A stretch of 64,000 nt of DNA from Acinetobacter sp. ANC 4178 (GTDB taxonomy: Bacteria > Pseudomonadota > Gammaproteobacteria > Pseudomonadales > Moraxellaceae). The DNA lies in contig NZ_SJOD01000003.1 in NCBI RefSeq assembly GCF_004331175.1, positions 186,001 through 250,000 of the forward strand, given 5' to 3'. Position numbers and translations under genes: made by a program. Of the stretch, positions 1 to 64,000 are shown piece by piece (the first letter of the stretch is position 1; the number at the start of each line of letters is the position of its first letter). Below the pieces are notes generated by a model. The model was not told where the DNA came from, did not search any database, and was given only the letters and a program-made list of their open reading frames with translations.

Positions 1-234
1 GTTTTTTGATTCCAAATGTTGGATTTTGAACTGACGAACGCAAGGGATGAACTTGAAAATAACAAATTCACCCCCATCTTTATCCTTAAATTTACATTAA
101 ATATTTTATCAGGCGGCTTATTTGCTGATCATTCCTGATGAGATACATTGCAATTTACAGATAAGTTTATGAAGCAAACTGAGCTATCCAGCACGGTTTT
201 TCACAGTCACAGATTCAACCAAGAGTAAGCAAAG

Positions 235-2124
235 ATGAGCGATATGACTTCCCCTACTTCGCAAGTAGCGGCTCTGATTAGCCGAGGCAAAGAGCAAGGT
301 TACTTAACTTATGCTGAGGTTAACGATCATCTCCCAGACTCGATTACTGAAAGCGAACAGATTGAAGACATTATTCAAATGCTTCAAGACGTGGGTATTC
401 CTGTACACGAACGTGCACCTGAATCTGACGATACAATGTTCGAAGACAATGCAGAAGCTGCCGATGAAGTTGCAGAAGAAGAAGCTGCTGCCGTTCTTGC
501 CTCTGTAGAAAACGAACCTGGTCGCACCACAGACCCTGTACGTATGTACATGCGTGAAATGGGTACTGTTGAGCTTTTAACCCGTGAGGGTGAAATTAGC
601 ATTGCGAAACGTATCGAAGAAGGTATTCGCGATGTTCTGCATTCTATTGCCTACTGGCCAAATGCAGTTGAAGTCGTTTTACAAGAATATAATGATTTTC
701 TAGAAGGCGAACGTCGTCTTGCAGATATTTTATCAGGCTATTTAGACCCTGAAACTGATGAAGAGATTCCAGAAGTCTTGGAAGAAGAAGCTGAAGAAAT
801 TGAAGAAATTGCAGACTCTTCAAGCAAGTCAACCAAAGATGTCAAACTTGATGATGAAGATGAAGATGAAGAGTCTGAAAGTGATGATGATTCTGAAGGT
901 GATTCTGGCCCAGACCCTGAAGTTGCGAAAGTACGTTTTTCAGAACTTTCAAATGCGTGGGAACAAACCAAAACCGTAATTGCGAAACATGGTCGTAATA
1001 GCGACGAGGCTAAAGCTGCGCTTGAAGCCCTTGCAACTGTGTTTATGATGTTCAAATTTACTCCGCGTCTATTTGATATCATTTCAGAAATGATTCGTGG
1101 CACTCACGACCAAATTCGTACGTCTGAACGCGAAGTAATGCGCTACGCAGTTCGTCGTGGCCGTATGGATCGTACTCAATTCCGTACATCTTTCCCAGGT
1201 CAAGAATCAAACTTTGCTTGGTTAGATGAACAAATTGCCAAAGCGCCAGCTGAGCATAAAGCGCATTTAGAAAAAGTGCGTCCTGATGTGCTTGCTTTCC
1301 AACAGAAAATTGCCGACATCGAAAAAGAATTGGACTTGAATGTAAAAGACATTAAAGACATTTCTAAACGTATGGCTGTGGGTGAAGCAAAAGCACGTCG
1401 TGCGAAAAAGGAAATGGTTGAAGCCAACCTTCGTTTGGTAATTTCGATTGCGAAAAAATATACCAACCGTGGCTTACAGTTCCTAGACTTAATTCAAGAA
1501 GGTAACATCGGCTTGATGAAGGCAGTTGACAAGTTTGAATACCGTCGTGGTTATAAGTTCTCGACTTATGCAACATGGTGGATTCGTCAGGCGATTACCC
1601 GCTCAATTGCCGACCAAGCACGTACCATTCGTATTCCAGTACACATGATCGAAACCATTAACAAGATCAACCGTGTATCTCGTCAACTTCTTCAAGAAAT
1701 GGGCCGTGAACCTACACCTGAAGAACTCGGCGAACGTTTGGAAATGGACGAGGTTAAAGTTCGTAAAGTCCTCAAAATTGCCAAAGAGCCGATTTCTATG
1801 GAAACGCCAATTGGTGATGATGAAGATTCGCACTTGGGTGACTTCATTGAAGACAGTAACATCACCTCACCAGTTGATGCTGCAACGTCTGAAGGCTTAA
1901 AAGAAGCAACACGTGAAGTGCTTGAAAACTTGACTGAACGTGAAGCCAAAGTCTTGAAAATGCGTTTTGGTATTGATATGCCAACCGATCATACTTTAGA
2001 AGAAGTAGGTAAACAGTTTGATGTAACACGTGAACGTATTCGTCAGATTGAAGCCAAAGCACTTCGTAAGTTACGTCATCCTTCTCGTTCTGAACACTTA
2101 CGTTCATTCCTAGAAAACGACTAA
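235..2124 (+). CDS. rpoD: RNA polymerase primary sigma factor RpoD (sigma-70)
   Basis: The 629-residue protein is the housekeeping sigma factor that directs RNA polymerase to most promoters. Region 1.1 is at the N-terminus. A very acidic, low-complexity stretch (about residues 180-225, runs of E and D) sits in the variable non-conserved region. Region 2 begins near residue 396 ([18 protein letters not shown]) and includes the -10 recognition helix ([17 protein letters not shown]). Region 4 near residues 585-615 carries the helix-turn-helix ([18 protein letters not shown]). The ATG follows a purine-rich AAGAG. Two hairpins follow the stop before the next gene. Length and motifs fit the family fully. 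Confidence 0.99.
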
Positions 2125-2193
2125 TTTGTATAGATACGATGGAGACTTGAAATTTTATCGCTTGTCTCCATTATGTATTTAAGAGCAACACCT

Positions 2194-2217
2194 AACGCCT
2201 GCAGTTTCGCAGGCGTT
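2194..2217 (+). terminator. Hairpin after rpoD
   Basis: Nine-base arms AACGCCTGC and GCAGGCGTT face each other around a short loop, but only three T follow, so this is a weak intrinsic terminator or a processing hairpin. A second inverted repeat (ATGGAGAC and GTCTCCAT) lies just upstream at about 2139-2172. Confidence 0.55.
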
Positions 2218-2240
2218 TGAAATAAGGGGGACTGACGCTC

Positions 2241-2534
2241 ATGACTATGTTAGACCGTACACCATCTCGTGAATTACAAGAACATCTTTGGGTGTTCCCA
2301 ATGGACTACCCGATTAAACTCATAGGTCTTGCTGGCACTGAGTTACATGTTGCTGTAGTTGAAATTTTAGTAAAACATTTCCCTGAGTTTGATGGTAAAT
2401 CGATTCAAGTACAACCATCACGCACGGGTAAATATCATTCTTTAACCGCTCAATTGCGTTTTGAAGAATTAGAACAAGTTCATCAGTTATATGCAGATCT
2501 TGCGGCTTGTCCGTTAATTAAAACTGCACTATAA
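2241..2534 (+). CDS. YbeD-like DUF493 family protein
   Basis: This 97-residue protein fits DUF493 (E. coli YbeD), a small ferredoxin-like fold resembling ACT-type regulatory domains. Visible family features are the start of the fold at FPMDYPIKLIGLAG, then LVKHFPEF and the SRTGKYHSLTAQLRFE strand. No catalytic residues are known. In E. coli ybeD also lies directly before lipB, and that order is kept here, although a strong terminator separates the two genes. A second in-frame ATG at 2247 is an alternative start; an AAGGGGG lies upstream of both. Function is unproven. Confidence 0.9.
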   Translation: MTMLDRTPSRELQEHLWVFPMDYPIKLIGLAGTELHVAVVEILVKHFPEFDGKSIQVQPSRTGKYHSLTAQLRFEELEQVHQLYADLAACPLIKTAL

Positions 2535-2540
2535 GCACTC

Positions 2541-2569
2541 AAAAAAACACGCGAACTGCGTGTTTTTTT
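2541..2569 (+). terminator. Rho-independent terminator after the YbeD-like gene
   Basis: The arms AAAACACGC and GCGTGTTTT enclose a 5-base loop and are followed by a T-run; the A-run on the other side could make it work in both directions. Confidence 0.85.
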
Positions 2570-2667
2570 ATGTCACTTTGAATTCCATTCCAGATATATC
2601 TCCCTATCCTACTCAGCTCGGCTTATAATTTAGCTCACATTCCAATATTGATAAGGATGCTGTCGAC

Positions 2668-3330
2668 GTGACTGATGCTGTACTCAAACCCACTTTAATC
2701 ATTCGTCAATTTACTCAGCTTACCCCTTATGCCGATCGCTTTCAGGACATGAAACAATTGACCGAGCAGCGTGATGCAGAAACACCTGACGAACTGTGGT
2801 TATTACAACATCCCGATGTCTTGACTCAAGGTCAAGCAGGCAAACCAGAACACATTTTAATTCCTTCCAACATTCCTGTGGTACAGACAGATCGGGGCGG
2901 ACAAGTGACATGGCATGGCCCTGGTCAATTGGTGGCTTACTTCATGTTTGATTTAAATCGCCTAGGTTGGAATGTGCGCACACTGGTGTCTTATGCGGAA
3001 AACTTGATGATTGAGTTACTGAATAAGTACGGAATTGAAGCGTATGCCAAACCCGATGCGCCTGGTGTGTATGTAAATGAGCGCAAAATAGGATCTTTAG
3101 GGTTTAAAATTCGTCGTGGACGTAGTTATCACGGACTCGCACTCAATATTAATTGTGATTTAACTGGTTTTCATACCATCAATCCATGTGGCTACGCGGG
3201 TCTAGAAATGGTCCGCATTCATGACTTAATTGAACAAAACCCACCAAGTTTTGAAAACTTATGCGTCGATATCATTGAAACTTTAGAAAACAGCGGGTAC
3301 TTTAATAAAGTTCAAATTGTTCAACAATAA
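2668..3330 (+). CDS. lipB: Octanoyltransferase LipB
   Basis: LipB moves the octanoyl group from octanoyl-ACP to the lipoyl domains of 2-oxoacid dehydrogenases and GcvH, the first step of lipoate assembly in the cytoplasm. The 220 residues include the signature RGGQVTWHGPGQLVAYF, the GSLGFKIRRG segment with the catalytic lysine near residue 146, and NINCDLTGFHTINPCG with the active-site cysteine near residue 174. The start is GTG at 2668, preceded by AAGGA about ten bases upstream; no earlier in-frame ATG fits. lipA is not in the window. Confidence 0.97.
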   Translation: MTDAVLKPTLIIRQFTQLTPYADRFQDMKQLTEQRDAETPDELWLLQHPDVLTQGQAGKPEHILIPSNIPVVQTDRGGQVTWHGPGQLVAYFMFDLNRLGWNVRTLVSYAENLMIELLNKYGIEAYAKPDAPGVYVNERKIGSLGFKIRRGRSYHGLALNINCDLTGFHTINPCGYAGLEMVRIHDLIEQNPPSFENLCVDIIETLENSGYFNKVQIVQQ

Positions 3331-3411
3331 GCACTTTACTTTATACAGTGAAATAAATTAGAGTATTTACTCTAAATAAAATAAAAGACTCTTAAACTAA
3401 GGGATAAGCAA

Positions 3412-3945
3412 GTGATTTTAAACAAATCAGTAAAACCTGCTTTACAGCTCGGCTATGTCAAACTCATGATGGATGTGATTGGCAGAGGATTGGTTATGGC
3501 AAGTCAGGTGGATGATGAAGTTAAGCAGGAAGTTGCAAAATTTCCTGCAAATTTCGTATTGTCCATGAAGGTATTCCCGCATGGTCCTGCTTTTATTGCC
3601 AAAGTCACCGATAATCATGAATTGATATTATTGAATGAAACCGAGCAAAAACCAGACCTCACCATTACATTCAAACATCTCAGTCATGCCTTTTTAGTCT
3701 TTTCTTTTCAGGAAAGTACAGCCCAAGCATTTGCCAATGACCGAATGATTGCCGATGGTGATTTATCTTATGCCATTCGTTTAGTTCGTTGCTTGAATAA
3801 AATGGAAGCGTTGATTTTACCGAAATTACTGGCTGAACTTGCAGTCAAACAATACCCACACGAACTAAGCCTAAAAGAAAAGCTTACAGGCGCAGCCAAT
3901 ATTTATCTTAAAGTGGCTCAATCATATTTCAAACGGAGTGCATAA
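3412..3945 (+). CDS. SCP2-like sterol/lipid-binding domain protein
   Basis: A 177-residue protein resembling the SCP2 lipid-carrier domain. Its core (about residues 45-125) shows the alternating strand pattern FVLSMKVF, AFIAKVTDN, LILLNE, LTITFKHL, then helices ending in KMEALILPKLLAELAVKQYP, a tail I associate with these bacterial proteins. The start is GTG at 3412 with AAGGGA upstream. The stop TAA is one base before the ATG of the iron alcohol dehydrogenase, so the two are translationally coupled and probably act on related hydrophobic alcohols or aldehydes; that link is inference. No signal peptide is seen. Confidence 0.75.
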   Translation: MILNKSVKPALQLGYVKLMMDVIGRGLVMASQVDDEVKQEVAKFPANFVLSMKVFPHGPAFIAKVTDNHELILLNETEQKPDLTITFKHLSHAFLVFSFQESTAQAFANDRMIADGDLSYAIRLVRCLNKMEALILPKLLAELAVKQYPHELSLKEKLTGAANIYLKVAQSYFKRSA

Positions 3946-3946
3946 C

Positions 3947-5131
3947 ATGGCAAAGCCTTATTATGAATTTTTTTGCCCAGTTAAAGTTATTGCAGGTAAT
4001 GCCGCGTTAGAGCATATTCCTTTTGAACTTGCGACTTTAGGTGCCAAACGCCCTATGATCATTACCGACAAAGGTGTACGTGGTAACCAATTATTAGCAC
4101 CCATTGAAGCTGCCTTTGAATCAACCGACGCCGTGATTGGCTGTATTTTTGATGATGTTCCACCTGATTCAAGCCTAGATACTGTTCGTCAAGCTGCTGC
4201 CTTATATCGTGAAAACCAATGTGATGCGATTATTGCCGTTGGTGGTGGTTCAGTGATTGATACATCTAAAGCTACCAATATTTTAGTCAGTGAAGGCGGT
4301 GATGATTTACTGCAATATTCAGGCGCACACAACTTACCTAAGCCTTTAAAACCTTTCTTTGTGATTCCAACCACATCAGGTACAGGCTCTGAAGTGACTA
4401 TGGTTGCTGTTGTATCAGACAAGACCAAGAATGTAAAAATGGCTTTTGCTTCATACTATCTAATGCCACATGCTGCAATTCTTGATCCGCGTATGACCCT
4501 TACTTTGCCGCCACATCTCACCGCGATGACTGCGATGGATGCACTGACACATGCTGTTGAAGCCTACACTTGCATGGCCGCCAACCCAATCAGTGATGCC
4601 TATGCAACGGCTGCAATCAAAAAAATCTGCAGCAACTTGTTTAATGTTTTAGATAACCCAAACGATTCACAAGGTCGTTTAGAATTGGCGCAAGCATCGA
4701 CTATGGCTGGTATTGCCTTCTCTAATTCTATGGTTGGTCTGGTTCATTCTTTAGGACATGCACTCGGTGCTGTGGCTCACCTCCCCCACGGTCTATGCAT
4801 GAATTTATTCTTGCCTTATGTATTGGAATACAACAAAGAAGTGAATGGTGACAAAATCGCAGATCTATTACTTCCTCTTGCAGGAGCCGATATTTATGCA
4901 CAAACCCCAGCACATTTACGTGCAGGTAAAGCCATCACGACCATTCAAGCGATGCGTGACCGTTTGTTCAGCCTAACTAAACTACCAAGAACGCTTCAAG
5001 AAACAGGTAAAGTTACCGAGGCTCAACTAGATGAAGTGGCTGAAAAAGCCTTAAATGATGGTTCCATCATCTATAATCCGAAAGAAGCATCCTTTGAAGA
5101 CTTAAGATCAATTCTTCAAAAAGCATGGTAA
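3947..5131 (+). CDS. Iron-containing alcohol dehydrogenase
   Basis: A 394-residue group III alcohol dehydrogenase, oxidising alcohols or reducing aldehydes with NAD(P). The nucleotide-binding loop is IIAVGGGSVIDTSK (about residues 88-101). The metal site is visible as DALTHAVEAY and, further on, HSLGHALGAVAHLPHG, giving the usual Asp and three His ligands. ATG 3947 is chosen over GTG 3938 because GGAG at 3935-3938 is correctly spaced for the ATG and the GTG lies inside it. It follows the SCP2-like gene by one base. The substrate cannot be told from sequence. Confidence 0.93.
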   Translation: MAKPYYEFFCPVKVIAGNAALEHIPFELATLGAKRPMIITDKGVRGNQLLAPIEAAFESTDAVIGCIFDDVPPDSSLDTVRQAAALYRENQCDAIIAVGGGSVIDTSKATNILVSEGGDDLLQYSGAHNLPKPLKPFFVIPTTSGTGSEVTMVAVVSDKTKNVKMAFASYYLMPHAAILDPRMTLTLPPHLTAMTAMDALTHAVEAYTCMAANPISDAYATAAIKKICSNLFNVLDNPNDSQGRLELAQASTMAGIAFSNSMVGLVHSLGHALGAVAHLPHGLCMNLFLPYVLEYNKEVNGDKIADLLLPLAGADIYAQTPAHLRAGKAITTIQAMRDRLFSLTKLPRTLQETGKVTEAQLDEVAEKALNDGSIIYNPKEASFEDLRSILQKAW

Positions 5132-5144
5132 AAATGCAATAAAT

Positions 5145-5178
5145 AAAAAAGCCTGATGTTCCAACATCAGGCTTTTTT
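5145..5178 (+). terminator. Rho-independent terminator after the alcohol dehydrogenase
   Basis: The arms AAAAAAGCCTGATGTT and AACATCAGGCTTTTTT form a long stem with a very short loop and a U-tract. Confidence 0.93.
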
Positions 5179-5305
5179 ATAAATGACACATTAGTCATTT
5201 ATTTTTTACCTATTTGGCAGAGAATTTGCTAAAAAATTCTACAAAAATACTGACAAGTGACATCAATTTAGGATAGATTGGCGCACTTTATTTTATTCGT
5301 AGGGG

Positions 5306-5328
5306 GGATCGTTCGTCTCAAACGATCC
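5306..5328 (+). promoter_or_regulatory. Perfect hairpin in the leader of the APC permease gene
   Basis: Eight-base arms GGATCGTT and AACGATCC enclose a 7-base loop, 47 bases before the TTG start of the permease. No U-tract follows, so it is not a terminator; it could be an operator or an RNA structure. Confidence 0.5.
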
Positions 5329-5375
5329 TTATAAACATGACTGATCCTTGATCAACGATTAAGAGGATAACGCCG

Positions 5376-6773
5376 TTGACAAATAACTCTGGGACTCAAT
5401 CGGCAGCTAAACTGCAAAAAACGCTTGGATTTTGGCACATCGTCATTATTGGCCTAGCATATATTCAGCCAATGACCTTGTTTGATACTTTTGGTTTAGT
5501 ATCTGAAGAAAGCCATTATCATGTTCCAACCTCTTATATTATTGCCTTGGTTGCGATCCTATTTACCTCTATTAGTTACGGACACATGATCCGTCGCTAC
5601 CCATCCTCAGGTTCCGCCTATACCTATGCCCAAAAATCCATTCACCCGAATGTCGGCTTTATGGTGGGTTGGTCATCTTGGTTAGACTATCTATTATCGC
5701 CAATGGTCAACATTGTTCTGGCAGTAATTTATTTAGAGGCCTTATTCCCAGATGTAAACCATTGGGTTTGGGTTTTAGGTCTTACTGCACTGATGACAGG
5801 GGTTAACTTACGCGGTGCGCGTTTTGTTGCAAACTTTAACAGTCTGATTGTTTTCGTTCAGTTGGGGGTAATTGCATACTTTACATGGATGGTGTATCAA
5901 TTACTGGCTGGTGGCGTGAATGCAGATGGCACTCTGGTCAATGCGAAATATCAGCTTTGGAGCCTTGAACCATTTTGGAACGAGATGACCACTGTTGGTG
6001 CATTAATTACAGGTGCAACGTTACTCTGCTTCTCTTTCACAGGGTTTGACTCTTTAAGTTCGTTGGCAGAAGAAACCAAAGACACTGAAAAAACCCTACC
6101 TAAAGCTATTTTCATGACGGCATTATTTGCAGGTGTGATTTTCATCATCAGCACCTATTTCATGCAAATTTACTTCCCGAATGATCCAAAAACTTACTTT
6201 GAAGATGTCGCTGCAACTCAGCCAGATATCTTACAAGCTGTAGGTGGCGTGGCCTTCAAAACAGCGGTACTGTATTTTGCAATTGTAACGGTAATGGCAT
6301 CAGGTATTTCTGCACATGCGGGTGTATCACGCTTAATGTATGTGATGGGTCGTGATGGCGTAATCAATAAAAAAATCTTTGGTCATATCAGCCCAAAAAC
6401 CTATACTCCGTCTTACAATATTTTGATTGTCGGTGTGGTGGCTTTAACTGCTGGCTTTATGGACCTCGATATTGTGATCTCAATGATTAGTTTTGGTGCT
6501 TTAACCGCTTTCACTTTTGTGAATCTATCGGTGATTTCACGTTATGCACTACGTGATGGTCGTACTAAATCAGCCAAAGAGATTATCAACTTCGTGGTTA
6601 TTCCAATGCTTGGTTTCCTCAGTATTTTTGCCATGTGGCTTGAAATTGAAGAAACTGCTTTGAAATATGGTCTGTGGTGGGCAATGTTTGGGATTTTATA
6701 CTTAGGTTATAAAACCAAAGGGTTCAAACAACCAGCTCCGCAACATAATGAATTTGATGATCATCATCATTAA
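5376..6773 (+). CDS. APC-superfamily amino acid permease
   Basis: A 465-residue inner-membrane transporter of the amino acid-polyamine-organocation superfamily. The N-terminus LGFWHIVIIGLAYIQPMTLFDTFG is the unwound first helix of this group. About 12 membrane segments follow, with SSGSAYTYAQKSIHPNVGFMVGWSSWLDYL and GFDSLSSLAEETKDTEKTLPKAI as typical loops. The start is TTG at 5376 behind AAGAGGA; the first in-frame ATG would cut into helix 1. The C-terminus ends in an acidic, histidine-rich tail (DDHHH), possibly metal-binding or without function. A putrescine or amino acid substrate is likely, but the exact one cannot be read. Confidence 0.88.
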   Translation: MTNNSGTQSAAKLQKTLGFWHIVIIGLAYIQPMTLFDTFGLVSEESHYHVPTSYIIALVAILFTSISYGHMIRRYPSSGSAYTYAQKSIHPNVGFMVGWSSWLDYLLSPMVNIVLAVIYLEALFPDVNHWVWVLGLTALMTGVNLRGARFVANFNSLIVFVQLGVIAYFTWMVYQLLAGGVNADGTLVNAKYQLWSLEPFWNEMTTVGALITGATLLCFSFTGFDSLSSLAEETKDTEKTLPKAIFMTALFAGVIFIISTYFMQIYFPNDPKTYFEDVAATQPDILQAVGGVAFKTAVLYFAIVTVMASGISAHAGVSRLMYVMGRDGVINKKIFGHISPKTYTPSYNILIVGVVALTAGFMDLDIVISMISFGALTAFTFVNLSVISRYALRDGRTKSAKEIINFVVIPMLGFLSIFAMWLEIEETALKYGLWWAMFGILYLGYKTKGFKQPAPQHNEFDDHHH

Positions 6774-6781
6774 TTTTCATA

Positions 6782-6810
6782 AAAAAAAGACGCTTAATGC
6801 GTCTTTTTTT
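6782..6810 (+). terminator. Bidirectional terminator between convergent genes
   Basis: The stem AAAAGACGC / GCGTCTTTT with loop TTAAT is flanked by A and T runs, so it can serve both the permease (+) and the flavodoxin gene (-). Confidence 0.9.
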
Positions 6811-6818
6811 ATTCTGGC

Positions 6819-7373
6819 TTATGCCAAAAACTTATCGGTAATGGTGGCGATACGCTGTGCATAAACTTTTGCTGTTGCGAGGTCACCACTCGGAATTTCA
6901 TCAACACTTGCATCTGACGGTGTTTGGACCAATAAGCCCACAGAACCACCTAAATTGTTCACATCTTCACGGGTGGCTGATTTACTATTGGCAGGCAATA
7001 AACCTAAGCTTACCCAAATCCCTCCATGCTGTGAAGCAAGGGTTTGCAATTGAATCAAAGTAACCTGTTTATCTCCATTTAAACTGGCACTATTGGTAAA
7101 TCCACCAAAAATTTTGTCTTGCCACGCACGTGTGAACCATTTTTTTGACGATGCATCTGCAAACTTTTTAAATTGCCAAGGTGCAGTTCCCATGTAAGTA
7201 GGTGCACCAAATACAATCGCATCAGATTGATCGAGTGTCGCCCAATCCTGTTCTTGAATATCACCATTTGCATCAATTTCAATTAGATTTGCTGAAATTT
7301 CCTGAGCAAAAGTTTGTGCAATCACTTTGGTATGACCATAGCCAGAAAAATAAACCACTGAAATATTCGACAT
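6819..7373 (-). CDS. Flavodoxin-family NAD(P)H:quinone reductase-like protein
   Basis: A 184-residue flavodoxin-fold protein. The FMN-phosphate loop follows the first strand (VVYFSGYGHTKVIAQ), and the second FMN-binding loop is PTYMGTAPWQFKKFAD. It resembles WrbA-type quinone reductases but is a little shorter and lacks enough signature to say so firmly. ATG 7373 is preceded by GAGGA. It lies 103 bases downstream of an SDR gene on the same strand, and that pair diverges from an HxlR-type regulator, a layout common for quinone or aldehyde stress detoxification; the pairing with the regulator is inference. Confidence 0.85.
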   Translation of the reverse strand: MSNISVVYFSGYGHTKVIAQTFAQEISANLIEIDANGDIQEQDWATLDQSDAIVFGAPTYMGTAPWQFKKFADASSKKWFTRAWQDKIFGGFTNSASLNGDKQVTLIQLQTLASQHGGIWVSLGLLPANSKSATREDVNNLGGSVGLLVQTPSDASVDEIPSGDLATAKVYAQRIATITDKFLA

Positions 7374-7476
7374 CTTGTTTTCCTCAATTTAAATAAAACT
7401 ATTTTGTATTCGATTGTTGATTAATATTTTGAGGCTTCATGTTAATACCATCATGCAGCCACACCATTACTTTTTA

Positions 7477-8193
7477 CTAAATCTGATCAGGTTTCAGTTT
7501 GACATAGCTTGCAACTACATCACTCAAACCTTGTTTCAAACTTTGTGTTTTCTCTCCCACCAAAACTTCATAAGCATTTTGTTGAATCCCAGCAAAGATC
7601 TGCTCTGCAACAAACTCAGGACTAAACTTGGGAATTGGTAAACCCCGTGTTAAATCAGTATCAATAAATCCGACATGCACCCCCATTACCTGAATATGAA
7701 ACTGAGATAACCACTGGCGACTGGAGTTGGTATAAGACCATGCGGCAGCTTTAGAAATTGCATAACCAGTTAATGACGTACTTGGTTCCCAAGATACATC
7801 CGATAAAATATTCACGACATAACTTTGTTGGTTTTGCTGCAAAATGGGTGAAAATATTTGTGTCACCCGCATCATGCCAAACAAATTGGTTTCTAAAATT
7901 TTATGGGTGGTCTCAATAATATTGGCATCAACGGGATGCGTATTTAAAAGGGCGATACCCGCATTGTTCACCAAAATGGTGGTATCGGCACAGGTTTGCG
8001 CTGCACGCTGGATAGACTGCTCATCATTCACATCAAGTTGCACAGGAATTAAACCTTGTTCTTGAAAACCCGCAATCTCGCGCATTCCAACATATACTTT
8101 TTTTGCGCCTTGTTTCCGTGCTTCACGCGCAATAGCTAAACCTAAACCGCGATTAGCACCTGTAATAAAAACAACGGCATCCGTAACGTTCAT
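7477..8193 (-). CDS. SDR family oxidoreductase
   Basis: A short-chain dehydrogenase of about 238 residues using NAD(P)H. Near the N-terminus is the cofactor loop TGANRGLG; LVNNAGIA follows at about residue 80, and the catalytic YAISK near residue 150, with the usual Ser in NILSDVS. I choose ATG 8193 because the family's first strand (DAVVFITGANRG) starts four residues later and GGGGATGGG lies upstream; TTG 8211 or ATG 8205 would only add a few residues. It diverges from the HxlR regulator at 8375, across a palindromic operator. Substrate unknown. Confidence 0.88.
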   Translation of the reverse strand: MNVTDAVVFITGANRGLGLAIAREARKQGAKKVYVGMREIAGFQEQGLIPVQLDVNDEQSIQRAAQTCADTTILVNNAGIALLNTHPVDANIIETTHKILETNLFGMMRVTQIFSPILQQNQQSYVVNILSDVSWEPSTSLTGYAISKAAAWSYTNSSRQWLSQFHIQVMGVHVGFIDTDLTRGLPIPKFSPEFVAEQIFAGIQQNAYEVLVGEKTQSLKQGLSDVVASYVKLKPDQI

Positions 8194-8301
8194 TGCATGA
8201 CCCATCCCCAAAATGACTGTTGATTACGATACAGCCCCTAATTAAGGCAGTAGCATAATCTTTATTCATTCATGATACACTTATGAAACCTAGTATCAAT
8301 T

Positions 8302-8319
8302 AGTTACCACTTGGTAACT
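8302..8319. promoter_or_regulatory. Palindromic operator between SDR and hxlR-type genes
   Basis: Perfect 8-base arms AGTTACCA and TGGTAACT flank the spacer CT in the 181-base divergent intergenic region. HxlR-family regulators often bind such palindromes beside their own gene. Binding by the adjacent regulator is inferred. Confidence 0.65.
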
Positions 8320-8374
8320 GGTATTAAAATTGATATTTAAAGTGGAAAAATGTAAGCAGTGAGGTCGACAATTC

Positions 8375-8761
8375 ATGAATAAACCATTGAAATTTAATAT
8401 TTTTCATCCAGATTGTCCTGCCCGACTTTTTTTTGAAAAATTTGCAGACAAGTGGATTTTATTGATTGTGTATACGCTGGATCAAGAATCACAACATTTT
8501 AATGAATTGAAAAAGAATATCTTAGGGATTTCACCCAAAGTACTCTCACAAAAATTAAAGATATTAGAACGAGACGGTTTTTTAACACGCACTATTCACG
8601 AAGACAATGTGATTCGCGTTGAATATGCACTGACGGAGATAGGCAAAGATTTTGTGCAAAATGCCTATCAAATGAAGGATTGGGTCGAAGCCAATATGGG
8701 GAAAGTCTTAAAATCTAGACATGGATTTGATCAACGTCTAGAACAAGCAGAGTCCGTTTAA
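8375..8761 (+). CDS. HxlR-family transcriptional regulator
   Basis: A 128-residue winged-helix protein of the HxlR family. Family marks are the N-terminal Cys (HPDCPARLFFEKFADKWILLIVYTL), the helix-turn-helix FNELKKNILGISPKVLSQKLKILERDGFLTRT, and the wing VRVEYALTEIGKDF. The cysteine near residue 14 matches the redox or electrophile-sensing position known in some relatives. It is divergent from the SDR-flavodoxin pair, with a palindrome between, and most likely controls that pair and itself. Its end overlaps a hairpin (GCAGAGTC / GACTCTGC) around the stop codon. Confidence 0.93.
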   Translation: MNKPLKFNIFHPDCPARLFFEKFADKWILLIVYTLDQESQHFNELKKNILGISPKVLSQKLKILERDGFLTRTIHEDNVIRVEYALTEIGKDFVQNAYQMKDWVEANMGKVLKSRHGFDQRLEQAESV

Positions 8762-8785
8762 ATCGACTCTGCCACGCTACTTATT

Positions 8786-9271
8786 TTATTCTTCTGCCAG
8801 TTGTTTAAAGCCTTGCTGACGCCATGCTTCATAGACGATTACCGCAGTGGCATTGGATAAATTCAAACTGCGAGAATTCGCTGCCATCGGTAAACGAATC
8901 CAATGTTGCTGCGGAAACATTAAACGCACATGTTCAGGTAAACCCCGTGTTTCTGGTCCCATTAATAATGCAATTGGTCGATTCAAATCAGAAGTATGTG
9001 GAGTCTCTGTACCTTTGGTGGTTAAAGGATAGATGGCATCTTTATCCACACCTTGCGTTGCCAAAAATTCAAGACATTGTTCAATATTGTCCCAAATTTG
9101 CATGCGTGCCCACTCATGATAATCCAAACCAGCACGCTTTAATTTTTTATCATCCAACTCAAAGCCTAAAGGCTTGACCAAATGTAACTGCGCTCCTGTA
9201 TTGGCACATAAACGAATGATATTTCCTGTGTTGGCAGGAATTTCAGGCTCGTATAAAACAACATGAATCAC
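8786..9271 (-). CDS. trmL: tRNA (cytidine/uridine-34 2'-O)-methyltransferase TrmL
   Basis: A 161-residue SPOUT methyltransferase that modifies the wobble position of tRNA-Leu isoacceptors with S-adenosylmethionine. Visible are the N-terminal [23 protein letters not shown], the family segment [11 protein letters not shown], and the knot region [11 protein letters not shown] ... [28 protein letters not shown]. Length and motifs match TrmL rather than the larger TrmH. It is convergent with the HxlR gene, 24 bases apart. Confidence 0.95.
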
Positions 9272-9376
9272 AGGATTTCTCTACTTAAAAACATGGCTAG
9301 CACAAAGATTGCTTATTCCTTTCCGAATAATTATTTCCTGATGCTTAGCGGATTGAATGAAACAATGGCAAGCTTT

Positions 9377-10750
9377 TCACTGCCATTGTAATTGTTCACG
9401 TAAACTGACCACTTCACCTATGATGGTTAAAGTTGGCGCTTGAATATGATGCTCGCTCACTTTACTCGCAATATCTGCCAAAGTGCCTACAATCACTTTT
9501 TGCTCTGGTGTTGTACCTTTAGAAATCAAGGCAACAGGCATATTGGGACGTTGCCCATGTGCAATCAGTTGTTGGCAGGTATTTTCCAACCCAACCAAGC
9601 CCATGTACAACACCAAGGTTTGATTTTCGTAGACCAACTCATCCCAAGGTAACTCAGGTGAACCTTCTTTGAGATGTCCCGTGAGGAAACGGACACTTTG
9701 CGCATAATCACGATGCGTCAGTGGAATACCTGCATAAGCTGAACAACCGGATGCCGCAGTAATCCCAGGCACCACTTGGAAGGTAATGCCTGCATCAAAC
9801 AACTCTTGAATTTCTTCGCCGCCACGGCCAAAAATAAATGGATCACCGCCTTTTAGCCGACAAACACGTTTACCTTGACTGGCATATTTGACCAATAATG
9901 CATTAATGCCTTCTTGAGGTACTGAATGATTAGAGCGAGCTTTGCCTACATAAATTTTTTCTGCATCACGACGACATAGGTCCATAATCGGCTGTGATAC
10001 CAAACGATCATAAATCACCACATCGGCTTGTTGCATTAAGCGTAAGGCTTTTAAGGTCAAGAGTTCAGGATCACCAGGTCCCGCACCGACCAAATAGACT
10101 TCCCCTTTCGGAGTTTTCCATGCTTGTAATGCCTGCTCAATCAGTTGATCGGCTTCAGCTTCATTACCATTAAACACCTGCTCTTTGAGTGGACTTGCAT
10201 ACAAGTCTTCCCAAAAAATGCGACGCTCATCTGGATTGGTAATTTTTTGCTTTACTGTCGCGCGCCATTTACCCGAAAACTCCGCCAGCTTACCCATCCC
10301 ATGTGGAATTAAGGTTTCTAACTGCGTCCGAATTTGGCGAGATAAAACGGGAGATGTGCCATTGCTTGCCACAGAAATAATCAATGGTGAACGATCAATA
10401 ATGGCAGGAACCATAAAACGACAATGGGGTGGATCATCTACACTATTAACCAGCACCTTTTCAGCTTCACAGACTTCAAATACCTGTTGATTGACAGCGC
10501 GATCATTGGTTGCAGCAATCACAAGACGGTAATCGCGTAAATTCACCTGTTGCTGAAAGGCTTCAGCAATATACTGACCTTGAGTTTGCTCAAGCAATCC
10601 CAATAACTCAGGCTCAATTGCAGGCGCAATTACATCCAGAATTGCCCCTGCTTTGGCTAATAAAACCGCTTTACGGTAAGCGATACGCCCACCACCGACA
10701 ATCAGACAAGGTTGCTGTTGCAGCTTTAAAGAGATTGGAAATATTTCCAC
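9377..10750 (-). CDS. cysG: Siroheme synthase CysG (multifunctional)
   Basis: A 457-residue fusion that makes siroheme for sulfite and nitrite reductases. Residues 1-150 form the Met8-like dehydrogenase/ferrochelatase (LIVGGGRIAYRKAVLLAKAGA). The C-terminal half is uroporphyrinogen III C-methyltransferase (VYLVGAGPGDPELLTLKALRLMQ, then VCRLKGGDPFIFGRGGEE and VPGITAASGCSAYAGIPLTHRD). The start is GTG at 10750 with GAGG correctly placed. It lies 76 bases downstream of serS on the same strand without a clear terminator between, so co-transcription is likely. Confidence 0.97.
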   Translation of the reverse strand: MEIFPISLKLQQQPCLIVGGGRIAYRKAVLLAKAGAILDVIAPAIEPELLGLLEQTQGQYIAEAFQQQVNLRDYRLVIAATNDRAVNQQVFEVCEAEKVLVNSVDDPPHCRFMVPAIIDRSPLIISVASNGTSPVLSRQIRTQLETLIPHGMGKLAEFSGKWRATVKQKITNPDERRIFWEDLYASPLKEQVFNGNEAEADQLIEQALQAWKTPKGEVYLVGAGPGDPELLTLKALRLMQQADVVIYDRLVSQPIMDLCRRDAEKIYVGKARSNHSVPQEGINALLVKYASQGKRVCRLKGGDPFIFGRGGEEIQELFDAGITFQVVPGITAASGCSAYAGIPLTHRDYAQSVRFLTGHLKEGSPELPWDELVYENQTLVLYMGLVGLENTCQQLIAHGQRPNMPVALISKGTTPEQKVIVGTLADIASKVSEHHIQAPTLTIIGEVVSLREQLQWQ

Positions 10751-10826
10751 GGAATACCTCTAACATTTACATCTGATCGTCTTAAAGCAATTTTCGTGCA
10801 CAAACGCACACTCATCGAAAAATCAA

Positions 10827-12107
<1,281 letters not shown>

Positions 12108-12227
12108 TTACTAAAGAAAAAAACTGGCTATAGTGTAAGCTGTTCATGCCAAAAAATACAGTCGGCAACGTTCCCGCTTCACCACATTCAGGCAATAATC
12201 CATCAATTAGGCTTATTCATGCGTATT

Positions 12228-13025
12228 TTAATGCTCAGGATATTGCGGCAAACTTGGTAAATATTCAGGGCGTACAAATTTTTTCAAACTATAGTACGGT
12301 AGTGTCAACTCACTCATACCTTCTGCATAAGAGGCTAACTCATAAAGTGGGTACACAAACACTAAACCATTTGCACCATAATAAAAGTTATCGCTGAGCT
12401 GTAATTTAGCCTTTTCGATATTGTGTTCTTGCAACCAATTTAAATTATTGTCATACAGCGCATCTAAAACCTGTGCATCTACACCTTTTATTAAAACATC
12501 TTGCAGAGCTAAACGCTTTTTCTTGTTCAAATCAAAATTCACAAATTCCTGATGGTACATGCCATGTGCCGCGCCTGCTGAATAGCTATAACTTTGCATG
12601 GCAAAGGTTGCGAAATTATCGTTTTGCCCTACATAACGCACATAGGTCGAACTTTGATTTAAGCCCGGTTGAACATCTTCTTCAATACGTACTTTTTGAT
12701 TGGGTTGATCCGAAAATGCAATTGGATCGGCTTTTTTAATCCGATCCATAAAATACTGATCAATCCATTTGAAATTGGTTTCAACCGTTTGAATATCGTA
12801 TTGGGTACAACCTTCCGTTTCACATGCTTCAGGTTTAGCCAATTTAACTGGTACGACTTTTGCCTGAATAGCAGGAATAACTTGCGTAGCCGATGCTTCC
12901 GTGGTTGTAGTTTTAGCCTCCGCAGATTTCTGCGAGGTATCTTTAGGCTGACAACCCACAAATAAAACCACTGAACACAACAGTGGCAAAACCAAATTTC
13001 GTTGTTCTAATTGGAAAGTGTTCAT
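12228..13025 (-). CDS. DUF3298 (RsiV-like) lipoprotein
   Basis: A 265-residue predicted lipoprotein: the signal segment VLPLLCSVVLFVGC ends in a lipobox with Cys near residue 25. A linker rich in K, A and T follows, then a C-terminal domain with YSYSAGAAHGMYHQEFVNFDLNKKKRLALQDVLIKG, the signature I associate with DUF3298, the extracellular domain of RsiV. RsiV in Bacillus binds lysozyme; no partner sigma factor is here, so that role should not be carried over. ATG 13025 has AAGG upstream. Envelope location is likely. Confidence 0.8.
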   Translation of the reverse strand: MNTFQLEQRNLVLPLLCSVVLFVGCQPKDTSQKSAEAKTTTTEASATQVIPAIQAKVVPVKLAKPEACETEGCTQYDIQTVETNFKWIDQYFMDRIKKADPIAFSDQPNQKVRIEEDVQPGLNQSSTYVRYVGQNDNFATFAMQSYSYSAGAAHGMYHQEFVNFDLNKKKRLALQDVLIKGVDAQVLDALYDNNLNWLQEHNIEKAKLQLSDNFYYGANGLVFVYPLYELASYAEGMSELTLPYYSLKKFVRPEYLPSLPQYPEH

Positions 13026-13177
13026 AAATAAACCTTATATTCGGTATCTTCAAACGATGTATCTCACTATACAAACTCTAACTTTAAGATGAAATTACAA
13101 AATGTAGCCCAAGTTAGAAGGATCTGTCCCGCACTATTTTAAACCTGCGCACAAACATATTTCGATAACTTCAAATG

Positions 13178-13204
13178 AAAAAAGCAGCGATTACGCTGCT
13201 TTTG
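13178..13204 (-). terminator. Rho-independent terminator of lolA
   Basis: Reading leftward, the stem AAAAGCAGCG / CGCTGCTTTT with a 4-base loop ends in six T. Confidence 0.88.
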
Positions 13205-13237
13205 TCTGATTAGAACACAGTTCTAAATCATGCTGAA

Positions 13238-13936
13238 TTATTGATCAACAATATCTGTACCCTTCGGTGGGGTAAAATTAAAAGTCGATGCTGGAATGGC
13301 GGCATTCACTTTCACATTATTAAATTTTACGTATGTCGTTTGACCCAATGAATCTTGTAAAATCATCAAATTCGGAGCTTTGTTACCACCAAAACTAATG
13401 GTTAAACTCTGGAAGGCACCATCGTCACTTTTCGGATAAAGGGTGTAATAGGTTTTGCCTTTATTGGGTTGGGTAACACGGTAAGACTGCATAATCTGGT
13501 TGGTGTTGCCCGATAATAGCAACGCGGGTGTATTTGCGACTTGTTCATCCAAGCTTTGACGAACTGCTTGCTGTAAATCTGGATCATAAATCCATACTGT
13601 TTTACCTGAGGTCACAATAGTTTGTTTTGCAGGTGTGGTTGTTTCCCAATAGAACTTTCCTGGGCGTGCAACTTTCATCGTCCCTTTAAAGGTTTGATTC
13701 ATGTGTTGTGCCGTTAAACCTTTTTTTTGTGCCGTCTTAGCACCACTTGAAGCTTTTGTTGTTTGCTCAAAATTAGCTGATAAACTTTGAATACCACTTA
13801 ACTGCTTAACCAAGTTTGCAGTTGCTTGTTGCTCCGATGCCGCTACAGGTGCTGCAAAAACAGTAGTACTGATCATCGGCGCTAGTGTCACTGCACCCAA
13901 TGCTACAGTACACATGGTTTTACGAAGCATGTTCAT
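13238..13936 (-). CDS. lolA: Outer-membrane lipoprotein carrier protein LolA
   Basis: LolA is the periplasmic chaperone that takes lipoproteins from LolCDE to LolB. The 232-residue form starting at ATG 13936 has a clear signal peptide (MLRKTMCTVALGAVTLAPMISTTVFA); AAGGTGA is placed right for this ATG, so the in-frame start 48 bases upstream is unlikely. After cleavage come SLSANFEQTT, GKFYWETTTPAKQTIVTSGKTVWIYDPDLQQAVRQ and the C-terminal VKVNAAIPASTFNFTPPKGTDIV, all LolA marks. A 30-residue insertion rich in K, T and A (about residues 45-75) is longer than in E. coli. Confidence 0.94.
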   Translation of the reverse strand: MNMLRKTMCTVALGAVTLAPMISTTVFAAPVAASEQQATANLVKQLSGIQSLSANFEQTTKASSGAKTAQKKGLTAQHMNQTFKGTMKVARPGKFYWETTTPAKQTIVTSGKTVWIYDPDLQQAVRQSLDEQVANTPALLLSGNTNQIMQSYRVTQPNKGKTYYTLYPKSDDGAFQSLTISFGGNKAPNLMILQDSLGQTTYVKFNNVKVNAAIPASTFNFTPPKGTDIVDQ

Positions 13937-14100
13937 GTCATCACCTTTTTTATTTGCTATTTCGCAATCTATTGAAAGCCACATATTAAACCAAATTCAG
14001 TGGCTAATAATTGAGAAAATAAGAAGATTTGTATAAATATTAATGTTTAATGTAGTGACATATCCATCATGATGAAGAGCAATTTTTTAGTGTATATGCA

Positions 14101-14129
14101 AAAAAGCCCCTGAAGTTCAGGAGCTTTTC
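14101..14129 (-). terminator. Rho-independent terminator of the collagen-like gene
   Basis: Reading leftward, AAAAGCTCCTGAA pairs with TTCAGGGGCTTTT (one G-T pair), followed by T residues, 29 bases after the stop codon. Confidence 0.88.
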
Positions 14130-14157
14130 TGCTTGAGCTACTAAGATCAATTTACAC

Positions 14158-15933
14158 TTACTTCCATTGATAACCTATCGAAGCACCGCCACCAAAGTCA
14201 CCTTGGCTATTGCCAGTCAAAGCAACTTTATAGACATATTTATTATTTTCGGTGACACCACTTACACCGAGGGCATAACCTTGCTCACCTTCCCACATTC
14301 CAATACCACCACTCACCATACTCATACCTGCTTCAGTCGGTTGTGGTAAAGAAGCAATTGCGATACTAGAAGCTACAGCAGCGTATGTTCGATCTTCTAA
14401 TTTACGCATGTCGTTATTCAGTGCGTTTACTCGACTATCGGTATAGGCTTTTGCATCATTCAAGGTTTGCTGACCCACTTGATTTACATAAGTTTTGGCT
14501 TGGTTCAATATGGTGGTATCCGCAGCAGCCATTTCCTCTGGAGTAATACCATTTGTACCATCTGCACCATCTTTACCTTTTAAGCTAGCCAACCACTGAG
14601 TAATTGTTCCTTTATAACCACCATCTATAGCCAGTTGATAAGCACTCACACCGTTGGTTCCAGTAGTACCATTTGCACCCTTAAGACTTGCCAACCATTC
14701 TACAACAGTGCCATCAAAGCCATTTTCTACAGCTTGTTGATAGGCATTTAGACCTTGAGCTCCCATTGCTCCAGTAGCACCTGTCACTCCTGTTACACCC
14801 TGAATACCTTGGGCTCCCATTGCTCCAGTCGCACCTGTGGCTCCAGTATCACCTTTAATACCTTGAGCTCCCATTGCTCCAGTAGCGCCTGTGGCTCCAG
14901 TATCACCTTTAATACCTTGAGCTCCCATTGCTCCAGTAGCGCCTGTGGCTCCAGTATCACCTTTAACACCTTGGGCTCCCATTGCTCCAGTAGCACCTGT
15001 CGCTCCAGTATCACCTTTAACACCTTGGGCTCCCATTGCTCCAGTAGCACCTGTGGCTCCAGTATCACCTTTAACACCTTGGGCTCCCATTGCTCCAGTA
15101 GCGCCTGTGGCTCCAGTATCACCTTTAACACCTTGGGCTCCCATTGCTCCAGTAGCGCCTGTGGCTCCAGTATCACCTTTAACACCTTGGGCTCCCATTG
15201 CTCCAGTAGCGCCTGTGGCTCCAGTATCACCTTTAACACCTTGGGCTCCCATTGCTCCAGTAGCACCTGTCGCTCCTGTTACACCCTGAAGACCTTGTAG
15301 ACCTTGAGCGCCTGTAGCTCCCGTTGCACCAGTATCACCTTTTGCACCAGTTACACCCTGAAGACCTTGCAGACCTTGAGCACCTGTAGCTCCCGTTGCA
15401 CCAGTCGCTCCTGTTACACCCTGAATACCTTGAGCTCCCATTGCTCCAGTAGCACCTGTGGCTCCAGTATCACCTTTAACACCTTGGGCTCCTATTGCTC
15501 CAGTAGCACCTGTGGCTCCAGTATCACCTTTAACACCTTGGGCTCCCATTGCTCCAGTAGCACCTGTCGCTCCAGTCACCCCCTGAATGCCTTGAATACC
15601 CTGAGCACCTGTAGCTCCCGTTGCACCAGTCGCTCCTGTTGGACCAGTAGGCCCTGGTATTCCTGAATCAGGACAACTACCTGTGTCTTGATTAGAATTA
15701 CACGAACCAGCAAAAACACTTGCATTAGCAGTCATCAAAATTGCGCTTAATAAAAATACTTTCGCAGCAAACTTTTGTTTACGAAGATAATGATTTGGCT
15801 CAAGTGTTTGTAGATTCATCGCAGCTGATACTGCAGTACTAATATGAGTTTGTTCTTTTTCGAGCTTATTTTCTAAGGCTTTTGCCATTTGACTATTCGG
15901 AACACCCAAGACATTTTGGTTTAATTTTCTCAT
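14158..15933 (-). CDS. Collagen-like repeat protein with YadA-type membrane anchor
   Basis: A 591-residue trimeric-autotransporter-like surface protein. An unusually long leader of about 55 residues precedes the hydrophobic segment [21 protein letters not shown] (cleavage near residue 75). Gly-X-Y repeats, mostly [18 protein letters not shown] units, run from about residue 92 to 392. Two copies of an AYQ-(6)-G(F/Y)-(2)T-(3)WLASLKG module follow (about 394-460), as in phage tail fibres. A predicted coiled coil (about 465-510) leads to a YadA-like anchor (about 505-591, [23 protein letters not shown] ... [11 protein letters not shown]). A strong AGAAGG precedes the ATG. Likely a collagen-like trimer on the surface; adhesion or biofilm is inferred. 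Confidence 0.88.
14809..15240 (-). repeat. Eight tandem 54-bp repeats inside the collagen-like gene
   Basis: Eight units of exactly 54 bases begin at 14809, 14863, 14917, 14971, 15025, 15079, 15133 and 15187; each encodes 18 residues (six Gly-X-Y triplets). They differ at a few sites (ACACC or ATACC, CGC or CAC). A ninth diverging unit starts at 15241, and further degenerate units continue to about 15600. All six frames stay largely open here because of the repeat structure. Confidence 0.96.
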
Positions 15934-16130
15934 GCCCTTCTTCCTTATCCTTCTCCTATTTCGTCCATTACACGTTTAAAATAGTGTGACGTATATCACT
16001 ATTTTTTGGTATTTTGTGACTAATAATATTTTAATAAGAAGGACGGCGTTGAAGAACAATGCTATGGTTCATCTCTTGGTTTAAATCATTCTTTTTAAAA
16101 TTTTTCTTAAAAATTTCATTTTTTAAATAT

Positions 16131-16158
16131 AAAAAAACCCGCATAAAATGCGGGTTTC
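16131..16158 (-). terminator. Rho-independent terminator of rplU-rpmA
   Basis: Reading leftward, AAACCCGCAT / ATGCGGGTTT with a 4-base loop and a T-run, 17 bases after the rpmA stop. Confidence 0.93.
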
Positions 16159-16174
16159 TCTGAACTTTTAAAAC

Positions 16175-16432
16175 TTATGCAGTTTCAACAGTTACATAGC
16201 GACGGCCAAATTGACCTTTCACTTCAAACTTAATTACGCCGTCAGCAGTAGCAAATAAAGTATGGTCACGGCCCATACCAACATTTGCACCAGCGTGGAA
16301 TTCTGTACCACGTTGACGAACGATAATGTTACCAGCAGTCACAGCTTGACCACCGTACATTTTAACACCTAACATCTTAGGATTTGAGTCACGACCGTTC
16401 TTAGTCGAGCCACCGGCTTTTTTAGATGCCAT
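16175..16432 (-). CDS. rpmA: 50S ribosomal protein L27
   Basis: An 85-residue L27 (bL27), whose N-terminal tail reaches the peptidyl transferase centre. The N-terminus [19 protein letters not shown] and [23 protein letters not shown] are invariant family segments. It lies 19 bases downstream of rplU, and the two form the usual L21-L27 operon. obgE, a common third member, is not next to it. Confidence 0.99.
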
Positions 16433-16451
16433 GTCTATATACTCCTAGTGA

Positions 16452-16763
16452 TTAGCCTGCGATCGCAGTAATTTTCAACTCGGTAAACCATTGACGGTGA
16501 CCTTGTTGTTTACGGTAATGTTTACGACGACGCATTTTAACAATACGGATTTTGTCGTGACGACCATGACCAACCACTTCTGCAGTTACTTTTGCGCCAG
16601 CAACAACTGGAGCACCGATTTGAATGCTTTCGCCATTCACAACCATTAATACGTCATCAAACGTAATAGTCGCGCCAGTTTCAGCTTTCAATAATTCAAC
16701 TTTAAGGGTTTCACCCTCAACTACACGGTGCTGTTTACCACCGCTTTGGATTACTGCGTACAT
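16452..16763 (-). CDS. rplU: 50S ribosomal protein L21
   Basis: A 103-residue L21 (bL21). [14 protein letters not shown] at the N-terminus fixes the start at ATG 16763, with GGAG upstream, rather than an in-frame start four codons earlier. [16 protein letters not shown] near the C-terminus is the rRNA-binding stretch. First gene of rplU-rpmA, divergent from ispB as in many gammaproteobacteria. Confidence 0.99.
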
Positions 16764-16863
16764 AATGTACTCCAACTTGCCCGTGTCGTCGTGCCGATAA
16801 AGGAATATATCGATCTTAAGACGAACGCCACTGGGGGTTATTTAAGGGGACAGATTTTAAGTG

Positions 16864-16872
16864 ATTATCGCA
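16864..16872 (-). promoter_or_regulatory. Extended -10 promoter of rplU-rpmA
   Basis: Reading leftward, TGCGATAAT is an extended -10 element (TG-N plus GATAAT) about 95-100 bases before the rplU start. No good -35 is spaced correctly, as is usual for extended -10 promoters. Confidence 0.55.
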
Positions 16873-16894
16873 TAAACAACAAGCCATCTTCACA

Positions 16895-16922
16895 AAAAAA
16901 ACCAAACTTCGTCCTAAGTTTG
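16895..16922 (-). terminator. Leftward terminator inside the ispB-rplU divergent region
   Basis: Reading leftward, CAAACTT and AAGTTTG enclose six bases and are followed by GG and eight T. No annotated gene ends here; a second hairpin (GCAGC / GCTGC) lies just before it at about 16925-16945. It either ends a small RNA or insulates rplU from transcripts antisense to ispB. The rest of the 438-base gap (16764-17201) holds only AT-rich promoter DNA. Confidence 0.7.
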
Positions 16923-17201
16923 ATTTGCAGCGCCAAGCTGCTAAATTAAAATAGAATGAAACACATACGACTGTGTAATAAACAATAGATTTTTAAAATC
17001 AATTCGCTACTATAGTCACAGATATATTTTTGATGTCATCCAAAACGTCGTTTACGTGTCTATAATAATCAGCCAGTTCAAATTATCGCACTTCAGTAAC
17101 TCGGTTTACTGTGTATTTTTTTGAGTCTAATTTTTGATTACACTACAAATAACGACGCTTCCGTTGAAAACATCACTTAACCAATAGAGGTTCCTATTCC
17201 T

Positions 17202-18179
17202 ATGGCCATCGATTTTAAGCAAGATATTCTCGCCCCTGTAGCTCAAGACTTTGCTGAGATGGACACATTTATTAATGAAGGAATTACATCTAAAGTGGCA
17301 TTAGTGATGGCCGTCAGTAAACACGTGGTTGAAGCAGGCGGAAAACGTATGCGCCCGATTATGTGCTTACTTGCAGCCAAAGCCTGCGGTGCTGAAGATT
17401 TAGCACAACAACGAAAATTGGCAGCGATTATTGAAATGTTGCACACTGCAACGCTTGTGCATGATGATGTGGTCGATGAATCTGGTTTACGTCGTGGCCG
17501 CCCTACTGCAAATGCAACATGGAATAATCAGACTGCTGTTTTAGTCGGTGATTTTCTAATTTCACGTTCTTTCGACTTACTGGTCGATTTGAACAATATG
17601 ACGTTATTAAAAGACTTTTCTACAGGAACTTGTGAAATTGCTGAAGGTGAAGTGTTACAGCTACAAGCGCAACACCAACCTGATACCAATGAACAAACTT
17701 ACTTAGATATTATTCATGGCAAGACTTCGCGTTTGTTTGAGTTAGCTACTGAAGGGGCTGCAATCCTGGCTGGTACACCAGAATACCGCGAACCCCTCAG
17801 AAAATTTGCAGGTCATTTTGGCAATGCCTTCCAAATTATTGACGATATTTTAGATTACACATCCGATGCTGAAACGCTTGGGAAAAATATTGGCGATGAT
17901 TTAATGGAAGGTAAACCGACTTTGCCACTCATCTCTGCACTACAACACACCACGGGTGAACAACACCAAATTATCCGTAAGAGCATTGCAACAGGCGGCA
18001 CAGCACAACTCGAACAAGTCATTGAAATTGTACAGCAGTCTGGCGCTTTGGATTATTGCCGTAAACGCGCAACTGAAGAAACTGAAGCGGCTTTGACAGC
18101 ACTTATGGCTTTGCCCGATACACAATATCGTCAAGCATTATCAAACTTGGCACAATTGGCTTTACACCGAATTCAATAA
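17202..18179 (+). CDS. ispB: Polyprenyl diphosphate synthase (IspB, quinone side chain)
   Basis: A 325-residue trans-prenyltransferase that extends farnesyl diphosphate with isopentenyl diphosphate to make the ubiquinone tail. The first Asp-rich motif is LVHDDVVDESGLRRGRPT and the second IIDDILDYTSD, with GGKRMRP near residue 46. In Acinetobacter the main quinone is Q-9, so the product is more likely nonaprenyl than octaprenyl; this is from knowledge of the genus, not read here. The residues before the first motif set chain length. Divergent from rplU. Confidence 0.95.
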   Translation: MAIDFKQDILAPVAQDFAEMDTFINEGITSKVALVMAVSKHVVEAGGKRMRPIMCLLAAKACGAEDLAQQRKLAAIIEMLHTATLVHDDVVDESGLRRGRPTANATWNNQTAVLVGDFLISRSFDLLVDLNNMTLLKDFSTGTCEIAEGEVLQLQAQHQPDTNEQTYLDIIHGKTSRLFELATEGAAILAGTPEYREPLRKFAGHFGNAFQIIDDILDYTSDAETLGKNIGDDLMEGKPTLPLISALQHTTGEQHQIIRKSIATGGTAQLEQVIEIVQQSGALDYCRKRATEETEAALTALMALPDTQYRQALSNLAQLALHRIQ

Positions 18180-18200
18180 AGTAGACTTCCTTATTTGCTT

Positions 18201-20252
18201 ATGCATATACAATTTAATGATGTATTGCGGAACATGCAGCAACAGCTTGAGCTTCCTCAGGCTGTTGATGATCTTCTGTTGATTGAACTGGTCAATCACA
18301 TTCGACCCAGTGACAGCAAAAACCTAGACGAAATAGAACAAAAATTTCAGCAATTTACTCAAACCCTTTTACTTACGCCACATGCTGCAATTACCTTACA
18401 AAGTTTTCTTCTGCGGCTGATCAATCAATACAAACAGACCAGTTTATTTGCCGATACGGGAATTTTATCACTTGATGGTTTTTGGAATCAGTTGGCTCAA
18501 CGCGTAGGCGCACACTTCTTACCCTTAATCCATGATGGAACCCAACTGCAAGAATTGGTTCGTCGGGTGTTTCATCAGCCAAATGACCAATACTGGCTAG
18601 ATCAAATTTCTGAAAAAAATTGGCAGCAGTTATTTCAGCTCTTAAACCAAGGTCATAGCAATCAGAAAGAAAAGCTCAAAATTAAACACGAGCTGATTAA
18701 AGCGATTACTGTAATTTCATATCGAATTAGTGGCATTGGCTTATACCCTGAATTTATTAATGCTCAACCTGAACTGACTGAATATGAATCTCCGTTTTTA
18801 GAACAAAATCGTGAGATTATTGAATTTATTCAACATTATAAAAAGCTGCATCAAAATCGGGATGAATTTGCGGTCATTGCACCACCCGACGCATCACAAG
18901 CCTTGGTCATGATTGATCAATGTCGAGAAGTGGTCTTAAAAATTCGTCGTGCGACCAAAAGGATTGGGGTGAGTATTAGCCTCACTTATTTGCTCTCTTT
19001 ATTAGAGCAATGTCTTGATCGAGTCGAACTCCTTCTGCAATTGATTGTTGAAGAAGACGATGTTCGTTACCACGCCATAGGCAGTTTGCTTACCGATATA
19101 AGCCAAGCGATTTACAATGAACGCAGTGTCCGTGCATTATTGGCCAACAACAGCGAACTGATTGCCTTACAAGTCACTGAAAATGCCAGTAAAACGGGCG
19201 AGCACTATGTAAGTACCGACAAAAAAAGTTTTTGGTCCATGTACCGTTCCGCTGCTGGTGCTGGGGTGATTATTGCCATCATGGCCACCCTAAAAACTTT
19301 AGCCTCTCGTGTCGTGATGGCACCGATCATGCAGGCGTTTGTGTATAGCATGAACTATTCTTTTGGTTTCATGCTTATTCATATTGTGCATTGTACCGTT
19401 GCAACCAAACAACCCGCCATGACGGCTGCTGCCCTTGCATCAACCGTACAGCATCGTAAAGGCACTAAGACTGCGCAAATTGCTGAATTAGCCGCTTTAA
19501 TTATTAATATTATTCGCACCCAATTTATTGCAATTATTGGCAATATTTCCATAGCAATTCCAACCGCAGCATTGATTGCTTGGTTATGGCAAACTGGTTT
19601 GCATGAACCATTAATGAATCATGCTAAAGCTGCAAAGACATTACATGATTTAAATCCATTTACCTCTTTAGCAATTCCGCATGCTGCAATTGCAGGGGTT
19701 TGTCTGTTCTTATCAGGTTTAATTGCGGGATATTTCGATAATATGGCGGTTTACCGAAAAGTAGGCCCCAGACTTAAAGCACATCAGCAATTGAAACTGT
19801 ATATTGGGCAAGAACGTTTAAATAAGTTTGCAGAATATGTAGAGCGAAATTTAGGTGCGCTCGCGGGTAATTTTATTTTTGGGATCATGCTCGGCAGCAT
19901 GGGCACTCTAGGTTTTATTTTAGGTCTTCCCTTAGATATCCGACATATTGCCTTTGCATCCGCCAATTTTATACAAGGTCTCATGAATATTAATGATAGC
20001 CCTGATATTGGCCTAATTATTGTATCTTTTTTAGGTGTGCTTTTAATTGGTTTAACCAACTTATTTGTGAGTTTCACCCTTACAATTATTGTGGCTTTGA
20101 GAGCACGTCGCGTTCGTTTTGAACAATGGAAACCATTAGCAAAATTAGTATTAACCCACTTTTTAACGCGTCCAAGTGACTTCTTTTGGCCACCAAAATC
20201 GCCTTTAGTTGTTGAAGAAACTACAAATACTCACAAAACTTTAAGTAAATGA
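18201..20252 (+). CDS. Membrane protein of the so-called site-specific recombinase (Gcr/SpecificRecomb) family
   Basis: A 683-residue protein of the family named site-specific recombinase in databases. Residues 1-330 are soluble and helical. From about residue 345 there are several hydrophobic segments (AAGAGVIIAIMATLKTLA, FGFMLIHIVHCTVATKQPAMTAAALA, FIAIIGNISIAIPTAALIAWLW, AIAGVCLFLSGLIAGYFDNMAVY, GFILGLPLDIRHIAFASANFIQG, VSFLGVLLIGLTNLFVSFTLTIIVAL). No tyrosine- or serine-recombinase catalytic set is visible, so it is probably an integral membrane protein of unknown job. ATG 18201 fits better than TTG 18195. It follows ispB by 21 bases, so co-transcription is likely. Confidence 0.75.
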   Translation: MHIQFNDVLRNMQQQLELPQAVDDLLLIELVNHIRPSDSKNLDEIEQKFQQFTQTLLLTPHAAITLQSFLLRLINQYKQTSLFADTGILSLDGFWNQLAQRVGAHFLPLIHDGTQLQELVRRVFHQPNDQYWLDQISEKNWQQLFQLLNQGHSNQKEKLKIKHELIKAITVISYRISGIGLYPEFINAQPELTEYESPFLEQNREIIEFIQHYKKLHQNRDEFAVIAPPDASQALVMIDQCREVVLKIRRATKRIGVSISLTYLLSLLEQCLDRVELLLQLIVEEDDVRYHAIGSLLTDISQAIYNERSVRALLANNSELIALQVTENASKTGEHYVSTDKKSFWSMYRSAAGAGVIIAIMATLKTLASRVVMAPIMQAFVYSMNYSFGFMLIHIVHCTVATKQPAMTAAALASTVQHRKGTKTAQIAELAALIINIIRTQFIAIIGNISIAIPTAALIAWLWQTGLHEPLMNHAKAAKTLHDLNPFTSLAIPHAAIAGVCLFLSGLIAGYFDNMAVYRKVGPRLKAHQQLKLYIGQERLNKFAEYVERNLGALAGNFIFGIMLGSMGTLGFILGLPLDIRHIAFASANFIQGLMNINDSPDIGLIIVSFLGVLLIGLTNLFVSFTLTIIVALRARRVRFEQWKPLAKLVLTHFLTRPSDFFWPPKSPLVVEETTNTHKTLSK

Positions 20253-20304
20253 TTTGTTATATTTCCACATTACTATAGAGAAATTTAACCGAGTTCACAC
20301 AGAC

Positions 20305-20335
20305 TTGAAAAAAAGTGTACTGACTAGTACACTTT
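20305..20335 (+). promoter_or_regulatory. Sigma-70 promoter covered by a 24-bp palindrome, upstream of PAP2-adeIJK
   Basis: TTGAAA at 20305-20310 and TACACT at 20328-20333 are 17 bases apart, a good -35/-10 pair. Ten-base arms AAAGTGTACT and AGTACACTTT, separated by GACT, occupy 20312-20335 and so cover the spacer and the -10. This is the classic position for a TetR-type repressor site; AdeN represses adeIJK in A. baumannii, so an AdeN-like protein is the natural candidate. Only three T follow the palindrome, which argues against a terminator for the upstream gene. Confidence 0.7.
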
Positions 20336-20388
20336 GACCCAGATATTAACTGGGGGGAGGTCCGGTTAAACGAACAAGAGGTTAATGC

Positions 20389-20994
20389 ATGCCGTACTTG
20401 TTGCTTATTATTGGTTGTTTTTTGTTATTTTTCAGTGTTTTGATTTTAAACACTCCCACTCTGCTTTCATTCGATTTGGCTATTGTCGAATGGGCAAGTC
20501 ATCATCGTACTGAAAATTTGAATCAAATAACAACGCTACTATCAGCAATTGGGGGCATGCCAGCTGTACTTTTTTTTACCACTTTATGGAGTTTCTACCT
20601 AACTTGGTATAAAAAATACACATACATATTACTGATTTGTTTAGGACTAATTGGAAGCGGAGCCTTTGCTTGGCTACTTAAATACTGGATTGCAAGACCA
20701 CGCCCACCTGAAATCTTTCATTTGGTTCAGAGTTATGGTGCTTCTTTTCCAAGTGCGCATAGTGTTTATGCTGCTGCATTAAGTGGTCTGGTTATTTATT
20801 TATACCGTGGACACTCCAAATACTCATATATTTGTTGTTTTGCAGTTATATGGTTCATTTTAATGGGGTGCTCAAGAGTGTATTTGGGTGTACATTTTCC
20901 TTCTGATGTTCTTGCAGGTTGGGGCATAAGTTTTATTTGGATTACCCTGCTATATATAGTGTTACAACACACTATGAAGCAAAAAATAATTTAA
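20389..20994 (+). CDS. PAP2-family membrane phosphatase
   Basis: A 201-residue lipid phosphatase of the PAP2 superfamily with about six membrane segments. The three active-site motifs are complete: K-(6)-RP in KYWIARPRPPE, PSAHS, and SRVYLGVHFPSDVLAGW. Likely substrates are phosphatidate, phosphatidylglycerol phosphate or undecaprenyl diphosphate; the sequence does not decide. GAGG stands before the ATG. It lies 32 bases before adeI and behind a shared operator-covered promoter, so it appears to be the first gene of the efflux operon. Confidence 0.92.
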   Translation: MPYLLLIIGCFLLFFSVLILNTPTLLSFDLAIVEWASHHRTENLNQITTLLSAIGGMPAVLFFTTLWSFYLTWYKKYTYILLICLGLIGSGAFAWLLKYWIARPRPPEIFHLVQSYGASFPSAHSVYAAALSGLVIYLYRGHSKYSYICCFAVIWFILMGCSRVYLGVHFPSDVLAGWGISFIWITLLYIVLQHTMKQKII

Positions 20995-21026
20995 TTTTTA
21001 GATAATAATCTAACCGAGGTGGAACA

Positions 21027-22283
21027 ATGATGTCTGCAAAGCTTTGGGCTCCAGCCCTCACCGCTTGCGCATTAGCAACAAGTATTGCACTTGTTGGTTG
21101 TAGCAAAGATCAAAAAGATGCGCAGCAGGCTGGTGCATCTCAACAAATGCCACCAACAGAAGTTGGTATTATTGTTGCGCAACCGCAAAGCGTAGAACAA
21201 TCTGTAGAGTTATCTGGCAGAACCACAGCATTTGAAGTATCAGAAGTTCGCCCGCAAACCAGTGGTATTATTCTGAAACGCTTATTTGCAGAAGGGAGCT
21301 ATGTCCGTGAAGGTCAAGCACTTTACGAGCTAGACTCTCGTACCAACCGAGCTACACTTGATAATGCAAAAGCTGCCCTCTTACAACAAGAAGCCAACTT
21401 AAGCTCGCTGAAAACAAAACTCAATCGCTATCAACAACTAGTTTCAAGCAATGCTGTTTCGAAGCAAGAATATGATGATTTAGTCGGTCAAGTGAGAGTG
21501 GCTGATGCTCAAGTTGCCGCTGCACGAGCACAAGTCAAAAATGCTGAAGTGGACTTAGGTTATTCAACCATTCGCTCTCCTATTTCTGGACAAACTAACC
21601 GTTCAACAGTAACGGCGGGTGCATTGGTTACAGCAAATCAAGTCGATCCATTGGTGACCATTCAACGTTTAGATCCAATTTATGTGGATATTAACCAATC
21701 GAGCACCGAATTATTGCGTCTACGCCAGCAACTCAGCAAAGGCAGTTTGGACAGCAGTAATAACACACGCGTAAAACTTAAATTGGAAGATGGTAGCTAC
21801 TACCCAATTGAAGGTCGTTTAGCATTCTCAGATGCCAGTGTAAATACAGAAACAGGAACAGTCACGATTCGTGCGGTATTCCCAAATCCAAATCACTTGC
21901 TATTACCTGGTATGTTTGCCAATGCGCAAATTGTACAAGGTGTGATTCCTAATGCAATTTTAGTCCCTCAAGCAGCAATTACGCGTACACCAACAGGTCA
22001 AGCGATGGCAATGATTGTGGATGCAAAAGGCGCAATTGAGTCACGTCCTGTAACCACTGTGGGTGTTCAAGGTCAGGATTGGATTGTGACTGAAGGCATT
22101 AAAACAGGTGAAAAAATTGTGGTGGATGGTGTTGCGAAAGTAAAACCAGGACAATCCGTTTCTGCGAAACCATATCAACCTCAAACTGAGGCACCAAAAG
22201 CATCTGCACCAGCATCTGCTGAAAAACCGCAAGCGAAACAAGCAGAATCAAACACTGAACAAAAAGCTACTTCACACGCATAA
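21027..22283 (+). CDS. adeI: RND efflux periplasmic adaptor AdeI
   Basis: A 418-residue membrane fusion protein linking the AdeJ pump to the AdeK channel. The signal peptide ends in a lipobox (ALVGCSKD), so it is anchored in the inner membrane. The lipoyl/hairpin part (VRPQTSGIILKRLFAEGSYVREGQALYELD, then a coiled coil to about residue 170) and the beta-barrel (DASVNTETGTVTIRAVFPNPNHLLLPGMFANAQ) are intact. The sequence is recognisably AdeI of A. baumannii with scattered changes. The C-terminal tail is A/K/P/Q-rich. AdeIJK is an intrinsic multidrug pump of the genus. Confidence 0.96.
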   Translation: MMSAKLWAPALTACALATSIALVGCSKDQKDAQQAGASQQMPPTEVGIIVAQPQSVEQSVELSGRTTAFEVSEVRPQTSGIILKRLFAEGSYVREGQALYELDSRTNRATLDNAKAALLQQEANLSSLKTKLNRYQQLVSSNAVSKQEYDDLVGQVRVADAQVAAARAQVKNAEVDLGYSTIRSPISGQTNRSTVTAGALVTANQVDPLVTIQRLDPIYVDINQSSTELLRLRQQLSKGSLDSSNNTRVKLKLEDGSYYPIEGRLAFSDASVNTETGTVTIRAVFPNPNHLLLPGMFANAQIVQGVIPNAILVPQAAITRTPTGQAMAMIVDAKGAIESRPVTTVGVQGQDWIVTEGIKTGEKIVVDGVAKVKPGQSVSAKPYQPQTEAPKASAPASAEKPQAKQAESNTEQKATSHA

Positions 22284-22295
22284 GGGGTAGACTGA

Positions 22296-25200
22296 ATGGC
22301 TCAATTTTTTATTCATCGCCCCATTTTTGCGTGGGTGATTGCACTGGTCATTATGCTGGCGGGTATTCTAACCCTCACCAAAATGCCCGTTGCCCAATAT
22401 CCGACGATTGCACCGCCAACGGTGACAATTGCTGCGACTTATCCTGGTGCATCTGCACAAACTGTAGAAAACACAGTCACTCAAATCATTGAACAACAAA
22501 TGAATGGTTTGGATGGTTTACGTTATATTTCATCTAACAGTGCGGGTAATGGTCAGGCATCCATCAACTTGAACTTTGAGCAAGGGATTGACCCTGATAT
22601 TGCGCAAGTTCAAGTACAGAACAAACTACAATCGGCAACAGCGCTTTTACCTGAAGATGTACAACGTCAAGGGGTTAAAGTCACCAAGTCGGGCGCGAGT
22701 TTTATGCAGGTTCTTGCATTTTACTCTCCTGATGGAAGCTTATCTGCTGCCGACATTAAAGACTATGTGAATTCAAACATTTCAGAACCGTTAAGTCGTG
22801 TTGCTGGTGTGGGCGAAGTGCAAGTTTTTGGTGGTTCATACGCCATGCGTATTTGGCTTGATCCTGCCAAAATGACCAGCTTACAAGTCACACCAAGTGA
22901 TGTTTCCGCTGCGATTAATGCCCAAAACTCTCAAGTAGCGGTTGGTCAGTTAGGCGGTGCACCAGCGGTACAAGGTCAAGTGCTGAACGCAACGGTAAAT
23001 GCTCAAAGTATGTTGCAAACACCTGAGCAGTTTAGAAATATCTTTCTGAAAAATACAACTTCAGGTGCCCAAGTTCGCTTAGGTGATGTTGCACGTGTTG
23101 AACTCGGTTCAGATAACTATCAATTTGACTCTAAATTTAATGGTAAAGCTGCTGGCGGTGTTGCGATTAAACTGGCAACAGGTGCCAACGCACTCGATAC
23201 TGCCGCGGCTGTTGAAAAACGCTTAAGTGAACTTCGTCAAAACTACCCAGAGGGTTTAAAAGATCAACTGGCTTATGACACCACACCATTTATTAAGCTT
23301 TCAATTGAAAGTGTAGTACATACTTTAATTGAAGCCGTATTCTTGGTATTCATTGTGATGTTCCTGTTCTTACAGAACTGGCGCGCAACGATTATTCCGA
23401 CACTTGCCGTACCTGTTGTTGTATTAGGTACATTCGCAGTCATTAACATTTTTGGCTTCTCAATCAACACGCTCACCATGTTTGCAATGGTACTTGCCAT
23501 TGGTCTTCTGGTAGATGATGCGATTGTTGTCGTCGAGAACGTTGAACGTGTAATGCAAGAGGAACACCTCGATCCAGTGGTTGCTACTGAAAAGTCAATG
23601 CAACAGATTTCTGGTGCTTTGGTGGGTATTACCAGTGTGTTAACTGCGGTATTCGTTCCAATGGCATTCTTTGGCGGGACGACTGGGGTTATTTATCGTC
23701 AGTTCTCGATTACCCTTGTTACCGCAATGATTTTGTCACTGATTGTGGCATTAACCTTTACACCTGCCCTGTGCGCAACCCTGTTAAAACAACACGATCC
23801 GAATGCAGCAGAAAGTAACAATATTTTTGCGCGTTTCTTCCGTTGGTTTAACAACAGCTTCGAAAAAGTTGCCCTGAAGTACCAAGGTGGTGTCAACCGT
23901 ATGACCCATCATAAAGTCTTCTCAGGTCTTGTTTATGTATTGGTGATTGCAGGTTTAGTGGGTCTGTACAAAGTCTTACCATCTTCGTTCTTACCGAATG
24001 AAGACCAAGGCGTCGTTATGACGCTAGTTCAGCTTCCACCAAGTGCAAGCCTTGAACGTACCGACAAAGTCATCACCAGCATGACAGACTACTTCTTGAA
24101 TAAAGAAAAAGAAAATGTAGCTTCGATCTTTACCGTTTCTGGTTTCTCATTCACAGGGGTAGGTCAAAACGCAGGTCTTGCCTTTATTAAGCTAAAAGAC
24201 TGGGACGAACGTACTACTCCAGAATCTCAGATTGGTGCAATTATTCAACGCGGTATGTCATTGAATATGATCAAAGATGCCTCTTACATCATGCCATTGC
24301 AATTACCAGCAATGCCTGAATTAGGTGTAGCATCAGGTTTTGATCTTCAATTGAAAGATGCAAGTGGTCAGGGACATGACAAGCTAATTGCTGCACGTAA
24401 TGCAATTTTAGGTATGGCTGCACAAGATAAGCGTCTTGCAGGCGTCCGTCCAAATGGTCAAGAAGATACCCCTCAATACCAAATTACAATTGACCAAGCG
24501 CAAGCTGGTGCAATGGGTGTCAGCATCGCAGATATTAATAGCACTATGGGCATGGCTTGGGGCGGTTCATATATTAATGACTTCGTAGACCGTGGTCGTG
24601 TGAAAAAAGTCTATGTTCAAGGTGAAGCAAGTACACGTATGATGCCTGAAGACTTGAACAAATGGTATGTGCGTAATAACGCAGGCACGATGGTTCCGTT
24701 CTCAGCATTTGCAACAGGAAAATGGACTTATGGTTCACCACGTTTAGAGCGTTATAACGGCGTATCTTCCGTGAACATTCAAGGTACTCCAGCACCAGGC
24801 GTAAGTTCAGGTGATGCGATGATTGCAATGGAAGAAATCATTGCCAAGTTACCGTCTATGGGCTTACAAGGTTTCGACTATGAGTGGACAGGCTTATCTT
24901 TAGAAGAACGTGATTCAGGTAGCCAAACAGGTCCTTTACTGGTTCTTTCGATGCTCATCGTCTTCTTATGTCTTGCCGCATTATATGAAAGCTGGTCTAT
25001 CCCTGTTTCAGTATTACTGGTTGTACCTCTAGGTATTATCGGTGCATTTACTTTGACATGGTTAGGTATGATCATTAAAGGCGATCCAAATCTGTCGTTT
25101 AACATCTACTTCCAAGTCGCAATTGTTGCCGTAATTGGTCTTTCCGCAAAAAATGCCATCTTGATTGTAGAATTTGCGAAAGAATTGCAGGAAAAAGGCG

Positions 25201-25472
25201 AAGATCTATTTGACGCAACCTTACATGCTGCAAAAATGCGTTTACGCCCAATTATCATGACTACGCTTGCCTTTGGTTTTGGTGTACTTCCGCTTGCACT
25301 TTCTACAGGTGCGGGTGCAGGAAGTCAGCACTCTGTCGGCTTTGGTGTACTTGGTGGTGTAATTAGTTCTACACTTTTGGGTATTTTCTTTATTCCAGTA
25401 TTCTTCGTTTGGATTCGTAGTATCTTTAAATACAAACCTAAGAAACAAAACAATCAGGAGCAAACATCGTGA
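22296..25472 (+). CDS. adeJ: RND efflux pump AdeJ
   Basis: A 1058-residue HAE1-family inner-membrane proton/drug antiporter. Twelve membrane helices with two large periplasmic loops are apparent. The proton-relay aspartates are in [18 protein letters not shown] (helix 4) and the lysine lies in [17 protein letters not shown] (helix 10). [19 protein letters not shown] starts the protein, and [18 protein letters not shown] is the last helix. It is 12 bases after adeI and overlaps adeK. Substrates in A. baumannii include beta-lactams, fluoroquinolones, tetracyclines and chloramphenicol. Confidence 0.97.
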
Positions 25473-26929
25473 TGCCAAAAGTATGGTCTATTTCAGGTCG
25501 TAGCATTGCGGTATCAGCACTTGCGCTTGCTTTGACAGCATGTCAAAGCATGCGTGGTCCAGAACCCGTCGCTCAAGCGAATATTCCACAAGGTTACACA
25601 GCGAGTGCTTCTGGTACTTCAGTTGCTGAACAAGGGTATAAAGACTTTTTTGCTGATCCGCGTCTCGTACAAGTGATTGACATGGCTTTAGCCAATAACC
25701 GAGACTTACGTACAGCAACGTTGAACATCCAACGTGCGCAGCAAGCGTATCAAATTAGCGAAAACAACCAACTGCCAACCATTGGCGCAAGTGGTAGTGT
25801 GCTTCGTCAAGATACCCTGAGCAGCAACAAACCAATGACAACTTATAATGTTGGTCTCGGTGTGACTGCTTATGAGTTAGATTTTTGGGGTCGTGTTCGT
25901 AGCCTAAAAGACAATGCTTTAGATAGCTATTTGGCCACCCAAAGTGCGCGTGATGCAACGCAAATTTCATTGATTGGTCAGGTTGCACAAGCATGGCTGA
26001 GCTATTCGTTTGCCAATGCCAACTTAAAACTGGCAGATCAAACCTTAAAAGCACAGCTTGAATCGTACAACTTGAACAAAAAGCGTTTTGATGTCGGCAT
26101 CGATAGCGAAGTTCCTGTACGTCAAGCACAAATTTCGGTTGAAACTGCACGTAACGATGTTGCTAACTACAAAACTCAAGTTGCACAGGCACAGAATCTG
26201 TTGAACCTGTTGGTGGGTCAAGCTGTTCCTGAAAACTTATTGGCTTCACAACCTGTTAAACGCATTACCCAAAGTACGGCGTTGACAGCGGGCTTGCCAA
26301 GCGACTTGTTAAATAACCGTCCAGATGTCCGTGCTGCGGAATACCAATTGTCTGCTGCGGGCGCCAACATTGGCGCGGCAAAAGCAAAGTTGTATCCAAC
26401 CATCAGCTTAACGGGCTCAGCAGGTTATGCATCAACAGATTTAAGCGACTTATTTAAATCTGGCGCTTTTGTCTGGTCACTCGGCCCAAGCTTGGATATT
26501 CCAATCTTTGACTGGGGTACACGTCGTGCCAATGTGAAGATTTCAGAAACTGACCAAAAAATTGCATTGTCAGACTATGAAAAGACGATCCAAACTGCAT
26601 TCCGTGAAGTGAATGATGCTTTGGCTGTACGTGAAAATATTGGTGACCGTTTGGCTGCGCAACGTCGTCTGGTAGATGCAACCAATACCACCTATAAACT
26701 TTCAACTGCTCGCTTCCGTGCAGGTATCGATAACTACCTGACTGTACTTGATGCACAGCGTACATCGTACTCAGCGGAACAAGGGTTGTTATTGCTTGAA
26801 CAAGCAAACTTAAACAACCAAGTTGAAGTGTATAAAACCCTCGGTGGCGGCGTAAAAGCCAATACGTCTGATCAAGTGGTGAAACAACCTTCATCTTCAG
26901 ATGTGAAATACAACAAAACAGCAAACTAA
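25472..26929 (+). CDS. adeK: Outer-membrane efflux channel AdeK
   Basis: A 485-residue TolC/OprM-type lipoprotein channel. The signal peptide ends in ALTACQSM, with Cys as the lipidation site. Two outer-membrane efflux repeats follow (about residues 65-270 and 285-470), with GVTAYELDFWGRVRSLKD and FIFDWGTRR-like segments typical of OprM; the second here is LDIPIFDWGTRRANVKISE. ATG 25472 matches the known AdeK N-terminus (residue 1 then PKVWSISG) and shares one base with the adeJ stop TGA; GTG 25469 is an alternative. AGGAG is upstream. Confidence 0.96.
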   Translation: MPKVWSISGRSIAVSALALALTACQSMRGPEPVAQANIPQGYTASASGTSVAEQGYKDFFADPRLVQVIDMALANNRDLRTATLNIQRAQQAYQISENNQLPTIGASGSVLRQDTLSSNKPMTTYNVGLGVTAYELDFWGRVRSLKDNALDSYLATQSARDATQISLIGQVAQAWLSYSFANANLKLADQTLKAQLESYNLNKKRFDVGIDSEVPVRQAQISVETARNDVANYKTQVAQAQNLLNLLVGQAVPENLLASQPVKRITQSTALTAGLPSDLLNNRPDVRAAEYQLSAAGANIGAAKAKLYPTISLTGSAGYASTDLSDLFKSGAFVWSLGPSLDIPIFDWGTRRANVKISETDQKIALSDYEKTIQTAFREVNDALAVRENIGDRLAAQRRLVDATNTTYKLSTARFRAGIDNYLTVLDAQRTSYSAEQGLLLLEQANLNNQVEVYKTLGGGVKANTSDQVVKQPSSSDVKYNKTAN

Positions 26930-26942
26930 GGTTTACGCTATG

Positions 26943-26970
26943 AAAAGCTCACTTCGGTGGGCTTTTTTAT
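26943..26970 (+). terminator. Rho-independent terminator after adeK
   Basis: The stem AAAAGCTCAC / GTGGGCTTTT (one G-T pair) closes on a stable TTCG tetraloop and is followed by T residues. Confidence 0.93.
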
Positions 26971-27040
26971 TGCTTTTTTCTTGCATTTTTCCTATCTTCA
27001 AGATTCCATTTAAATTCAAACGATTGGTTTTATTATCCTT

Positions 27041-27388
27041 ATGCTATTAAGTAATCTTGAAACTGTTCCAGCACATCACATTCGCCAACAACTTGATGTT
27101 GTATATGGCAGCACGGTACGCAGCAAACATGTGGGACGTGATTTAATGGCGGGGTTAAAAAATATTGTGGGGGGAGAACTGACCGCTTATACCGAATTAT
27201 TAGAAGAATCACGCCAAGAAGCCATGAATCGTATGATTGAAAAAGCACATGCCTTAGGTGCGAATGCGGTGGTTGGTATTCGCTTTTCGACCTCCAATAT
27301 TGCGCAAGGTGCATCAGAACTGTTTGTCTATGGCACCGCAGTGATTGTTGAACCCATCCAACGTATTCCAGACCCATTTTCAGCATAA
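27041..27388 (+). CDS. YbjQ/UPF0145 family protein
   Basis: A 115-residue protein of the YbjQ family (putative heavy-metal-binding fold, forming rings in known structures). It shows the family pattern VYGSTVRSKHVGRDLMAGLKNIVGGELTAYTELLEESRQEAMNRMIEKAHALGANAVVGIRFSTS. No signal peptide or membrane segment, so cytosolic. It is nine bases before a second, membrane-anchored member of the same family. Biological role unknown. Confidence 0.9.
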   Translation: MLLSNLETVPAHHIRQQLDVVYGSTVRSKHVGRDLMAGLKNIVGGELTAYTELLEESRQEAMNRMIEKAHALGANAVVGIRFSTSNIAQGASELFVYGTAVIVEPIQRIPDPFSA

Positions 27389-27397
27389 GGCAATATT

Positions 27398-27835
27398 ATG
27401 GAGGGTTTAATTTTTCAACTAATTGTCTTTGCGGTTCTATTTGCTGTGGGCTGGGGCTTTGGACGACATAATGAACGTCAGCATCTCTTACAATTGGTGC
27501 AACAAGAACAACGTCTAGCGTATATTACTTTAGACAGCAGTCGCTTTAAGCAAAATACCGCGGCAGGCTACATGGTCAGTAGTAATGTGGTCATCTCACA
27601 TGACTATTTCAAATATATTATTGCCAATATTCAAAATTTCTTTGGTGGTCGGCTCACCAGTTATGAAAGCGTGGTTGATCGCGCACGTCGTGAAGCCATC
27701 GTCCGCTTAAAACAAGAAGCAGAAAAAATGGGCGCAACTCAAATACAGGGGCTGCGACTCAGCACTACGGAAATGGGGTTGCAAGGCGGCATGGTCGAAG
27801 TATTCGCCTATGGTACAGCCATTTTAAAACCATAA
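27398..27835 (+). CDS. Membrane-anchored YbjQ-like protein
   Basis: A 145-residue relative of the preceding gene. An N-terminal membrane helix (LIFQLIVFAVLFAVGWGFG, about residues 3-21) is followed by a short helical linker and the YbjQ-type domain (about residues 45-145: VVISHDYFKYIIANIQNFFGGRLTSYESVVDRARREAIVRLKQEAEKMGATQIQGLRLST). Ring-forming residues are conserved only loosely. The gene pair suggests that the soluble protein docks on this anchored one; that is inference. Confidence 0.85.
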   Translation: MEGLIFQLIVFAVLFAVGWGFGRHNERQHLLQLVQQEQRLAYITLDSSRFKQNTAAGYMVSSNVVISHDYFKYIIANIQNFFGGRLTSYESVVDRARREAIVRLKQEAEKMGATQIQGLRLSTTEMGLQGGMVEVFAYGTAILKP

Positions 27836-28006
27836 ATCATCTTCTGCATTCACCAAATTCAAACAGCATGAGCTATTCTAAATAGTTCGTGCTCTATCAC
27901 CGACTATTGTGCATTTGGCATGATAGATTACTCGCTAGCGTATAACGCTCTACACTGAACAAAAATAAAAATGGATATCACTTACCCTACAAATAGGTCA
28001 CAGATA

Positions 28007-29041
28007 ATGAAATCGTTAGCACTGAAAATAAGTATGGCTGTACTCAGCATGATTCCACTTGTAGCCAAAGCTGAATTAATTGTATTGGCCTCTCCGCAAA
28101 ATCATGATGCTTACTATGCAAAAGTGATGGATGATATTTTCGACTTTCACGTCGATTATGCAAAAAAAATTATTAAAAACGGAGACAATGTCGTTGTTCT
28201 AACAGACAAACACCTCTACCCCGACTATGTCAAAGCCTTGGGCAAAAAGCATGTCGCTATTGCACCGATGCAGGACATTTGGATGCGCGATTTCAGCAGT
28301 GCTAATCCTGCTCAACCCATCATGTTTCGCTACACTGCCGCAGGGCAAGGTGGAGGAAAGAAAGGACAAGCCATTTCAGATGAAGTGCAAGACCAGTTTA
28401 AATCCTATAGCCAGAAAGTGGGTTTACAGTTTACTCAAAGTAAGCTGCTGAACGATGGCGGCAATTGGGTTGAAGACGGTTATGGCAATGTCGTACTGAG
28501 CACCAAATTTTTAACCGACAATAAGCTCACCGAGAATGAAGCCCGTAAGCAATTAATGGCATTAACAGGTGCAAAGCAGATTGCCTTTATTGAAGCCGAT
28601 GAACAAGGTGGCTTGGAACATGCAGATGGTGTGGTCAGTTTTGTCGATCAAAATACTTTGGTGATTAATACCTACCCTGAAGATCCTGACTATGCCAAAC
28701 AACTTAAAGCGGATTTAAAGCGCGGCATTCCGAATCTTAAAATTCATGAAATCATTACCCCTTATGATGGCAGTGAAATCTACGATGAAAAATTTGGTTC
28801 TGCATGTGGCTTATACACCAACATGCTGGTCACACCTGAACGGATTTACTTCCCACAGTTTGGCATTAAACAAGATACTGTCGCTTTACAACAAATTCGG
28901 AGCATGACGAAACGTACTGTTGTTCCAGTACAATCTTCCAATGTGTGCCATATGGGCGGCGGCGTACGTTGTATGTCTTGGCAAGTTCGTGGCAAAAATG
29001 CGGAATTATTGTTAAATTATTTAAACAAAATCAATCAATAG
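28007..29041 (+). CDS. Exported agmatine-deiminase / peptidyl-arginine deiminase family protein
   Basis: A 344-residue guanidino-group-modifying enzyme. The catalytic cysteine motif is present near the C-terminus (NVCHMGGGVRCMSWQVRG), with WMRDFSSANP near residue 95 and EHADGVVSF in the middle supplying the Asp and His positions. The protein starts with a standard signal peptide (MKSLALKISMAVLSMIPLVAKA), so ATG 28007 is preferred over ATG 27971, which lacks a ribosome binding site. Ordinary agmatine deiminases (AguA) are cytosolic; export suggests action on periplasmic or external agmatine, arginine or protein arginines. No aguB neighbour. Confidence 0.85.
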   Translation: MKSLALKISMAVLSMIPLVAKAELIVLASPQNHDAYYAKVMDDIFDFHVDYAKKIIKNGDNVVVLTDKHLYPDYVKALGKKHVAIAPMQDIWMRDFSSANPAQPIMFRYTAAGQGGGKKGQAISDEVQDQFKSYSQKVGLQFTQSKLLNDGGNWVEDGYGNVVLSTKFLTDNKLTENEARKQLMALTGAKQIAFIEADEQGGLEHADGVVSFVDQNTLVINTYPEDPDYAKQLKADLKRGIPNLKIHEIITPYDGSEIYDEKFGSACGLYTNMLVTPERIYFPQFGIKQDTVALQQIRSMTKRTVVPVQSSNVCHMGGGVRCMSWQVRGKNAELLLNYLNKINQ

Positions 29042-29070
29042 AACATTCATTGGTTTTTATCTTTATGATC

Positions 29071-29098
29071 AAAAAAGGAGAAAGCTTTGCTTTCTCCT
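29071..29098 (-). terminator. Rho-independent terminator of the leftward SDR gene
   Basis: Reading leftward, AGGAGAAAGC / GCTTTCTCCT with a 3-base loop, followed by six T. Confidence 0.88.
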
Positions 29099-29110
29099 AT
29101 GCTTCCCAAT

Positions 29111-29917
29111 TTACTTTACTTTCGCTTTACGAATCATACGATACAGTGCGCTTGGCGATAAACGTGAAACCAGCACGCCTAATTTTTCTTTACGCCCACC
29201 AATCACAATATATTCATCGCCTTGCATCAATGCTTTGACCGAGTATTGTGCAAATTCATCTGCTTCTAGACCATTGGCGGTTGCTTCATTATCAAAACCT
29301 TGTGCCTGACCCGCTCCATTTAAAGCATTAATCGATACATTAGTTTTTACAAAACCAGGAAAAACTACCGAAACATCTACCCCATCCTCTGCCACTTCTG
29401 CTCTTAAACTATTGGCCCACATGTGAATTGCCGCTTTTGCCGCAGAATACGACGCACGATATTGCGTACCTAATAATCCTGCAATACTCGAAACAAATAC
29501 CACTCGACCAGACTTTTGCTTTAAGAAAGTCGGCAATACCGTCTTGGTCAAAAATACCTGCGAGAAATAATCCACTTCCATAATGGTGCGTTCAGTTTGC
29601 ATGGTGGTTTCAGTAATCAGGGCACGCTGACTTAAACCCGCATTATTGATCAACCAGTCAATACGTCCTTTGACCGCCAAGACTTGTTCATATGCATGTA
29701 AGACTTGAGCTTCATTGGTAATATCTGCACAAATTGAAAGATGTAAATCTGGATTTAACAATCCAACACGTACCTTTTCCAATTCATCAATGCGACGGGC
29801 AGTCAGCACCACATGTGCGCCTTGTAATGCACATTCCTGCGCCAAGGCTTTACCTAAACCTGAAGATGCTCCAGTAATCCATACCACTTTATTTTCTAAA
29901 CTGTCTAGCTTGGCCAT
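29111..29917 (-). CDS. SDR family NAD(P)-dependent oxidoreductase
   Basis: A 268-residue classical short-chain dehydrogenase. The cofactor loop is ITGASSGLG (residues 14-22), NNAG is at about residue 90, the catalytic Ser is in FVSSIAGLLG, and YSAAK is near residue 155. The basic C-terminal extension (YRMIRKAKVK) and overall pattern resemble DHRS7-like membrane-associated members. It is 33 bases downstream of an unknown gene on the same strand and probably shares its transcript. Substrate unknown. Confidence 0.9.
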   Translation of the reverse strand: MAKLDSLENKVVWITGASSGLGKALAQECALQGAHVVLTARRIDELEKVRVGLLNPDLHLSICADITNEAQVLHAYEQVLAVKGRIDWLINNAGLSQRALITETTMQTERTIMEVDYFSQVFLTKTVLPTFLKQKSGRVVFVSSIAGLLGTQYRASYSAAKAAIHMWANSLRAEVAEDGVDVSVVFPGFVKTNVSINALNGAGQAQGFDNEATANGLEADEFAQYSVKALMQGDEYIVIGGRKEKLGVLVSRLSPSALYRMIRKAKVK

Positions 29918-29950
29918 TGTTGTCTACCCTGATTCGATTACGGCAATTGC

Positions 29951-30613
29951 CTAATTGTTGGTTGAATTTCCTAAAAAAACAAGAAAATGATTGAAATAAT
30001 GACTCATGGTTTTCGCATCATATTGCGTGCCCAATTTATCAAAACGCTTATAGCCCATTTGTGTCGTGACATGAATAACCCCGTTTAAGGTTTTATCCAC
30101 CACCAGATTAAATTTCAGCATTTTTTTCGGAATCCGAATTAAATGCGTCACCCCCTGATCCACAATTTGAGTAAATGCCTGTAAAGCAGGAATCACTGCG
30201 GCATTATTACCTTGTTGCATTTCTTCGGCAGAATGAAGCAGTTCCTTCACATTTTCAGAATCAACTGGATAGGACAAATAAAATTCACCCTCTTTTTGAT
30301 ACATCAGTTCATGCAGATAATTCACCATTGGCAGCAAACGTTCATTGCCAAAAAGTGACACCGACCACGGCATATATTTACGTGTGGTTTCCATAATATG
30401 CTGAATCACTTTGGCAGATTCGTTGTCTCCCGAATGCGAAATGCGGGTGATCTCACCAAAAACTTGATCAATCACTTCATAGGAAATATCTGCCAGCACC
30501 TCACCTAATGCTTTAGCCAAACTCTCGGTTTGGCCTTGATTGAGTTGTTGATGAATATCCTGAAAACGTTGATGGGTTTCTGATTTCAACTTAAGTGAAA
30601 TAACATAACTCAT
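29951..30613 (-). CDS. Conserved hypothetical protein, 220 residues
   Basis: I do not recognise a domain. The protein is soluble, has no signal peptide or membrane helix, and is mostly helical (ETHQRFQDIHQQLNQGQTESLAKALGEVLADISYEVIDQVFGEI). The second half has a beta segment around residues 165-190 (RIPKKMLKFNLVVDKTLNGVIHVTTQMGYKRFD). Base composition and codon use match the neighbours, so it is likely a long-standing gene of the genus. It precedes the SDR gene by 33 bases, which suggests one pathway. It diverges from valS. Confidence 0.75.
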   Translation of the reverse strand: MSYVISLKLKSETHQRFQDIHQQLNQGQTESLAKALGEVLADISYEVIDQVFGEITRISHSGDNESAKVIQHIMETTRKYMPWSVSLFGNERLLPMVNYLHELMYQKEGEFYLSYPVDSENVKELLHSAEEMQQGNNAAVIPALQAFTQIVDQGVTHLIRIPKKMLKFNLVVDKTLNGVIHVTTQMGYKRFDKLGTQYDAKTMSHYFNHFLVFLGNSTNN

Positions 30614-30794
30614 TCTATTTTTTCCTTTTTATCAAGTCCTAGGATCTTATGCGCAGTCGATATACAGACTTCATCATAAAACCTCTCACTTGCTATGACA
30701 ATTGCAGAAACAAAGCATTTGACGAACATCCCAAAGCCGTTATTTTTTGCTACACTAGGTGCAATTTTTTATTCACTTTTTATCTATTCTGACT

Positions 30795-33689
30795 ATGACT
30801 GATTCTGCGCAAAACATTGCTACGACTTACGATCCGACTGAGATCGAGAAAAAATGGTACCAAACTTGGGAAGAACGTGGCTATTTCAAGCCCTCTGAAA
30901 AAGGTGAGTCATTTTGTATCATGATTCCGCCACCAAACGTCACTGGCAGTTTGCATATGGGTCATGGTTTTAACAATGCCATTATGGATGCCTTAACACG
31001 CTACAACCGTATGTCAGGCAAAAACACCTTATGGCAACCGGGTACAGACCATGCAGGGATTGCCACACAAATGGTGGTTGAGCGTCAGTTGGGTGCTCAA
31101 GGTGTGAGCCGTCATGACCTCGGCCGTGAAAAATTCATTGAAAAAATTTGGGAATGGAAAGAGCAATCAGGCAACACCATTACCCGTCAAATCCGTCGTT
31201 TAGGTTCATCGGTAGATTGGTCGCGTGAACGCTTTACCATGGATGAAGGTTTATCCAATGCCGTGAAAGAAGTGTTCGTTAAACTGCACGAAGACGGCTT
31301 GATCTACCGTGGCAAACGTCTGGTGAACTGGGATCCAAAACTACAAACTGCGCTTTCTGACCTCGAAGTTGAGTCGGATAAAGAAGAAGCAGGTTCATTG
31401 TGGCACTTCAAATACTTCTTTGAAGATAAAAACCTACGTACCCATGACGGCAAAGACCACATTGTTGTAGCAACCACACGTCCTGAAACATTACTGGGCG
31501 ATACTGCTGTTGCTGTTGCACTAGATGATGAGCGCTATACGCACCTCGTTGGTCAGAACATCATTCTGCCAATTACAGGCCGTGCTGTTCCAATCGTTAA
31601 AGATGAATATGTCGATAAAGAATTCGGTACAGGCTGTGTGAAAATCACTCCTGCGCACGACTTTAACGACTATGAAGTCGGTAAGCGTTGTGAACTCCCA
31701 ATCATCAACATCTTCAATAAAAATGCAGAAGTGTTGGCTGAGTTTGAATACATCGCGAAAGCGGGCGAACAAATTTCTAAAACCATTGCTGCACCTGCGG
31801 ACTATATTGGTTTAGAGCGTTTTGAAGCACGTAAAAAGCTGGTTGAACAAGCAGAGGCTGAAGGTTGGTTAGATCAAATTCAACCGTACACACTTAAACC
31901 ACCTCGCGGTGACCGTTCAGGTGTGATCGTTGAGCCATTATTGACGGATCAATGGTATGTGAAAATTGAACCATTGGCGCAACCTGCCATTGAAGCGGTT
32001 CAAGATGGACGCATCAAGTTTGTTCCTGAACAGTACAGCAACATGTACATGGCGTGGATGAACAACATCCAAGACTGGTGTATCTCTCGACAACTTTGGT
32101 GGGGTCACCGTATTCCCGCTTGGTACGATGCCGAAGGTAACATCTATGTGGGTCGTGACGAAGCTGAAGTGCGTGCCAAAAACAACATCCCTGCTGATGT
32201 TGCGCTTAGCCAAGACGAAGACGTACTGGATACTTGGTTCTCTTCTGCACTTTGGACTTTCTCAACCCTTGGTTGGACTGGCGATGCCAAGAAAGATGCG
32301 GAAAACTATTTCCTCAATACTTTCCACCCAACTGATGTGTTAGTGACTGGTTTTGACATCATCTTCTTCTGGGTTGCTCGTATGATTATGTTTACGATGC
32401 ACTTCATGAAAAATGAAGATGGTACGCCACAAGTTCCGTTTAAAACGGTCTATGTACACGGTTTAGTTCGTGATGGCGAAGGTCAAAAAATGTCGAAGTC
32501 TAAGGGCAACGTGCTTGATCCTTTAGACCTCATTGACGGTGTAGACCTTGAGACTTTGGTACAGAAACGTACTACAGGTCTAATGAACCCGAAACAAGCG
32601 GCGAAGATTGAGAAATCAACCCGTAAAGAGTTCCCAGAAGGCATTCAAGCCTATGGTACGGACGCAGTTCGTTTCACCTTCTGTGCACTTGCCAACACCG
32701 GTCGTGACATTAAGTTCGATATGAAACGTGTTGAAGGTTACCGTAACTTTGCCAACAAAATCTGGAACGCAACCCGTTTCGTGATGATGAACTGTGAAAA
32801 TCAAGAAATTGGTAGCGAAGTTCGTCAAGACCTTTGGGAATTGCCTGAACAGTGGATCGTAAGCCGTCTACAAAAAGCAGAAGCTGCGGTACAACAAGCC
32901 TTTGCAACTTATCGTTTAGACTTGGCTGCACAAGCGATTTACGAGTTCATTTGGAATGAATACTGTGACTGGTATGTCGAACTGACAAAACCTGTTCTGA
33001 ATGATGAAAACGTATCGGTTGAGCGTAAAGCTGAAGTTCGTCGTGTACTCCTTGCTGTAATGGAAGCATCTTTACGTCTTGCACATCCGCTTATGCCGTA
33101 TTTGACTGAAGAAATTTGGCAGACACTTGCACCGAAACTCGGTATTTCTGGCGAAACTATTATGTTGGCGCAATACCCTGTTGCCAACCCTGAGCGTGTA
33201 AACGAACAGGCTGAAGCGGATATGCAATGGCTTCAAGGTTTGATTGGTGCAGTACGTAACATCCGTGGTGAAATGGGCTTGGGTAATGCACGTTTATTAC
33301 CAGTTCTTCTACAAAACACGACGGAAGCTGAGAAAGCTCAAATCACGCGTATTGAAACGTTGTTTAAAGCTTTGGCGAAAGTAGAAAGCATTACGTTCTT
33401 GGCTGACGGTGAGCAACCGCCATTGTCTTCTTCTTCTGTTGTAGGCCATGCGTCCGTCTTTGTTCCAATGAAGGGCTTAATTGACCCAAAAGCGGAATTA
33501 GGTCGTCTACAGAAAGACTTAGACAAGGTTCAAAAGCAACATAATCAAATTGCGACTAAACTAGGCAATGAAGGTTTTGTAGCGAAAGCACCTGCGGCTG
33601 TGGTTGAAGGTGAAAAAGTGAAACTTGCTGAATTTGCTGACCAGTTAGTGAAGATTAAAGCGAATATGGAGCAAATTGCAGCGCTTTGA
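30795..33689 (+). CDS. valS: Valyl-tRNA synthetase
   Basis: A 964-residue class I synthetase charging tRNA-Val. It shows the HIGH-type motif in [14 protein letters not shown] (about residue 45), the editing domain (about 200-340, with [15 protein letters not shown]), the [11 protein letters not shown] motif near residue 560, an anticodon-binding domain with ...[15 protein letters not shown], and a C-terminal coiled coil (from about residue 890). ATG 30795 gives the standard N-terminus; the in-frame start 36 bases upstream lies in an untranslated-looking stretch. No strong ribosome binding site is visible. Confidence 0.98.
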
Positions 33690-33716
33690 TACTGTAATCT
33701 GACTACTATTCAATCT

Positions 33717-33748
33717 AAAATCCTCTTCAACTTTGAAGGGGATTTTTT
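33717..33748 (+). terminator. valS terminator containing the next gene's ribosome binding site
   Basis: Thirteen-base arms (33717-33729 and 33734-33746, one G-T pair) enclose a 4-base loop and run into T residues. The 3' arm includes GAAGGGG at 33735-33741, which is also the Shine-Dalgarno of the gene whose ATG is at 33749. Confidence 0.88.
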
Positions 33749-34861
33749 ATGTATCCAATAATTGGACATCATATTTTTTTATTTTTATTAGGAATACTTT
33801 TATTCTTTACAGTGAACTTTATAGGTAAATATTCAAAAGGATTTGGGTATGCAGAAATTAAATTTGATATTCATAGTGATGAACTAGTAGGGTTTAATTT
33901 CATTCTTAGAATACTCACACCCGTAGTTTTTACTATTCTTGTTTCCTCAGTACTTTTTTACTTCAAATGGGACTATTTAGTGACCAATATCTACTTGCTA
34001 GTAGCCTACAGTTTTGTATTTCGAGCACTTTGGAACTTAGCACATAATCGCACTAAGTTAATAAATTGGTATGCACAAATTGGATATGCCTCTATTGCAA
34101 TAGCAGCTACATATTTAGCTTATAAATATTTAATTTTACCGAAAACACCTCTTTTTCCCGATTTAGAGACTATTGCTAATGAGCTATGGATTATAATTTT
34201 TTTGTTTTTATATAAGATCTTTAATGAAATTAAGTTTGAACCCAGATTCAAGAAAAAAAGAGTTGATAGTTATATTGAAAACCGTTTATCTGTATTTAAA
34301 AATAAATATGAAAACATCATTGATGTGACAATAGACAAAGAGCTTAAAAATTTTAAGAATAAAGCTAATAGCTATCTAATTGATCAAAAAAACTTAGAGA
34401 ATTTTAAGTTTTTAAGACATACTTCACTAATGCCTTTTGATTGCATTTTTAAATTTTTTATAAAAGATATAATTTTTTCTATTATGATTAATGAAGATTT
34501 TAATAGACCATTTATTTTTAGAAAATTAGAAAAAATATTGTGTAAAGTATCAGGTAAACGTTATACACAAGGTATTATGCAAGTTTCATCGACCATCCCT
34601 TTATCTGATGAGGAAAGCATCAAATTAGCAATCCATAAAATTTTTGAAGATGCATATAACTGCTTTCTTGAAGAAACTGTTTATCTATCAGAGTCCCTAT
34701 TGGTGACTTATATTGGGCGAAACTATAATCCATGTGATGACTATATCAGTTCAGTTGACGATATATATAACATTATTAAAAATGAAAAATCTGGTGAGCT
34801 ACAGATTTTTATTAATGACCACACATTAATAGGTTTAGATTCATCATTTAATCTTGAATAA
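33749..34861 (+). CDS. AT-rich multi-span membrane protein of unknown function
   Basis: A 370-residue protein I cannot assign. About five membrane helices fill residues 5-155 (HIFLFLLGILLFFTVNFI, ILTPVVFTILVSSVLFYF, LVTNIYLLVAYSFVFRALW, IGYASIAIAATYLAYKYLIL, LWIIIFLFLYKIF). The rest is a cytoplasmic, lysine-rich domain. IMINEDFNRPFIF (about 245-257) and YTQGIMQVS (272-280) faintly recall the ED...F and TQQ motifs of GT51 transglycosylases, but this is weak. The DNA is far more AT-rich than its neighbours, a sign of transfer. Its ribosome binding site lies in the valS terminator. Confidence 0.8.
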   Translation: MYPIIGHHIFLFLLGILLFFTVNFIGKYSKGFGYAEIKFDIHSDELVGFNFILRILTPVVFTILVSSVLFYFKWDYLVTNIYLLVAYSFVFRALWNLAHNRTKLINWYAQIGYASIAIAATYLAYKYLILPKTPLFPDLETIANELWIIIFLFLYKIFNEIKFEPRFKKKRVDSYIENRLSVFKNKYENIIDVTIDKELKNFKNKANSYLIDQKNLENFKFLRHTSLMPFDCIFKFFIKDIIFSIMINEDFNRPFIFRKLEKILCKVSGKRYTQGIMQVSSTIPLSDEESIKLAIHKIFEDAYNCFLEETVYLSESLLVTYIGRNYNPCDDYISSVDDIYNIIKNEKSGELQIFINDHTLIGLDSSFNLE

Positions 34862-34865
34862 TTTT

Positions 34866-34975
34866 TCCTCATCCCCCTATCACATAGGGAGAGGGAGCAT
34901 CATCTGACCTAAAGATTACGCATGAATTTAACAATGGATGTTCCCTCTCCTTTTAGGAGAGGGTTAGGGAGAGGT
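34866..34975 (+). repeat. GC-rich palindromic element, copy 1
   Basis: About 110 bases with complementary ends: a CCTC...CCCC-type left end, TAGGGAGAGGGAGCA, an AT-rich centre, TTCCCTCTCCTTTT, then AGGAGAGGGTTAGGG and AGAGGT. It is a direct copy of the element at 35353-35465. The DUF559 gene between them ends inside this copy. Confidence 0.85.
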
Positions 34976-35332
34976 CTGTTTTAGTTCAGAACATCTCATC
35001 CACAAATCCTCCAACACCACATCCGTCCGATTCAACACGTCATGATTCCAATACCTCACCACTCTCAAATCCAAAGCCTCTAAAAACCTTGTCCTTTCAG
35101 CATCATATTCAATCGCATCGTCTGTGCCATGCTGACTACCATCTAGCTCAATCACCAAACCCAACTCATGACAGTAAAAATCTACAATATAGGGTGCAAT
35201 CACATACTGTCTGCGAAATTTAAGATTCATAAATCGTTTAGCACGAAGTAGTTGCCACATGAGGTGTTCTGCATCTGTAGCATTGCTTCGCATAGTTTTA
35301 GCGAATTCTAATAATTGTGGGTCTAGTTTCAT
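34964..35332 (-). CDS. DUF559 (Vsr-like endonuclease fold) protein
   Basis: A 122-residue protein of the DUF559 family, whose fold belongs to the PD-(D/E)XK/very-short-patch-repair nucleases. Visible are ATDAEHLMWQLLRAKRFMNLKFRRQYVIAPYIVDFYCHELGLVIELDGSQH (the IVDFYC...VIELDGSQH core with D and E-x-D positions) and LRVVRYWNHDVL. The stop codon and last codons come from the flanking repeat. No methyltransferase is near, so it is not part of a visible restriction system. Function of the family is unknown. Confidence 0.9.
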   Translation of the reverse strand: MKLDPQLLEFAKTMRSNATDAEHLMWQLLRAKRFMNLKFRRQYVIAPYIVDFYCHELGLVIELDGSQHGTDDAIEYDAERTRFLEALDLRVVRYWNHDVLNRTDVVLEDLWMRCSELKQTSP

Positions 35333-35352
35333 TTTTTATTTTCCATTTTAAT

Positions 35353-35465
35353 TACCCTCACCCCAGCCCTCTCCCATAGGGAGAGGGAGCAATCATTTGA
35401 TTTCATGCCTATGTGAACTTCTCAATGGAGTTCCCTCTCCTTTCAGGAGAGGGTTAGGGAGAGGT
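35353..35465 (+). repeat. GC-rich palindromic element, copy 2
   Basis: Direct copy of the element at 34866-34975, located 20 bases upstream of the DUF559 start codon and 12 bases from the J-domain gene stop. Left end CCCTCACCCCAGCCCTCTCC is nearly the reverse complement of the right end GGAGAGGGTTAGGGAGAGG, so the whole unit can fold as one long hairpin. Confidence 0.88.
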
Positions 35466-35477
35466 TCTTTTAAAAAC

Positions 35478-36506
35478 TTACAATACCCCATGCCCCAATA
35501 ACATCTCTACCCCACTCACCTTTTTCATATGCTTTAAACGTTCTTTTTCCCACTTCACCTGCTGTTTTAACTCAGCAGTATCCTTATCTATCACCTTATA
35601 CACATCACTCATTTTGAGCTTTTTAGTGTTGATATGACTGCTCAAGTGAAAAGACGCAAAGATCTCCTCTAACTGACTTTGCAAATTCTGACTTTGCGCT
35701 TCCAAAGACAACTGGTAAAACTTGACTTGCTCAGAGCTTAAAGCTTTTGAGCTTAAGCCTTTATTGGTTTCTAGCTGTAACTGAAGTTTCAGTAAGTAAA
35801 ATAAATCCTGCGCTGCATAAGCTTCATTGACCTTCTGCAAAAGTTCAGTTTTTTCTAATTTCTTCACTTCATCAGGTTCACGGTCAGGGTGAATCATCGC
35901 GGTAATTTTTAAATACACGGTTTTCAGCGACTGCGCTGCCATTTTGGCTGCTTGCTCACGTTTTTCTTGTTGTTTTAACTGCTTGGCACGTTCTCGCTCT
36001 GCTTCATACTGGGCAGAATCATATTCATAATTTTCCCAGTCTACATCTACGTTTTGTTCTACCGTTTCAGCGTGGTCATGATTTTGTATTGAGTTTGCTT
36101 TGGCTTTCTTCGCGTGTAGATGCTCTGCATGCTGCATATAGAAAGTATCAATTTTATCTACCTGCTCTTGTTGCGCGGAAGTTAGCCTCTGAGATTTTTT
36201 CAACATCTTGGCTAAAGCGGCTATTTGGGTGTCAATCTGCACCAAATCTGCTTTGCTAAAAGCATCACTGGCTAAGTGATTCCACAAGCTATCGAGCTGT
36301 GCAAATAAAACCGTGTGTAACTCGCTATACACAGGTAAAAGCTTACTGCGCGTATAATTTTGAATATCGGCTTGCGCATTTTTCCATGTTGCCAGTTCTT
36401 GTTTTTGTTGTTCAATCTGGTCAATTAAACGATTTAATTTTTTCTGCTGTGGAGACTGTTCAGCCCTGTGCTGTAAGCTGATTTTGAGATCAAAGGACAT
36501 ACTCAT
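35478..36506 (-). CDS. J-domain-like coiled-coil protein
   Basis: A 342-residue soluble, strongly helical protein. Residues 20-120 and 165-190 are charged coiled coils. A degenerate J-domain is visible at about residues 194-240 (LKTVYLKITAMIHPDREPDEVKKLEKTELLQKVNEAYAAQDLFYLLKLQ): it keeps the HPD triad needed to stimulate DnaK, but the surrounding helices differ from DnaJ, and there is no Gly/Phe or zinc region. It may recruit DnaK to a particular client. It is divergent from the gltIJKL region. Confidence 0.75.
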   Translation of the reverse strand: MSMSFDLKISLQHRAEQSPQQKKLNRLIDQIEQQKQELATWKNAQADIQNYTRSKLLPVYSELHTVLFAQLDSLWNHLASDAFSKADLVQIDTQIAALAKMLKKSQRLTSAQQEQVDKIDTFYMQHAEHLHAKKAKANSIQNHDHAETVEQNVDVDWENYEYDSAQYEAERERAKQLKQQEKREQAAKMAAQSLKTVYLKITAMIHPDREPDEVKKLEKTELLQKVNEAYAAQDLFYLLKLQLQLETNKGLSSKALSSEQVKFYQLSLEAQSQNLQSQLEEIFASFHLSSHINTKKLKMSDVYKVIDKDTAELKQQVKWEKERLKHMKKVSGVEMLLGHGVL

Positions 36507-36613
36507 TCACACGCTGCAAAATAAAAGCACTATAACAAGATTACCCCGATGATTGAATGTTCATGCCCGATATAGCCCAATCTAAATCTTTGATTCATAT
36601 CAACAGAAATAAA

Positions 36614-36630
36614 TGCACAATCACAGTGCC
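36614..36630. promoter_or_regulatory. NtrC-like site upstream of gltIJKL
   Basis: TGCAC and GTGCC, seven bases apart, match nine of ten defined bases of the NtrC palindrome (TGCAC-N7-GTGCA). A second, weaker half (GGTGC) follows at 36637. It is about 270 bases before the sigma-54-like promoter, farther than usual but possible for an enhancer. Confidence 0.4.
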
Positions 36631-36894
36631 CTGCATGGTGCGACATACAAATAATGGGCTTTAAACAGCATAGTTAAATCGATGCTTTCGCACTTTTCTT
36701 ATCTTTTTAAAGTGGATGGTGAGGTATATATTGGTATGTATATAAGCAACCCTAAAATTTAAAAAATAATTTTAAAATCATTTGGTTATATTCAAATTAA
36801 AAACTTACTATCGATTTATCAATTTGGAATATTCTGACAACGAATTGTTTATTTTTATTAAACACAGTATTTTATTAAATTATGTAATTCTATT

Positions 36895-36912
36895 CAGGCA
36901 TAGATTCTGCTT
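36895..36912 (+). promoter_or_regulatory. Sigma-54-like promoter of gltIJKL
   Basis: AGGCAT...CTGCT has the invariant GG (36897-36898) and GC (36909-36910) with exactly ten bases between, the -24/-12 spacing. Transcription would start near 36922, giving a 220-base leader. The rest of the 635-base gap 36507-37141 is AT-rich with no gene; an ORF extension from 37025 lacks a ribosome binding site. Confidence 0.45.
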
Positions 36913-37141
36913 TGTTCACTCTAAATTTTATTTATTGGCTTTAAATCTGTTTAAAACTTAAAGATTTATCGTTAACAAAGCATCAACAATCTGACCTGCG
37001 CAACTGACTAAAACTCGCGCTAAGATGAAGTTAAACCTGTTTGTTAAACAAGCAGCCAATAATGCAAAAACAAATAAACTGATGGATATTCAGTCAATAA
37101 ATAAAGTGAATGATGAGAACAAAACACAAGGAGTTTTACTT

Positions 37142-38083
37142 ATGTTATTAAAACGGCCCCTGACTTCCCTGCTCTGTGCCAGTACGTTGGTATTCGGTTT
37201 AAGCGCCTGTAGTGGCGATAAGACACCAAGTAGTAATGATTCTGCGGGCAAAGAAAGTTCCGCATCGGGAACGCTACAAAAAATTAAACAGTCAGGTACT
37301 ATTGTATTGGGCTATCGTGACTCTTCCATTCCATTTTCCTATATTGCCGACAATCCGAATCAACCTGTAGGCTATGCACATGATTTACAACTTAAAGTTG
37401 TAGATGCAGTCAAACAAAAACTAAATATGCCTGATTTAAAAATTCGCTATAACTTGGTCACCAGTCAAAACCGTATTCCATTGGTCTCTAATGGTACAGT
37501 CGACTTAGAATGTGGCTCGACCACCAACAACAAAGAACGCCAACAACAAGTCGATTTTTCTGTGGGATATTTTGAAGTGGGTTCGCGTTTACTCACCGCC
37601 AAAGACTCTGGGGTTAAAGACTTTGCCGACTTAAAAGGCAAAAAATTGGTCACCACCGCAGGAACCACTTCAGAACGTTATATTCGCCAACATGAAAAAG
37701 AACTGGGGATTGGTGAAGTTATTTCTGCCAAAGACCATGCCGAATCTTTCTTAATGCTACAAAATGGTCGTGCTGCGGCATTTATGATGGATGATATTTT
37801 ACTTGCGGGGGAAAAATCGAAAGCCAAAGACCCAAATCAATGGGTGATTGTAGGCACTGCACCTATTCATGAAATTTATGGCTGTATGCTCAGAAAAGGC
37901 GACCCTGAATTTAAACAAGTGGTAGATGATGCAATTAAAGCAGTCTATAGCTCAGGTGAAATTAATAACATGTATAAAAAATGGTTCGAACAACCTATTC
38001 CACCTAAAAATATCAACCTGAACTTTGCAATGTCAGAACAATTAAAAGCCCTGATTGCATCACCACATGACCGTGATCAGTAA
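37142..38083 (+). CDS. gltI: Glutamate/aspartate ABC transporter substrate-binding lipoprotein
   Basis: A 313-residue family 3 solute-binding protein. The signal sequence ends in a lipobox (VFGLSACSGDK). GTIVLGYRDSSIPFSYI starts the first lobe, NRIPLVSNGTVDLECGSTTNN is the ligand-site stretch typical of GltI-type acidic amino acid binders, and KGKKLVTTAGTTSERYIR belongs to the second lobe. ATG 37142 has AAGGAG eight bases upstream; the longer in-frame form from 37025 would bury the signal peptide. First gene of gltIJKL. Confidence 0.93.
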   Translation: MLLKRPLTSLLCASTLVFGLSACSGDKTPSSNDSAGKESSASGTLQKIKQSGTIVLGYRDSSIPFSYIADNPNQPVGYAHDLQLKVVDAVKQKLNMPDLKIRYNLVTSQNRIPLVSNGTVDLECGSTTNNKERQQQVDFSVGYFEVGSRLLTAKDSGVKDFADLKGKKLVTTAGTTSERYIRQHEKELGIGEVISAKDHAESFLMLQNGRAAAFMMDDILLAGEKSKAKDPNQWVIVGTAPIHEIYGCMLRKGDPEFKQVVDDAIKAVYSSGEINNMYKKWFEQPIPPKNINLNFAMSEQLKALIASPHDRDQ

Positions 38084-38155
38084 TTTACGCTGATTATTCT
38101 CTCAATGATTCTCAGGTAGTGCTTTCGCCTACCTGATTAAGAATATGGAGCTCCT

Positions 38156-38899
38156 ATGAACTATAGCTGGAACTGGGGCGTACTATTTCAATCTACCGGT
38201 GTCGGTGACAGTAGCTATTTCAACTGGATTTTAACAGGCTTAGGTTGGTTATTGTTTATTGCCATCGTGGCATGGTCTATCGCATTTGTCTTGGGTAGTT
38301 TACTTGGCATAATGCGTACGCTTCCCAATAAAACTGCACGTGCAATTGGCACAGCTTATGTGACTATTTTTCGTAATGTCCCTTTATTAATACAACTGTT
38401 TATTTGGTTTTATGTGGTGCCCAATTTTTTACCTGCGGGACTGAAAGATTGGTGGATCAATGATTTAAGTGCCAATACTAGTGCCCTCATTTCTGCCAGT
38501 ATTGGCTTAGGGCTGTTTACTGCTGCACGGGTCGGTGAACAAGTCCGTACAGGGATTGAAGCCTTGCCCATTGGGCAAATTAATGCAGGCTATGCCATGG
38601 GGTTCAGTACTGCACAATTATACCGTTACATTATTTTGCCCCAGTCTTTCCGTACCATTTTACCTCCACTCAGCTCAGAACTGACCAACTGTGTAAAAAA
38701 CACCTCGGTCGCGTCACTGGTCGGTGTGGCTGAAATTATTTCACAGATGAAAACGATCAGTGAGTACACGCAAAATACCATCGAGATTTATACCTACGTC
38801 ACCATTATTTTTATTGTGATTAACATCTGCTTAATTCAATTTATGACTTTGCTGGAAAAACGCTTGCGTATTCCTGGCACGATTGCAGGAGATAAATAA
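38156..38899 (+). CDS. gltJ: Glutamate/aspartate ABC transporter permease GltJ
   Basis: A 247-residue inner-membrane permease of the HisM/GltJ group, with about five helices. The EAA loop that contacts the ATPase is EALPIGQINAGYAMGFSTAQLYRYIILPQSFRTILPPLSSE. FRNVPLLIQLFIWFYVVPN is another family mark. GGAG precedes the ATG. Its stop TAA shares a base with the ATG of gltK. Confidence 0.95.
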   Translation: MNYSWNWGVLFQSTGVGDSSYFNWILTGLGWLLFIAIVAWSIAFVLGSLLGIMRTLPNKTARAIGTAYVTIFRNVPLLIQLFIWFYVVPNFLPAGLKDWWINDLSANTSALISASIGLGLFTAARVGEQVRTGIEALPIGQINAGYAMGFSTAQLYRYIILPQSFRTILPPLSSELTNCVKNTSVASLVGVAEIISQMKTISEYTQNTIEIYTYVTIIFIVINICLIQFMTLLEKRLRIPGTIAGDK

Positions 38900-39582
38900 T
38901 GGACTGGCTCACTGCATTTTTTCAAGATTTACATCTCTCTGCACCTGCCCTATGGCATGGCCTCAGCATTACCCTAAAAGTCGTCTGTATATCGACCGTG
39001 GGGGGTATTTTTATTGGGACTTTACTGGCTTTGATGCGACTGTCTTCAATTCGGATATTGAATTTGATTGCGCAAACCTATGTCAATTTATTCCGTTCTA
39101 TTCCCCTGCTGTTGGTACTGATGTGGTTTTACTTTGCCGTTCCATTTTTCTATACCGCAATTACAGGCAATTATTTGACCATCGATACCGCTTTGGTTTC
39201 GAGTATTGTCGCCTTTATGCTGTTTGAGGCGGCTTATTTTTCTGAAATTGTCCGCGCAGGTATTCAGTCTATTCCCAAAGGACAAAACGCCGCAGCTTAT
39301 GCCCTAGGAATGAGCTATGGTCAATCCATGCGTCTCATTATTCTGCCACAAGCCTTTCGAAAAATGACGCCCTTGCTACTCCAGCAAACCATTATCTTGT
39401 TCCAAGATTCGACCATGGTGTATGCAATTGGCCTGCTCGATTTTTTCCGTACCAACTATGTTCGTGGCGACCTGATGTCATTATTGACCCAGTACATTCT
39501 ATTTGCAGGTCTGGTCTACTTTAGCATCAGTGTGTTGGCAACATTTATTGTGAAAAAAATTCAAAGGAGATTAAAAGTATGA
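38899..39582 (+). CDS. gltK: Glutamate/aspartate ABC transporter permease GltK
   Basis: A 227-residue second permease of the same transporter, forming the heterodimer with GltJ. It shows FRSIPLLLVLMWFYFAVPF and the EAA loop SIPKGQNAAAYALGMSYGQSMRLIILPQAFRKMTPLLLQQ. It overlaps gltJ by one base and gltL by four (ATGA), so the three genes are translationally coupled. Confidence 0.95.
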   Translation: MDWLTAFFQDLHLSAPALWHGLSITLKVVCISTVGGIFIGTLLALMRLSSIRILNLIAQTYVNLFRSIPLLLVLMWFYFAVPFFYTAITGNYLTIDTALVSSIVAFMLFEAAYFSEIVRAGIQSIPKGQNAAAYALGMSYGQSMRLIILPQAFRKMTPLLLQQTIILFQDSTMVYAIGLLDFFRTNYVRGDLMSLLTQYILFAGLVYFSISVLATFIVKKIQRRLKV

Positions 39583-40322
39583 GTGACCCAAAAATAATGA
39601 TTGATCTCCAAAATGTCAGTAAATGGTATCAACAGTTTCAAGTTCTGACCGATTGCACCACGCAAATTTGCCAAGGTGAAGTCGTGGTGGTTTGTGGACC
39701 TTCGGGTTCAGGCAAATCGACCCTCATTAAAACCGTCAATGGTTTAGAACCCTTTCAAAAAGGGCAAATTTTTGTGGATGGTATCCCAATTGCAGACCCA
39801 AAAACCGATCTAAATAAATTGCGTAGCCGTGTAGGTATGGTATTCCAACACTTTGAATTATTTCCGCATTTAAGTGTGACTGAAAATCTAACCATCGGCC
39901 AAATCAAAGTTTTAGGGCGTAGTGCTGATGAAGCGAAGAAAAAAGGACTGGCTTACCTAGACCGTGTTGGATTAAGTTCGCAAGCCGATAAATTCCCTGC
40001 ACAGCTGTCTGGTGGACAACAGCAACGTGTCGCCATTGCGCGTGCTTTGAGTATGGACCCCATTGCCATGTTGTTTGATGAGCCGACTTCCGCACTCGAC
40101 CCTGAAATGATTAATGAAGTACTCGAAGTAATGGTCGGTCTGGCAAAAGAAGGCATGACCATGATGTGTGTTACACATGAAATGGGCTTTGCACGCCAAG
40201 TGGCGAATCGGATTATCTTTATGGATCAAGGCAAAATTGTCGAGGACTGCTCCAAAGATGAATTCTTTACCACACCTCGTAGCGAACGGGCTCAACAATT
40301 CTTAGAGAATATTTTGCATTAA
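39579..40322 (+). CDS. gltL: Glutamate/aspartate ABC transporter ATPase GltL
   Basis: A 247-residue ATP-binding subunit. Walker A is GPSGSGKST, the Q-loop is VGMVFQHFELFPHLSV, the signature LSGGQQQRVAIARAL, Walker B AMLFDEPTSALDP, and the switch His lies in CVTHEMGFARQVA. This set is typical of polar amino acid importers. Last gene of gltIJKL; a hairpin follows. Confidence 0.96.
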   Translation: MSDPKIMIDLQNVSKWYQQFQVLTDCTTQICQGEVVVVCGPSGSGKSTLIKTVNGLEPFQKGQIFVDGIPIADPKTDLNKLRSRVGMVFQHFELFPHLSVTENLTIGQIKVLGRSADEAKKKGLAYLDRVGLSSQADKFPAQLSGGQQQRVAIARALSMDPIAMLFDEPTSALDPEMINEVLEVMVGLAKEGMTMMCVTHEMGFARQVANRIIFMDQGKIVEDCSKDEFFTTPRSERAQQFLENILH

Positions 40323-40333
40323 TTTCGTGCACA

Positions 40334-40366
40334 TTCATCAAGAGGAACTCAGCCTCTTGATGAAAT
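40334..40366 (+). terminator. Hairpin terminator after gltL
   Basis: TTCATCAAGAGG and CCTCTTGATGAA enclose seven bases; the following T-run is short, so termination may be partial. Confidence 0.75.
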
Positions 40367-40586
40367 TTGTTAGGAATCCTAGAACAATAAAAATTCACTT
40401 CAATCTGCTGATTTAGCAAATTTAAATGACAAAAAAAATTCTGAACGAATATTCAATTTATATCTATGATTTTTAATTTAATTAAATAGAAACCATAATT
40501 TCACATGATTTTAAATTGCAACATAGAGCACTTTTTTAAGTCGTTACGCACTATTTTCCACCGAATAATTCATGGTTTTATCTGAA

Positions 40587-40604
40587 TTGGTGCATTTTTT
40601 GCTT
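40587..40604 (+). promoter_or_regulatory. Sigma-54 promoter of amt
   Basis: TTGG at 40587-40590 and TTGCTT at 40599-40604 give GG-N10-GC with a perfect TTGCT -12 box. The start would be near 40614. Upstream, GCACTATTTT (40548-40557) resembles an NtrC half-site, and TGCAA...GCAC at 40517-40530 is another candidate. The 305-base gap 40323-40627 otherwise holds only AT-rich DNA and the gltL hairpin. Amt genes are usually under NtrC and sigma-54. Confidence 0.65.
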
Positions 40605-40627
40605 AATTATATGCATGAACGGAGTGT

Positions 40628-41920
40628 TTGGTTGCTGAACTCCAATTTTTAGATTTACTAAACTATTTTGGTGCAAATTCTCTTCCCAAATTTGCACCTA
40701 AAGTCGTATTTAGCACTTTTTTCGAGCAAGCTATGCAAGATATCGATTTACTTTTTTTACTGCTAGGAGCAGTGCTGGTACTGGCCATGCATGCCGGTTT
40801 CGCATTTTTAGAACTAGGAACAGTTCGACATAAAAATCAGGTGAATGCCTTAAGTAAAATCCTAACAGATTTTGCGCTGTCCGCGATGGCTTACTTTTTT
40901 GTGGGTTACTACATTGCCTATGGACATCATTTCTTCCACATGGGAGCAACTTTAGCAGCAGATCATGGTTATAACCTGATGCGCTGCTTCTTTTTACTGA
41001 CTTTTGCTGCGGCTATTCCTGCTATTATTTCTGGTGGCATTGCGGAACGTGCCAAAATGCGTTCCCAAGCCCTTGCTACGCTGCTTTTAGTCGCCTTGGT
41101 CTATCCATTTTTCGAAGGCATTGTGTGGAATGGTAATTTTGGCATTCAGGCATGGTTAGAGCACTCTTTTGGTGCACCATTCCATGACTTTGCAGGGTCG
41201 GTAGTTGTACATGCCATGGGTGGATGGATTGCTTTAGCGGCGGTGATTTTACTGGGTGCACGTCATGGTCGTTATAAAAAAGATGGTCGCGTCAGTGCGC
41301 ACCCACCTTCATCCATTCCTTTCCTTGCCTTAGGTTCTTGGATTCTAATCGTGGGCTGGTTTGGCTTTAACGTCATGAGTGCACAACGTTTAGATGCGAT
41401 TTCAGGCATGGTTGCCATTAATTCACTCATGGCTATGGTGGGCGGAACTATTACAGCCAACATGATCGGCAAAAATGACCCCGGCTTCTTACATAATGGG
41501 CCACTTGCTGGCTTAGTTGCCATCTGTGCAGGCTCTGACATTGTGCATCCTTTTGGTGCGCTTGTGATTGGTGCCATTGCTGGGATTATTTTTGTGAAGT
41601 TCTTTACTTACACCCAAAACAAACTCAAAGTGGATGATGTATTGGGGGTGTGGCCTCTACACGGAATTTGTGGTGCTTTTGGTGGTCTTGCAGTGGGTAT
41701 TTTCGGTCAGCAATCGTTAGGTGGTATTGGTGGCGTGTCCATGATGTCACAAATCATTGGCACTCTATTTGCGATTGTGGTTGCCCTTGCGGGTGGATTT
41801 GCAGTGTACGGTGGTTTAAAAGCCTGCATCGGTATTCGTTTATCACAAGAAGATGAATTTCGTGGTGCCGATTTGTCCATCCACAAAATTTCAGCCAATT
41901 CTGACGACAGTATGTTTTAA
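40628..41920 (+). CDS. amt: Ammonium transporter Amt
   Basis: A 430-residue Amt/Mep/Rh channel importing ammonium, with about eleven membrane helices. Signature stretches are AFLELGTVRHKNQVNALSKILTDF, DFAGSVVVHAMGGWIALAAVILLGARHGRY (first pore His region) and VWPLHGICGAFGGLAVGIFG (second pore His). The N-terminus is uncertain: TTG 40628 has GGAG only three bases upstream, while ATG 40734 begins right at helix 1 (MQDIDLLFLLLGAVLVLAMHAGFAF). No glnK lies beside it, unlike the common glnK-amtB pair. Confidence 0.93.
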   Translation: MVAELQFLDLLNYFGANSLPKFAPKVVFSTFFEQAMQDIDLLFLLLGAVLVLAMHAGFAFLELGTVRHKNQVNALSKILTDFALSAMAYFFVGYYIAYGHHFFHMGATLAADHGYNLMRCFFLLTFAAAIPAIISGGIAERAKMRSQALATLLLVALVYPFFEGIVWNGNFGIQAWLEHSFGAPFHDFAGSVVVHAMGGWIALAAVILLGARHGRYKKDGRVSAHPPSSIPFLALGSWILIVGWFGFNVMSAQRLDAISGMVAINSLMAMVGGTITANMIGKNDPGFLHNGPLAGLVAICAGSDIVHPFGALVIGAIAGIIFVKFFTYTQNKLKVDDVLGVWPLHGICGAFGGLAVGIFGQQSLGGIGGVSMMSQIIGTLFAIVVALAGGFAVYGGLKACIGIRLSQEDEFRGADLSIHKISANSDDSMF

Positions 41921-41946
41921 AGCTTTTTCAATTTCCGCATGTTGCG

Positions 41947-41974
41947 AAGCGATTCTCAGGAATCGCTTTTTTTA
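41947..41974 (+). terminator. Rho-independent terminator after amt
   Basis: AAGCGATTC / GAATCGCTT around loop TCAG, followed by seven T. Confidence 0.93.
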
Positions 41975-41985
41975 TGACTTAAATT

Positions 41986-42681
41986 TTATGGTTGCTCTAA
42001 ATAAGCATATAACTCATGTAACTGCTGGATACGTGAAACCTTTAAACTTTCATCTTCAGGGTGAAAACCTTGCAACCAGATGGCTTGCATCCCTGCTTGC
42101 TGAGCTCCTCGAATATCATTCACAGGATGATCTCCAATAAACAAACATTCTGAAGGATGTACCTTTAAGCTTTCCGCACCATGTAAAAAGATTTCTTTAT
42201 GAGGTTTGCTCATTCCCACCAGTTCGGAACTAATAATTTCATCAAAATAATCCGTAAAGCCTAAACCTTGCAAAATGTTTAAGCGTGTTGCATGTCCGCC
42301 ATTCGACACCACCGCTAAAGCGTAATCTTGTTGTTTCAAGCGTTCTAACAGCTCCAATGCGCCTGGCATAGCCACAGCACACTGCCCAAAATGCTGAAAC
42401 CAAAAATCGGTTAAGTCTTGAAAATCTATCTCAGTTTTCCAAGCCAACTCTTGCAATAAAGCAAATGCAACCGATGCCCCAATGCTCGGATGAGTCAGTT
42501 GTTCTTTTTTGGGATATCCGCCATTATCAATTCGACGGATAATCTGCTGTATTTTTTCCAAATCAGGTGCGAATAAGTCCGACTGAAACTGTTGCAGTAA
42601 AAACTTACTATACTGCTGAATACTTTGGTCACGATGGGTTAAGGTATTGTCCAAATCAAATAATACGGCACGGATAGGCAT
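41986..42681 (-). CDS. HAD-family hydrolase
   Basis: A 231-residue haloacid dehalogenase-type phosphatase. Motif I is VLFDLDNTLT at the N-terminus (nucleophile Asp), motif II is AVVSNGG, a lysine lies in GMSKPHKEIFLHGAESL, and motif IV is CLFIGDHPVNDIRGAQQAGM. A helical cap inserted after motif I places it in subclass I, near YjjG-type nucleotidases. ATG 42681 is chosen because motif I must lie at the N-terminus; the longer frame to 42741 adds 20 residues unlike the family. Substrate unknown. It is divergent from the PAP2 gene. Confidence 0.9.
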   Translation of the reverse strand: MPIRAVLFDLDNTLTHRDQSIQQYSKFLLQQFQSDLFAPDLEKIQQIIRRIDNGGYPKKEQLTHPSIGASVAFALLQELAWKTEIDFQDLTDFWFQHFGQCAVAMPGALELLERLKQQDYALAVVSNGGHATRLNILQGLGFTDYFDEIISSELVGMSKPHKEIFLHGAESLKVHPSECLFIGDHPVNDIRGAQQAGMQAIWLQGFHPEDESLKVSRIQQLHELYAYLEQP

Positions 42682-42795
42682 AACAATCTCAGTGACTTTT
42701 TTCTCTAATCTAACACTTTCATACCGCTTTACATTACACATTGTCTGCTAAGTTTCGCATTAAAACTGTTTAATCTATCGGTTTAGCACGCTGTA

Positions 42796-42823
42796 TTTAA
42801 GCTTCAATTAAGTCCGATTTAAG
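42796..42823 (+). promoter_or_regulatory. Three phased PmrA half-sites upstream of the PAP2 gene
   Basis: TTTAAG (42796-42801), ATTAAG (42807-42812) and TTTAAG (42818-42823) are each separated by five bases, so two overlapping copies of the PmrA box HTTAAD-N5-HTTAAD are present. TATATT and TTAAAT downstream are -10 candidates. The site starts 74 bases before the ATG. Confidence 0.75.
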
Positions 42824-42869
42824 TTTATATTGGTTAAATCAAAATAATTAAAATATCGTTTGTGTAACC

Positions 42870-43613
42870 ATGCCTGAATTACAACGCTTTAGCTTAAAAC
42901 AAGGATTGATTCTGCTGTGCTGTTTTATTCTTTTACAGTTCTGGTTCCCTGTTGGTGGAAAACTCGACCTTATGCTCATACAGCCATGGACGGGTATACA
43001 TGGTCAATTTCCATGGCGCTATGACTGGTTCTTGGAAAAACTGAATCATAAATATGTCAAAAACCTTTTAATCCTCTGTGATGTGAGCTTTCTTGCTCTT
43101 TGGCTTGCCAGCTTTAAAATCAAACGTTTACATGCGCAGCGTTGGCAATATGCCTATCTATTTGGATTACTCATCCTCAGTACCAGTGTTGTTGGCATAC
43201 TGAAATCACAATCGGGACATGCATGCCCATGGAATATGACAGAAGCCACAGCAACAGGCTTTCTCTGGAATTTCAACCTCAGTCATGGTCACTGTTTCCC
43301 AGGTGGTCATGCCGCCACAGGTTTTGCCTTAATGACAGGATTTTTTGCCTTTAGACAAACAGCACCCAAACGTGCTTATTTTTATCTGATTGCAGGCTTG
43401 ATTTTAGGTTTTGGTATGGGCTGGGCTCAAATGATGCGTGGTGCTCATTTCCTCAGTCACAATTTGTGGACAGCATGGGTCATTTGGTGCTGTAACGTTG
43501 CACTTTATCCATTATTTTATAAACGATTGACATCATCTCAAACTGTAGAGTCAGCGCAACCTTCTGCTTCTATTCAACAGCCTGCAACGGCAAACACTGA
43601 AGAAGCAGCTTAA
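42870..43613 (+). CDS. PAP2-like membrane phosphatase, probable PmrA regulon member
   Basis: A 247-residue integral membrane protein with about six helices. PAP2 motifs are present in a variant form: KSQSGHACPW (motif 1, with Cys where Arg is usual), FPGGHAATGF (motif 2, PGGH for PSGH) and RGAHFLSHNLWTAWVIW (motif 3 with Arg and His). The tail (from about residue 222) is polar and A/Q/E-rich. With PmrA boxes upstream and pmrCAB next to it, a phosphatase acting on lipid A, or one recycling lipids after phosphoethanolamine transfer, is plausible but unproven. No clear ribosome binding site is seen. Confidence 0.88.
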   Translation: MPELQRFSLKQGLILLCCFILLQFWFPVGGKLDLMLIQPWTGIHGQFPWRYDWFLEKLNHKYVKNLLILCDVSFLALWLASFKIKRLHAQRWQYAYLFGLLILSTSVVGILKSQSGHACPWNMTEATATGFLWNFNLSHGHCFPGGHAATGFALMTGFFAFRQTAPKRAYFYLIAGLILGFGMGWAQMMRGAHFLSHNLWTAWVIWCCNVALYPLFYKRLTSSQTVESAQPSASIQQPATANTEEAA

Positions 43614-43849
43614 AACTTTCTCTAACGGCAGTTGTAATGATGATAACAACTGCCAAATTGATGGTGCGTCTCAACGATTAAATGAGCTGAGCTAAAGTCA
43701 GCCTCAGCCTGTATTTCTGTGTTCTTAGATTACATATTTGATGAGAGCCTCACCTTTGAATCGTCTCATTTATCGCAGGATATTTTTAAAATAAAAATCT
43801 ATTCAATCTGATTTGAGCGAACTTTTATGCTCGCCCCGCTAGTTTCAAC

Positions 43850-45199
43850 TTAGAGGGATGGTTGATCTGACTTCACCTGTTTAGGAAACTGTACTTGTAC
43901 AAATAAGCCTCCTAAAGTTTGACTCTTGCCAAACTGGATTTTTCCACCTAAATGTTCGGCAGCCTTTTGTACAATCGAAAGACCTAAACCACTTCCCATC
44001 TCTAAATGATGATGAATGCGATAAAAACGTTTCATAATCTGTTCATGTAAAGCAGGATCAATGCCGGGACCACTGTCTTCAACCTGAATAATGGCCTCAT
44101 TTCCTTGAGAAAAAATCGAGACATTAATCACGCCATTTTTAGGTGTGTATTTAATTGCATTATCAATCAGATTATAAATTATTGAGCGTGCAGCAGATTC
44201 TAAACCATTGACCAATACTTCCTCTTGGTGCTCCATCCCCAAATCAATATCTTTATGCAAAGCCACATGAATCAATTGTTCCACACAGTTTACTGCCACT
44301 TGGTTTAAGTAAAATGGCTGTTGTTGCATGGTGTGTAGGCTACTTGCATCTTGCTTGGCTAAATCGAGTAACTGGCTAATTAAATGCTGAATACGAATTA
44401 AACCTTGGCTTAAATTTTCTAATGCTAGGTTTCCTGGAAACTCACGCAATAGAATTTGCATCTGTAAATTCAGCGCGGTAATGGGTGTTCTGAGCTCATG
44501 TGCGGCATCTGCAATAAACTGACGCTGTTCTTGTTGTGCCAACTCAATGCGTTCAAATAAATGATTCATCTCTTGAATCGTGGGTATTAACTCCACTGGA
44601 TAGCGATTCAGCTTAATAGGCGTAAGTTCATCCAGACCACGGCGGGCAATTTCTTGTCTAAACTCATCCATTGGCCTTAAGCTTCGTAAAATGACCCAGC
44701 CTAAACCCCATAAAATAAACGGGATCATGACGAGATACGGCACGAACATACTGGCTGCCAACTCCAACGCTAAATGACTTCTTGCAGAAAGAGGCTGACT
44801 GACCTGAATTTGATAATGTTCTGTTGGTAATACATACATACGCCACACCCCTTGCGTGGTGGAGCGGTCATAAAAACCTGCCTGATCTACATTATGTAAT
44901 AACAAATTGAACTGATGTTGGGGTTGTTCCTTTTTTTTCCAGACATCAATAAACAAATCTTCTTCATGATAGCGTTTATGAATATCAAAATGACTTTTGA
45001 TAGGCGCGGGATCATGTGCGACGATCCGTTCCGCAAGGTTCTGCATTTGAGCATCAAGAATTTCATCCAGTTCACCCAATGAAATCCAGTATGCCGTTGC
45101 AATTAACACGCAGCCTAACAGTAAACTAAACCCCGAAACAAAGATCAGTAATCTTTTCTTTAAAGATGTTTGTGTTGACATTGCGTGCAGTTGCTGCAT
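43850..45199 (-). CDS. pmrB: Sensor histidine kinase PmrB
   Basis: A 449-residue inner-membrane kinase that phosphorylates PmrA in response to envelope signals. Two membrane helices (LLIFVSGFSLLLGCVLIATAYW and ELAASMFVPYLVMIPFILWGLGWVIL) flank a periplasmic domain (about residues 45-145, with HKRYHEEDLFIDVW as in A. baumannii PmrB). A HAMP-like linker, the H-box (FIADAAHELRTPITALNLQ), N-box (NLIDNAIKYTP) and G-box (GSGLGLSIV) follow. It is six bases after pmrA. GTG/ATG choice: ATG 45199 has AGGG upstream. In A. baumannii, changes here cause colistin resistance; I cannot judge variants without a reference. Confidence 0.96.
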   Translation of the reverse strand: MQQLHAMSTQTSLKKRLLIFVSGFSLLLGCVLIATAYWISLGELDEILDAQMQNLAERIVAHDPAPIKSHFDIHKRYHEEDLFIDVWKKKEQPQHQFNLLLHNVDQAGFYDRSTTQGVWRMYVLPTEHYQIQVSQPLSARSHLALELAASMFVPYLVMIPFILWGLGWVILRSLRPMDEFRQEIARRGLDELTPIKLNRYPVELIPTIQEMNHLFERIELAQQEQRQFIADAAHELRTPITALNLQMQILLREFPGNLALENLSQGLIRIQHLISQLLDLAKQDASSLHTMQQQPFYLNQVAVNCVEQLIHVALHKDIDLGMEHQEEVLVNGLESAARSIIYNLIDNAIKYTPKNGVINVSIFSQGNEAIIQVEDSGPGIDPALHEQIMKRFYRIHHHLEMGSGLGLSIVQKAAEHLGGKIQFGKSQTLGGLFVQVQFPKQVKSDQPSL

Positions 45200-45205
45200 A
45201 AAACC

Positions 45206-45883
45206 CTAATCCAATTTGCCTAAACGATAACCCATACCACGAATTGTGCGGATAAAATCCTTACCCAACTTTGCACGCAAGTGATGGACATACACTTCAA
45301 TAGTGTTGCTATTCACTTCACTATCGAAGTCATACAGCTTATCTTCTAAATTGGCTTTGGAAAAAATCTTATTCGGATAACTGACCAGTGGCACCAGAAT
45401 TGCCCATTCACGATTGGAAAGCTCCAACTCCAATCCATTCAGTAAAGCAATATGTTGCTCTACATCTAATACAAGATCACCATAACGAAGTACCAACGTT
45501 TCACTTGCTGGTACTTCGTGGTTAGTGCGACGTAATAAGGCTTGAATGCGTGCTAAAAGCTCCACAAACTCATAGGGCTTAACCAGATAATCATCTGCGC
45601 CCTGATTCAAACCATCTACCCGATTCTGCACCTGATCCCGTGCAGAAATAATCAAAATGGGTAAACTCGGAAAACTTTGACGGATTTTTGCCAACACCTG
45701 CATACCATCCATCATCGGCAAGCCTAAATCTAATAGCACGACATCAAAACTTTGCTGCTGTAGAAGCTTTAACGCATCTAAGCCATTATTCACCCATTCC
45801 ACTTGATAATCATGCAATTGCAACAATGTCTTGCTGGATTCTGCAATCATGAAGTCATCTTCGATCATTAAGATTGTGGTCAT
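45206..45883 (-). CDS. pmrA: Response regulator PmrA
   Basis: A 225-residue OmpR-type regulator. The receiver has the acidic pair (MIEDDF), the phospho-accepting Asp in VVLLDLGLPMMDG near residue 52, and the conserved Lys in DYLVKPYEF. The C-terminal winged helix (about 130-225) ends in VNSNTIEVYVHHLRAKLGKDFIRTIRGMGYRLG. Phosphorylated PmrA would bind the boxes at 47614-47630 and, by inference, 42796-42823. Middle gene of pmrCAB. Confidence 0.97.
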   Translation of the reverse strand: MTTILMIEDDFMIAESSKTLLQLHDYQVEWVNNGLDALKLLQQQSFDVVLLDLGLPMMDGMQVLAKIRQSFPSLPILIISARDQVQNRVDGLNQGADDYLVKPYEFVELLARIQALLRRTNHEVPASETLVLRYGDLVLDVEQHIALLNGLELELSNREWAILVPLVSYPNKIFSKANLEDKLYDFDSEVNSNTIEVYVHHLRAKLGKDFIRTIRGMGYRLGKLD

Positions 45884-45898
45884 TCTGCTTGTCCCGGC

Positions 45899-47566
45899 TT
45901 ATGCCTTTCCATCTGGATTGGTTGCACATTGTTTTAACATATCATTTTTATCATCAATCACTTGGGTTTTAATTTCAAGCATCGACAATAAGGTTGGGAA
46001 TAAATTATCCTGACTACGAAGAGCTTGTTTTTGCTGCTGTAAACAACTGACTTCAGTTGCATTATGCTGTTGCCATGCAGGTGAGAACCACATGATCATT
46101 GGCACATGAGTTTGCTGAATTGGAGCAATTGCATATGGTGCACCATGCAAATACATACCGCTTTCACCCGTAGACTCACCATGATCGGATAAATACCAGA
46201 ATCCAGTTTGATAATTTGGCACATCTTTGATGGTCTGAATGACCTGATTTAAAACATGATCTGTATACACAATGGAGTTGTCATAACTATTCAACAATTC
46301 ATCTCGGCTACAACCTTGAATGGCATTGGTTGAACACATTGGCTTAAAGGGTTGGAACTGCTCCGTAGAACGTTTGTAATAAGCTGGACCATGACTTCCC
46401 ATCTGATGTAACACGATGAGTTGTGGTGTCTTATCTTCGGCTGGAATGCTCGCCAAATATGACTTCAAGCTATCCACTAAGACCTCATCCTTACACTCAC
46501 CTTCAGCATCACACCATTTTTGTTTTAATGGTGCTGGAATTTCAAACTTATGCACACGGTCACAAGTACCTTTACACCCTGAGTTATTATCAATCCACGT
46601 CACCTTATAGCCTGCACGCTGTGCAATATCGAGTAAACCTTCACGGTGACTTGCCAATCGCTCATCATAATCCTTACGCGGCATTCCAGAGAACATACAT
46701 GGCACTGACACTGCTGTTGCTGTACCACAAGAGCTAACTTGTGCAAAACTAATCACATTCTGCTTAGACAATTCTGGATTGGTATTTTTGGTATAGCCAT
46801 TCAAAGAAAAACTCTCAGCACGTGCTGTTTCACCAACCACCAATACCATTAATTTTGGTTGTGTTGGCTTACTGGTATTAATAACTCGATGTGCATCAGT
46901 CCCATAAGTCACTAAGGGTAAATTTTCTTTTGGCGCTTTCTTTTTATAATACGATATAAACGATGCAATCATGTTTTGTGGCGAAATCATCCCTTTCAAA
47001 TCTCGGTTTCCACGAAAAATGGCTGCAAAATCAACGTAAAATACAAATAATAGACTACAAACAATTGCAATAGAAACAACTGAAGCAATGCCTTTCTTCA
47101 CGATTTGACGCAGAATAGGCTCTGGTTTGAATTTAACCATTAAAATGGCAATGATCGGTAAAACCGTCATTCCCAAAGTCCACACCACTAAATGCCATGA
47201 CCATGTATCCTTTGCTTCAGAAATATCTGTCTGCATCAAATTCTGGATCTGATCTGGAGTAATTAAAACACCCAAACTGCTCACCGCATAAGATGCAAAG
47301 CCCCCAATAAATACCAATGCAATTGCAATCGGTTTGGCTGTCCATTTCCAGTTCAAAATTTGAAAAAGGAATGTATATGCAGCAACCAACACACCAACTG
47401 AAGCAGCAATGAATAAACTAGACTTTATGCCTGTATGTGGGGTAAGCGATTGCATTCGCTCATAAAATGGCACATTTAAAACAGCGGCTAACCATATTGC
47501 CAGCAATAGGTTAAACGTGAGTAAAGACATCGATTTTATTTTAAATTTCTGTAGTAACATAACCAT
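45899..47566 (-). CDS. pmrC: Lipid A phosphoethanolamine transferase PmrC (EptA family)
   Basis: A 555-residue inner-membrane enzyme that adds phosphoethanolamine from phosphatidylethanolamine to lipid A, lowering polymyxin binding. Five N-terminal membrane helices fill residues 1-200. The periplasmic sulfatase-like domain has the nucleophile Thr in VVGETARAESFSLNGYTKNTNPEL and metal ligands in WYLSDHGESTGESGMYLHGAPYAIAP, with paired cysteines (CGTATAVSVPC, CKGTC). The start is uncertain among ATG 47566, ATG 47560 and TTG 47575; none has a strong ribosome binding site. First gene of pmrCAB. Confidence 0.96.
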   Translation of the reverse strand: MVMLLQKFKIKSMSLLTFNLLLAIWLAAVLNVPFYERMQSLTPHTGIKSSLFIAASVGVLVAAYTFLFQILNWKWTAKPIAIALVFIGGFASYAVSSLGVLITPDQIQNLMQTDISEAKDTWSWHLVVWTLGMTVLPIIAILMVKFKPEPILRQIVKKGIASVVSIAIVCSLLFVFYVDFAAIFRGNRDLKGMISPQNMIASFISYYKKKAPKENLPLVTYGTDAHRVINTSKPTQPKLMVLVVGETARAESFSLNGYTKNTNPELSKQNVISFAQVSSCGTATAVSVPCMFSGMPRKDYDERLASHREGLLDIAQRAGYKVTWIDNNSGCKGTCDRVHKFEIPAPLKQKWCDAEGECKDEVLVDSLKSYLASIPAEDKTPQLIVLHQMGSHGPAYYKRSTEQFQPFKPMCSTNAIQGCSRDELLNSYDNSIVYTDHVLNQVIQTIKDVPNYQTGFWYLSDHGESTGESGMYLHGAPYAIAPIQQTHVPMIMWFSPAWQQHNATEVSCLQQQKQALRSQDNLFPTLLSMLEIKTQVIDDKNDMLKQCATNPDGKA

Positions 47567-47613
47567 CACAATCAAAAAGAAAAATCCTAGCTTTGCTAAG
47601 ATATAAATTAAAA

Positions 47614-47630
47614 CTTAAACCTGACTTAAA
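47614..47630 (-). promoter_or_regulatory. PmrA box upstream of pmrCAB
   Basis: Reading leftward, TTTAAG-N5-TTTAAG is an exact match to the PmrA consensus HTTAAD-N5-HTTAAD. A -10 candidate TATATC lies at 47600-47605, eight bases downstream. The box sits between the pmrC start and the porin terminator. Confidence 0.82.
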
Positions 47631-47632
47631 AT

Positions 47633-47665
47633 AAAAAAAGGACGCCGCTTTTGCACCGTCCTTTT
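47633..47665 (-). terminator. Rho-independent terminator of the porin gene
   Basis: Reading leftward, AAAAGGACG / CGTCCTTTT around a 12-base loop, followed by T residues. It separates the porin from pmrCAB transcribed in the same direction. Confidence 0.85.
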
Positions 47666-47686
47666 GAATTGTTTTTCTAATTAAAA

Positions 47687-48835
47687 TTAGAATTTGAATT
47701 CTAAGCCTGTACCGACTACAGGTTGTTTAGTTTCTAAATCACCACGTTCAAGTGTTAAATAACCACCGTAACCATATAACTTCACTTGCTTGCTGAAAGC
47801 GTAGTCTACGCCCGCCATAATTTGGTCAGCATCGTAGTCATCTGAGTTGTCTTTAAAGCTGGTCGAGTTCGCACTGTACTGTGCTTTGATAGTCCACGCT
47901 TTTGCAGATGGAATGTTATATTCCGCACCCACTAACCAACCATCTGACTTATCAATGTTTGCTGCACGTGCAATTTGTGTAGCTCCATCAGTATCAGAGT
48001 TTGGCTTCTCTTCTACTTCAGAAGTTTGATACAGCGCTTTTAATGCCAAGCTGTTGTCGAGCACATTTAAACGACCAATCGCACGTAACGTATTTGCTGC
48101 TGCAAATGCAGTATTTGCACCCGTAACACCACTACCCACTTCGGGATTAGTTGCGTTTGTCATACCACGACCTGCAAATGTCGTTGGAACCGCTTTATCG
48201 TATGCAACACCCGCCACAAACATTGAGCTGTCATAGACTAAAGATGCTGACCAAGTATCACCTAAACCACGACCCGCTGCTTTAGAAGCACCATTGCCTT
48301 TTGCAATGCCACTGTCTTCACCAGTTGCAAGTAAAGCATTAAATTTGATTGCACCTGTAGGTAATGTCAGTGCTGGCGCTTCATAGACTACAACATTTGC
48401 AAGACGAGTCTCACCCGTCATAATGCCGGTGATGTCTGCTTTATTTGCAACATAGTTGTTAAACGTATCTACAACACTAGAAAGCTGTTTTAATGGAGTA
48501 TCATGCGTACCTACTTTCACAGTCCCTAATTTGGCATCTTTTAAACCTACATAACGGTTACGTGCAGACCAATCAGTCCCTTCACCATCTGCGTTAAATG
48601 CCCATTCAGCCAAATACACAGCGCTTAAGCGGTCATTTAATTTTTCATCACCTTTTACACCAAGGTAAGAACTGTTTGAACTGACTTCTACGACATCTTT
48701 ATCTGGAGTACCTGACTTATTGTCTTCTGGTAAATAGTCCACACTCGCATCAATCTCACCATAAAACGTTGGTGCCGCAAAAGTTGAACCCGCTAACAAA
48801 CTTAAAGCAATCGCTGCTGCAATTTTGGTTTTCAT
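47687..48835 (-). CDS. Outer-membrane porin (Gram-negative porin family)
   Basis: A 382-residue beta-barrel protein. The signal peptide is MKTKIAAAIALSLLAGSTFAA. The barrel opens with PTFYGEIDASVDY and shows SSYLGVKGDEKLNDRLSAVYLAEWAF and NRYVGLKDAKLGTVKVGTHDTPLKQ, the typical strand-loop pattern of 16-stranded general porins, with DYAFSKQVKLYGYGGYLTLE and the C-terminal aromatic GTGLEFKF for barrel assembly. Loop 3 is rich in N, A and G. Which porin name applies is unclear; it is not OmpA, CarO or OprD by pattern. Confidence 0.88.
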   Translation of the reverse strand: MKTKIAAAIALSLLAGSTFAAPTFYGEIDASVDYLPEDNKSGTPDKDVVEVSSNSSYLGVKGDEKLNDRLSAVYLAEWAFNADGEGTDWSARNRYVGLKDAKLGTVKVGTHDTPLKQLSSVVDTFNNYVANKADITGIMTGETRLANVVVYEAPALTLPTGAIKFNALLATGEDSGIAKGNGASKAAGRGLGDTWSASLVYDSSMFVAGVAYDKAVPTTFAGRGMTNATNPEVGSGVTGANTAFAAANTLRAIGRLNVLDNSLALKALYQTSEVEEKPNSDTDGATQIARAANIDKSDGWLVGAEYNIPSAKAWTIKAQYSANSTSFKDNSDDYDADQIMAGVDYAFSKQVKLYGYGGYLTLERGDLETKQPVVGTGLEFKF

Positions 48836-48968
48836 TAATCATTTCCCTGGTGTTAATTTTGTTACAAATATTACATTGCAGTCACATATTACAAAAGGAT
48901 TAAATTTTTATTTATATATATGTTTTAATACTTTAGGCTAATAACAACCAAACAACTGAATTGTAAGA

Positions 48969-50216
48969 TTATTTTTCACAATCCACCCATCGAAAAATTG
49001 TAACAAGGCAGAAAATTGCTATAAAAACGATCAAAAATAGATAATTTGCATAGCCTAAAGCATCACCAACCACGCCACTGACACTGTATAGAATTCCGCT
49101 TACCGTTGCCATAACCGCAACCTGAAAAGTGAAATCTGTAGCCGCATACTCAGTACGACTATATTGCATGATCAAGGTTAACATCATCACCAGCAACATA
49201 GCGGAAACTGCATCTTCCGCAGCATTAATGGCATAAATCACGATAGACGCTACCGTCTGTTGCTGTTCATATTGATAAGCTAACCAAGCATAAGCCGCTA
49301 AAGACATAATTTTAAGCCAAGAAAACAACCACAATGCTTGAGCGCGGCACATTGTTCTCAATAATACTCCAGCTACACCCGCCCCACACAAGGCTGCTAT
49401 TGCCCCCAATATGGTCACATACACACCTATTTGACTAAAGCTCAAACCCAAATCGACCATTAAAGGTTTGAGCAGAGGCCCTGCTAATCCATCTGCCACT
49501 TTAAAGGTCAATAACACCCAAAACCACCGCCATAACACAGGACTGCTGCGGTAATACTTTAAATATTGAGCAATCGCTTTGCTTTTCTGTCGCCATGAAG
49601 TTGAGGGCTGATGCATCACCTGAACTTGTGTAGACTCCCGATACAACCATACGGGCAATGTATTCAGTAAGACCAATCCCGCCAACAGCAAAAACGTCGT
49701 CTGCCATTCAAACCCATCTAACATCCAGAGCATCGCACCGCCACCGACAATAAACCCCAAACGAGAACCTATCACTTGAAAGGTGTTACCCCAGTGTTGC
49801 TGTTCAGATTTTAAAATACGAACGGCTAGTCCATCTGTTGCAATATCCTGCGTCGCACCTACAAAGTTCAAACTCAGTAAAACAATAAAAAATAAGAATA
49901 AATATTGAGGTTCATTCAAGGTATGAATAGGTAAAAATGACAGCACAATCAATACAATGACCGTGAGCAATTGTGTCGGAATAATCCAACTTCGATAATG
50001 CCCACGCTGATGACTACCTAATCTGTCTATCCACGGTGCCCAAAGGATTTTGATTGACCATGGCAACATTAATAAGCCAAAACCACCAATATGCGCCAAT
50101 GACACCCCTTCTGCACGTAGAATGACAGGCAGCGCATGTGTCATAAATCCCACAGGCAAACCCTGCGCCCAATATAGAGAGAACAGCAATAAATAAACAT
50201 TTTGTGCAATAGGCAT
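48969..50216 (-). CDS. MFS transporter, AmpG/RhtX-like
   Basis: A 415-residue major facilitator with 12 membrane segments. YWAQGLPVGFMTHALPVILRAEGVSLAHIGGFGLLMLPWSIKILWAPWIDRLG and SLNFVGATQDIATDGLAVRIL are the first and fourth-helix marks of the AmpG / RhtX-FptX group, which imports muropeptides or siderophores. ATG 50216 is chosen because AGGA is suitably placed and helix 1 begins six residues later; frames open upstream to 50300 look non-coding. No siderophore genes are near, so the substrate is open. Confidence 0.85.
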   Translation of the reverse strand: MPIAQNVYLLLFSLYWAQGLPVGFMTHALPVILRAEGVSLAHIGGFGLLMLPWSIKILWAPWIDRLGSHQRGHYRSWIIPTQLLTVIVLIVLSFLPIHTLNEPQYLFLFFIVLLSLNFVGATQDIATDGLAVRILKSEQQHWGNTFQVIGSRLGFIVGGGAMLWMLDGFEWQTTFLLLAGLVLLNTLPVWLYRESTQVQVMHQPSTSWRQKSKAIAQYLKYYRSSPVLWRWFWVLLTFKVADGLAGPLLKPLMVDLGLSFSQIGVYVTILGAIAALCGAGVAGVLLRTMCRAQALWLFSWLKIMSLAAYAWLAYQYEQQQTVASIVIYAINAAEDAVSAMLLVMMLTLIMQYSRTEYAATDFTFQVAVMATVSGILYSVSGVVGDALGYANYLFLIVFIAIFCLVTIFRWVDCEK

Positions 50217-50357
50217 AAGCCGTAATCCTACGATGGGTTCTTGGTGCACTGCGGTGAGCATTTTTGCACATCGAAGCTCACATTTTGCCAATGAAGCCAT
50301 TATTTCGAAAGCGTAATATCAAGAAAAACCAAGAATATTTGTCAGGATGACAAGCTC

Positions 50358-50984
50358 ATGTCCGCTTCATATTTTCCTGTGCTACCGCCCCACGTTCCTA
50401 AACGAGGCACAGCATTGAGCAAGCGATTTTTCCGACAGCTCTTTCTCGCACAAGGCTGGTCTTTTTCTGGTGAATTTCCCGATTTACCCAAAGCAGTTGC
50501 GATTATTTCCCCCCATACCTCCAATATCGATGCATGGCATGGCTTTACTGCACTATTGGGTTTAGGTATTCAAATTACCGTATTCGGCAAACATACGCTG
50601 TTTAATACCCCACTGAAACCACTATTAAAATGGATTGGCGTAATTCCTGTTAATCGAACTTCGCCACAAGGGCTAACTGAGCAAATTATCCAAATCATAC
50701 AAGCGAAAGAGCAAATTTGGATTGGTATGGCGCCAGAAGGAACACGAAAAAATGCCACTAACATTAAGAGTGGTTTTTACCACATCGCAGTCGCTGCGAA
50801 TATTCCAATTGTCATGTTCGCCTTTGATTATGAAGAGAAAACCATTCGTTGTTTAGGTGTCTTTTATCCAAGCGGTGACTTTAGTCAAGATTTACCGAAA
50901 ATTTTAGCCTGTTATGCAGGACAATTCTCTGCAAAAAATCCTGAATGGCTGGCAAAACCGTTACAAACTCTCGTCAAAAAGTGA
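50358..50984 (+). CDS. Lysophospholipid (1-acylglycerol-3-phosphate) acyltransferase family protein
   Basis: A 208-residue PlsC-like acyltransferase. The catalytic H-x4-D motif is SPHTSNIDAW (about residue 52) and the substrate motif is MAPEGTRKN (about 130), with IPVNR between. Unlike E. coli PlsC it lacks a long N-terminal membrane anchor, so it may be peripheral. It is 60 bases before a patatin lipoprotein gene, so phospholipid remodelling is a shared theme. Exact acceptor unknown. Confidence 0.88.
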   Translation: MSASYFPVLPPHVPKRGTALSKRFFRQLFLAQGWSFSGEFPDLPKAVAIISPHTSNIDAWHGFTALLGLGIQITVFGKHTLFNTPLKPLLKWIGVIPVNRTSPQGLTEQIIQIIQAKEQIWIGMAPEGTRKNATNIKSGFYHIAVAANIPIVMFAFDYEEKTIRCLGVFYPSGDFSQDLPKILACYAGQFSAKNPEWLAKPLQTLVKK

Positions 50985-51044
50985 CTGGAAATATGTGTCA
51001 AAATTTGATCTGATATGCGCAATTTTCATCCTGTTTAGAGTGCA

Positions 51045-51971
51045 ATGTCTCAGCTACGCTTTTTTCAATATGGCCTGATTGGCTTACTCGGTTTTACCCT
51101 TGCGGGCTGTGATAAAGCAGCAACCAAACCACCTGTAACCACTCCCATCAAGGCACGTGAACCCGTTATCGCAATTGCTCTCGGTGGTGGTGGTGCCAAG
51201 GGTTTTGCACATATTGGCGTACTTAAAGTGCTCGAATCGCATGGCATTAAACCCAAAATTGTCACTGGTACCAGTGCAGGGAGTTTTGTTGGCAGTATTT
51301 ATGCCAGTGGCAAAAGCCCTTATCAGCTGCAACAGCTCGCACTACAATTACAAGAGTCCGATCTGCGTGACTTGACCCTAAACAGCCAAGGCATTGTGTT
51401 GGGGCAAAAACTACAGAACTATGTCAATAAAAATGTCGGCAATCAGCCCATCGAAAAATTTCCGATACGCTTTGCTGCGGTTGCAACTCGCTTAGACAAT
51501 GGCAAAAAAGCTGACTTTATTTCAGGTAATGCAGGTCAAGCCGTTCGTGCATCCTGCAGTATTCCAAATGTCTTTGTCCCTACCACTATTCGGGGGAGTA
51601 AATATGTTGATGGTGGCTTGGTTAGCCCGATTCCTGTGACTACGGCAAAAGCCATGGGTGCAGATATTGTCATTGCAGTCGATATTTCTGCCCGCCCCGT
51701 TGGCAATAAACCGCTGAATATGTGGGGTTTACTGGATCAAACCATTAATATTATGGGGCAACAAAGTATTAATACAGAGTTAAATCAAGCCAGTATTGTA
51801 ATTCAACCTAAAGTTGGGCATGTCGGAACTTTAGATTTAAAAGCCAGCAATGAATCCATTCTTGAAGGTGAAAAAGCAGCACAACTCAAAATTAAAGCGA
51901 TTGAAACGGCTATTAGTAACTTTAAGAAGTCTCCCGCAGCATTTAAACCTGCACCGAAGGCAAAATTCTAA
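51045..51971 (+). CDS. Patatin-like phospholipase lipoprotein
   Basis: A 308-residue patatin-domain lipase. A lipobox closes the signal sequence (LLGFTLAGCDK, Cys near residue 23). The oxyanion loop is LGGGGAKGFAHIGVL, the nucleophile Ser is in GTSAGSFVGS (about residue 82), and the catalytic Asp is in YVDGGLVSPIP, so the Ser-Asp dyad is intact. It resembles RssA/YchK types but is anchored in the envelope. It follows the acyltransferase gene on the same strand. Confidence 0.92.
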   Translation: MSQLRFFQYGLIGLLGFTLAGCDKAATKPPVTTPIKAREPVIAIALGGGGAKGFAHIGVLKVLESHGIKPKIVTGTSAGSFVGSIYASGKSPYQLQQLALQLQESDLRDLTLNSQGIVLGQKLQNYVNKNVGNQPIEKFPIRFAAVATRLDNGKKADFISGNAGQAVRASCSIPNVFVPTTIRGSKYVDGGLVSPIPVTTAKAMGADIVIAVDISARPVGNKPLNMWGLLDQTINIMGQQSINTELNQASIVIQPKVGHVGTLDLKASNESILEGEKAAQLKIKAIETAISNFKKSPAAFKPAPKAKF

Positions 51972-52070
51972 ATAAACACTTTTTTAATATTCATCATCTT
52001 AGACATCTGTTACAGTGAATAATGATACCTTTGTAAGCACTATTCACTAACACAATACACGAGTAGATGT

Positions 52071-52544
52071 ATGGAATTTGTTTTTGAACCGTGGCACTGG
52101 TTTGTCCTCGGTGTTTTATTAATGCTGTCTGAATTGATCCTTCCTGCTTTCGCAGCGTTGTGGTTTGGGATTAGCGCCATTTTGGTGGGTATTTTATTGT
52201 GGATTTTTCCTGCCCTCGACTCAACAGCACAATTGGTGCTGTGGATGATTCTGTCCATCCTTTGCACCATCGCGTGGTTTAGATTCATCAAACCTCTCTC
52301 CATTGATAAAACTAAAGCAGGGCTTTCACGCGAAGCAACCATTGGTCAAATCGGAATGGTCATTCAAGTCAATATGGAACATGAACAAATCCGCGTCAGA
52401 TTTCCAATGCCAGTTTTAGGCTCTGATGAATGGAACTGCCGCACTCTCTCGAGTGTGAATGTTGGTGATCGGGTACGTGTAGTCGATATTCTGGGGAATG
52501 ATCTTGTGGTACAGCCACATCGTCCAAATCATGACAATCAATAA
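52071..52544 (+). CDS. NfeD family membrane protein
   Basis: A 157-residue short NfeD protein: two or three membrane helices (LVLGVLLMLSELILPAFAALWFGISAILVGILLWIF, LVLWMILSILCTIAWF) and a C-terminal OB-fold (about residues 90-150, GQIGMVIQVNMEHEQIRVRFPMPVLGSDEWNC ... VGDRVRVVDILGNDLVV). It sits 14 bases before an SPFH gene, the standard NfeD-SPFH pair thought to act in membrane-domain quality control. Confidence 0.94.
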   Translation: MEFVFEPWHWFVLGVLLMLSELILPAFAALWFGISAILVGILLWIFPALDSTAQLVLWMILSILCTIAWFRFIKPLSIDKTKAGLSREATIGQIGMVIQVNMEHEQIRVRFPMPVLGSDEWNCRTLSSVNVGDRVRVVDILGNDLVVQPHRPNHDNQ

Positions 52545-52558
52545 AAGCGAGTAAAACT

Positions 52559-53413
52559 ATGTCAGCGGGATCTATTATTGTTATTGCGTTGTTGGCTTTT
52601 GTCGGCATCACGATTTTTAAGGGGGTGCGTATTGTTCCCCAAGGCTACAAATGGATTGTGCAACGTCTAGGTAAATACCATACGACACTAAATCCTGGTC
52701 TAAACTTTGTTATTCCATATGTCGATGAAGTGGCTTATAAAGTCACCACCAAAGATATTGTTTTAGATATTCCCTCTCAAGAAGTGATTACCCGTGATAA
52801 TGCCGTATTGGTCATGAACGCGGTGGCATACATTAATTTAACTACGCCTGAAAAAGCAGTCTACGGGATTGAAAACTACACATGGGCGATTCAAAACTTG
52901 GTGCAAACCTCGCTTCGCTCTATCGTAGGCGAAATGGATTTAGATGATGCACTTTCTTCACGTGACCACATTAAAGCGAAACTCAAAGCCGCCATTTCTG
53001 ATGACATTTCAGATTGGGGGATTACTTTAAAAACTGTTGAGATTCAAGATATTCAACCTTCTCAGACCATGCAGTCAGCGATGGAAGCTCAAGCTGCTGC
53101 TGAGCGTCAACGTCGTGCAACCGTAACCAAGGCAGATGGTGAAAAACAAGCGGCCATTTTAGAAGCCGATGGTCGACTCGAAGCCTCACGTCGTGATGCA
53201 GAAGCACAAGTGGTACTCGCAGAAGCCTCACAACGTGCGATTGAAATGGTCAGTTCAGCCGTGGGGGATAAAGAAATTCCTGTTGCCTATTTATTAGGTG
53301 AACAGTATGTGAAAGCCATGCAAGAGATGGCGAAATCCAATAATGCCAAGACAGTAGTTTTACCTGCTGATGTTTTAAATACTATTCGCGGTGTCATGGG
53401 TCGTAACAATTAA
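52559..53413 (+). CDS. SPFH/band 7 protein (QmcA-like)
   Basis: A 284-residue SPFH protein. An N-terminal membrane helix (IIVIALLAFVGITIFKG) is followed by the SPFH domain (VPQGYKWIVQRLGKYHTTLNPGLNFVIPYVDEVAYKVTTKDIVLDIPSQEVITRDNAVL) and a helical, alanine-rich coiled coil (AQAAAERQRRATVTKADGEKQAAILEADGRLEASRRDAEAQ). It probably makes membrane rings with its NfeD partner. A strong terminator follows. Confidence 0.94.
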   Translation: MSAGSIIVIALLAFVGITIFKGVRIVPQGYKWIVQRLGKYHTTLNPGLNFVIPYVDEVAYKVTTKDIVLDIPSQEVITRDNAVLVMNAVAYINLTTPEKAVYGIENYTWAIQNLVQTSLRSIVGEMDLDDALSSRDHIKAKLKAAISDDISDWGITLKTVEIQDIQPSQTMQSAMEAQAAAERQRRATVTKADGEKQAAILEADGRLEASRRDAEAQVVLAEASQRAIEMVSSAVGDKEIPVAYLLGEQYVKAMQEMAKSNNAKTVVLPADVLNTIRGVMGRNN

Positions 53414-53445
53414 TCCGACAGATGATATCCCTTTGCATTTCAGCA

Positions 53446-53480
53446 AAATAGGCAGTTTATGACTGCCTATTCTTTTTTTT
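53446..53480 (+). terminator. Rho-independent terminator after the SPFH gene
   Basis: AATAGGCAGT / ACTGCCTATT around loop TTATG, then C and eight T. Confidence 0.93.
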
Positions 53481-53549
53481 AGAACAAAAAACTCAGAAAA
53501 CTTTGTGAATTTATGTTTAAATCCCGCGCTTATTTTTAGGATATTGTTT

Positions 53550-53577
53550 GCTTTTTGTAACTATTTTAACAAAAAGC
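53550..53577. promoter_or_regulatory. Palindrome upstream of putP
   Basis: Nine-base arms GCTTTTTGT and ACAAAAAGC enclose ten AT-rich bases, 41 bases before the putP start. It could be an operator for a proline-responsive regulator; no such regulator is adjacent. Confidence 0.45.
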
Positions 53578-53617
53578 GGAAATTCCAGTTTGTGATTTAA
53601 CTCCCAAGGATAAGCGT

Positions 53618-55111
53618 ATGAGTTCACTGAATCCGACCTTAATCACTTTTTTCTTTTATATCATTGCCATAGTTTTTATTGGCTTGATGGCTTACCGTGC
53701 GACCAACAATTTTGATGATTATATCTTGGGTGGTCGTAGTCTAGGAAGTTTTGTGACTGCACTTTCAGCGGGTGCATCTGACATGAGTGGTTGGTTACTC
53801 ATGGGTTTACCTGGTGCAATCTATTTATCAGGTTTATCTGAAATGTGGATTGGTATTGGTTTAATTATTGGTGCTTGGCTTAACTGGCTATTGGTCGCAG
53901 GACGTTTACGTGTGCATACCGAAGTGCAATACAACGCACTAACCCTCCCAGACTATTTTTCCAATCGTTTTAATGACCATAAAAAAGTCCTACGTATTGT
54001 CTCTGCCTGCGTGATTTTAATTTTCTTCGCGATTTATTGTGCTTCTGGCATGGTGGCTGGTGCACGATTATTCGAAAACATGTTTGGTATGTCTTATACA
54101 ACTGCGCTTTGGGTCAGCGCGATTGCAACCATCAGCTATGTATTTATTGGTGGTTTTCTTGCTGTAAGCTGGACAGATACCATTCAAGCCACCTTAATGA
54201 TTTTTGCCCTCGTACTCACACCTATTGTTGCTGTACTCAGCTTTTCTGATACGCAACAACTGACCATGGCTCTTGAAGCTGCTCGCCCTCAAGCAATGAA
54301 TTTATTTGGTGACTTGAGTACAGTAGCCATCATTTCATTAATGGCTTGGGGTTTAGGTTACTTTGGTCAACCGCACATTCTGGTACGCTTTATGGCAGCA
54401 GATTCGGTGAAATCAATTCCAAATGCTCGTCGTATTGGTATGGCATGGATGACCTTCTGTTTAGGCGGTGCGGTGGCCGCGGGCTTCTTCGGGATTGCCT
54501 ACTTCCAACAACATCCTGAATACGCTGCTGTTGTCAGTGCCAATCCTGAAACCGTATTCATGGAGTTAACCAAAGTTCTGTTTAATCCATGGATTGCGGG
54601 GATTGTACTTGCGGCAATTTTGGCGGCTGTGATGAGTACTTTAAGCTGCCAATTATTGGTATGTTCTAGCACCTTAACTGAAGACTTCTACAAAGCATTT
54701 CTACGTAAAAATGCTTCGCAAAAAGAATTAGTTTGGGTTGGTCGCCTTATGGTGTTATTGGTCTCTGTTCTCGCCATTTGGATGGCTGGTAATCCTGATG
54801 CCAAAGTATTAGGACTGGTTGCTTATGCTTGGGCTGGCTTTGGTGCCGCATTTGGTCCGCTGATTATCTTGTCTTTATTCTGGAAACGTATGACGCTCAC
54901 GGGTGCGCTTGCAGGGATGCTTACAGGCGCAGTCATGGTTATTGTGTGGAAGAATGCCTTTTCTGCAACAGGTATTTATGAAATTATTCCAGGTTTCATC
55001 TGTGCAACAATCGCGATTATTATGGTCAGTCTATTCAGCAAAGCGCCTGAACAAGACATTACTGATCGTTTTGATGAAGCTGATAAACTTTACAAAGCAT
55101 CAAAATCATAG
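53618..55111 (+). CDS. putP: Sodium/proline symporter PutP
   Basis: A 497-residue sodium:solute symporter with about 13 membrane helices. PutP marks are NFDDYILGGRSLGSFVTALSAGASDMSGWLLMGLPGAIYLSGLSEMWI near the N-terminus, LGYFGQPHILVRFMAA in the middle and VMSTLSCQLLVCSSTLTEDFYK. These match PutP more than the related PanF or SglT types. putA is not in the window. AAGGA precedes the ATG. Confidence 0.94.
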   Translation: MSSLNPTLITFFFYIIAIVFIGLMAYRATNNFDDYILGGRSLGSFVTALSAGASDMSGWLLMGLPGAIYLSGLSEMWIGIGLIIGAWLNWLLVAGRLRVHTEVQYNALTLPDYFSNRFNDHKKVLRIVSACVILIFFAIYCASGMVAGARLFENMFGMSYTTALWVSAIATISYVFIGGFLAVSWTDTIQATLMIFALVLTPIVAVLSFSDTQQLTMALEAARPQAMNLFGDLSTVAIISLMAWGLGYFGQPHILVRFMAADSVKSIPNARRIGMAWMTFCLGGAVAAGFFGIAYFQQHPEYAAVVSANPETVFMELTKVLFNPWIAGIVLAAILAAVMSTLSCQLLVCSSTLTEDFYKAFLRKNASQKELVWVGRLMVLLVSVLAIWMAGNPDAKVLGLVAYAWAGFGAAFGPLIILSLFWKRMTLTGALAGMLTGAVMVIVWKNAFSATGIYEIIPGFICATIAIIMVSLFSKAPEQDITDRFDEADKLYKASKS

Positions 55112-55118
55112 TCATAAA

Positions 55119-55154
55119 AAAACTCTATATGACCCACGGGTGATATAGAGTTTC
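55119..55154. terminator. Bidirectional terminator between putP and ispA
   Basis: AAACTCTATAT and ATATAGAGTTT form an 11-base stem with a 12-base top; A and T tracts on the two sides suit both convergent genes. Confidence 0.75.
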
Positions 55155-55205
55155 TTGTTCATCATGGATGGTATATTTAGCTTAGAAAATACATCCATCT
55201 ACTGC

Positions 55206-56114
55206 TTAAAATTGTCGAGCCAATAAGAATTGAGAAATTTGCTCTAATTCTTGCGCTTGCCCTTCAAAAAACTGCAAAGCTGCAAACGCTTGGTCATGCA
55301 AGTTTTGCGCATAAACTTTGGCTGGTTCTAAACCCATTAATGCAGGATACGTCGACTTATCGACCTGTTCATCTTTACCCGCAGTCTTACCGAGTTGTTC
55401 TGTATTGGCAATAATGTCTAAGATATCATCTTGGACTTGAAAAGCCAGACCAATATTTTGCCCATACTGACGTAATTGCGGAATCGCAGGATCCGTGCCC
55501 TGAAAAATCGTCACCGCTGCCATCATAATTGCCGCAGTAATTAAAGCACCCGTTTTATTACGATGAATGGTTTCTAAAGCCTGCTGATCAATTTGCTTGC
55601 CTTCAGCCTGTAAGTCTAGTACCTGCCCACAGACCATTTTTGACGAAGCTGTCGCTAGAATTTGCATTTGCTTAAGTACGATAGACGGGTCAACCGCTTC
55701 ACCTTGGTCAAATAAGCGGCTACCCAAAACTTCAAATGCCATAGATTGTAAAATATCACCAGCTAAAAGCGCAGTATCTTCCCCATAAGCCACATGACAA
55801 GTCGGCTGACCACGTCGCAACTGATCATTATCCATGCAAGGTAAATCATCATGTGCCAAGGAATAGCAATGAATCAATTCTACCGCTACGGCTGCACGAC
55901 GCACGGCTGCCCTATTCTGATTGGGGCGAATTGCTGCTGTGGCATAACATAAGGCTGGACGTACGCGTTTTCCGCCCAACATCACCGCATGATGCACTGC
56001 ACTTTTTAACGGCTCTGGTAAAGAAAAAGCCTGTAATGCGGCAAGAAGATCTTGCTGAATCTGCTGTTGCGCTTGATGCAACGTATTATTTTGTACGTCA
56101 GTTAAAGATGACAC
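55206..56114 (-). CDS. ispA: Farnesyl diphosphate synthase IspA
   Basis: A 302-residue short-chain prenyltransferase making farnesyl diphosphate, the precursor used by IspB and by undecaprenyl diphosphate synthase. The first Asp-rich motif is SLAHDDLPCMDNDQLRRGQPT with the two-residue insertion (DDLPCMD) typical of bacterial farnesyl synthases; the second is FQVQDDILDI. MLGGKRVRP is in place. GTG 56114 with GAGG at the right distance gives a standard N-terminus; the frame reaches back to GTG 56147 without a ribosome binding site. dxs, the usual neighbour, is absent. Confidence 0.93.
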   Translation of the reverse strand: MSSLTDVQNNTLHQAQQQIQQDLLAALQAFSLPEPLKSAVHHAVMLGGKRVRPALCYATAAIRPNQNRAAVRRAAVAVELIHCYSLAHDDLPCMDNDQLRRGQPTCHVAYGEDTALLAGDILQSMAFEVLGSRLFDQGEAVDPSIVLKQMQILATASSKMVCGQVLDLQAEGKQIDQQALETIHRNKTGALITAAIMMAAVTIFQGTDPAIPQLRQYGQNIGLAFQVQDDILDIIANTEQLGKTAGKDEQVDKSTYPALMGLEPAKVYAQNLHDQAFAALQFFEGQAQELEQISQFLLARQF

Positions 56115-56370
56115 ATTTGCCTCGAGTATTTTGCTATACAGCGCCACAAAGATGCTGCATGACCATCAAAGTTCGGATTACTCGTGATTGTACGCTAAAT
56201 GCGAAGCCTGCCATACACCTTGATCTAGATTTGATAAAAGTTAGTTTGATAAATCTTAATGCTATAGACGGCATACTTCATTTCAGCCAAGCAACTTAAA
56301 GTATTCTGCATTAAAACCTACTTCCACTTAGCTCAGACCGTACGTTTCCACACAATGAGAACTCTATTAC

Positions 56371-57336
56371 TTATAAACAAGACTCATGACATCGCTGCTG
56401 TTTTGGGTAGGAATAACATTCGGTATGGGTACTATAATACACGCTATTTTTAAGCCCTTTTTTAGCACAATATAGAGCTTGATCTGCCAACTCATAGAAT
56501 GAGCGAGCAAACATAAATTCCTGAGTATTCACCACACCCACTGAAATAGACAATTCATGCAAAATTTGACCACGGAAATGCTGTCCTAAAATCTCAACCG
56601 AACTGCGATAAACTTCTGCCTGCTCACAACCTTGCTGTAAGGAAAAGTTCGGCAATAAAATCGCAAACTCTTCTCCGCCAATACGATAAATATGATGTGC
56701 AACTTCAATCGGGCTTACATTGAATAATGTCCGTGCCAAAGCTTTGAGCACATTGTCCCCCAAATTTTGCCCATAGAGATCATTCATTTGTTTAAAATTA
56801 TCAATGTCGATCAGCAATAGCGTTAGTTCGGATATTGTATGCTGCGTCATGCCATACAAATAATGTTTTAATTTCAAATCAAAAACACGACGATTAGATA
56901 AACCCGTTAAATGATCCTTTTCACTGATACGTCGAAGTTCTAAATGACTTGCCTCAAACTGAATTTGCTTATGCATTAAATTGGAAATATCTGAACAACA
57001 TAATAAAATAGATTGTACTTCACCATTGTCACTATAATTCGGCTTCAACATGACCCAATAATAGCGACCAAACACTTGATATTCAAAGGGTTCGACTGAA
57101 AGCCCTTGTCTGAAACGTAATACATTTTGACTAAACACCTGAAAGCATGCTTCAGAAAATTGTGCGAGATTTTGTAAATACATCTGCTCAACTGAAACAT
57201 CAAAACCACTTGCAAAAAAGCGATTGGCAAACAAAATATCTCCTGTAGGTGAGAGTAATGCGGTTGCCAAGGGCAAAGAATCTAACACTTCATGGGTATT
57301 AATATTTAAATTATTTTGAAGAGAATGTGCATTCAT
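56371..57336 (-). CDS. PAS-GGDEF diguanylate cyclase
   Basis: A 321-residue signalling protein. Residues 15-130 form a PAS-like sensor domain (DSLPLATALLSPTGDILFANRFFASGF). A short helical linker leads to a GGDEF domain (about 150-310) with DHLTGLSNRRVFD, LLLIDIDNFKQMNDLYGQNLGDNVL and the active site RIGGEEFAILLPNF, so it should make cyclic di-GMP. The inhibitory RxxD site is not present at the expected place. No membrane helix, hence cytosolic. The C-terminus carries an odd Cys/His tail (HTECYSYPKQQRCHESC). Confidence 0.92.
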   Translation of the reverse strand: MNAHSLQNNLNINTHEVLDSLPLATALLSPTGDILFANRFFASGFDVSVEQMYLQNLAQFSEACFQVFSQNVLRFRQGLSVEPFEYQVFGRYYWVMLKPNYSDNGEVQSILLCCSDISNLMHKQIQFEASHLELRRISEKDHLTGLSNRRVFDLKLKHYLYGMTQHTISELTLLLIDIDNFKQMNDLYGQNLGDNVLKALARTLFNVSPIEVAHHIYRIGGEEFAILLPNFSLQQGCEQAEVYRSSVEILGQHFRGQILHELSISVGVVNTQEFMFARSFYELADQALYCAKKGLKNSVYYSTHTECYSYPKQQRCHESCL

Positions 57337-57481
57337 AATACATACATTTTTTTAGGTTAAAGCTACGCAAAATGCTAGCAAAAATTAGGCTCTAAACATT
57401 CAAATATAAAACGGATAGCTTATAAAAATATAATATATACAAATTTATGAATTGCTTATTCATATTTAAGCAATAACCAAT

Positions 57482-57513
57482 AAAAAAGCCCCTATCAACA
57501 AGATAAGGGCTTT
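57482..57513 (-). terminator. Rho-independent terminator of prpF
   Basis: Reading leftward, AAAGCCCTTATC pairs with GATAGGGGCTTT (one mismatch), then a T-run; 21 bases after the prpF stop. Confidence 0.85.
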
Positions 57514-57533
57514 AACAATGTGCTAGAAATAGC

Positions 57534-58724
57534 TTATTTTAAACAATCTTCAGGCACGCGTACCCAGCCTTCCATCAATACGCGAGCACTACGACTCATA
57601 ATGGCTTTTTTCACCTGCCATTGACCATTTTCCAAGATCGCTTGCGCACCCACCCGCAATGTCCCTGAAGGATGTCCAAAACGTACCGCTTCTCGTGCAC
57701 CGCCACCTGCTGCTAAATTTACCAATGTTCCAGGAATTGCCGCAGCAGTACCAATCGCAACAGCAGCCGTCCCCATCATGGCATGATGCAGCTTACCCAT
57801 CGACAATGCACGTACCAGTAAATCGCTATCTGCTTCGGTAATGGCTTTACCACTCGAAGATACATAGGCTTTCGGTTTGGAAACAAAGGCAATTTTGGGT
57901 GTATGTTGGCGTGTAGCCGCTTCAGCAATGTCCTGAATCAAGCCCATCTGCTTTGCACCATATGCACGAATGGTTTCAAAACACTTTAATGCCGCAGCAT
58001 CACCATTAATTGCTTCTTGGAGTTCTGTCCCCGTATAGCCAATATCTTCAGCATTTAAGAAAATCGTCGGAATACCCGCATTAATAAATGTCGCTGAGAA
58101 TGTCCCCACCTCTGGTACTTCTAGCGTATCCACAACATTTCCTGTTGGGAACATGGCACCACCATCTTCACCATCATCCGCAGGATCTAAAAATTCAATC
58201 TGAACTTCCGCCGCGGGGAACGTCACACCATCAAGTTCGAAATCACCTGTTTCTTGAACTTGTCCATTGGTAATAGGTACATGTGCAATAATGGTTTTTT
58301 GAATATTGACTTGCCAAATACGTACCGTACATATGCCGTTTTCAGGAATACGTGCCGCATCCACCAAACCATTGGAAATCGCAAATGAGCCCACAGCAGC
58401 GGTTAAATTACCGCAGTTACCACTCCAATCCACAAAAGGTTGATCGATAGACACTTGTCCAAACAAATAATCGACATCATGCTCAGCTTGTGTACTTTTC
58501 GCTAAAATGACGGTTTTACTGGTGCTTGATGTTGCTCCACCCATCCCGTCAATTTGTTTTGCATACGGATCTGGACTACCAATGACGCGCAGCAAGATTT
58601 GATCACGAATTTTACCCGCCACCTGTGCAGCTTCTGGTAAATCATCGCACTTAAAAAACACACCCTTACTGGTACCGCCACGCATATAAGTCGCTGGAAT
58701 TTTAATTTGAGGAGCGAAAATCAT
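57534..58724 (-). CDS. prpF: 2-methylaconitate isomerase PrpF
   Basis: A 396-residue PrpF, which isomerises the product of AcnD in the 2-methylcitrate route of propionate breakdown. The N-terminus IKIPATYMRGGTSKGVFF, SPDPYAKQIDGMGGATSSTSKTVIL, VDWSGNCGNLTAAVGSFAI and the C-terminal AIMSRSARVLMEGWVRVP match PrpF closely; the cysteine in GNCGN is conserved. AAGGACA precedes the ATG. The usual partners acnD, prpC and prpB are not beside it: an amino acid permease is divergent and a GGDEF gene lies downstream. Confidence 0.94.
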   Translation of the reverse strand: MIFAPQIKIPATYMRGGTSKGVFFKCDDLPEAAQVAGKIRDQILLRVIGSPDPYAKQIDGMGGATSSTSKTVILAKSTQAEHDVDYLFGQVSIDQPFVDWSGNCGNLTAAVGSFAISNGLVDAARIPENGICTVRIWQVNIQKTIIAHVPITNGQVQETGDFELDGVTFPAAEVQIEFLDPADDGEDGGAMFPTGNVVDTLEVPEVGTFSATFINAGIPTIFLNAEDIGYTGTELQEAINGDAAALKCFETIRAYGAKQMGLIQDIAEAATRQHTPKIAFVSKPKAYVSSSGKAITEADSDLLVRALSMGKLHHAMMGTAAVAIGTAAAIPGTLVNLAAGGGAREAVRFGHPSGTLRVGAQAILENGQWQVKKAIMSRSARVLMEGWVRVPEDCLK

Positions 58725-59039
58725 TGTCCTTCTATCCTTCCTGATTCATTTTTTTAACAGATTGCTTCGTTTAAACCTTATCCATCATACTGCTTTTTAT
58801 GAAAAAAAATTGTCTTGCAGGACTTAAGTATAAAAAATCAACGTTTGATCATTTTTTTTACAGCATGCAGAACGATAGAGTCATTTTTTAAATAAATCTA
58901 AACAATTGATTCATCATTCAATTTTATATGTTAAAAAAGAAATACGCATAGTGAAATGATTTGACCGATCGTTCATCTACTAGGCTAAGTGTAATCAATC
59001 CTTTACAATCCATATACATTCATCGTCGGGCTGAGAACT
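58725..59039. other. Intergenic region prpF / AroP-like permease (315 bases)
   Basis: Divergent promoter region, AT-rich, with no ORF or RNA seen. A weak rightward promoter candidate is TTGACC at about 58961 with GCTAAG 17 bases on. GACCGATCGTTC near 58963 contains a short palindrome. Nothing stronger is visible. Confidence 0.4.
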
Positions 59040-60395
59040 TTGAACAATAACTCTTCACAACTTCAGCGTGGCTTAAAGAACCGTCACATCCAACTTATCG
59101 CCATGGGTGGCGCAATTGGTACAGGCTTATTCTTAGGTTCCGCACAGGTTATCCAATCTGCAGGTCCATCCATCATTTTAGGCTATGCCATTGGTGGTTT
59201 AATTGCATTTTTAATTATGCGTCAGTTGGGGGAAATGATTGTCCATGAACCTGTTGCTGGTTCATTTAGTCATTTTGCTTATCAATACTGGGGCAAATTC
59301 CCTGGCTTCCTTGCTGGTTGGAATTACTGGATTCTGTATATTTTAGTGGCGATGACTGAACTCACCGCAGTCGCTAAATATATTAATTACTGGTGGCCTT
59401 TTATCCCTGCATGGGCTTCGGTACTGTTCTTCTTCGTTGTCATCACCCTCATTAACTTGGGTAATGTAAAGTTCTATGGAGAGTCGGAATTCTGGTTAGC
59501 AATTATTAAAGTTGCTGCCGTCATTTCCATGATTGTATTCGGTTTATATTTATTATTTACCGCAGACGCAAACTCAACGGCTTCATTTAGCAACCTTTGG
59601 ACACACGGTGGATTCTTCCCGAATGGCTTTGAAGGTCTATTTTATATGTTGGCTTTCCTAATGTTCGCCTTTGGGGGGATTGAACTGATTGGGATGGCAG
59701 CAGCAGAAGCTAAAGATCCTGAAAAGACGATTCCTAAAGCCATCAACCAAGTTGTGTTCCGTATCCTGATTTTCTATGTGGGTTCATTGACTATTCTGTT
59801 GTCTTTAGTGCCTTGGAACCAATTGGATTTGGGTGGTTTGGACAAAAGTCCATTCGTGATGATTTTTAGCCAAATGGGCATTCAATGGGCCGCGCATTTA
59901 CTGAATTTCATTATTCTAACTGCGGCTTTATCTGTATATAACAGTGGGATGTATGCCAATAGCCGTATGTTGTTTGGTTTAGCGGAACAGGGAAATGCGC
60001 CAAAAGTTTTCTTGAAAGTGAACAAACAAGGGGTGCCAATTCCTGCGGTATTGTTCTCGGCATTGCTCATTTTCGGTTGCGTATTGTTAAACTACTTTGT
60101 CCCTGAAGATGCGCTTGGTCATTTAATGTATATCGTTGTGGGTGCATTGGTATTGAACTGGGCAATGATTAGTTTGACACATTTAAAATTCCGTCAAGCC
60201 ATGAAAGCCAGCTCAACTCTAACTAAATTCCCTGCGCTTTGGTCACCAGTAAGCAACTATTTAGTCCTGATCTTTATTGCAACTGTGCTATACATTATGT
60301 GGACGCAAGGCTTTAAAGAGTCTGTACTGATGATTCCAGTGTGGATTGTGTTAATGCTAATCTTCTTTAAAATGATTAAACCAACCAAGAGCTAA
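59040..60395 (+). CDS. AroP/ProY-type amino acid permease
   Basis: A 451-residue amino acid transporter of the AAT group within the APC superfamily, with 12 membrane helices. LQRGLKNRHIQLIAMGGAIGTGLFLGSAQVIQSAGPSIILGYAIGG is the invariant start; FAFGGIELIGMAAAEAKDPEKTIPKAINQVVFRILIFYVGSL is the helix 6 region. The start codon is TTG at 59040 with GAGAA upstream; the first in-frame ATG is inside helix 1. Aromatic amino acids, proline or GABA are possible substrates. A terminator follows. Confidence 0.92.
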   Translation: MNNNSSQLQRGLKNRHIQLIAMGGAIGTGLFLGSAQVIQSAGPSIILGYAIGGLIAFLIMRQLGEMIVHEPVAGSFSHFAYQYWGKFPGFLAGWNYWILYILVAMTELTAVAKYINYWWPFIPAWASVLFFFVVITLINLGNVKFYGESEFWLAIIKVAAVISMIVFGLYLLFTADANSTASFSNLWTHGGFFPNGFEGLFYMLAFLMFAFGGIELIGMAAAEAKDPEKTIPKAINQVVFRILIFYVGSLTILLSLVPWNQLDLGGLDKSPFVMIFSQMGIQWAAHLLNFIILTAALSVYNSGMYANSRMLFGLAEQGNAPKVFLKVNKQGVPIPAVLFSALLIFGCVLLNYFVPEDALGHLMYIVVGALVLNWAMISLTHLKFRQAMKASSTLTKFPALWSPVSNYLVLIFIATVLYIMWTQGFKESVLMIPVWIVLMLIFFKMIKPTKS

Positions 60396-60413
60396 GTAAC
60401 TTTGGGTTGAATT

Positions 60414-60449
60414 TAAAAAAGTTATTGCCTTGGCAATAACTTTTTTTTT
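60414..60449 (+). terminator. Rho-independent terminator after the permease
   Basis: AAAAAAGTTATTGCC and GGCAATAACTTTTTT form a near-perfect stem with a tiny loop and nine T. Confidence 0.95.
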
Positions 60450-60481
60450 GCTTTAAAATCAGGTACATTATTTCCACTTTA

Positions 60482-60557
60482 GCGCCCTTAGCTTAACTGG
60501 ATAGAGCAGTTGCCTCCTAAGCGACCGACGTGGGTTCGAGTCCCGCAGGGCGCACCA
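60482..60557 (+). tRNA. tRNA-Arg (anticodon CCT)
   Basis: A 76-base cloverleaf with encoded CCA. The acceptor stem is GCGCCCT / AGGGCGC with discriminator A. The anticodon stem GTTGC / GCGAC encloses the loop CTCCTAA, so the anticodon is CCT and it reads AGG. The T-loop is TTCGAGT. The anticodon position was read by hand from the stem pairing. tRNA-Arg genes are frequent integration sites, and an integrase remnant follows 100 bases downstream. Confidence 0.96.
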
Positions 60558-60657
60558 TTTTATGGTTTATTTTGATTTTAATTGATCTTATTAAATATCT
60601 TGTAGACTAATATTTTTACACTACAAAATTTTATATGCAAAACCTTGTACTGTAAAA

Positions 60658-60995
60658 ATGCCCAAGATAGTCAAAAGTCTCACCGATAGTAAGATCAAAA
60701 GCCTCAAAGCAGATCCAAACCAGCACCAACGAATTTCAGATGGTTGGGGGCTTTATCTATTCATTCACAAAAATGGTTATAAATATTGGAAGTTTGACTA
60801 CAGTCGCCCTTACACTAAAACACGTAATACCATTACATTAATTTTGGTATCTACCCAACGACTAGCCTTGCAGAAGCTCACATTAGAAGAGATGAAGCCC
60901 ATAACCGTGCCAAACATTTAGAGAAGAGAAAAGAGATGATGCAGAGATGGGCTGATTATTGTGGAAAGATAAAAACTGATCGTAACTTTCTTTAA
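60658..60995 (+). pseudogene. Tyrosine-recombinase (phage/island integrase) remnant
   Basis: From ATG 60658 the frame encodes an integrase N-terminal arm-binding domain (LTDSKIKSLKADPNQHQRISDGWGLYLFIHKNGYKYWKFDY). Around 60840-60850 the frame is lost; in the next frame the family sequence resumes as FGIYPTTSLAEAHIRRDEA. It then joins HNRAKHLEKRKEMMQRWADYC, which is the very C-terminal end of such integrases, and stops at 60993-60995. The whole catalytic domain is missing. So it has one frameshift and one large internal deletion: a scar of an element inserted at tRNA-Arg. Confidence 0.85.
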
Positions 60996-61006
60996 TTTTT
61001 AGAAAC

Positions 61007-61078
61007 AGTAATTGTTACTATCCCCTCTTAGAGTTAGTTTCGTATATTAAAATATGTTACTATTATTTCAGTAGTAAC
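61007..61078. promoter_or_regulatory. Two GTTACT palindromes upstream of the second HxlR gene
   Basis: AGTAA-TT-GTTACT-like repeat at 61007-61020 and GTTACTA / TAGTAAC at 61056-61062 and 61072-61078 (nine-base spacer). They lie 21-92 bases before the ATG and are likely autoregulatory sites. Confidence 0.5.
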
Positions 61079-61098
61079 TTTTAAATTGATTAATTCTT

Positions 61099-61539
61099 AT
61101 GAGCAAAAATACCAGTCTTGAAGTCTGTCCAATTGCAAGAAGTCTTTCAGTTCTTGGCGATGCTTGGAGCATGCTAATCTTACGAGATGCACATACAGGT
61201 TTTACTCGATTTGACCAATTTCGTAAAAGTTTAGGTATTGCTCCCACAATGCTAACGAAACGTTTGTCTGTTTTAGTTGATGAAGGACTACTTGAAAAAC
61301 GGCAATATTCTGAACATCCGCCACGTGAAGAATATGTACTCACTCAAGCAGGCCAAGATTTTCTACCAGTTCTGTTTGTGATTGGAGCTTGGGGACGTAA
61401 GCATAAACCGTTTGAAAATCCTGAAAAAATGCCTATATTCCTTGATGCTAAGAATGGTACTGAAATTAAGCCTATTGTGATTGATCAAGTGACGGGAGCC
61501 GAAATTGGCACTCGAGCTATTCACCAACAAACTGAATAA
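61099..61539 (+). CDS. HxlR-family transcriptional regulator
   Basis: A 146-residue winged-helix regulator. The N-terminal Cys is in LEVCPIARSLSVLGDAWSMLILRDA; the helix-turn-helix is FDQFRKSLGIAPTMLTKRLSVLVDEGLLEKRQYSEHPPREEYVLTQAGQDF. A C-terminal extension (about 105-146, KPIVIDQVTGAEIGTRAI) is typical of the longer HxlR members. It lies next to the integrase scar and converges on the old yellow enzyme operon, which may be its target. Own palindromes precede it. Confidence 0.93.
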   Translation: MSKNTSLEVCPIARSLSVLGDAWSMLILRDAHTGFTRFDQFRKSLGIAPTMLTKRLSVLVDEGLLEKRQYSEHPPREEYVLTQAGQDFLPVLFVIGAWGRKHKPFENPEKMPIFLDAKNGTEIKPIVIDQVTGAEIGTRAIHQQTE

Positions 61540-61575
61540 AGCTAAAAAAGCACTCAATATGGGTCATACTGATCA

Positions 61576-61610
61576 GTTAAGGAGTTTGGTCATAAACGCC
61601 TTAACTTTTT
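61576..61610 (+). terminator. Rho-independent terminator after the HxlR gene
   Basis: GTTAAGG-A-GTTT pairs with AAAC-G-CCTTAAC around loop GGTCAT, followed by five T. Confidence 0.88.
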
Positions 61611-61690
61611 GGTTCTTCACAACCGAGTCTTACATTTTTTAAATCCAATATTTGGAGCTCATCTATTACTTTAGATAAGCCCAAATGAGA

Positions 61691-61732
61691 AACTCAAAAT
61701 ATATTTTGAGTTCGCAAGAAAGGCATCTTGCG
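61691..61732. repeat. Two adjoining perfect hairpins in the 417-base gap before the old yellow enzyme
   Basis: AACTCAAAAT and ATTTTGAGTT (two-base spacer, 61691-61712) are immediately followed by CGCAAGA and TCTTGCG (six-base loop, 61713-61732). No T-run follows. The gap 61540-61956 otherwise contains the HxlR terminator, this structure and the terminator at 61881; only a 27-codon ORF from 61559 is seen, without support. Confidence 0.6.
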
Positions 61733-61880
61733 ACGCAGTGCGCCTCACCGCAAAACTCGCCAAATACCTTTTATTGATTAATAAATTGCAGAAACTGTAC
61801 TTTTCCAAAGTAGTCTTTCCTCGAACAATTGCGGATGACGTTTTCACATATCGAATAACATCATGAATTTAAAAAATAAA

Positions 61881-61910
61881 ATGCCAGTCAATTTCTTAAC
61901 TGACTGGCAT
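61881..61910 (-). terminator. Rho-independent terminator of the old yellow enzyme gene
   Basis: Reading leftward, ATGCCAGTCA / TGACTGGCAT around a ten-base loop, followed by TTTTATTTTTT. Confidence 0.9.
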
Positions 61911-61956
61911 GACTCAATATAAGTGCCTTTTTATACGGTTTATTTTAATGATCGAT

Positions 61957-63210
61957 TCATGATTTTATTCGAGTACGCTGCGTCGCATACGTTCCCCAAC
62001 CACTGCGTAAAACTGACTTGATAAATGCCCATAAGCCACTCTCTTTAGGTTTGGGTGCTTTACCTTGAGCAATACGGTTAAGTTGTCGGGTGTACCACAG
62101 CACTTCCATAATTCCAAGATGATCGATTTTTTTAATGCCAGTCTTAATCGGTTGAACCTTTTGTTTGCTATTGGTTCCTGCTAACAAATATTTTGCTGCA
62201 TCTGGATCTATTGCCATAAGCCTTGCAATTCCGACAACATCAAATGCATTAGATTCTAACGCTTGATTCATTCCCTCCGCACTTCTAAAGCCACCTGTAA
62301 CCATTAATGGTGTTGTTACACGCTTTCTCACTTTTTCAGCAAAATCAATAAAAAATGCTTCACGCGCAATGGTTGAAGATTTCTGCGGTGCTTTAGCTAC
62401 ACCAGACTCATAAGTACCACCTGAAATTTCAATCAGGTCAATCCCTGCGGCTGCTAATGCCTTAATGACCTCTAAAGAATCCTCTTCAGTAAATCCACCC
62501 TTTTGGAAATCAGCGGAGTTGAGTTTTATGGCAATTGGAAAATCTGCACCGACCTGTTTTCGTATTTCTGTATAAACGGACATTAGAAATTTACGACGCT
62601 TTTCAGGTGTACCACCCCACTCGTCAGTTCTTAAATTGTGTAATGGTGATAAGAATTGATTAATCAAATATCCATGTGCAGCATGGATTTCAACACCACT
62701 GAATCCAGCCTTTTTACATATCACTGCACTACGACCAAAGCGTTGAATAATCTCTATGATCTCATCATGAGTTGCTTCATCGGGAGTCGCAAATAAAGAT
62801 TGCATTTCAGCCCCAAATGGCACAGCCGATGCAGAAATATTACGGACATTTAATCCTTTTGGTGATTGTTTCCCCGGATGGTTGAGTTGCGCCCACAATT
62901 GTGAACCTTGCTCGGTAACGCATTTCGCCCACTTCTTTAAACTTTCAAAATCACGCTCATCTTCAATCACAACATTGCCAGGCTCACCTAAGGCACGTCG
63001 ATCAATCATAATGTTGCCCGTGATAATCATGCCAATCCCTGATGATGCCCAACGCTGATATAGCCGAACATGTTTTTCGTTTGGATTATTGGAATAACTG
63101 GCTAAAGTTTCACTGGTTGCAGCCTTCGCTAACCGGTTTGGAATGATGACACCATTCGGTAAAGTTAAAGGCTGATTCAAAAGATTCGTTTTTAATTGCA
63201 GATGAGTCAT
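61957..63210 (-). CDS. NADH:flavin oxidoreductase, old yellow enzyme family
   Basis: A 417-residue FMN-dependent ene-reductase-type barrel. NRLAKAATSETLAS begins the barrel, AQLNHPGKQSP is the FMN/substrate loop, GVEIHAAHGYLINQFLSPLHNLRTDEWGG is the strongest family mark, and LMVTGGFRSAEGMNQALESNAFDVVGIARLMAIDP holds the FMN phosphate site. It is the single-domain form without the Fe-S/FAD half of 2,4-dienoyl-CoA reductase. A C-terminal extension (about 360-417, basic) is unusual. It lies 65 bases downstream of an SCP2-like gene on the same strand. Confidence 0.92.
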   Translation of the reverse strand: MTHLQLKTNLLNQPLTLPNGVIIPNRLAKAATSETLASYSNNPNEKHVRLYQRWASSGIGMIITGNIMIDRRALGEPGNVVIEDERDFESLKKWAKCVTEQGSQLWAQLNHPGKQSPKGLNVRNISASAVPFGAEMQSLFATPDEATHDEIIEIIQRFGRSAVICKKAGFSGVEIHAAHGYLINQFLSPLHNLRTDEWGGTPEKRRKFLMSVYTEIRKQVGADFPIAIKLNSADFQKGGFTEEDSLEVIKALAAAGIDLIEISGGTYESGVAKAPQKSSTIAREAFFIDFAEKVRKRVTTPLMVTGGFRSAEGMNQALESNAFDVVGIARLMAIDPDAAKYLLAGTNSKQKVQPIKTGIKKIDHLGIMEVLWYTRQLNRIAQGKAPKPKESGLWAFIKSVLRSGWGTYATQRTRIKS

Positions 63211-63275
63211 GGCTTATCTCACACAGTTAAAGAGGGTTTTGAATGGGGTTGAATAAAGTCCACTAAACTTTGAAA

Positions 63276-63605
63276 CTACATCACATCCACAAAATTTCCG
63301 GTAATGACAAGGTCTTGTGTTTTAAGTGCAGTTAGAAACGTATTGACACTATCTTTCGCTGACAACACGGCAAAACCCGTACTACCTGTTTTAAAGGTAA
63401 AGGTAAAACTTGGAGATTTAGTTTGTCCTGCGTGAGAACTTATCTTGCCATTTTTGACTTCAAAATAACGCCCTTCACCACTTGCCGTCTGGATTTGGAA
63501 TGTGACATTTTTATCGTTCACATAAGCCGCACATTTCGGATTCTTTTTTACCGCACGCTGCATGAGCTTGGTCAGTATCCACAGCAATAATTTAAATTTC
63601 ATCAT
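63276..63605 (-). CDS. Small SCP2-like protein
   Basis: A 109-residue protein with a short hydrophobic, basic N-terminus (MMKFKLLLWILTKLMQRAVKKN) and a core resembling the SCP2 lipid-binding fold (VTFQIQTASGEGRYFEVKNGKISSHAGQ, SPSFTFTFKTGSTGFAVLSA, DLVITGNFVDVM). It could be membrane-associated. It stands between the hydrolase and the oxidoreductase and may hand them a hydrophobic substrate; that is inference. Family placement is by pattern only. Confidence 0.7.
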   Translation of the reverse strand: MMKFKLLLWILTKLMQRAVKKNPKCAAYVNDKNVTFQIQTASGEGRYFEVKNGKISSHAGQTKSPSFTFTFKTGSTGFAVLSAKDSVNTFLTALKTQDLVITGNFVDVM

Positions 63606-63652
63606 TTTTATCTTCTTGATTCATCAAATTGAATGGACCGAACTCATGGGCA

Positions 63653-64000
63653 TTATTCATCTAAAAACTGTATTGCATGTTTTACGAAGCGTTCAGGGTA
63701 CTGAAATTGGGCACCATGTCCTGCATCTGGGTAAATAAACAGCTGTGCATTTGGAATATTCAGTGCCATCTGATAGGCATTGATGGTCGGAATCATCACA
63801 TCATCCACACCATTGAGGATAAAAGTAGGCTGTTTAATCTCACGTAAATGTGCAAATGGGTCTTGTTCATCAAGCTTCGGTAAAAAGTGCATATTGGCTT
63901 CAATCTGAGCCTGCATTACGTCGACTGAACTTGCTGGATCCTGATCTTTACGCTCATGACGACGTTGCCAAAAATCACGACCTGCTTGAATTGCTTTTGG
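63653..64000 (-). CDS. Alpha/beta hydrolase, C-terminal part (cut by the window edge)
   Basis: The visible 115 residues are open to the end of the window, so the ATG at 63916 is internal and the true start lies beyond 64000. The C-terminal half of the fold is clear: QPTFILNGVDDVMIPTINAYQMALNIPNAQLFIYPDAGHGAQFQYPERFVKHAIQFLDE, with the catalytic Asp in GVDD and His in DAGHG. The nucleophile elbow is outside the window. Probably first in a leftward operon with the SCP2-like and old yellow enzyme genes. Confidence 0.88.
   Translation of the reverse strand, partial: PKAIQAGRDFWQRRHERKDQDPASSVDVMQAQIEANMHFLPKLDEQDPFAHLREIKQPTFILNGVDDVMIPTINAYQMALNIPNAQLFIYPDAGHGAQFQYPERFVKHAIQFLDE

Follow-up and report, generated by a model that had tools for sequence, protein, structure and literature searches.

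A conserved predicted PmrA box precedes a PAP2 gene beside pmrCAB in Acinetobacter

In this work, we analysed a 64,000-nucleotide stretch of the genome of Acinetobacter sp. ANC 4178 (the window) and find that a gene for a PAP2 superfamily membrane protein, convergent with pmrB, pmrA and pmrC, is preceded by a candidate PmrA box that is conserved in most of the relatives compared. Sequence comparison makes it very probable, at roughly 0.85, that this gene is under PmrA control, and PAP2 is probably switched on together with PmrC, which armours the outer membrane. For the role of the PAP2 gene carried along with mcr-1, Acinetobacter provides a native chromosomal setting. There, the transferase, a diacylglycerol kinase (DgkA) and PAP2 appear to share one regulator, so that the role becomes testable by simple gene removals. 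The elements and genes of the locus are as follows.

42796 to 42801, plus strand: additional half-site TTTAAG, distal to the pair that follows and phased with it at 11 bases; such triads are seen at 9 of the 80 loci, and four of the five nearest (L093, L094, L095 and L097) are among them.
42807 to 42823, plus strand: conserved PmrA box (predicted), the proximal pair ATTAAG-TCCGA-TTTAAG; the corresponding pair is present in 65 of 80 loci in strict form and in 70 of 80 in the published form.
42834 to 42839, plus strand: predicted -10 hexamer TTAAAT, 10 bases after the box; a -10-like pattern has the same offset in 52 of 65 loci.
42870 to 43613, plus strand: PAP2 superfamily membrane protein of 247 amino acids, Cys119/Cys142/His197 subfamily (Pfam PF01569, 52 bits, cut-off 27.2).
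43850 to 45199, minus strand: pmrB, sensor histidine kinase, from family matches (below the NCBIfam PmrB cut-off) and synteny.
45206 to 45883, minus strand: pmrA, OmpR/PhoB-type response regulator; the best NCBIfam match is PmrA at 200.5 bits, below its cut-off of 330.
45899 to 47575, minus strand: pmrC (eptA), lipid A phosphoethanolamine transferase (NF028537, 667.8 bits, cut-off 500).
47614 to 47630, minus strand: PmrA box of pmrC, TTTAAGTCAGGTTTAAG; 74 of 75 loci have a pair before pmrC.

The element reads TTTAAG-CTTCA-ATTAAG-TCCGA-TTTAAG on the plus strand (42796-42823), with a gap of 46 bases to the PAP2 ATG at 42870. The initial annotation had described three half-sites with 5-base spacing upstream of a PAP2 gene next to pmrCAB, and this description is borne out by the sequence and by the layout, in which pmrC, pmrA and pmrB adjoin PAP2 and run from 43850 to 47575 on the minus strand, converging with it. 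The triple pattern, HTTAAD-N5-HTTAAD-N5-HTTAAD, has a single match in the window, and none of 100 dinucleotide shuffles contains it. It is found in two places in the 3.39 Mb genome, the second of which lacks the terminal G in two of its three half-sites. The loose HTTAAD pair is found five times in the window (1.87 expected), a number that 2 of 100 shuffles reach. Genome-wide, the HTTAAG pair has 13 matches and its backwards control 15, so a motif match in a single genome is weak evidence and we dropped such counts as an argument. The weight of evidence for the predicted box comes from its conservation, not from the motif match alone.

We evaluated conservation in 80 named loci, selected as the best of the 204 that were confirmed, a set that leans to close relatives (loci L033-L092 belong to the BLAST database and enter no count). 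Pairs were sought up to 120 bases before the start of the transcription unit, which is the dgkA start where PAP2 follows dgkA. The strict form, HTTAAG-N5-HTTAAG, precedes the PAP2 transcription unit in 65 of the 80 loci (mean 0.05 and maximum 1 in 200 dinucleotide shuffles) and the published HTTAAD form does so in 70 (mean 1.55, maximum 5, likewise in 200 dinucleotide shuffles), while the reversed upstream sequences of the same 80 loci yield one strict and two published-form matches. When any first base and a final G or T are allowed, 78 loci have a pair, all but those of A. baylyi and A. soli.

The strict pair also precedes pmrC in 74 of 75 loci, and none of the control genes (HAD 0/28, Amt 0/63, OprD 0/37 and pmrA 0/78), in each case within 150 bases and equally within 120. 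These controls are imperfect in that pmrC coding sequence makes up most of the region before pmrA, and HAD, on the other strand, shares the intergenic region of PAP2. The loose published form is its own reverse complement and appears within 150 bases of 20 of 28 HAD, 12 of 37 OprD, 2 of 63 Amt and 1 of 78 pmrA genes (16, 10, 2 and 1 within 120 bases), and only the strict form separates PAP2 and pmrC cleanly from the controls.

The PAP2 pairs comprise 39 distinct 17-mers with 36 distinct spacers; thus, the sites persist while the DNA between the half-sites changes. Their first base lies 59 to 76 bases ahead of the start codon. In 52 of the 65 loci, a -10-like pattern follows the pair at an offset of exactly 10 bases, compared to at most nine loci at any other offset from 2 to 29. 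This hexamer played no part in the selection of loci; the information content of the half-sites was set aside, because the loci had been selected by the same motif. Since the -10 pattern lies 10 bases downstream of the pair, the box would overlap the -35 region, as is expected for OmpR/PhoB-type activators. The commonness of the pair genome-wide could suggest that an AT-rich intergenic stretch produced the three half-sites by chance, but the probability of this is practically nil: we rejected a chance origin of the box on 65 of 80 loci against a shuffle mean of 0.05, and its fixed position, the linked -10 and the conservation across diverged spacers speak against it as well.

What is conserved is two half-sites. 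The initial annotation had treated all three as a unit, and we rejected the triad as the conserved unit given its presence in just nine loci; the third half-site is a local extra, which may add binding strength in this clade. That annotation had also proposed checking for the half-sites in relatives that keep the gene, and for the most part they are conserved there: the published pair is present in 70 of the 80 loci and absent in 10, though eight of these keep a one- or two-base variant. One of them, labelled A. baumannii (L164), has a GTTAAG variant.

PmrA, PmrB and PmrC are all encoded beside PAP2 in 76 of the 80 loci. The four without the full set are L164, whose contig ends about 0.8 kb past PAP2, A. 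gerneri (L150; G126), where about 50 kb of the contig separate PAP2 from pmrC and pmrB and PAP2 still has a triad, A. baylyi (L125) and A. soli (L147). The last two keep PAP2 and pmrAB, and have no similar pair and no pmrC at the locus. In both species, the box has decayed, and a more distant pmrC homologue is encoded elsewhere, close to another PmrB-like gene. Changes in the DNA-binding domain of PmrA were considered as an explanation for this loss and discarded, as 79 PmrA sequences, those of A. baylyi and A. soli among them, have this domain strongly conserved.

Direct repeats in 11-base phase are general to the OmpR family, and the box could therefore serve another regulator of that family, such as PhoB, its adjacency to pmrCAB being incidental. 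In favour of this, A1S_2749, annotated as PAP2, was lowered by mucin along with phosphate-uptake genes, according to the available text of PMC5757984, so another regulator may act on it. We infer that A1S_2749 is the orthologue of the PAP2 gene of the window from its number next to A1S_2750-2752, although papers number pmrA and pmrB differently. Against it, the half-site of PAP2 is that of pmrC, found at 74 of 75 loci, this half-site matches the PmrA sequence tested by electrophoretic mobility shift assay (EMSA; PMC10927774), and the only two loci without any such pair, those of A. baylyi and A. soli, are the ones with pmrAB and no pmrC. We consider control by such another regulator very improbable.

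Control by PmrA is further consistent with what is reported for A. baumannii, where PmrA binds TTTAAG-N5-TTTAAG at pmrC and naxD in EMSA and mutation abolishes binding (PMC10927774), the pmrC site being TTTAAG-TCATT-TTTAAG (PMC9431647). An A. baumannii record (L289) contains this published pmrC site, and carries TTTAAG-AGCAA-TTTAAG, TTTAAGAGCAATTTAAG, upstream of PAP2. Within the available text of the open-access literature searched, PAP2 is not named as a PmrA target and no expression or binding test of this promoter appears. Seven transcripts are commonly over-expressed in colistin-resistant A. baumannii, pmrC and diacylglycerol kinase among them and PAP2 not (PMC6330354), and the words PAP2 and phosphatase are absent from the main text of that paper as available.

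Under PmrA control, the element would be an activated promoter of the OmpR/PhoB type, at which the phosphorylated regulator would bind the direct repeat at 42807-42823 over the -35 region and raise PAP2 expression together with pmrC; dgkA would be raised by PmrA too, through a box of its own. The regulation together with pmrC that the initial annotation proposed is thus strongly supported by comparison (the strict pair in 65 and the published form in 70 of the 80 loci, a fixed -10 spacing and a dgkA that is often alike), while its unit of three half-sites did not stand and the PAP2 motifs that it pointed out mark a wider subfamily.

PAP2 and the transferase also go together at the genome level. 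Among 149 genomes of the genus, 119 have both PAP2 and PmrC, none has PAP2 alone, 12 have PmrC alone and 18 have neither (PmrC homologues at E 1e-80 or better, paralogues included). The p value of this co-occurrence overstates its strength, given the shared ancestry of the genomes and the possibility that neighbouring genes disappear in one event. Outside the genus, a search of 193 genomes of the order besides that of the window found 29 PAP2 homologues in 28 genomes, with an EptA-like gene within about 1.5 kb of 17 of them and dgkA within that distance of seven. Nine distant Acinetobacter genomes (G020, G026, G040, G050, G075, G094, G098, G115 and G148) have PAP2, 37-41% identical, in a same-strand tandem with a pmrC homologue, probably an operon.

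Similar gene groups are found on plasmids. A block of dgkA, pap2, pmrB, pmrA and pmrC lies at 3213-8045 of L288 (NZ_CP104652.1), a 185 kb A. variabilis plasmid from a human wound that is typed as mobilizable and has an ISAba11 transposase near the block, and A. cumulans plasmid p1_060092 (L169) has PAP2 with pmrBAC. In a record filed as a P. aeruginosa plasmid (L287, CP137941.1), positions 1834-5277 encode a PAP2 of the Cys119/Cys142/His197 subfamily together with a two-component system, an LTA synthase-family protein and a dual-specificity phosphatase, and a Tn3 transposase adjoins this group.

The link extends to dgkA. A dgkA-pap2 tandem is present in 12 of the 80 loci (among them A. lwoffii, A. 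schindleri, A. indicus, A. variabilis and A. towneri), with dgkA recognised from protein reading, and the pair precedes dgkA in 10 of these 12 in strict form and 11 in the published form. Pfam PF01219 identifies dgkA immediately before PAP2 in further genomes with the same arrangement, and a plasmid record has the annotation diacylglycerol kinase. Where dgkA stands apart, the published pair lies at -80 to -45 in 31 of 61 loci, compared to 1 of 61 for reversed sequences, and is absent at the other 30; the dgkA sample consisted of 70 loci, the 30 best-scoring plus 40 picked, from 127 genomes with a match. In the organism of the window, dgkA is on another contig (G000:C1:725437-725742; L216), and the PmrA-like pair TTTAAGCCCACTTTAAT precedes its start by 62 bases. 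DgkA is not strictly required, as seven of the 119 genomes with PAP2 are without a DgkA match.

The canonical catalytic set of PAP2 enzymes consists of Lys and Arg in motif 1, Ser-Gly-His in motif 2, and Arg, His and Asp in motif 3. The protein of the window keeps Lys112, His147 and His193 and has Cys119, Gly145, Gln187 and His197 in place of Arg, Ser, Arg and Asp; with four catalytic positions replaced, it falls in a divergent PAP2 subfamily with putative activity. Motif 1 is K-S-Q-S-G-H-A-C-P, with Cys for Arg, and motif 2 is PGGH, both as first read in the initial annotation. That annotation concluded from them that the chemistry may differ; they turn out to be common to a PAP2 subfamily whose members are often linked to phosphoethanolamine transferases. 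Of the 29 order-level homologues, all compared with no motif filter, 27 have Cys/Cys/His at positions 119, 142 and 197, the other two having Arg/Ser/Asp. The Cys/Cys/His signature is found in hPAP2 beside mcr-1 and in the plasmid-collection proteins of A. baumannii, A. variabilis and P. aeruginosa. We accordingly dropped the motif-1 Cys as a peculiarity of this protein.

The predicted structure has a pLDDT of 88.9 and, among 828 aligned chains, resembles best B. subtilis PgpB (5jki; Z 12.7, rmsd 4.3, 188 aligned) and then Aquifex LpxE (Z 10.7, rmsd 3.9 over 155 residues). Ranks 1-33 are all PAP2-type phosphatases and relatives, with the top Z just under the level at which the tool warns for helical proteins. 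Foldseek with this model returned no match at E 0.001 or better, and a sequence search of solved structures none at E 1 or better. The structural matches of the model fit the PAP2 superfamily and do not tell the substrate. At the family level, the scores lie below the cut-offs of NCBIfam NF028538 (PAP2 family lipid A phosphatase, PAP2_lipid_A; 50.8 bits, cut-off 275), NF028536 (PAP2_near_MCR1; 48.5, cut-off 475) and NF045633 (LpxF; 24.5, cut-off 400). The three other PAP2 genes of the genome have no published pair, in the upstream stretch for two of them and in the whole 3.3 kb locus for the third (L303), and two (L300 and L301) have canonical motifs. A second PAP2 gene in the window, at 20389-20994 on the plus strand, has canonical motifs (RP, PSAH, SR...H...D) and no PmrA pair upstream.

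PAP2 is likely a partner of the PmrC phosphoethanolamine transferase reaction, an accessory enzyme presumably acting at the periplasmic face of the inner membrane. In that reaction, PmrC takes phosphoethanolamine from phosphatidylethanolamine and leaves diacylglycerol, which DgkA converts to phosphatidic acid. Our first guess, held tentatively and at slightly under even odds, is that PAP2 handles a lipid phosphate in this diacylglycerol/phosphatidic acid cycle. Such by-product handling gains some support from the link between dgkA and PAP2.

Alternatively, PAP2 could be a lipid A phosphatase, whose removal of a phosphate alters surface charge or opens a position for phosphoethanolamine, as in the Helicobacter LpxE/EptA pair. 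We regard this as possible though on balance unlikely: the weak similarity to PAP2_lipid_A and LpxF and the second rank of Aquifex LpxE point to it, as does the naming of the mcr-1 neighbour as a PAP2 family lipid A phosphatase (PMC10285318), but the two family scores are far under their curated cut-offs, the structural similarity spans the whole PAP2 superfamily, and the literature on mcr-1-linked PAP2, in its available text, offers no biochemical proof of such activity.

A distinctly doubtful third role is that of an undecaprenyl pyrophosphate (UPP) phosphatase keeping the lipid carrier supplied during envelope modification. E. coli ybjG, for a PAP2-type UPP phosphatase, is indeed upregulated by PmrAB, but hPAP2, with the same Cys/Cys/His signature, did not raise bacitracin resistance (both from the available text of PMC7559476), and the two other PAP2 proteins of the genome with canonical motifs would suit the task better.

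As a speculation with only a small chance of being right, the transferase-linked Cys119/Cys142/His197 subfamily could be a periplasmic lipid phosphotransferase, rather than a plain phosphatase, serving PmrC, EptA or MCR, for instance by placing phosphate onto the diacylglycerol that the transferase leaves behind or onto lipid A. Its two Cys would form a redox-sensitive bond in the active site (a Cys119-Cys142 disulfide being a guess), and the same set of transferase, DgkA and PAP2 would have been recruited twice, by PmrA in Acinetobacter and by ColR in Pseudomonas.

Returning to PAP2 as a likely partner of PmrC, comparable pairings of PAP2 or DgkA are already known from E. coli ybjG, the P. 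putida ColR regulon and mcr-1-hpap2. A further close system is the Acinetobacter PmrA regulon (pmrCAB and naxD), as the PAP2 box has the half-site and 5-base spacing of pmrC. In E. coli, too, PmrA controls a PAP2-type phosphatase; YbjG differs, however, in being a UPP phosphatase, and all three E. coli PAP2 enzymes retain the His-Asp-His triad (PMC7559476, available text), whereas here His197 takes the place of Asp. The ColR regulon of P. putida is alike in that one response regulator activates an adjoining PAP2 gene, PP0900, which is divergent from colR, as well as the DgkA gene PP1636 (PMC2689224, as far as its text is available), but has another regulator with another binding site, the ColR consensus. 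At one locus (L258), a response regulator is divergent from a Cys/Cys/His PAP2, an arrangement like that of colR and PP0900, and this regulator is presumably ColR.

In the cassettes mcr-1-hpap2 and mcr-3-dgkA, PAP2 or DgkA accompanies a phosphoethanolamine transferase as it does here, and co-expression slightly raised colistin resistance (PMC7559476, available text). According to the same source, hPAP2 is without the Asp of the triad. Its motifs 1 and 2 each have a Cys and its motif 3 has His for Asp, as in the PAP2 of the window, to which it is about 33% identical over 59% of the query. The PAP2 of the window differs from the cassettes in being chromosomal and beside its own two-component regulator. 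A published contrast places eptA beside regulators and mcr beside pap2 or dgkA, with one gene having both (PMC10285318, in its available text); Acinetobacter qualifies this contrast, with pmrA, pmrB, pmrC and PAP2 together in 76 of 80 loci.
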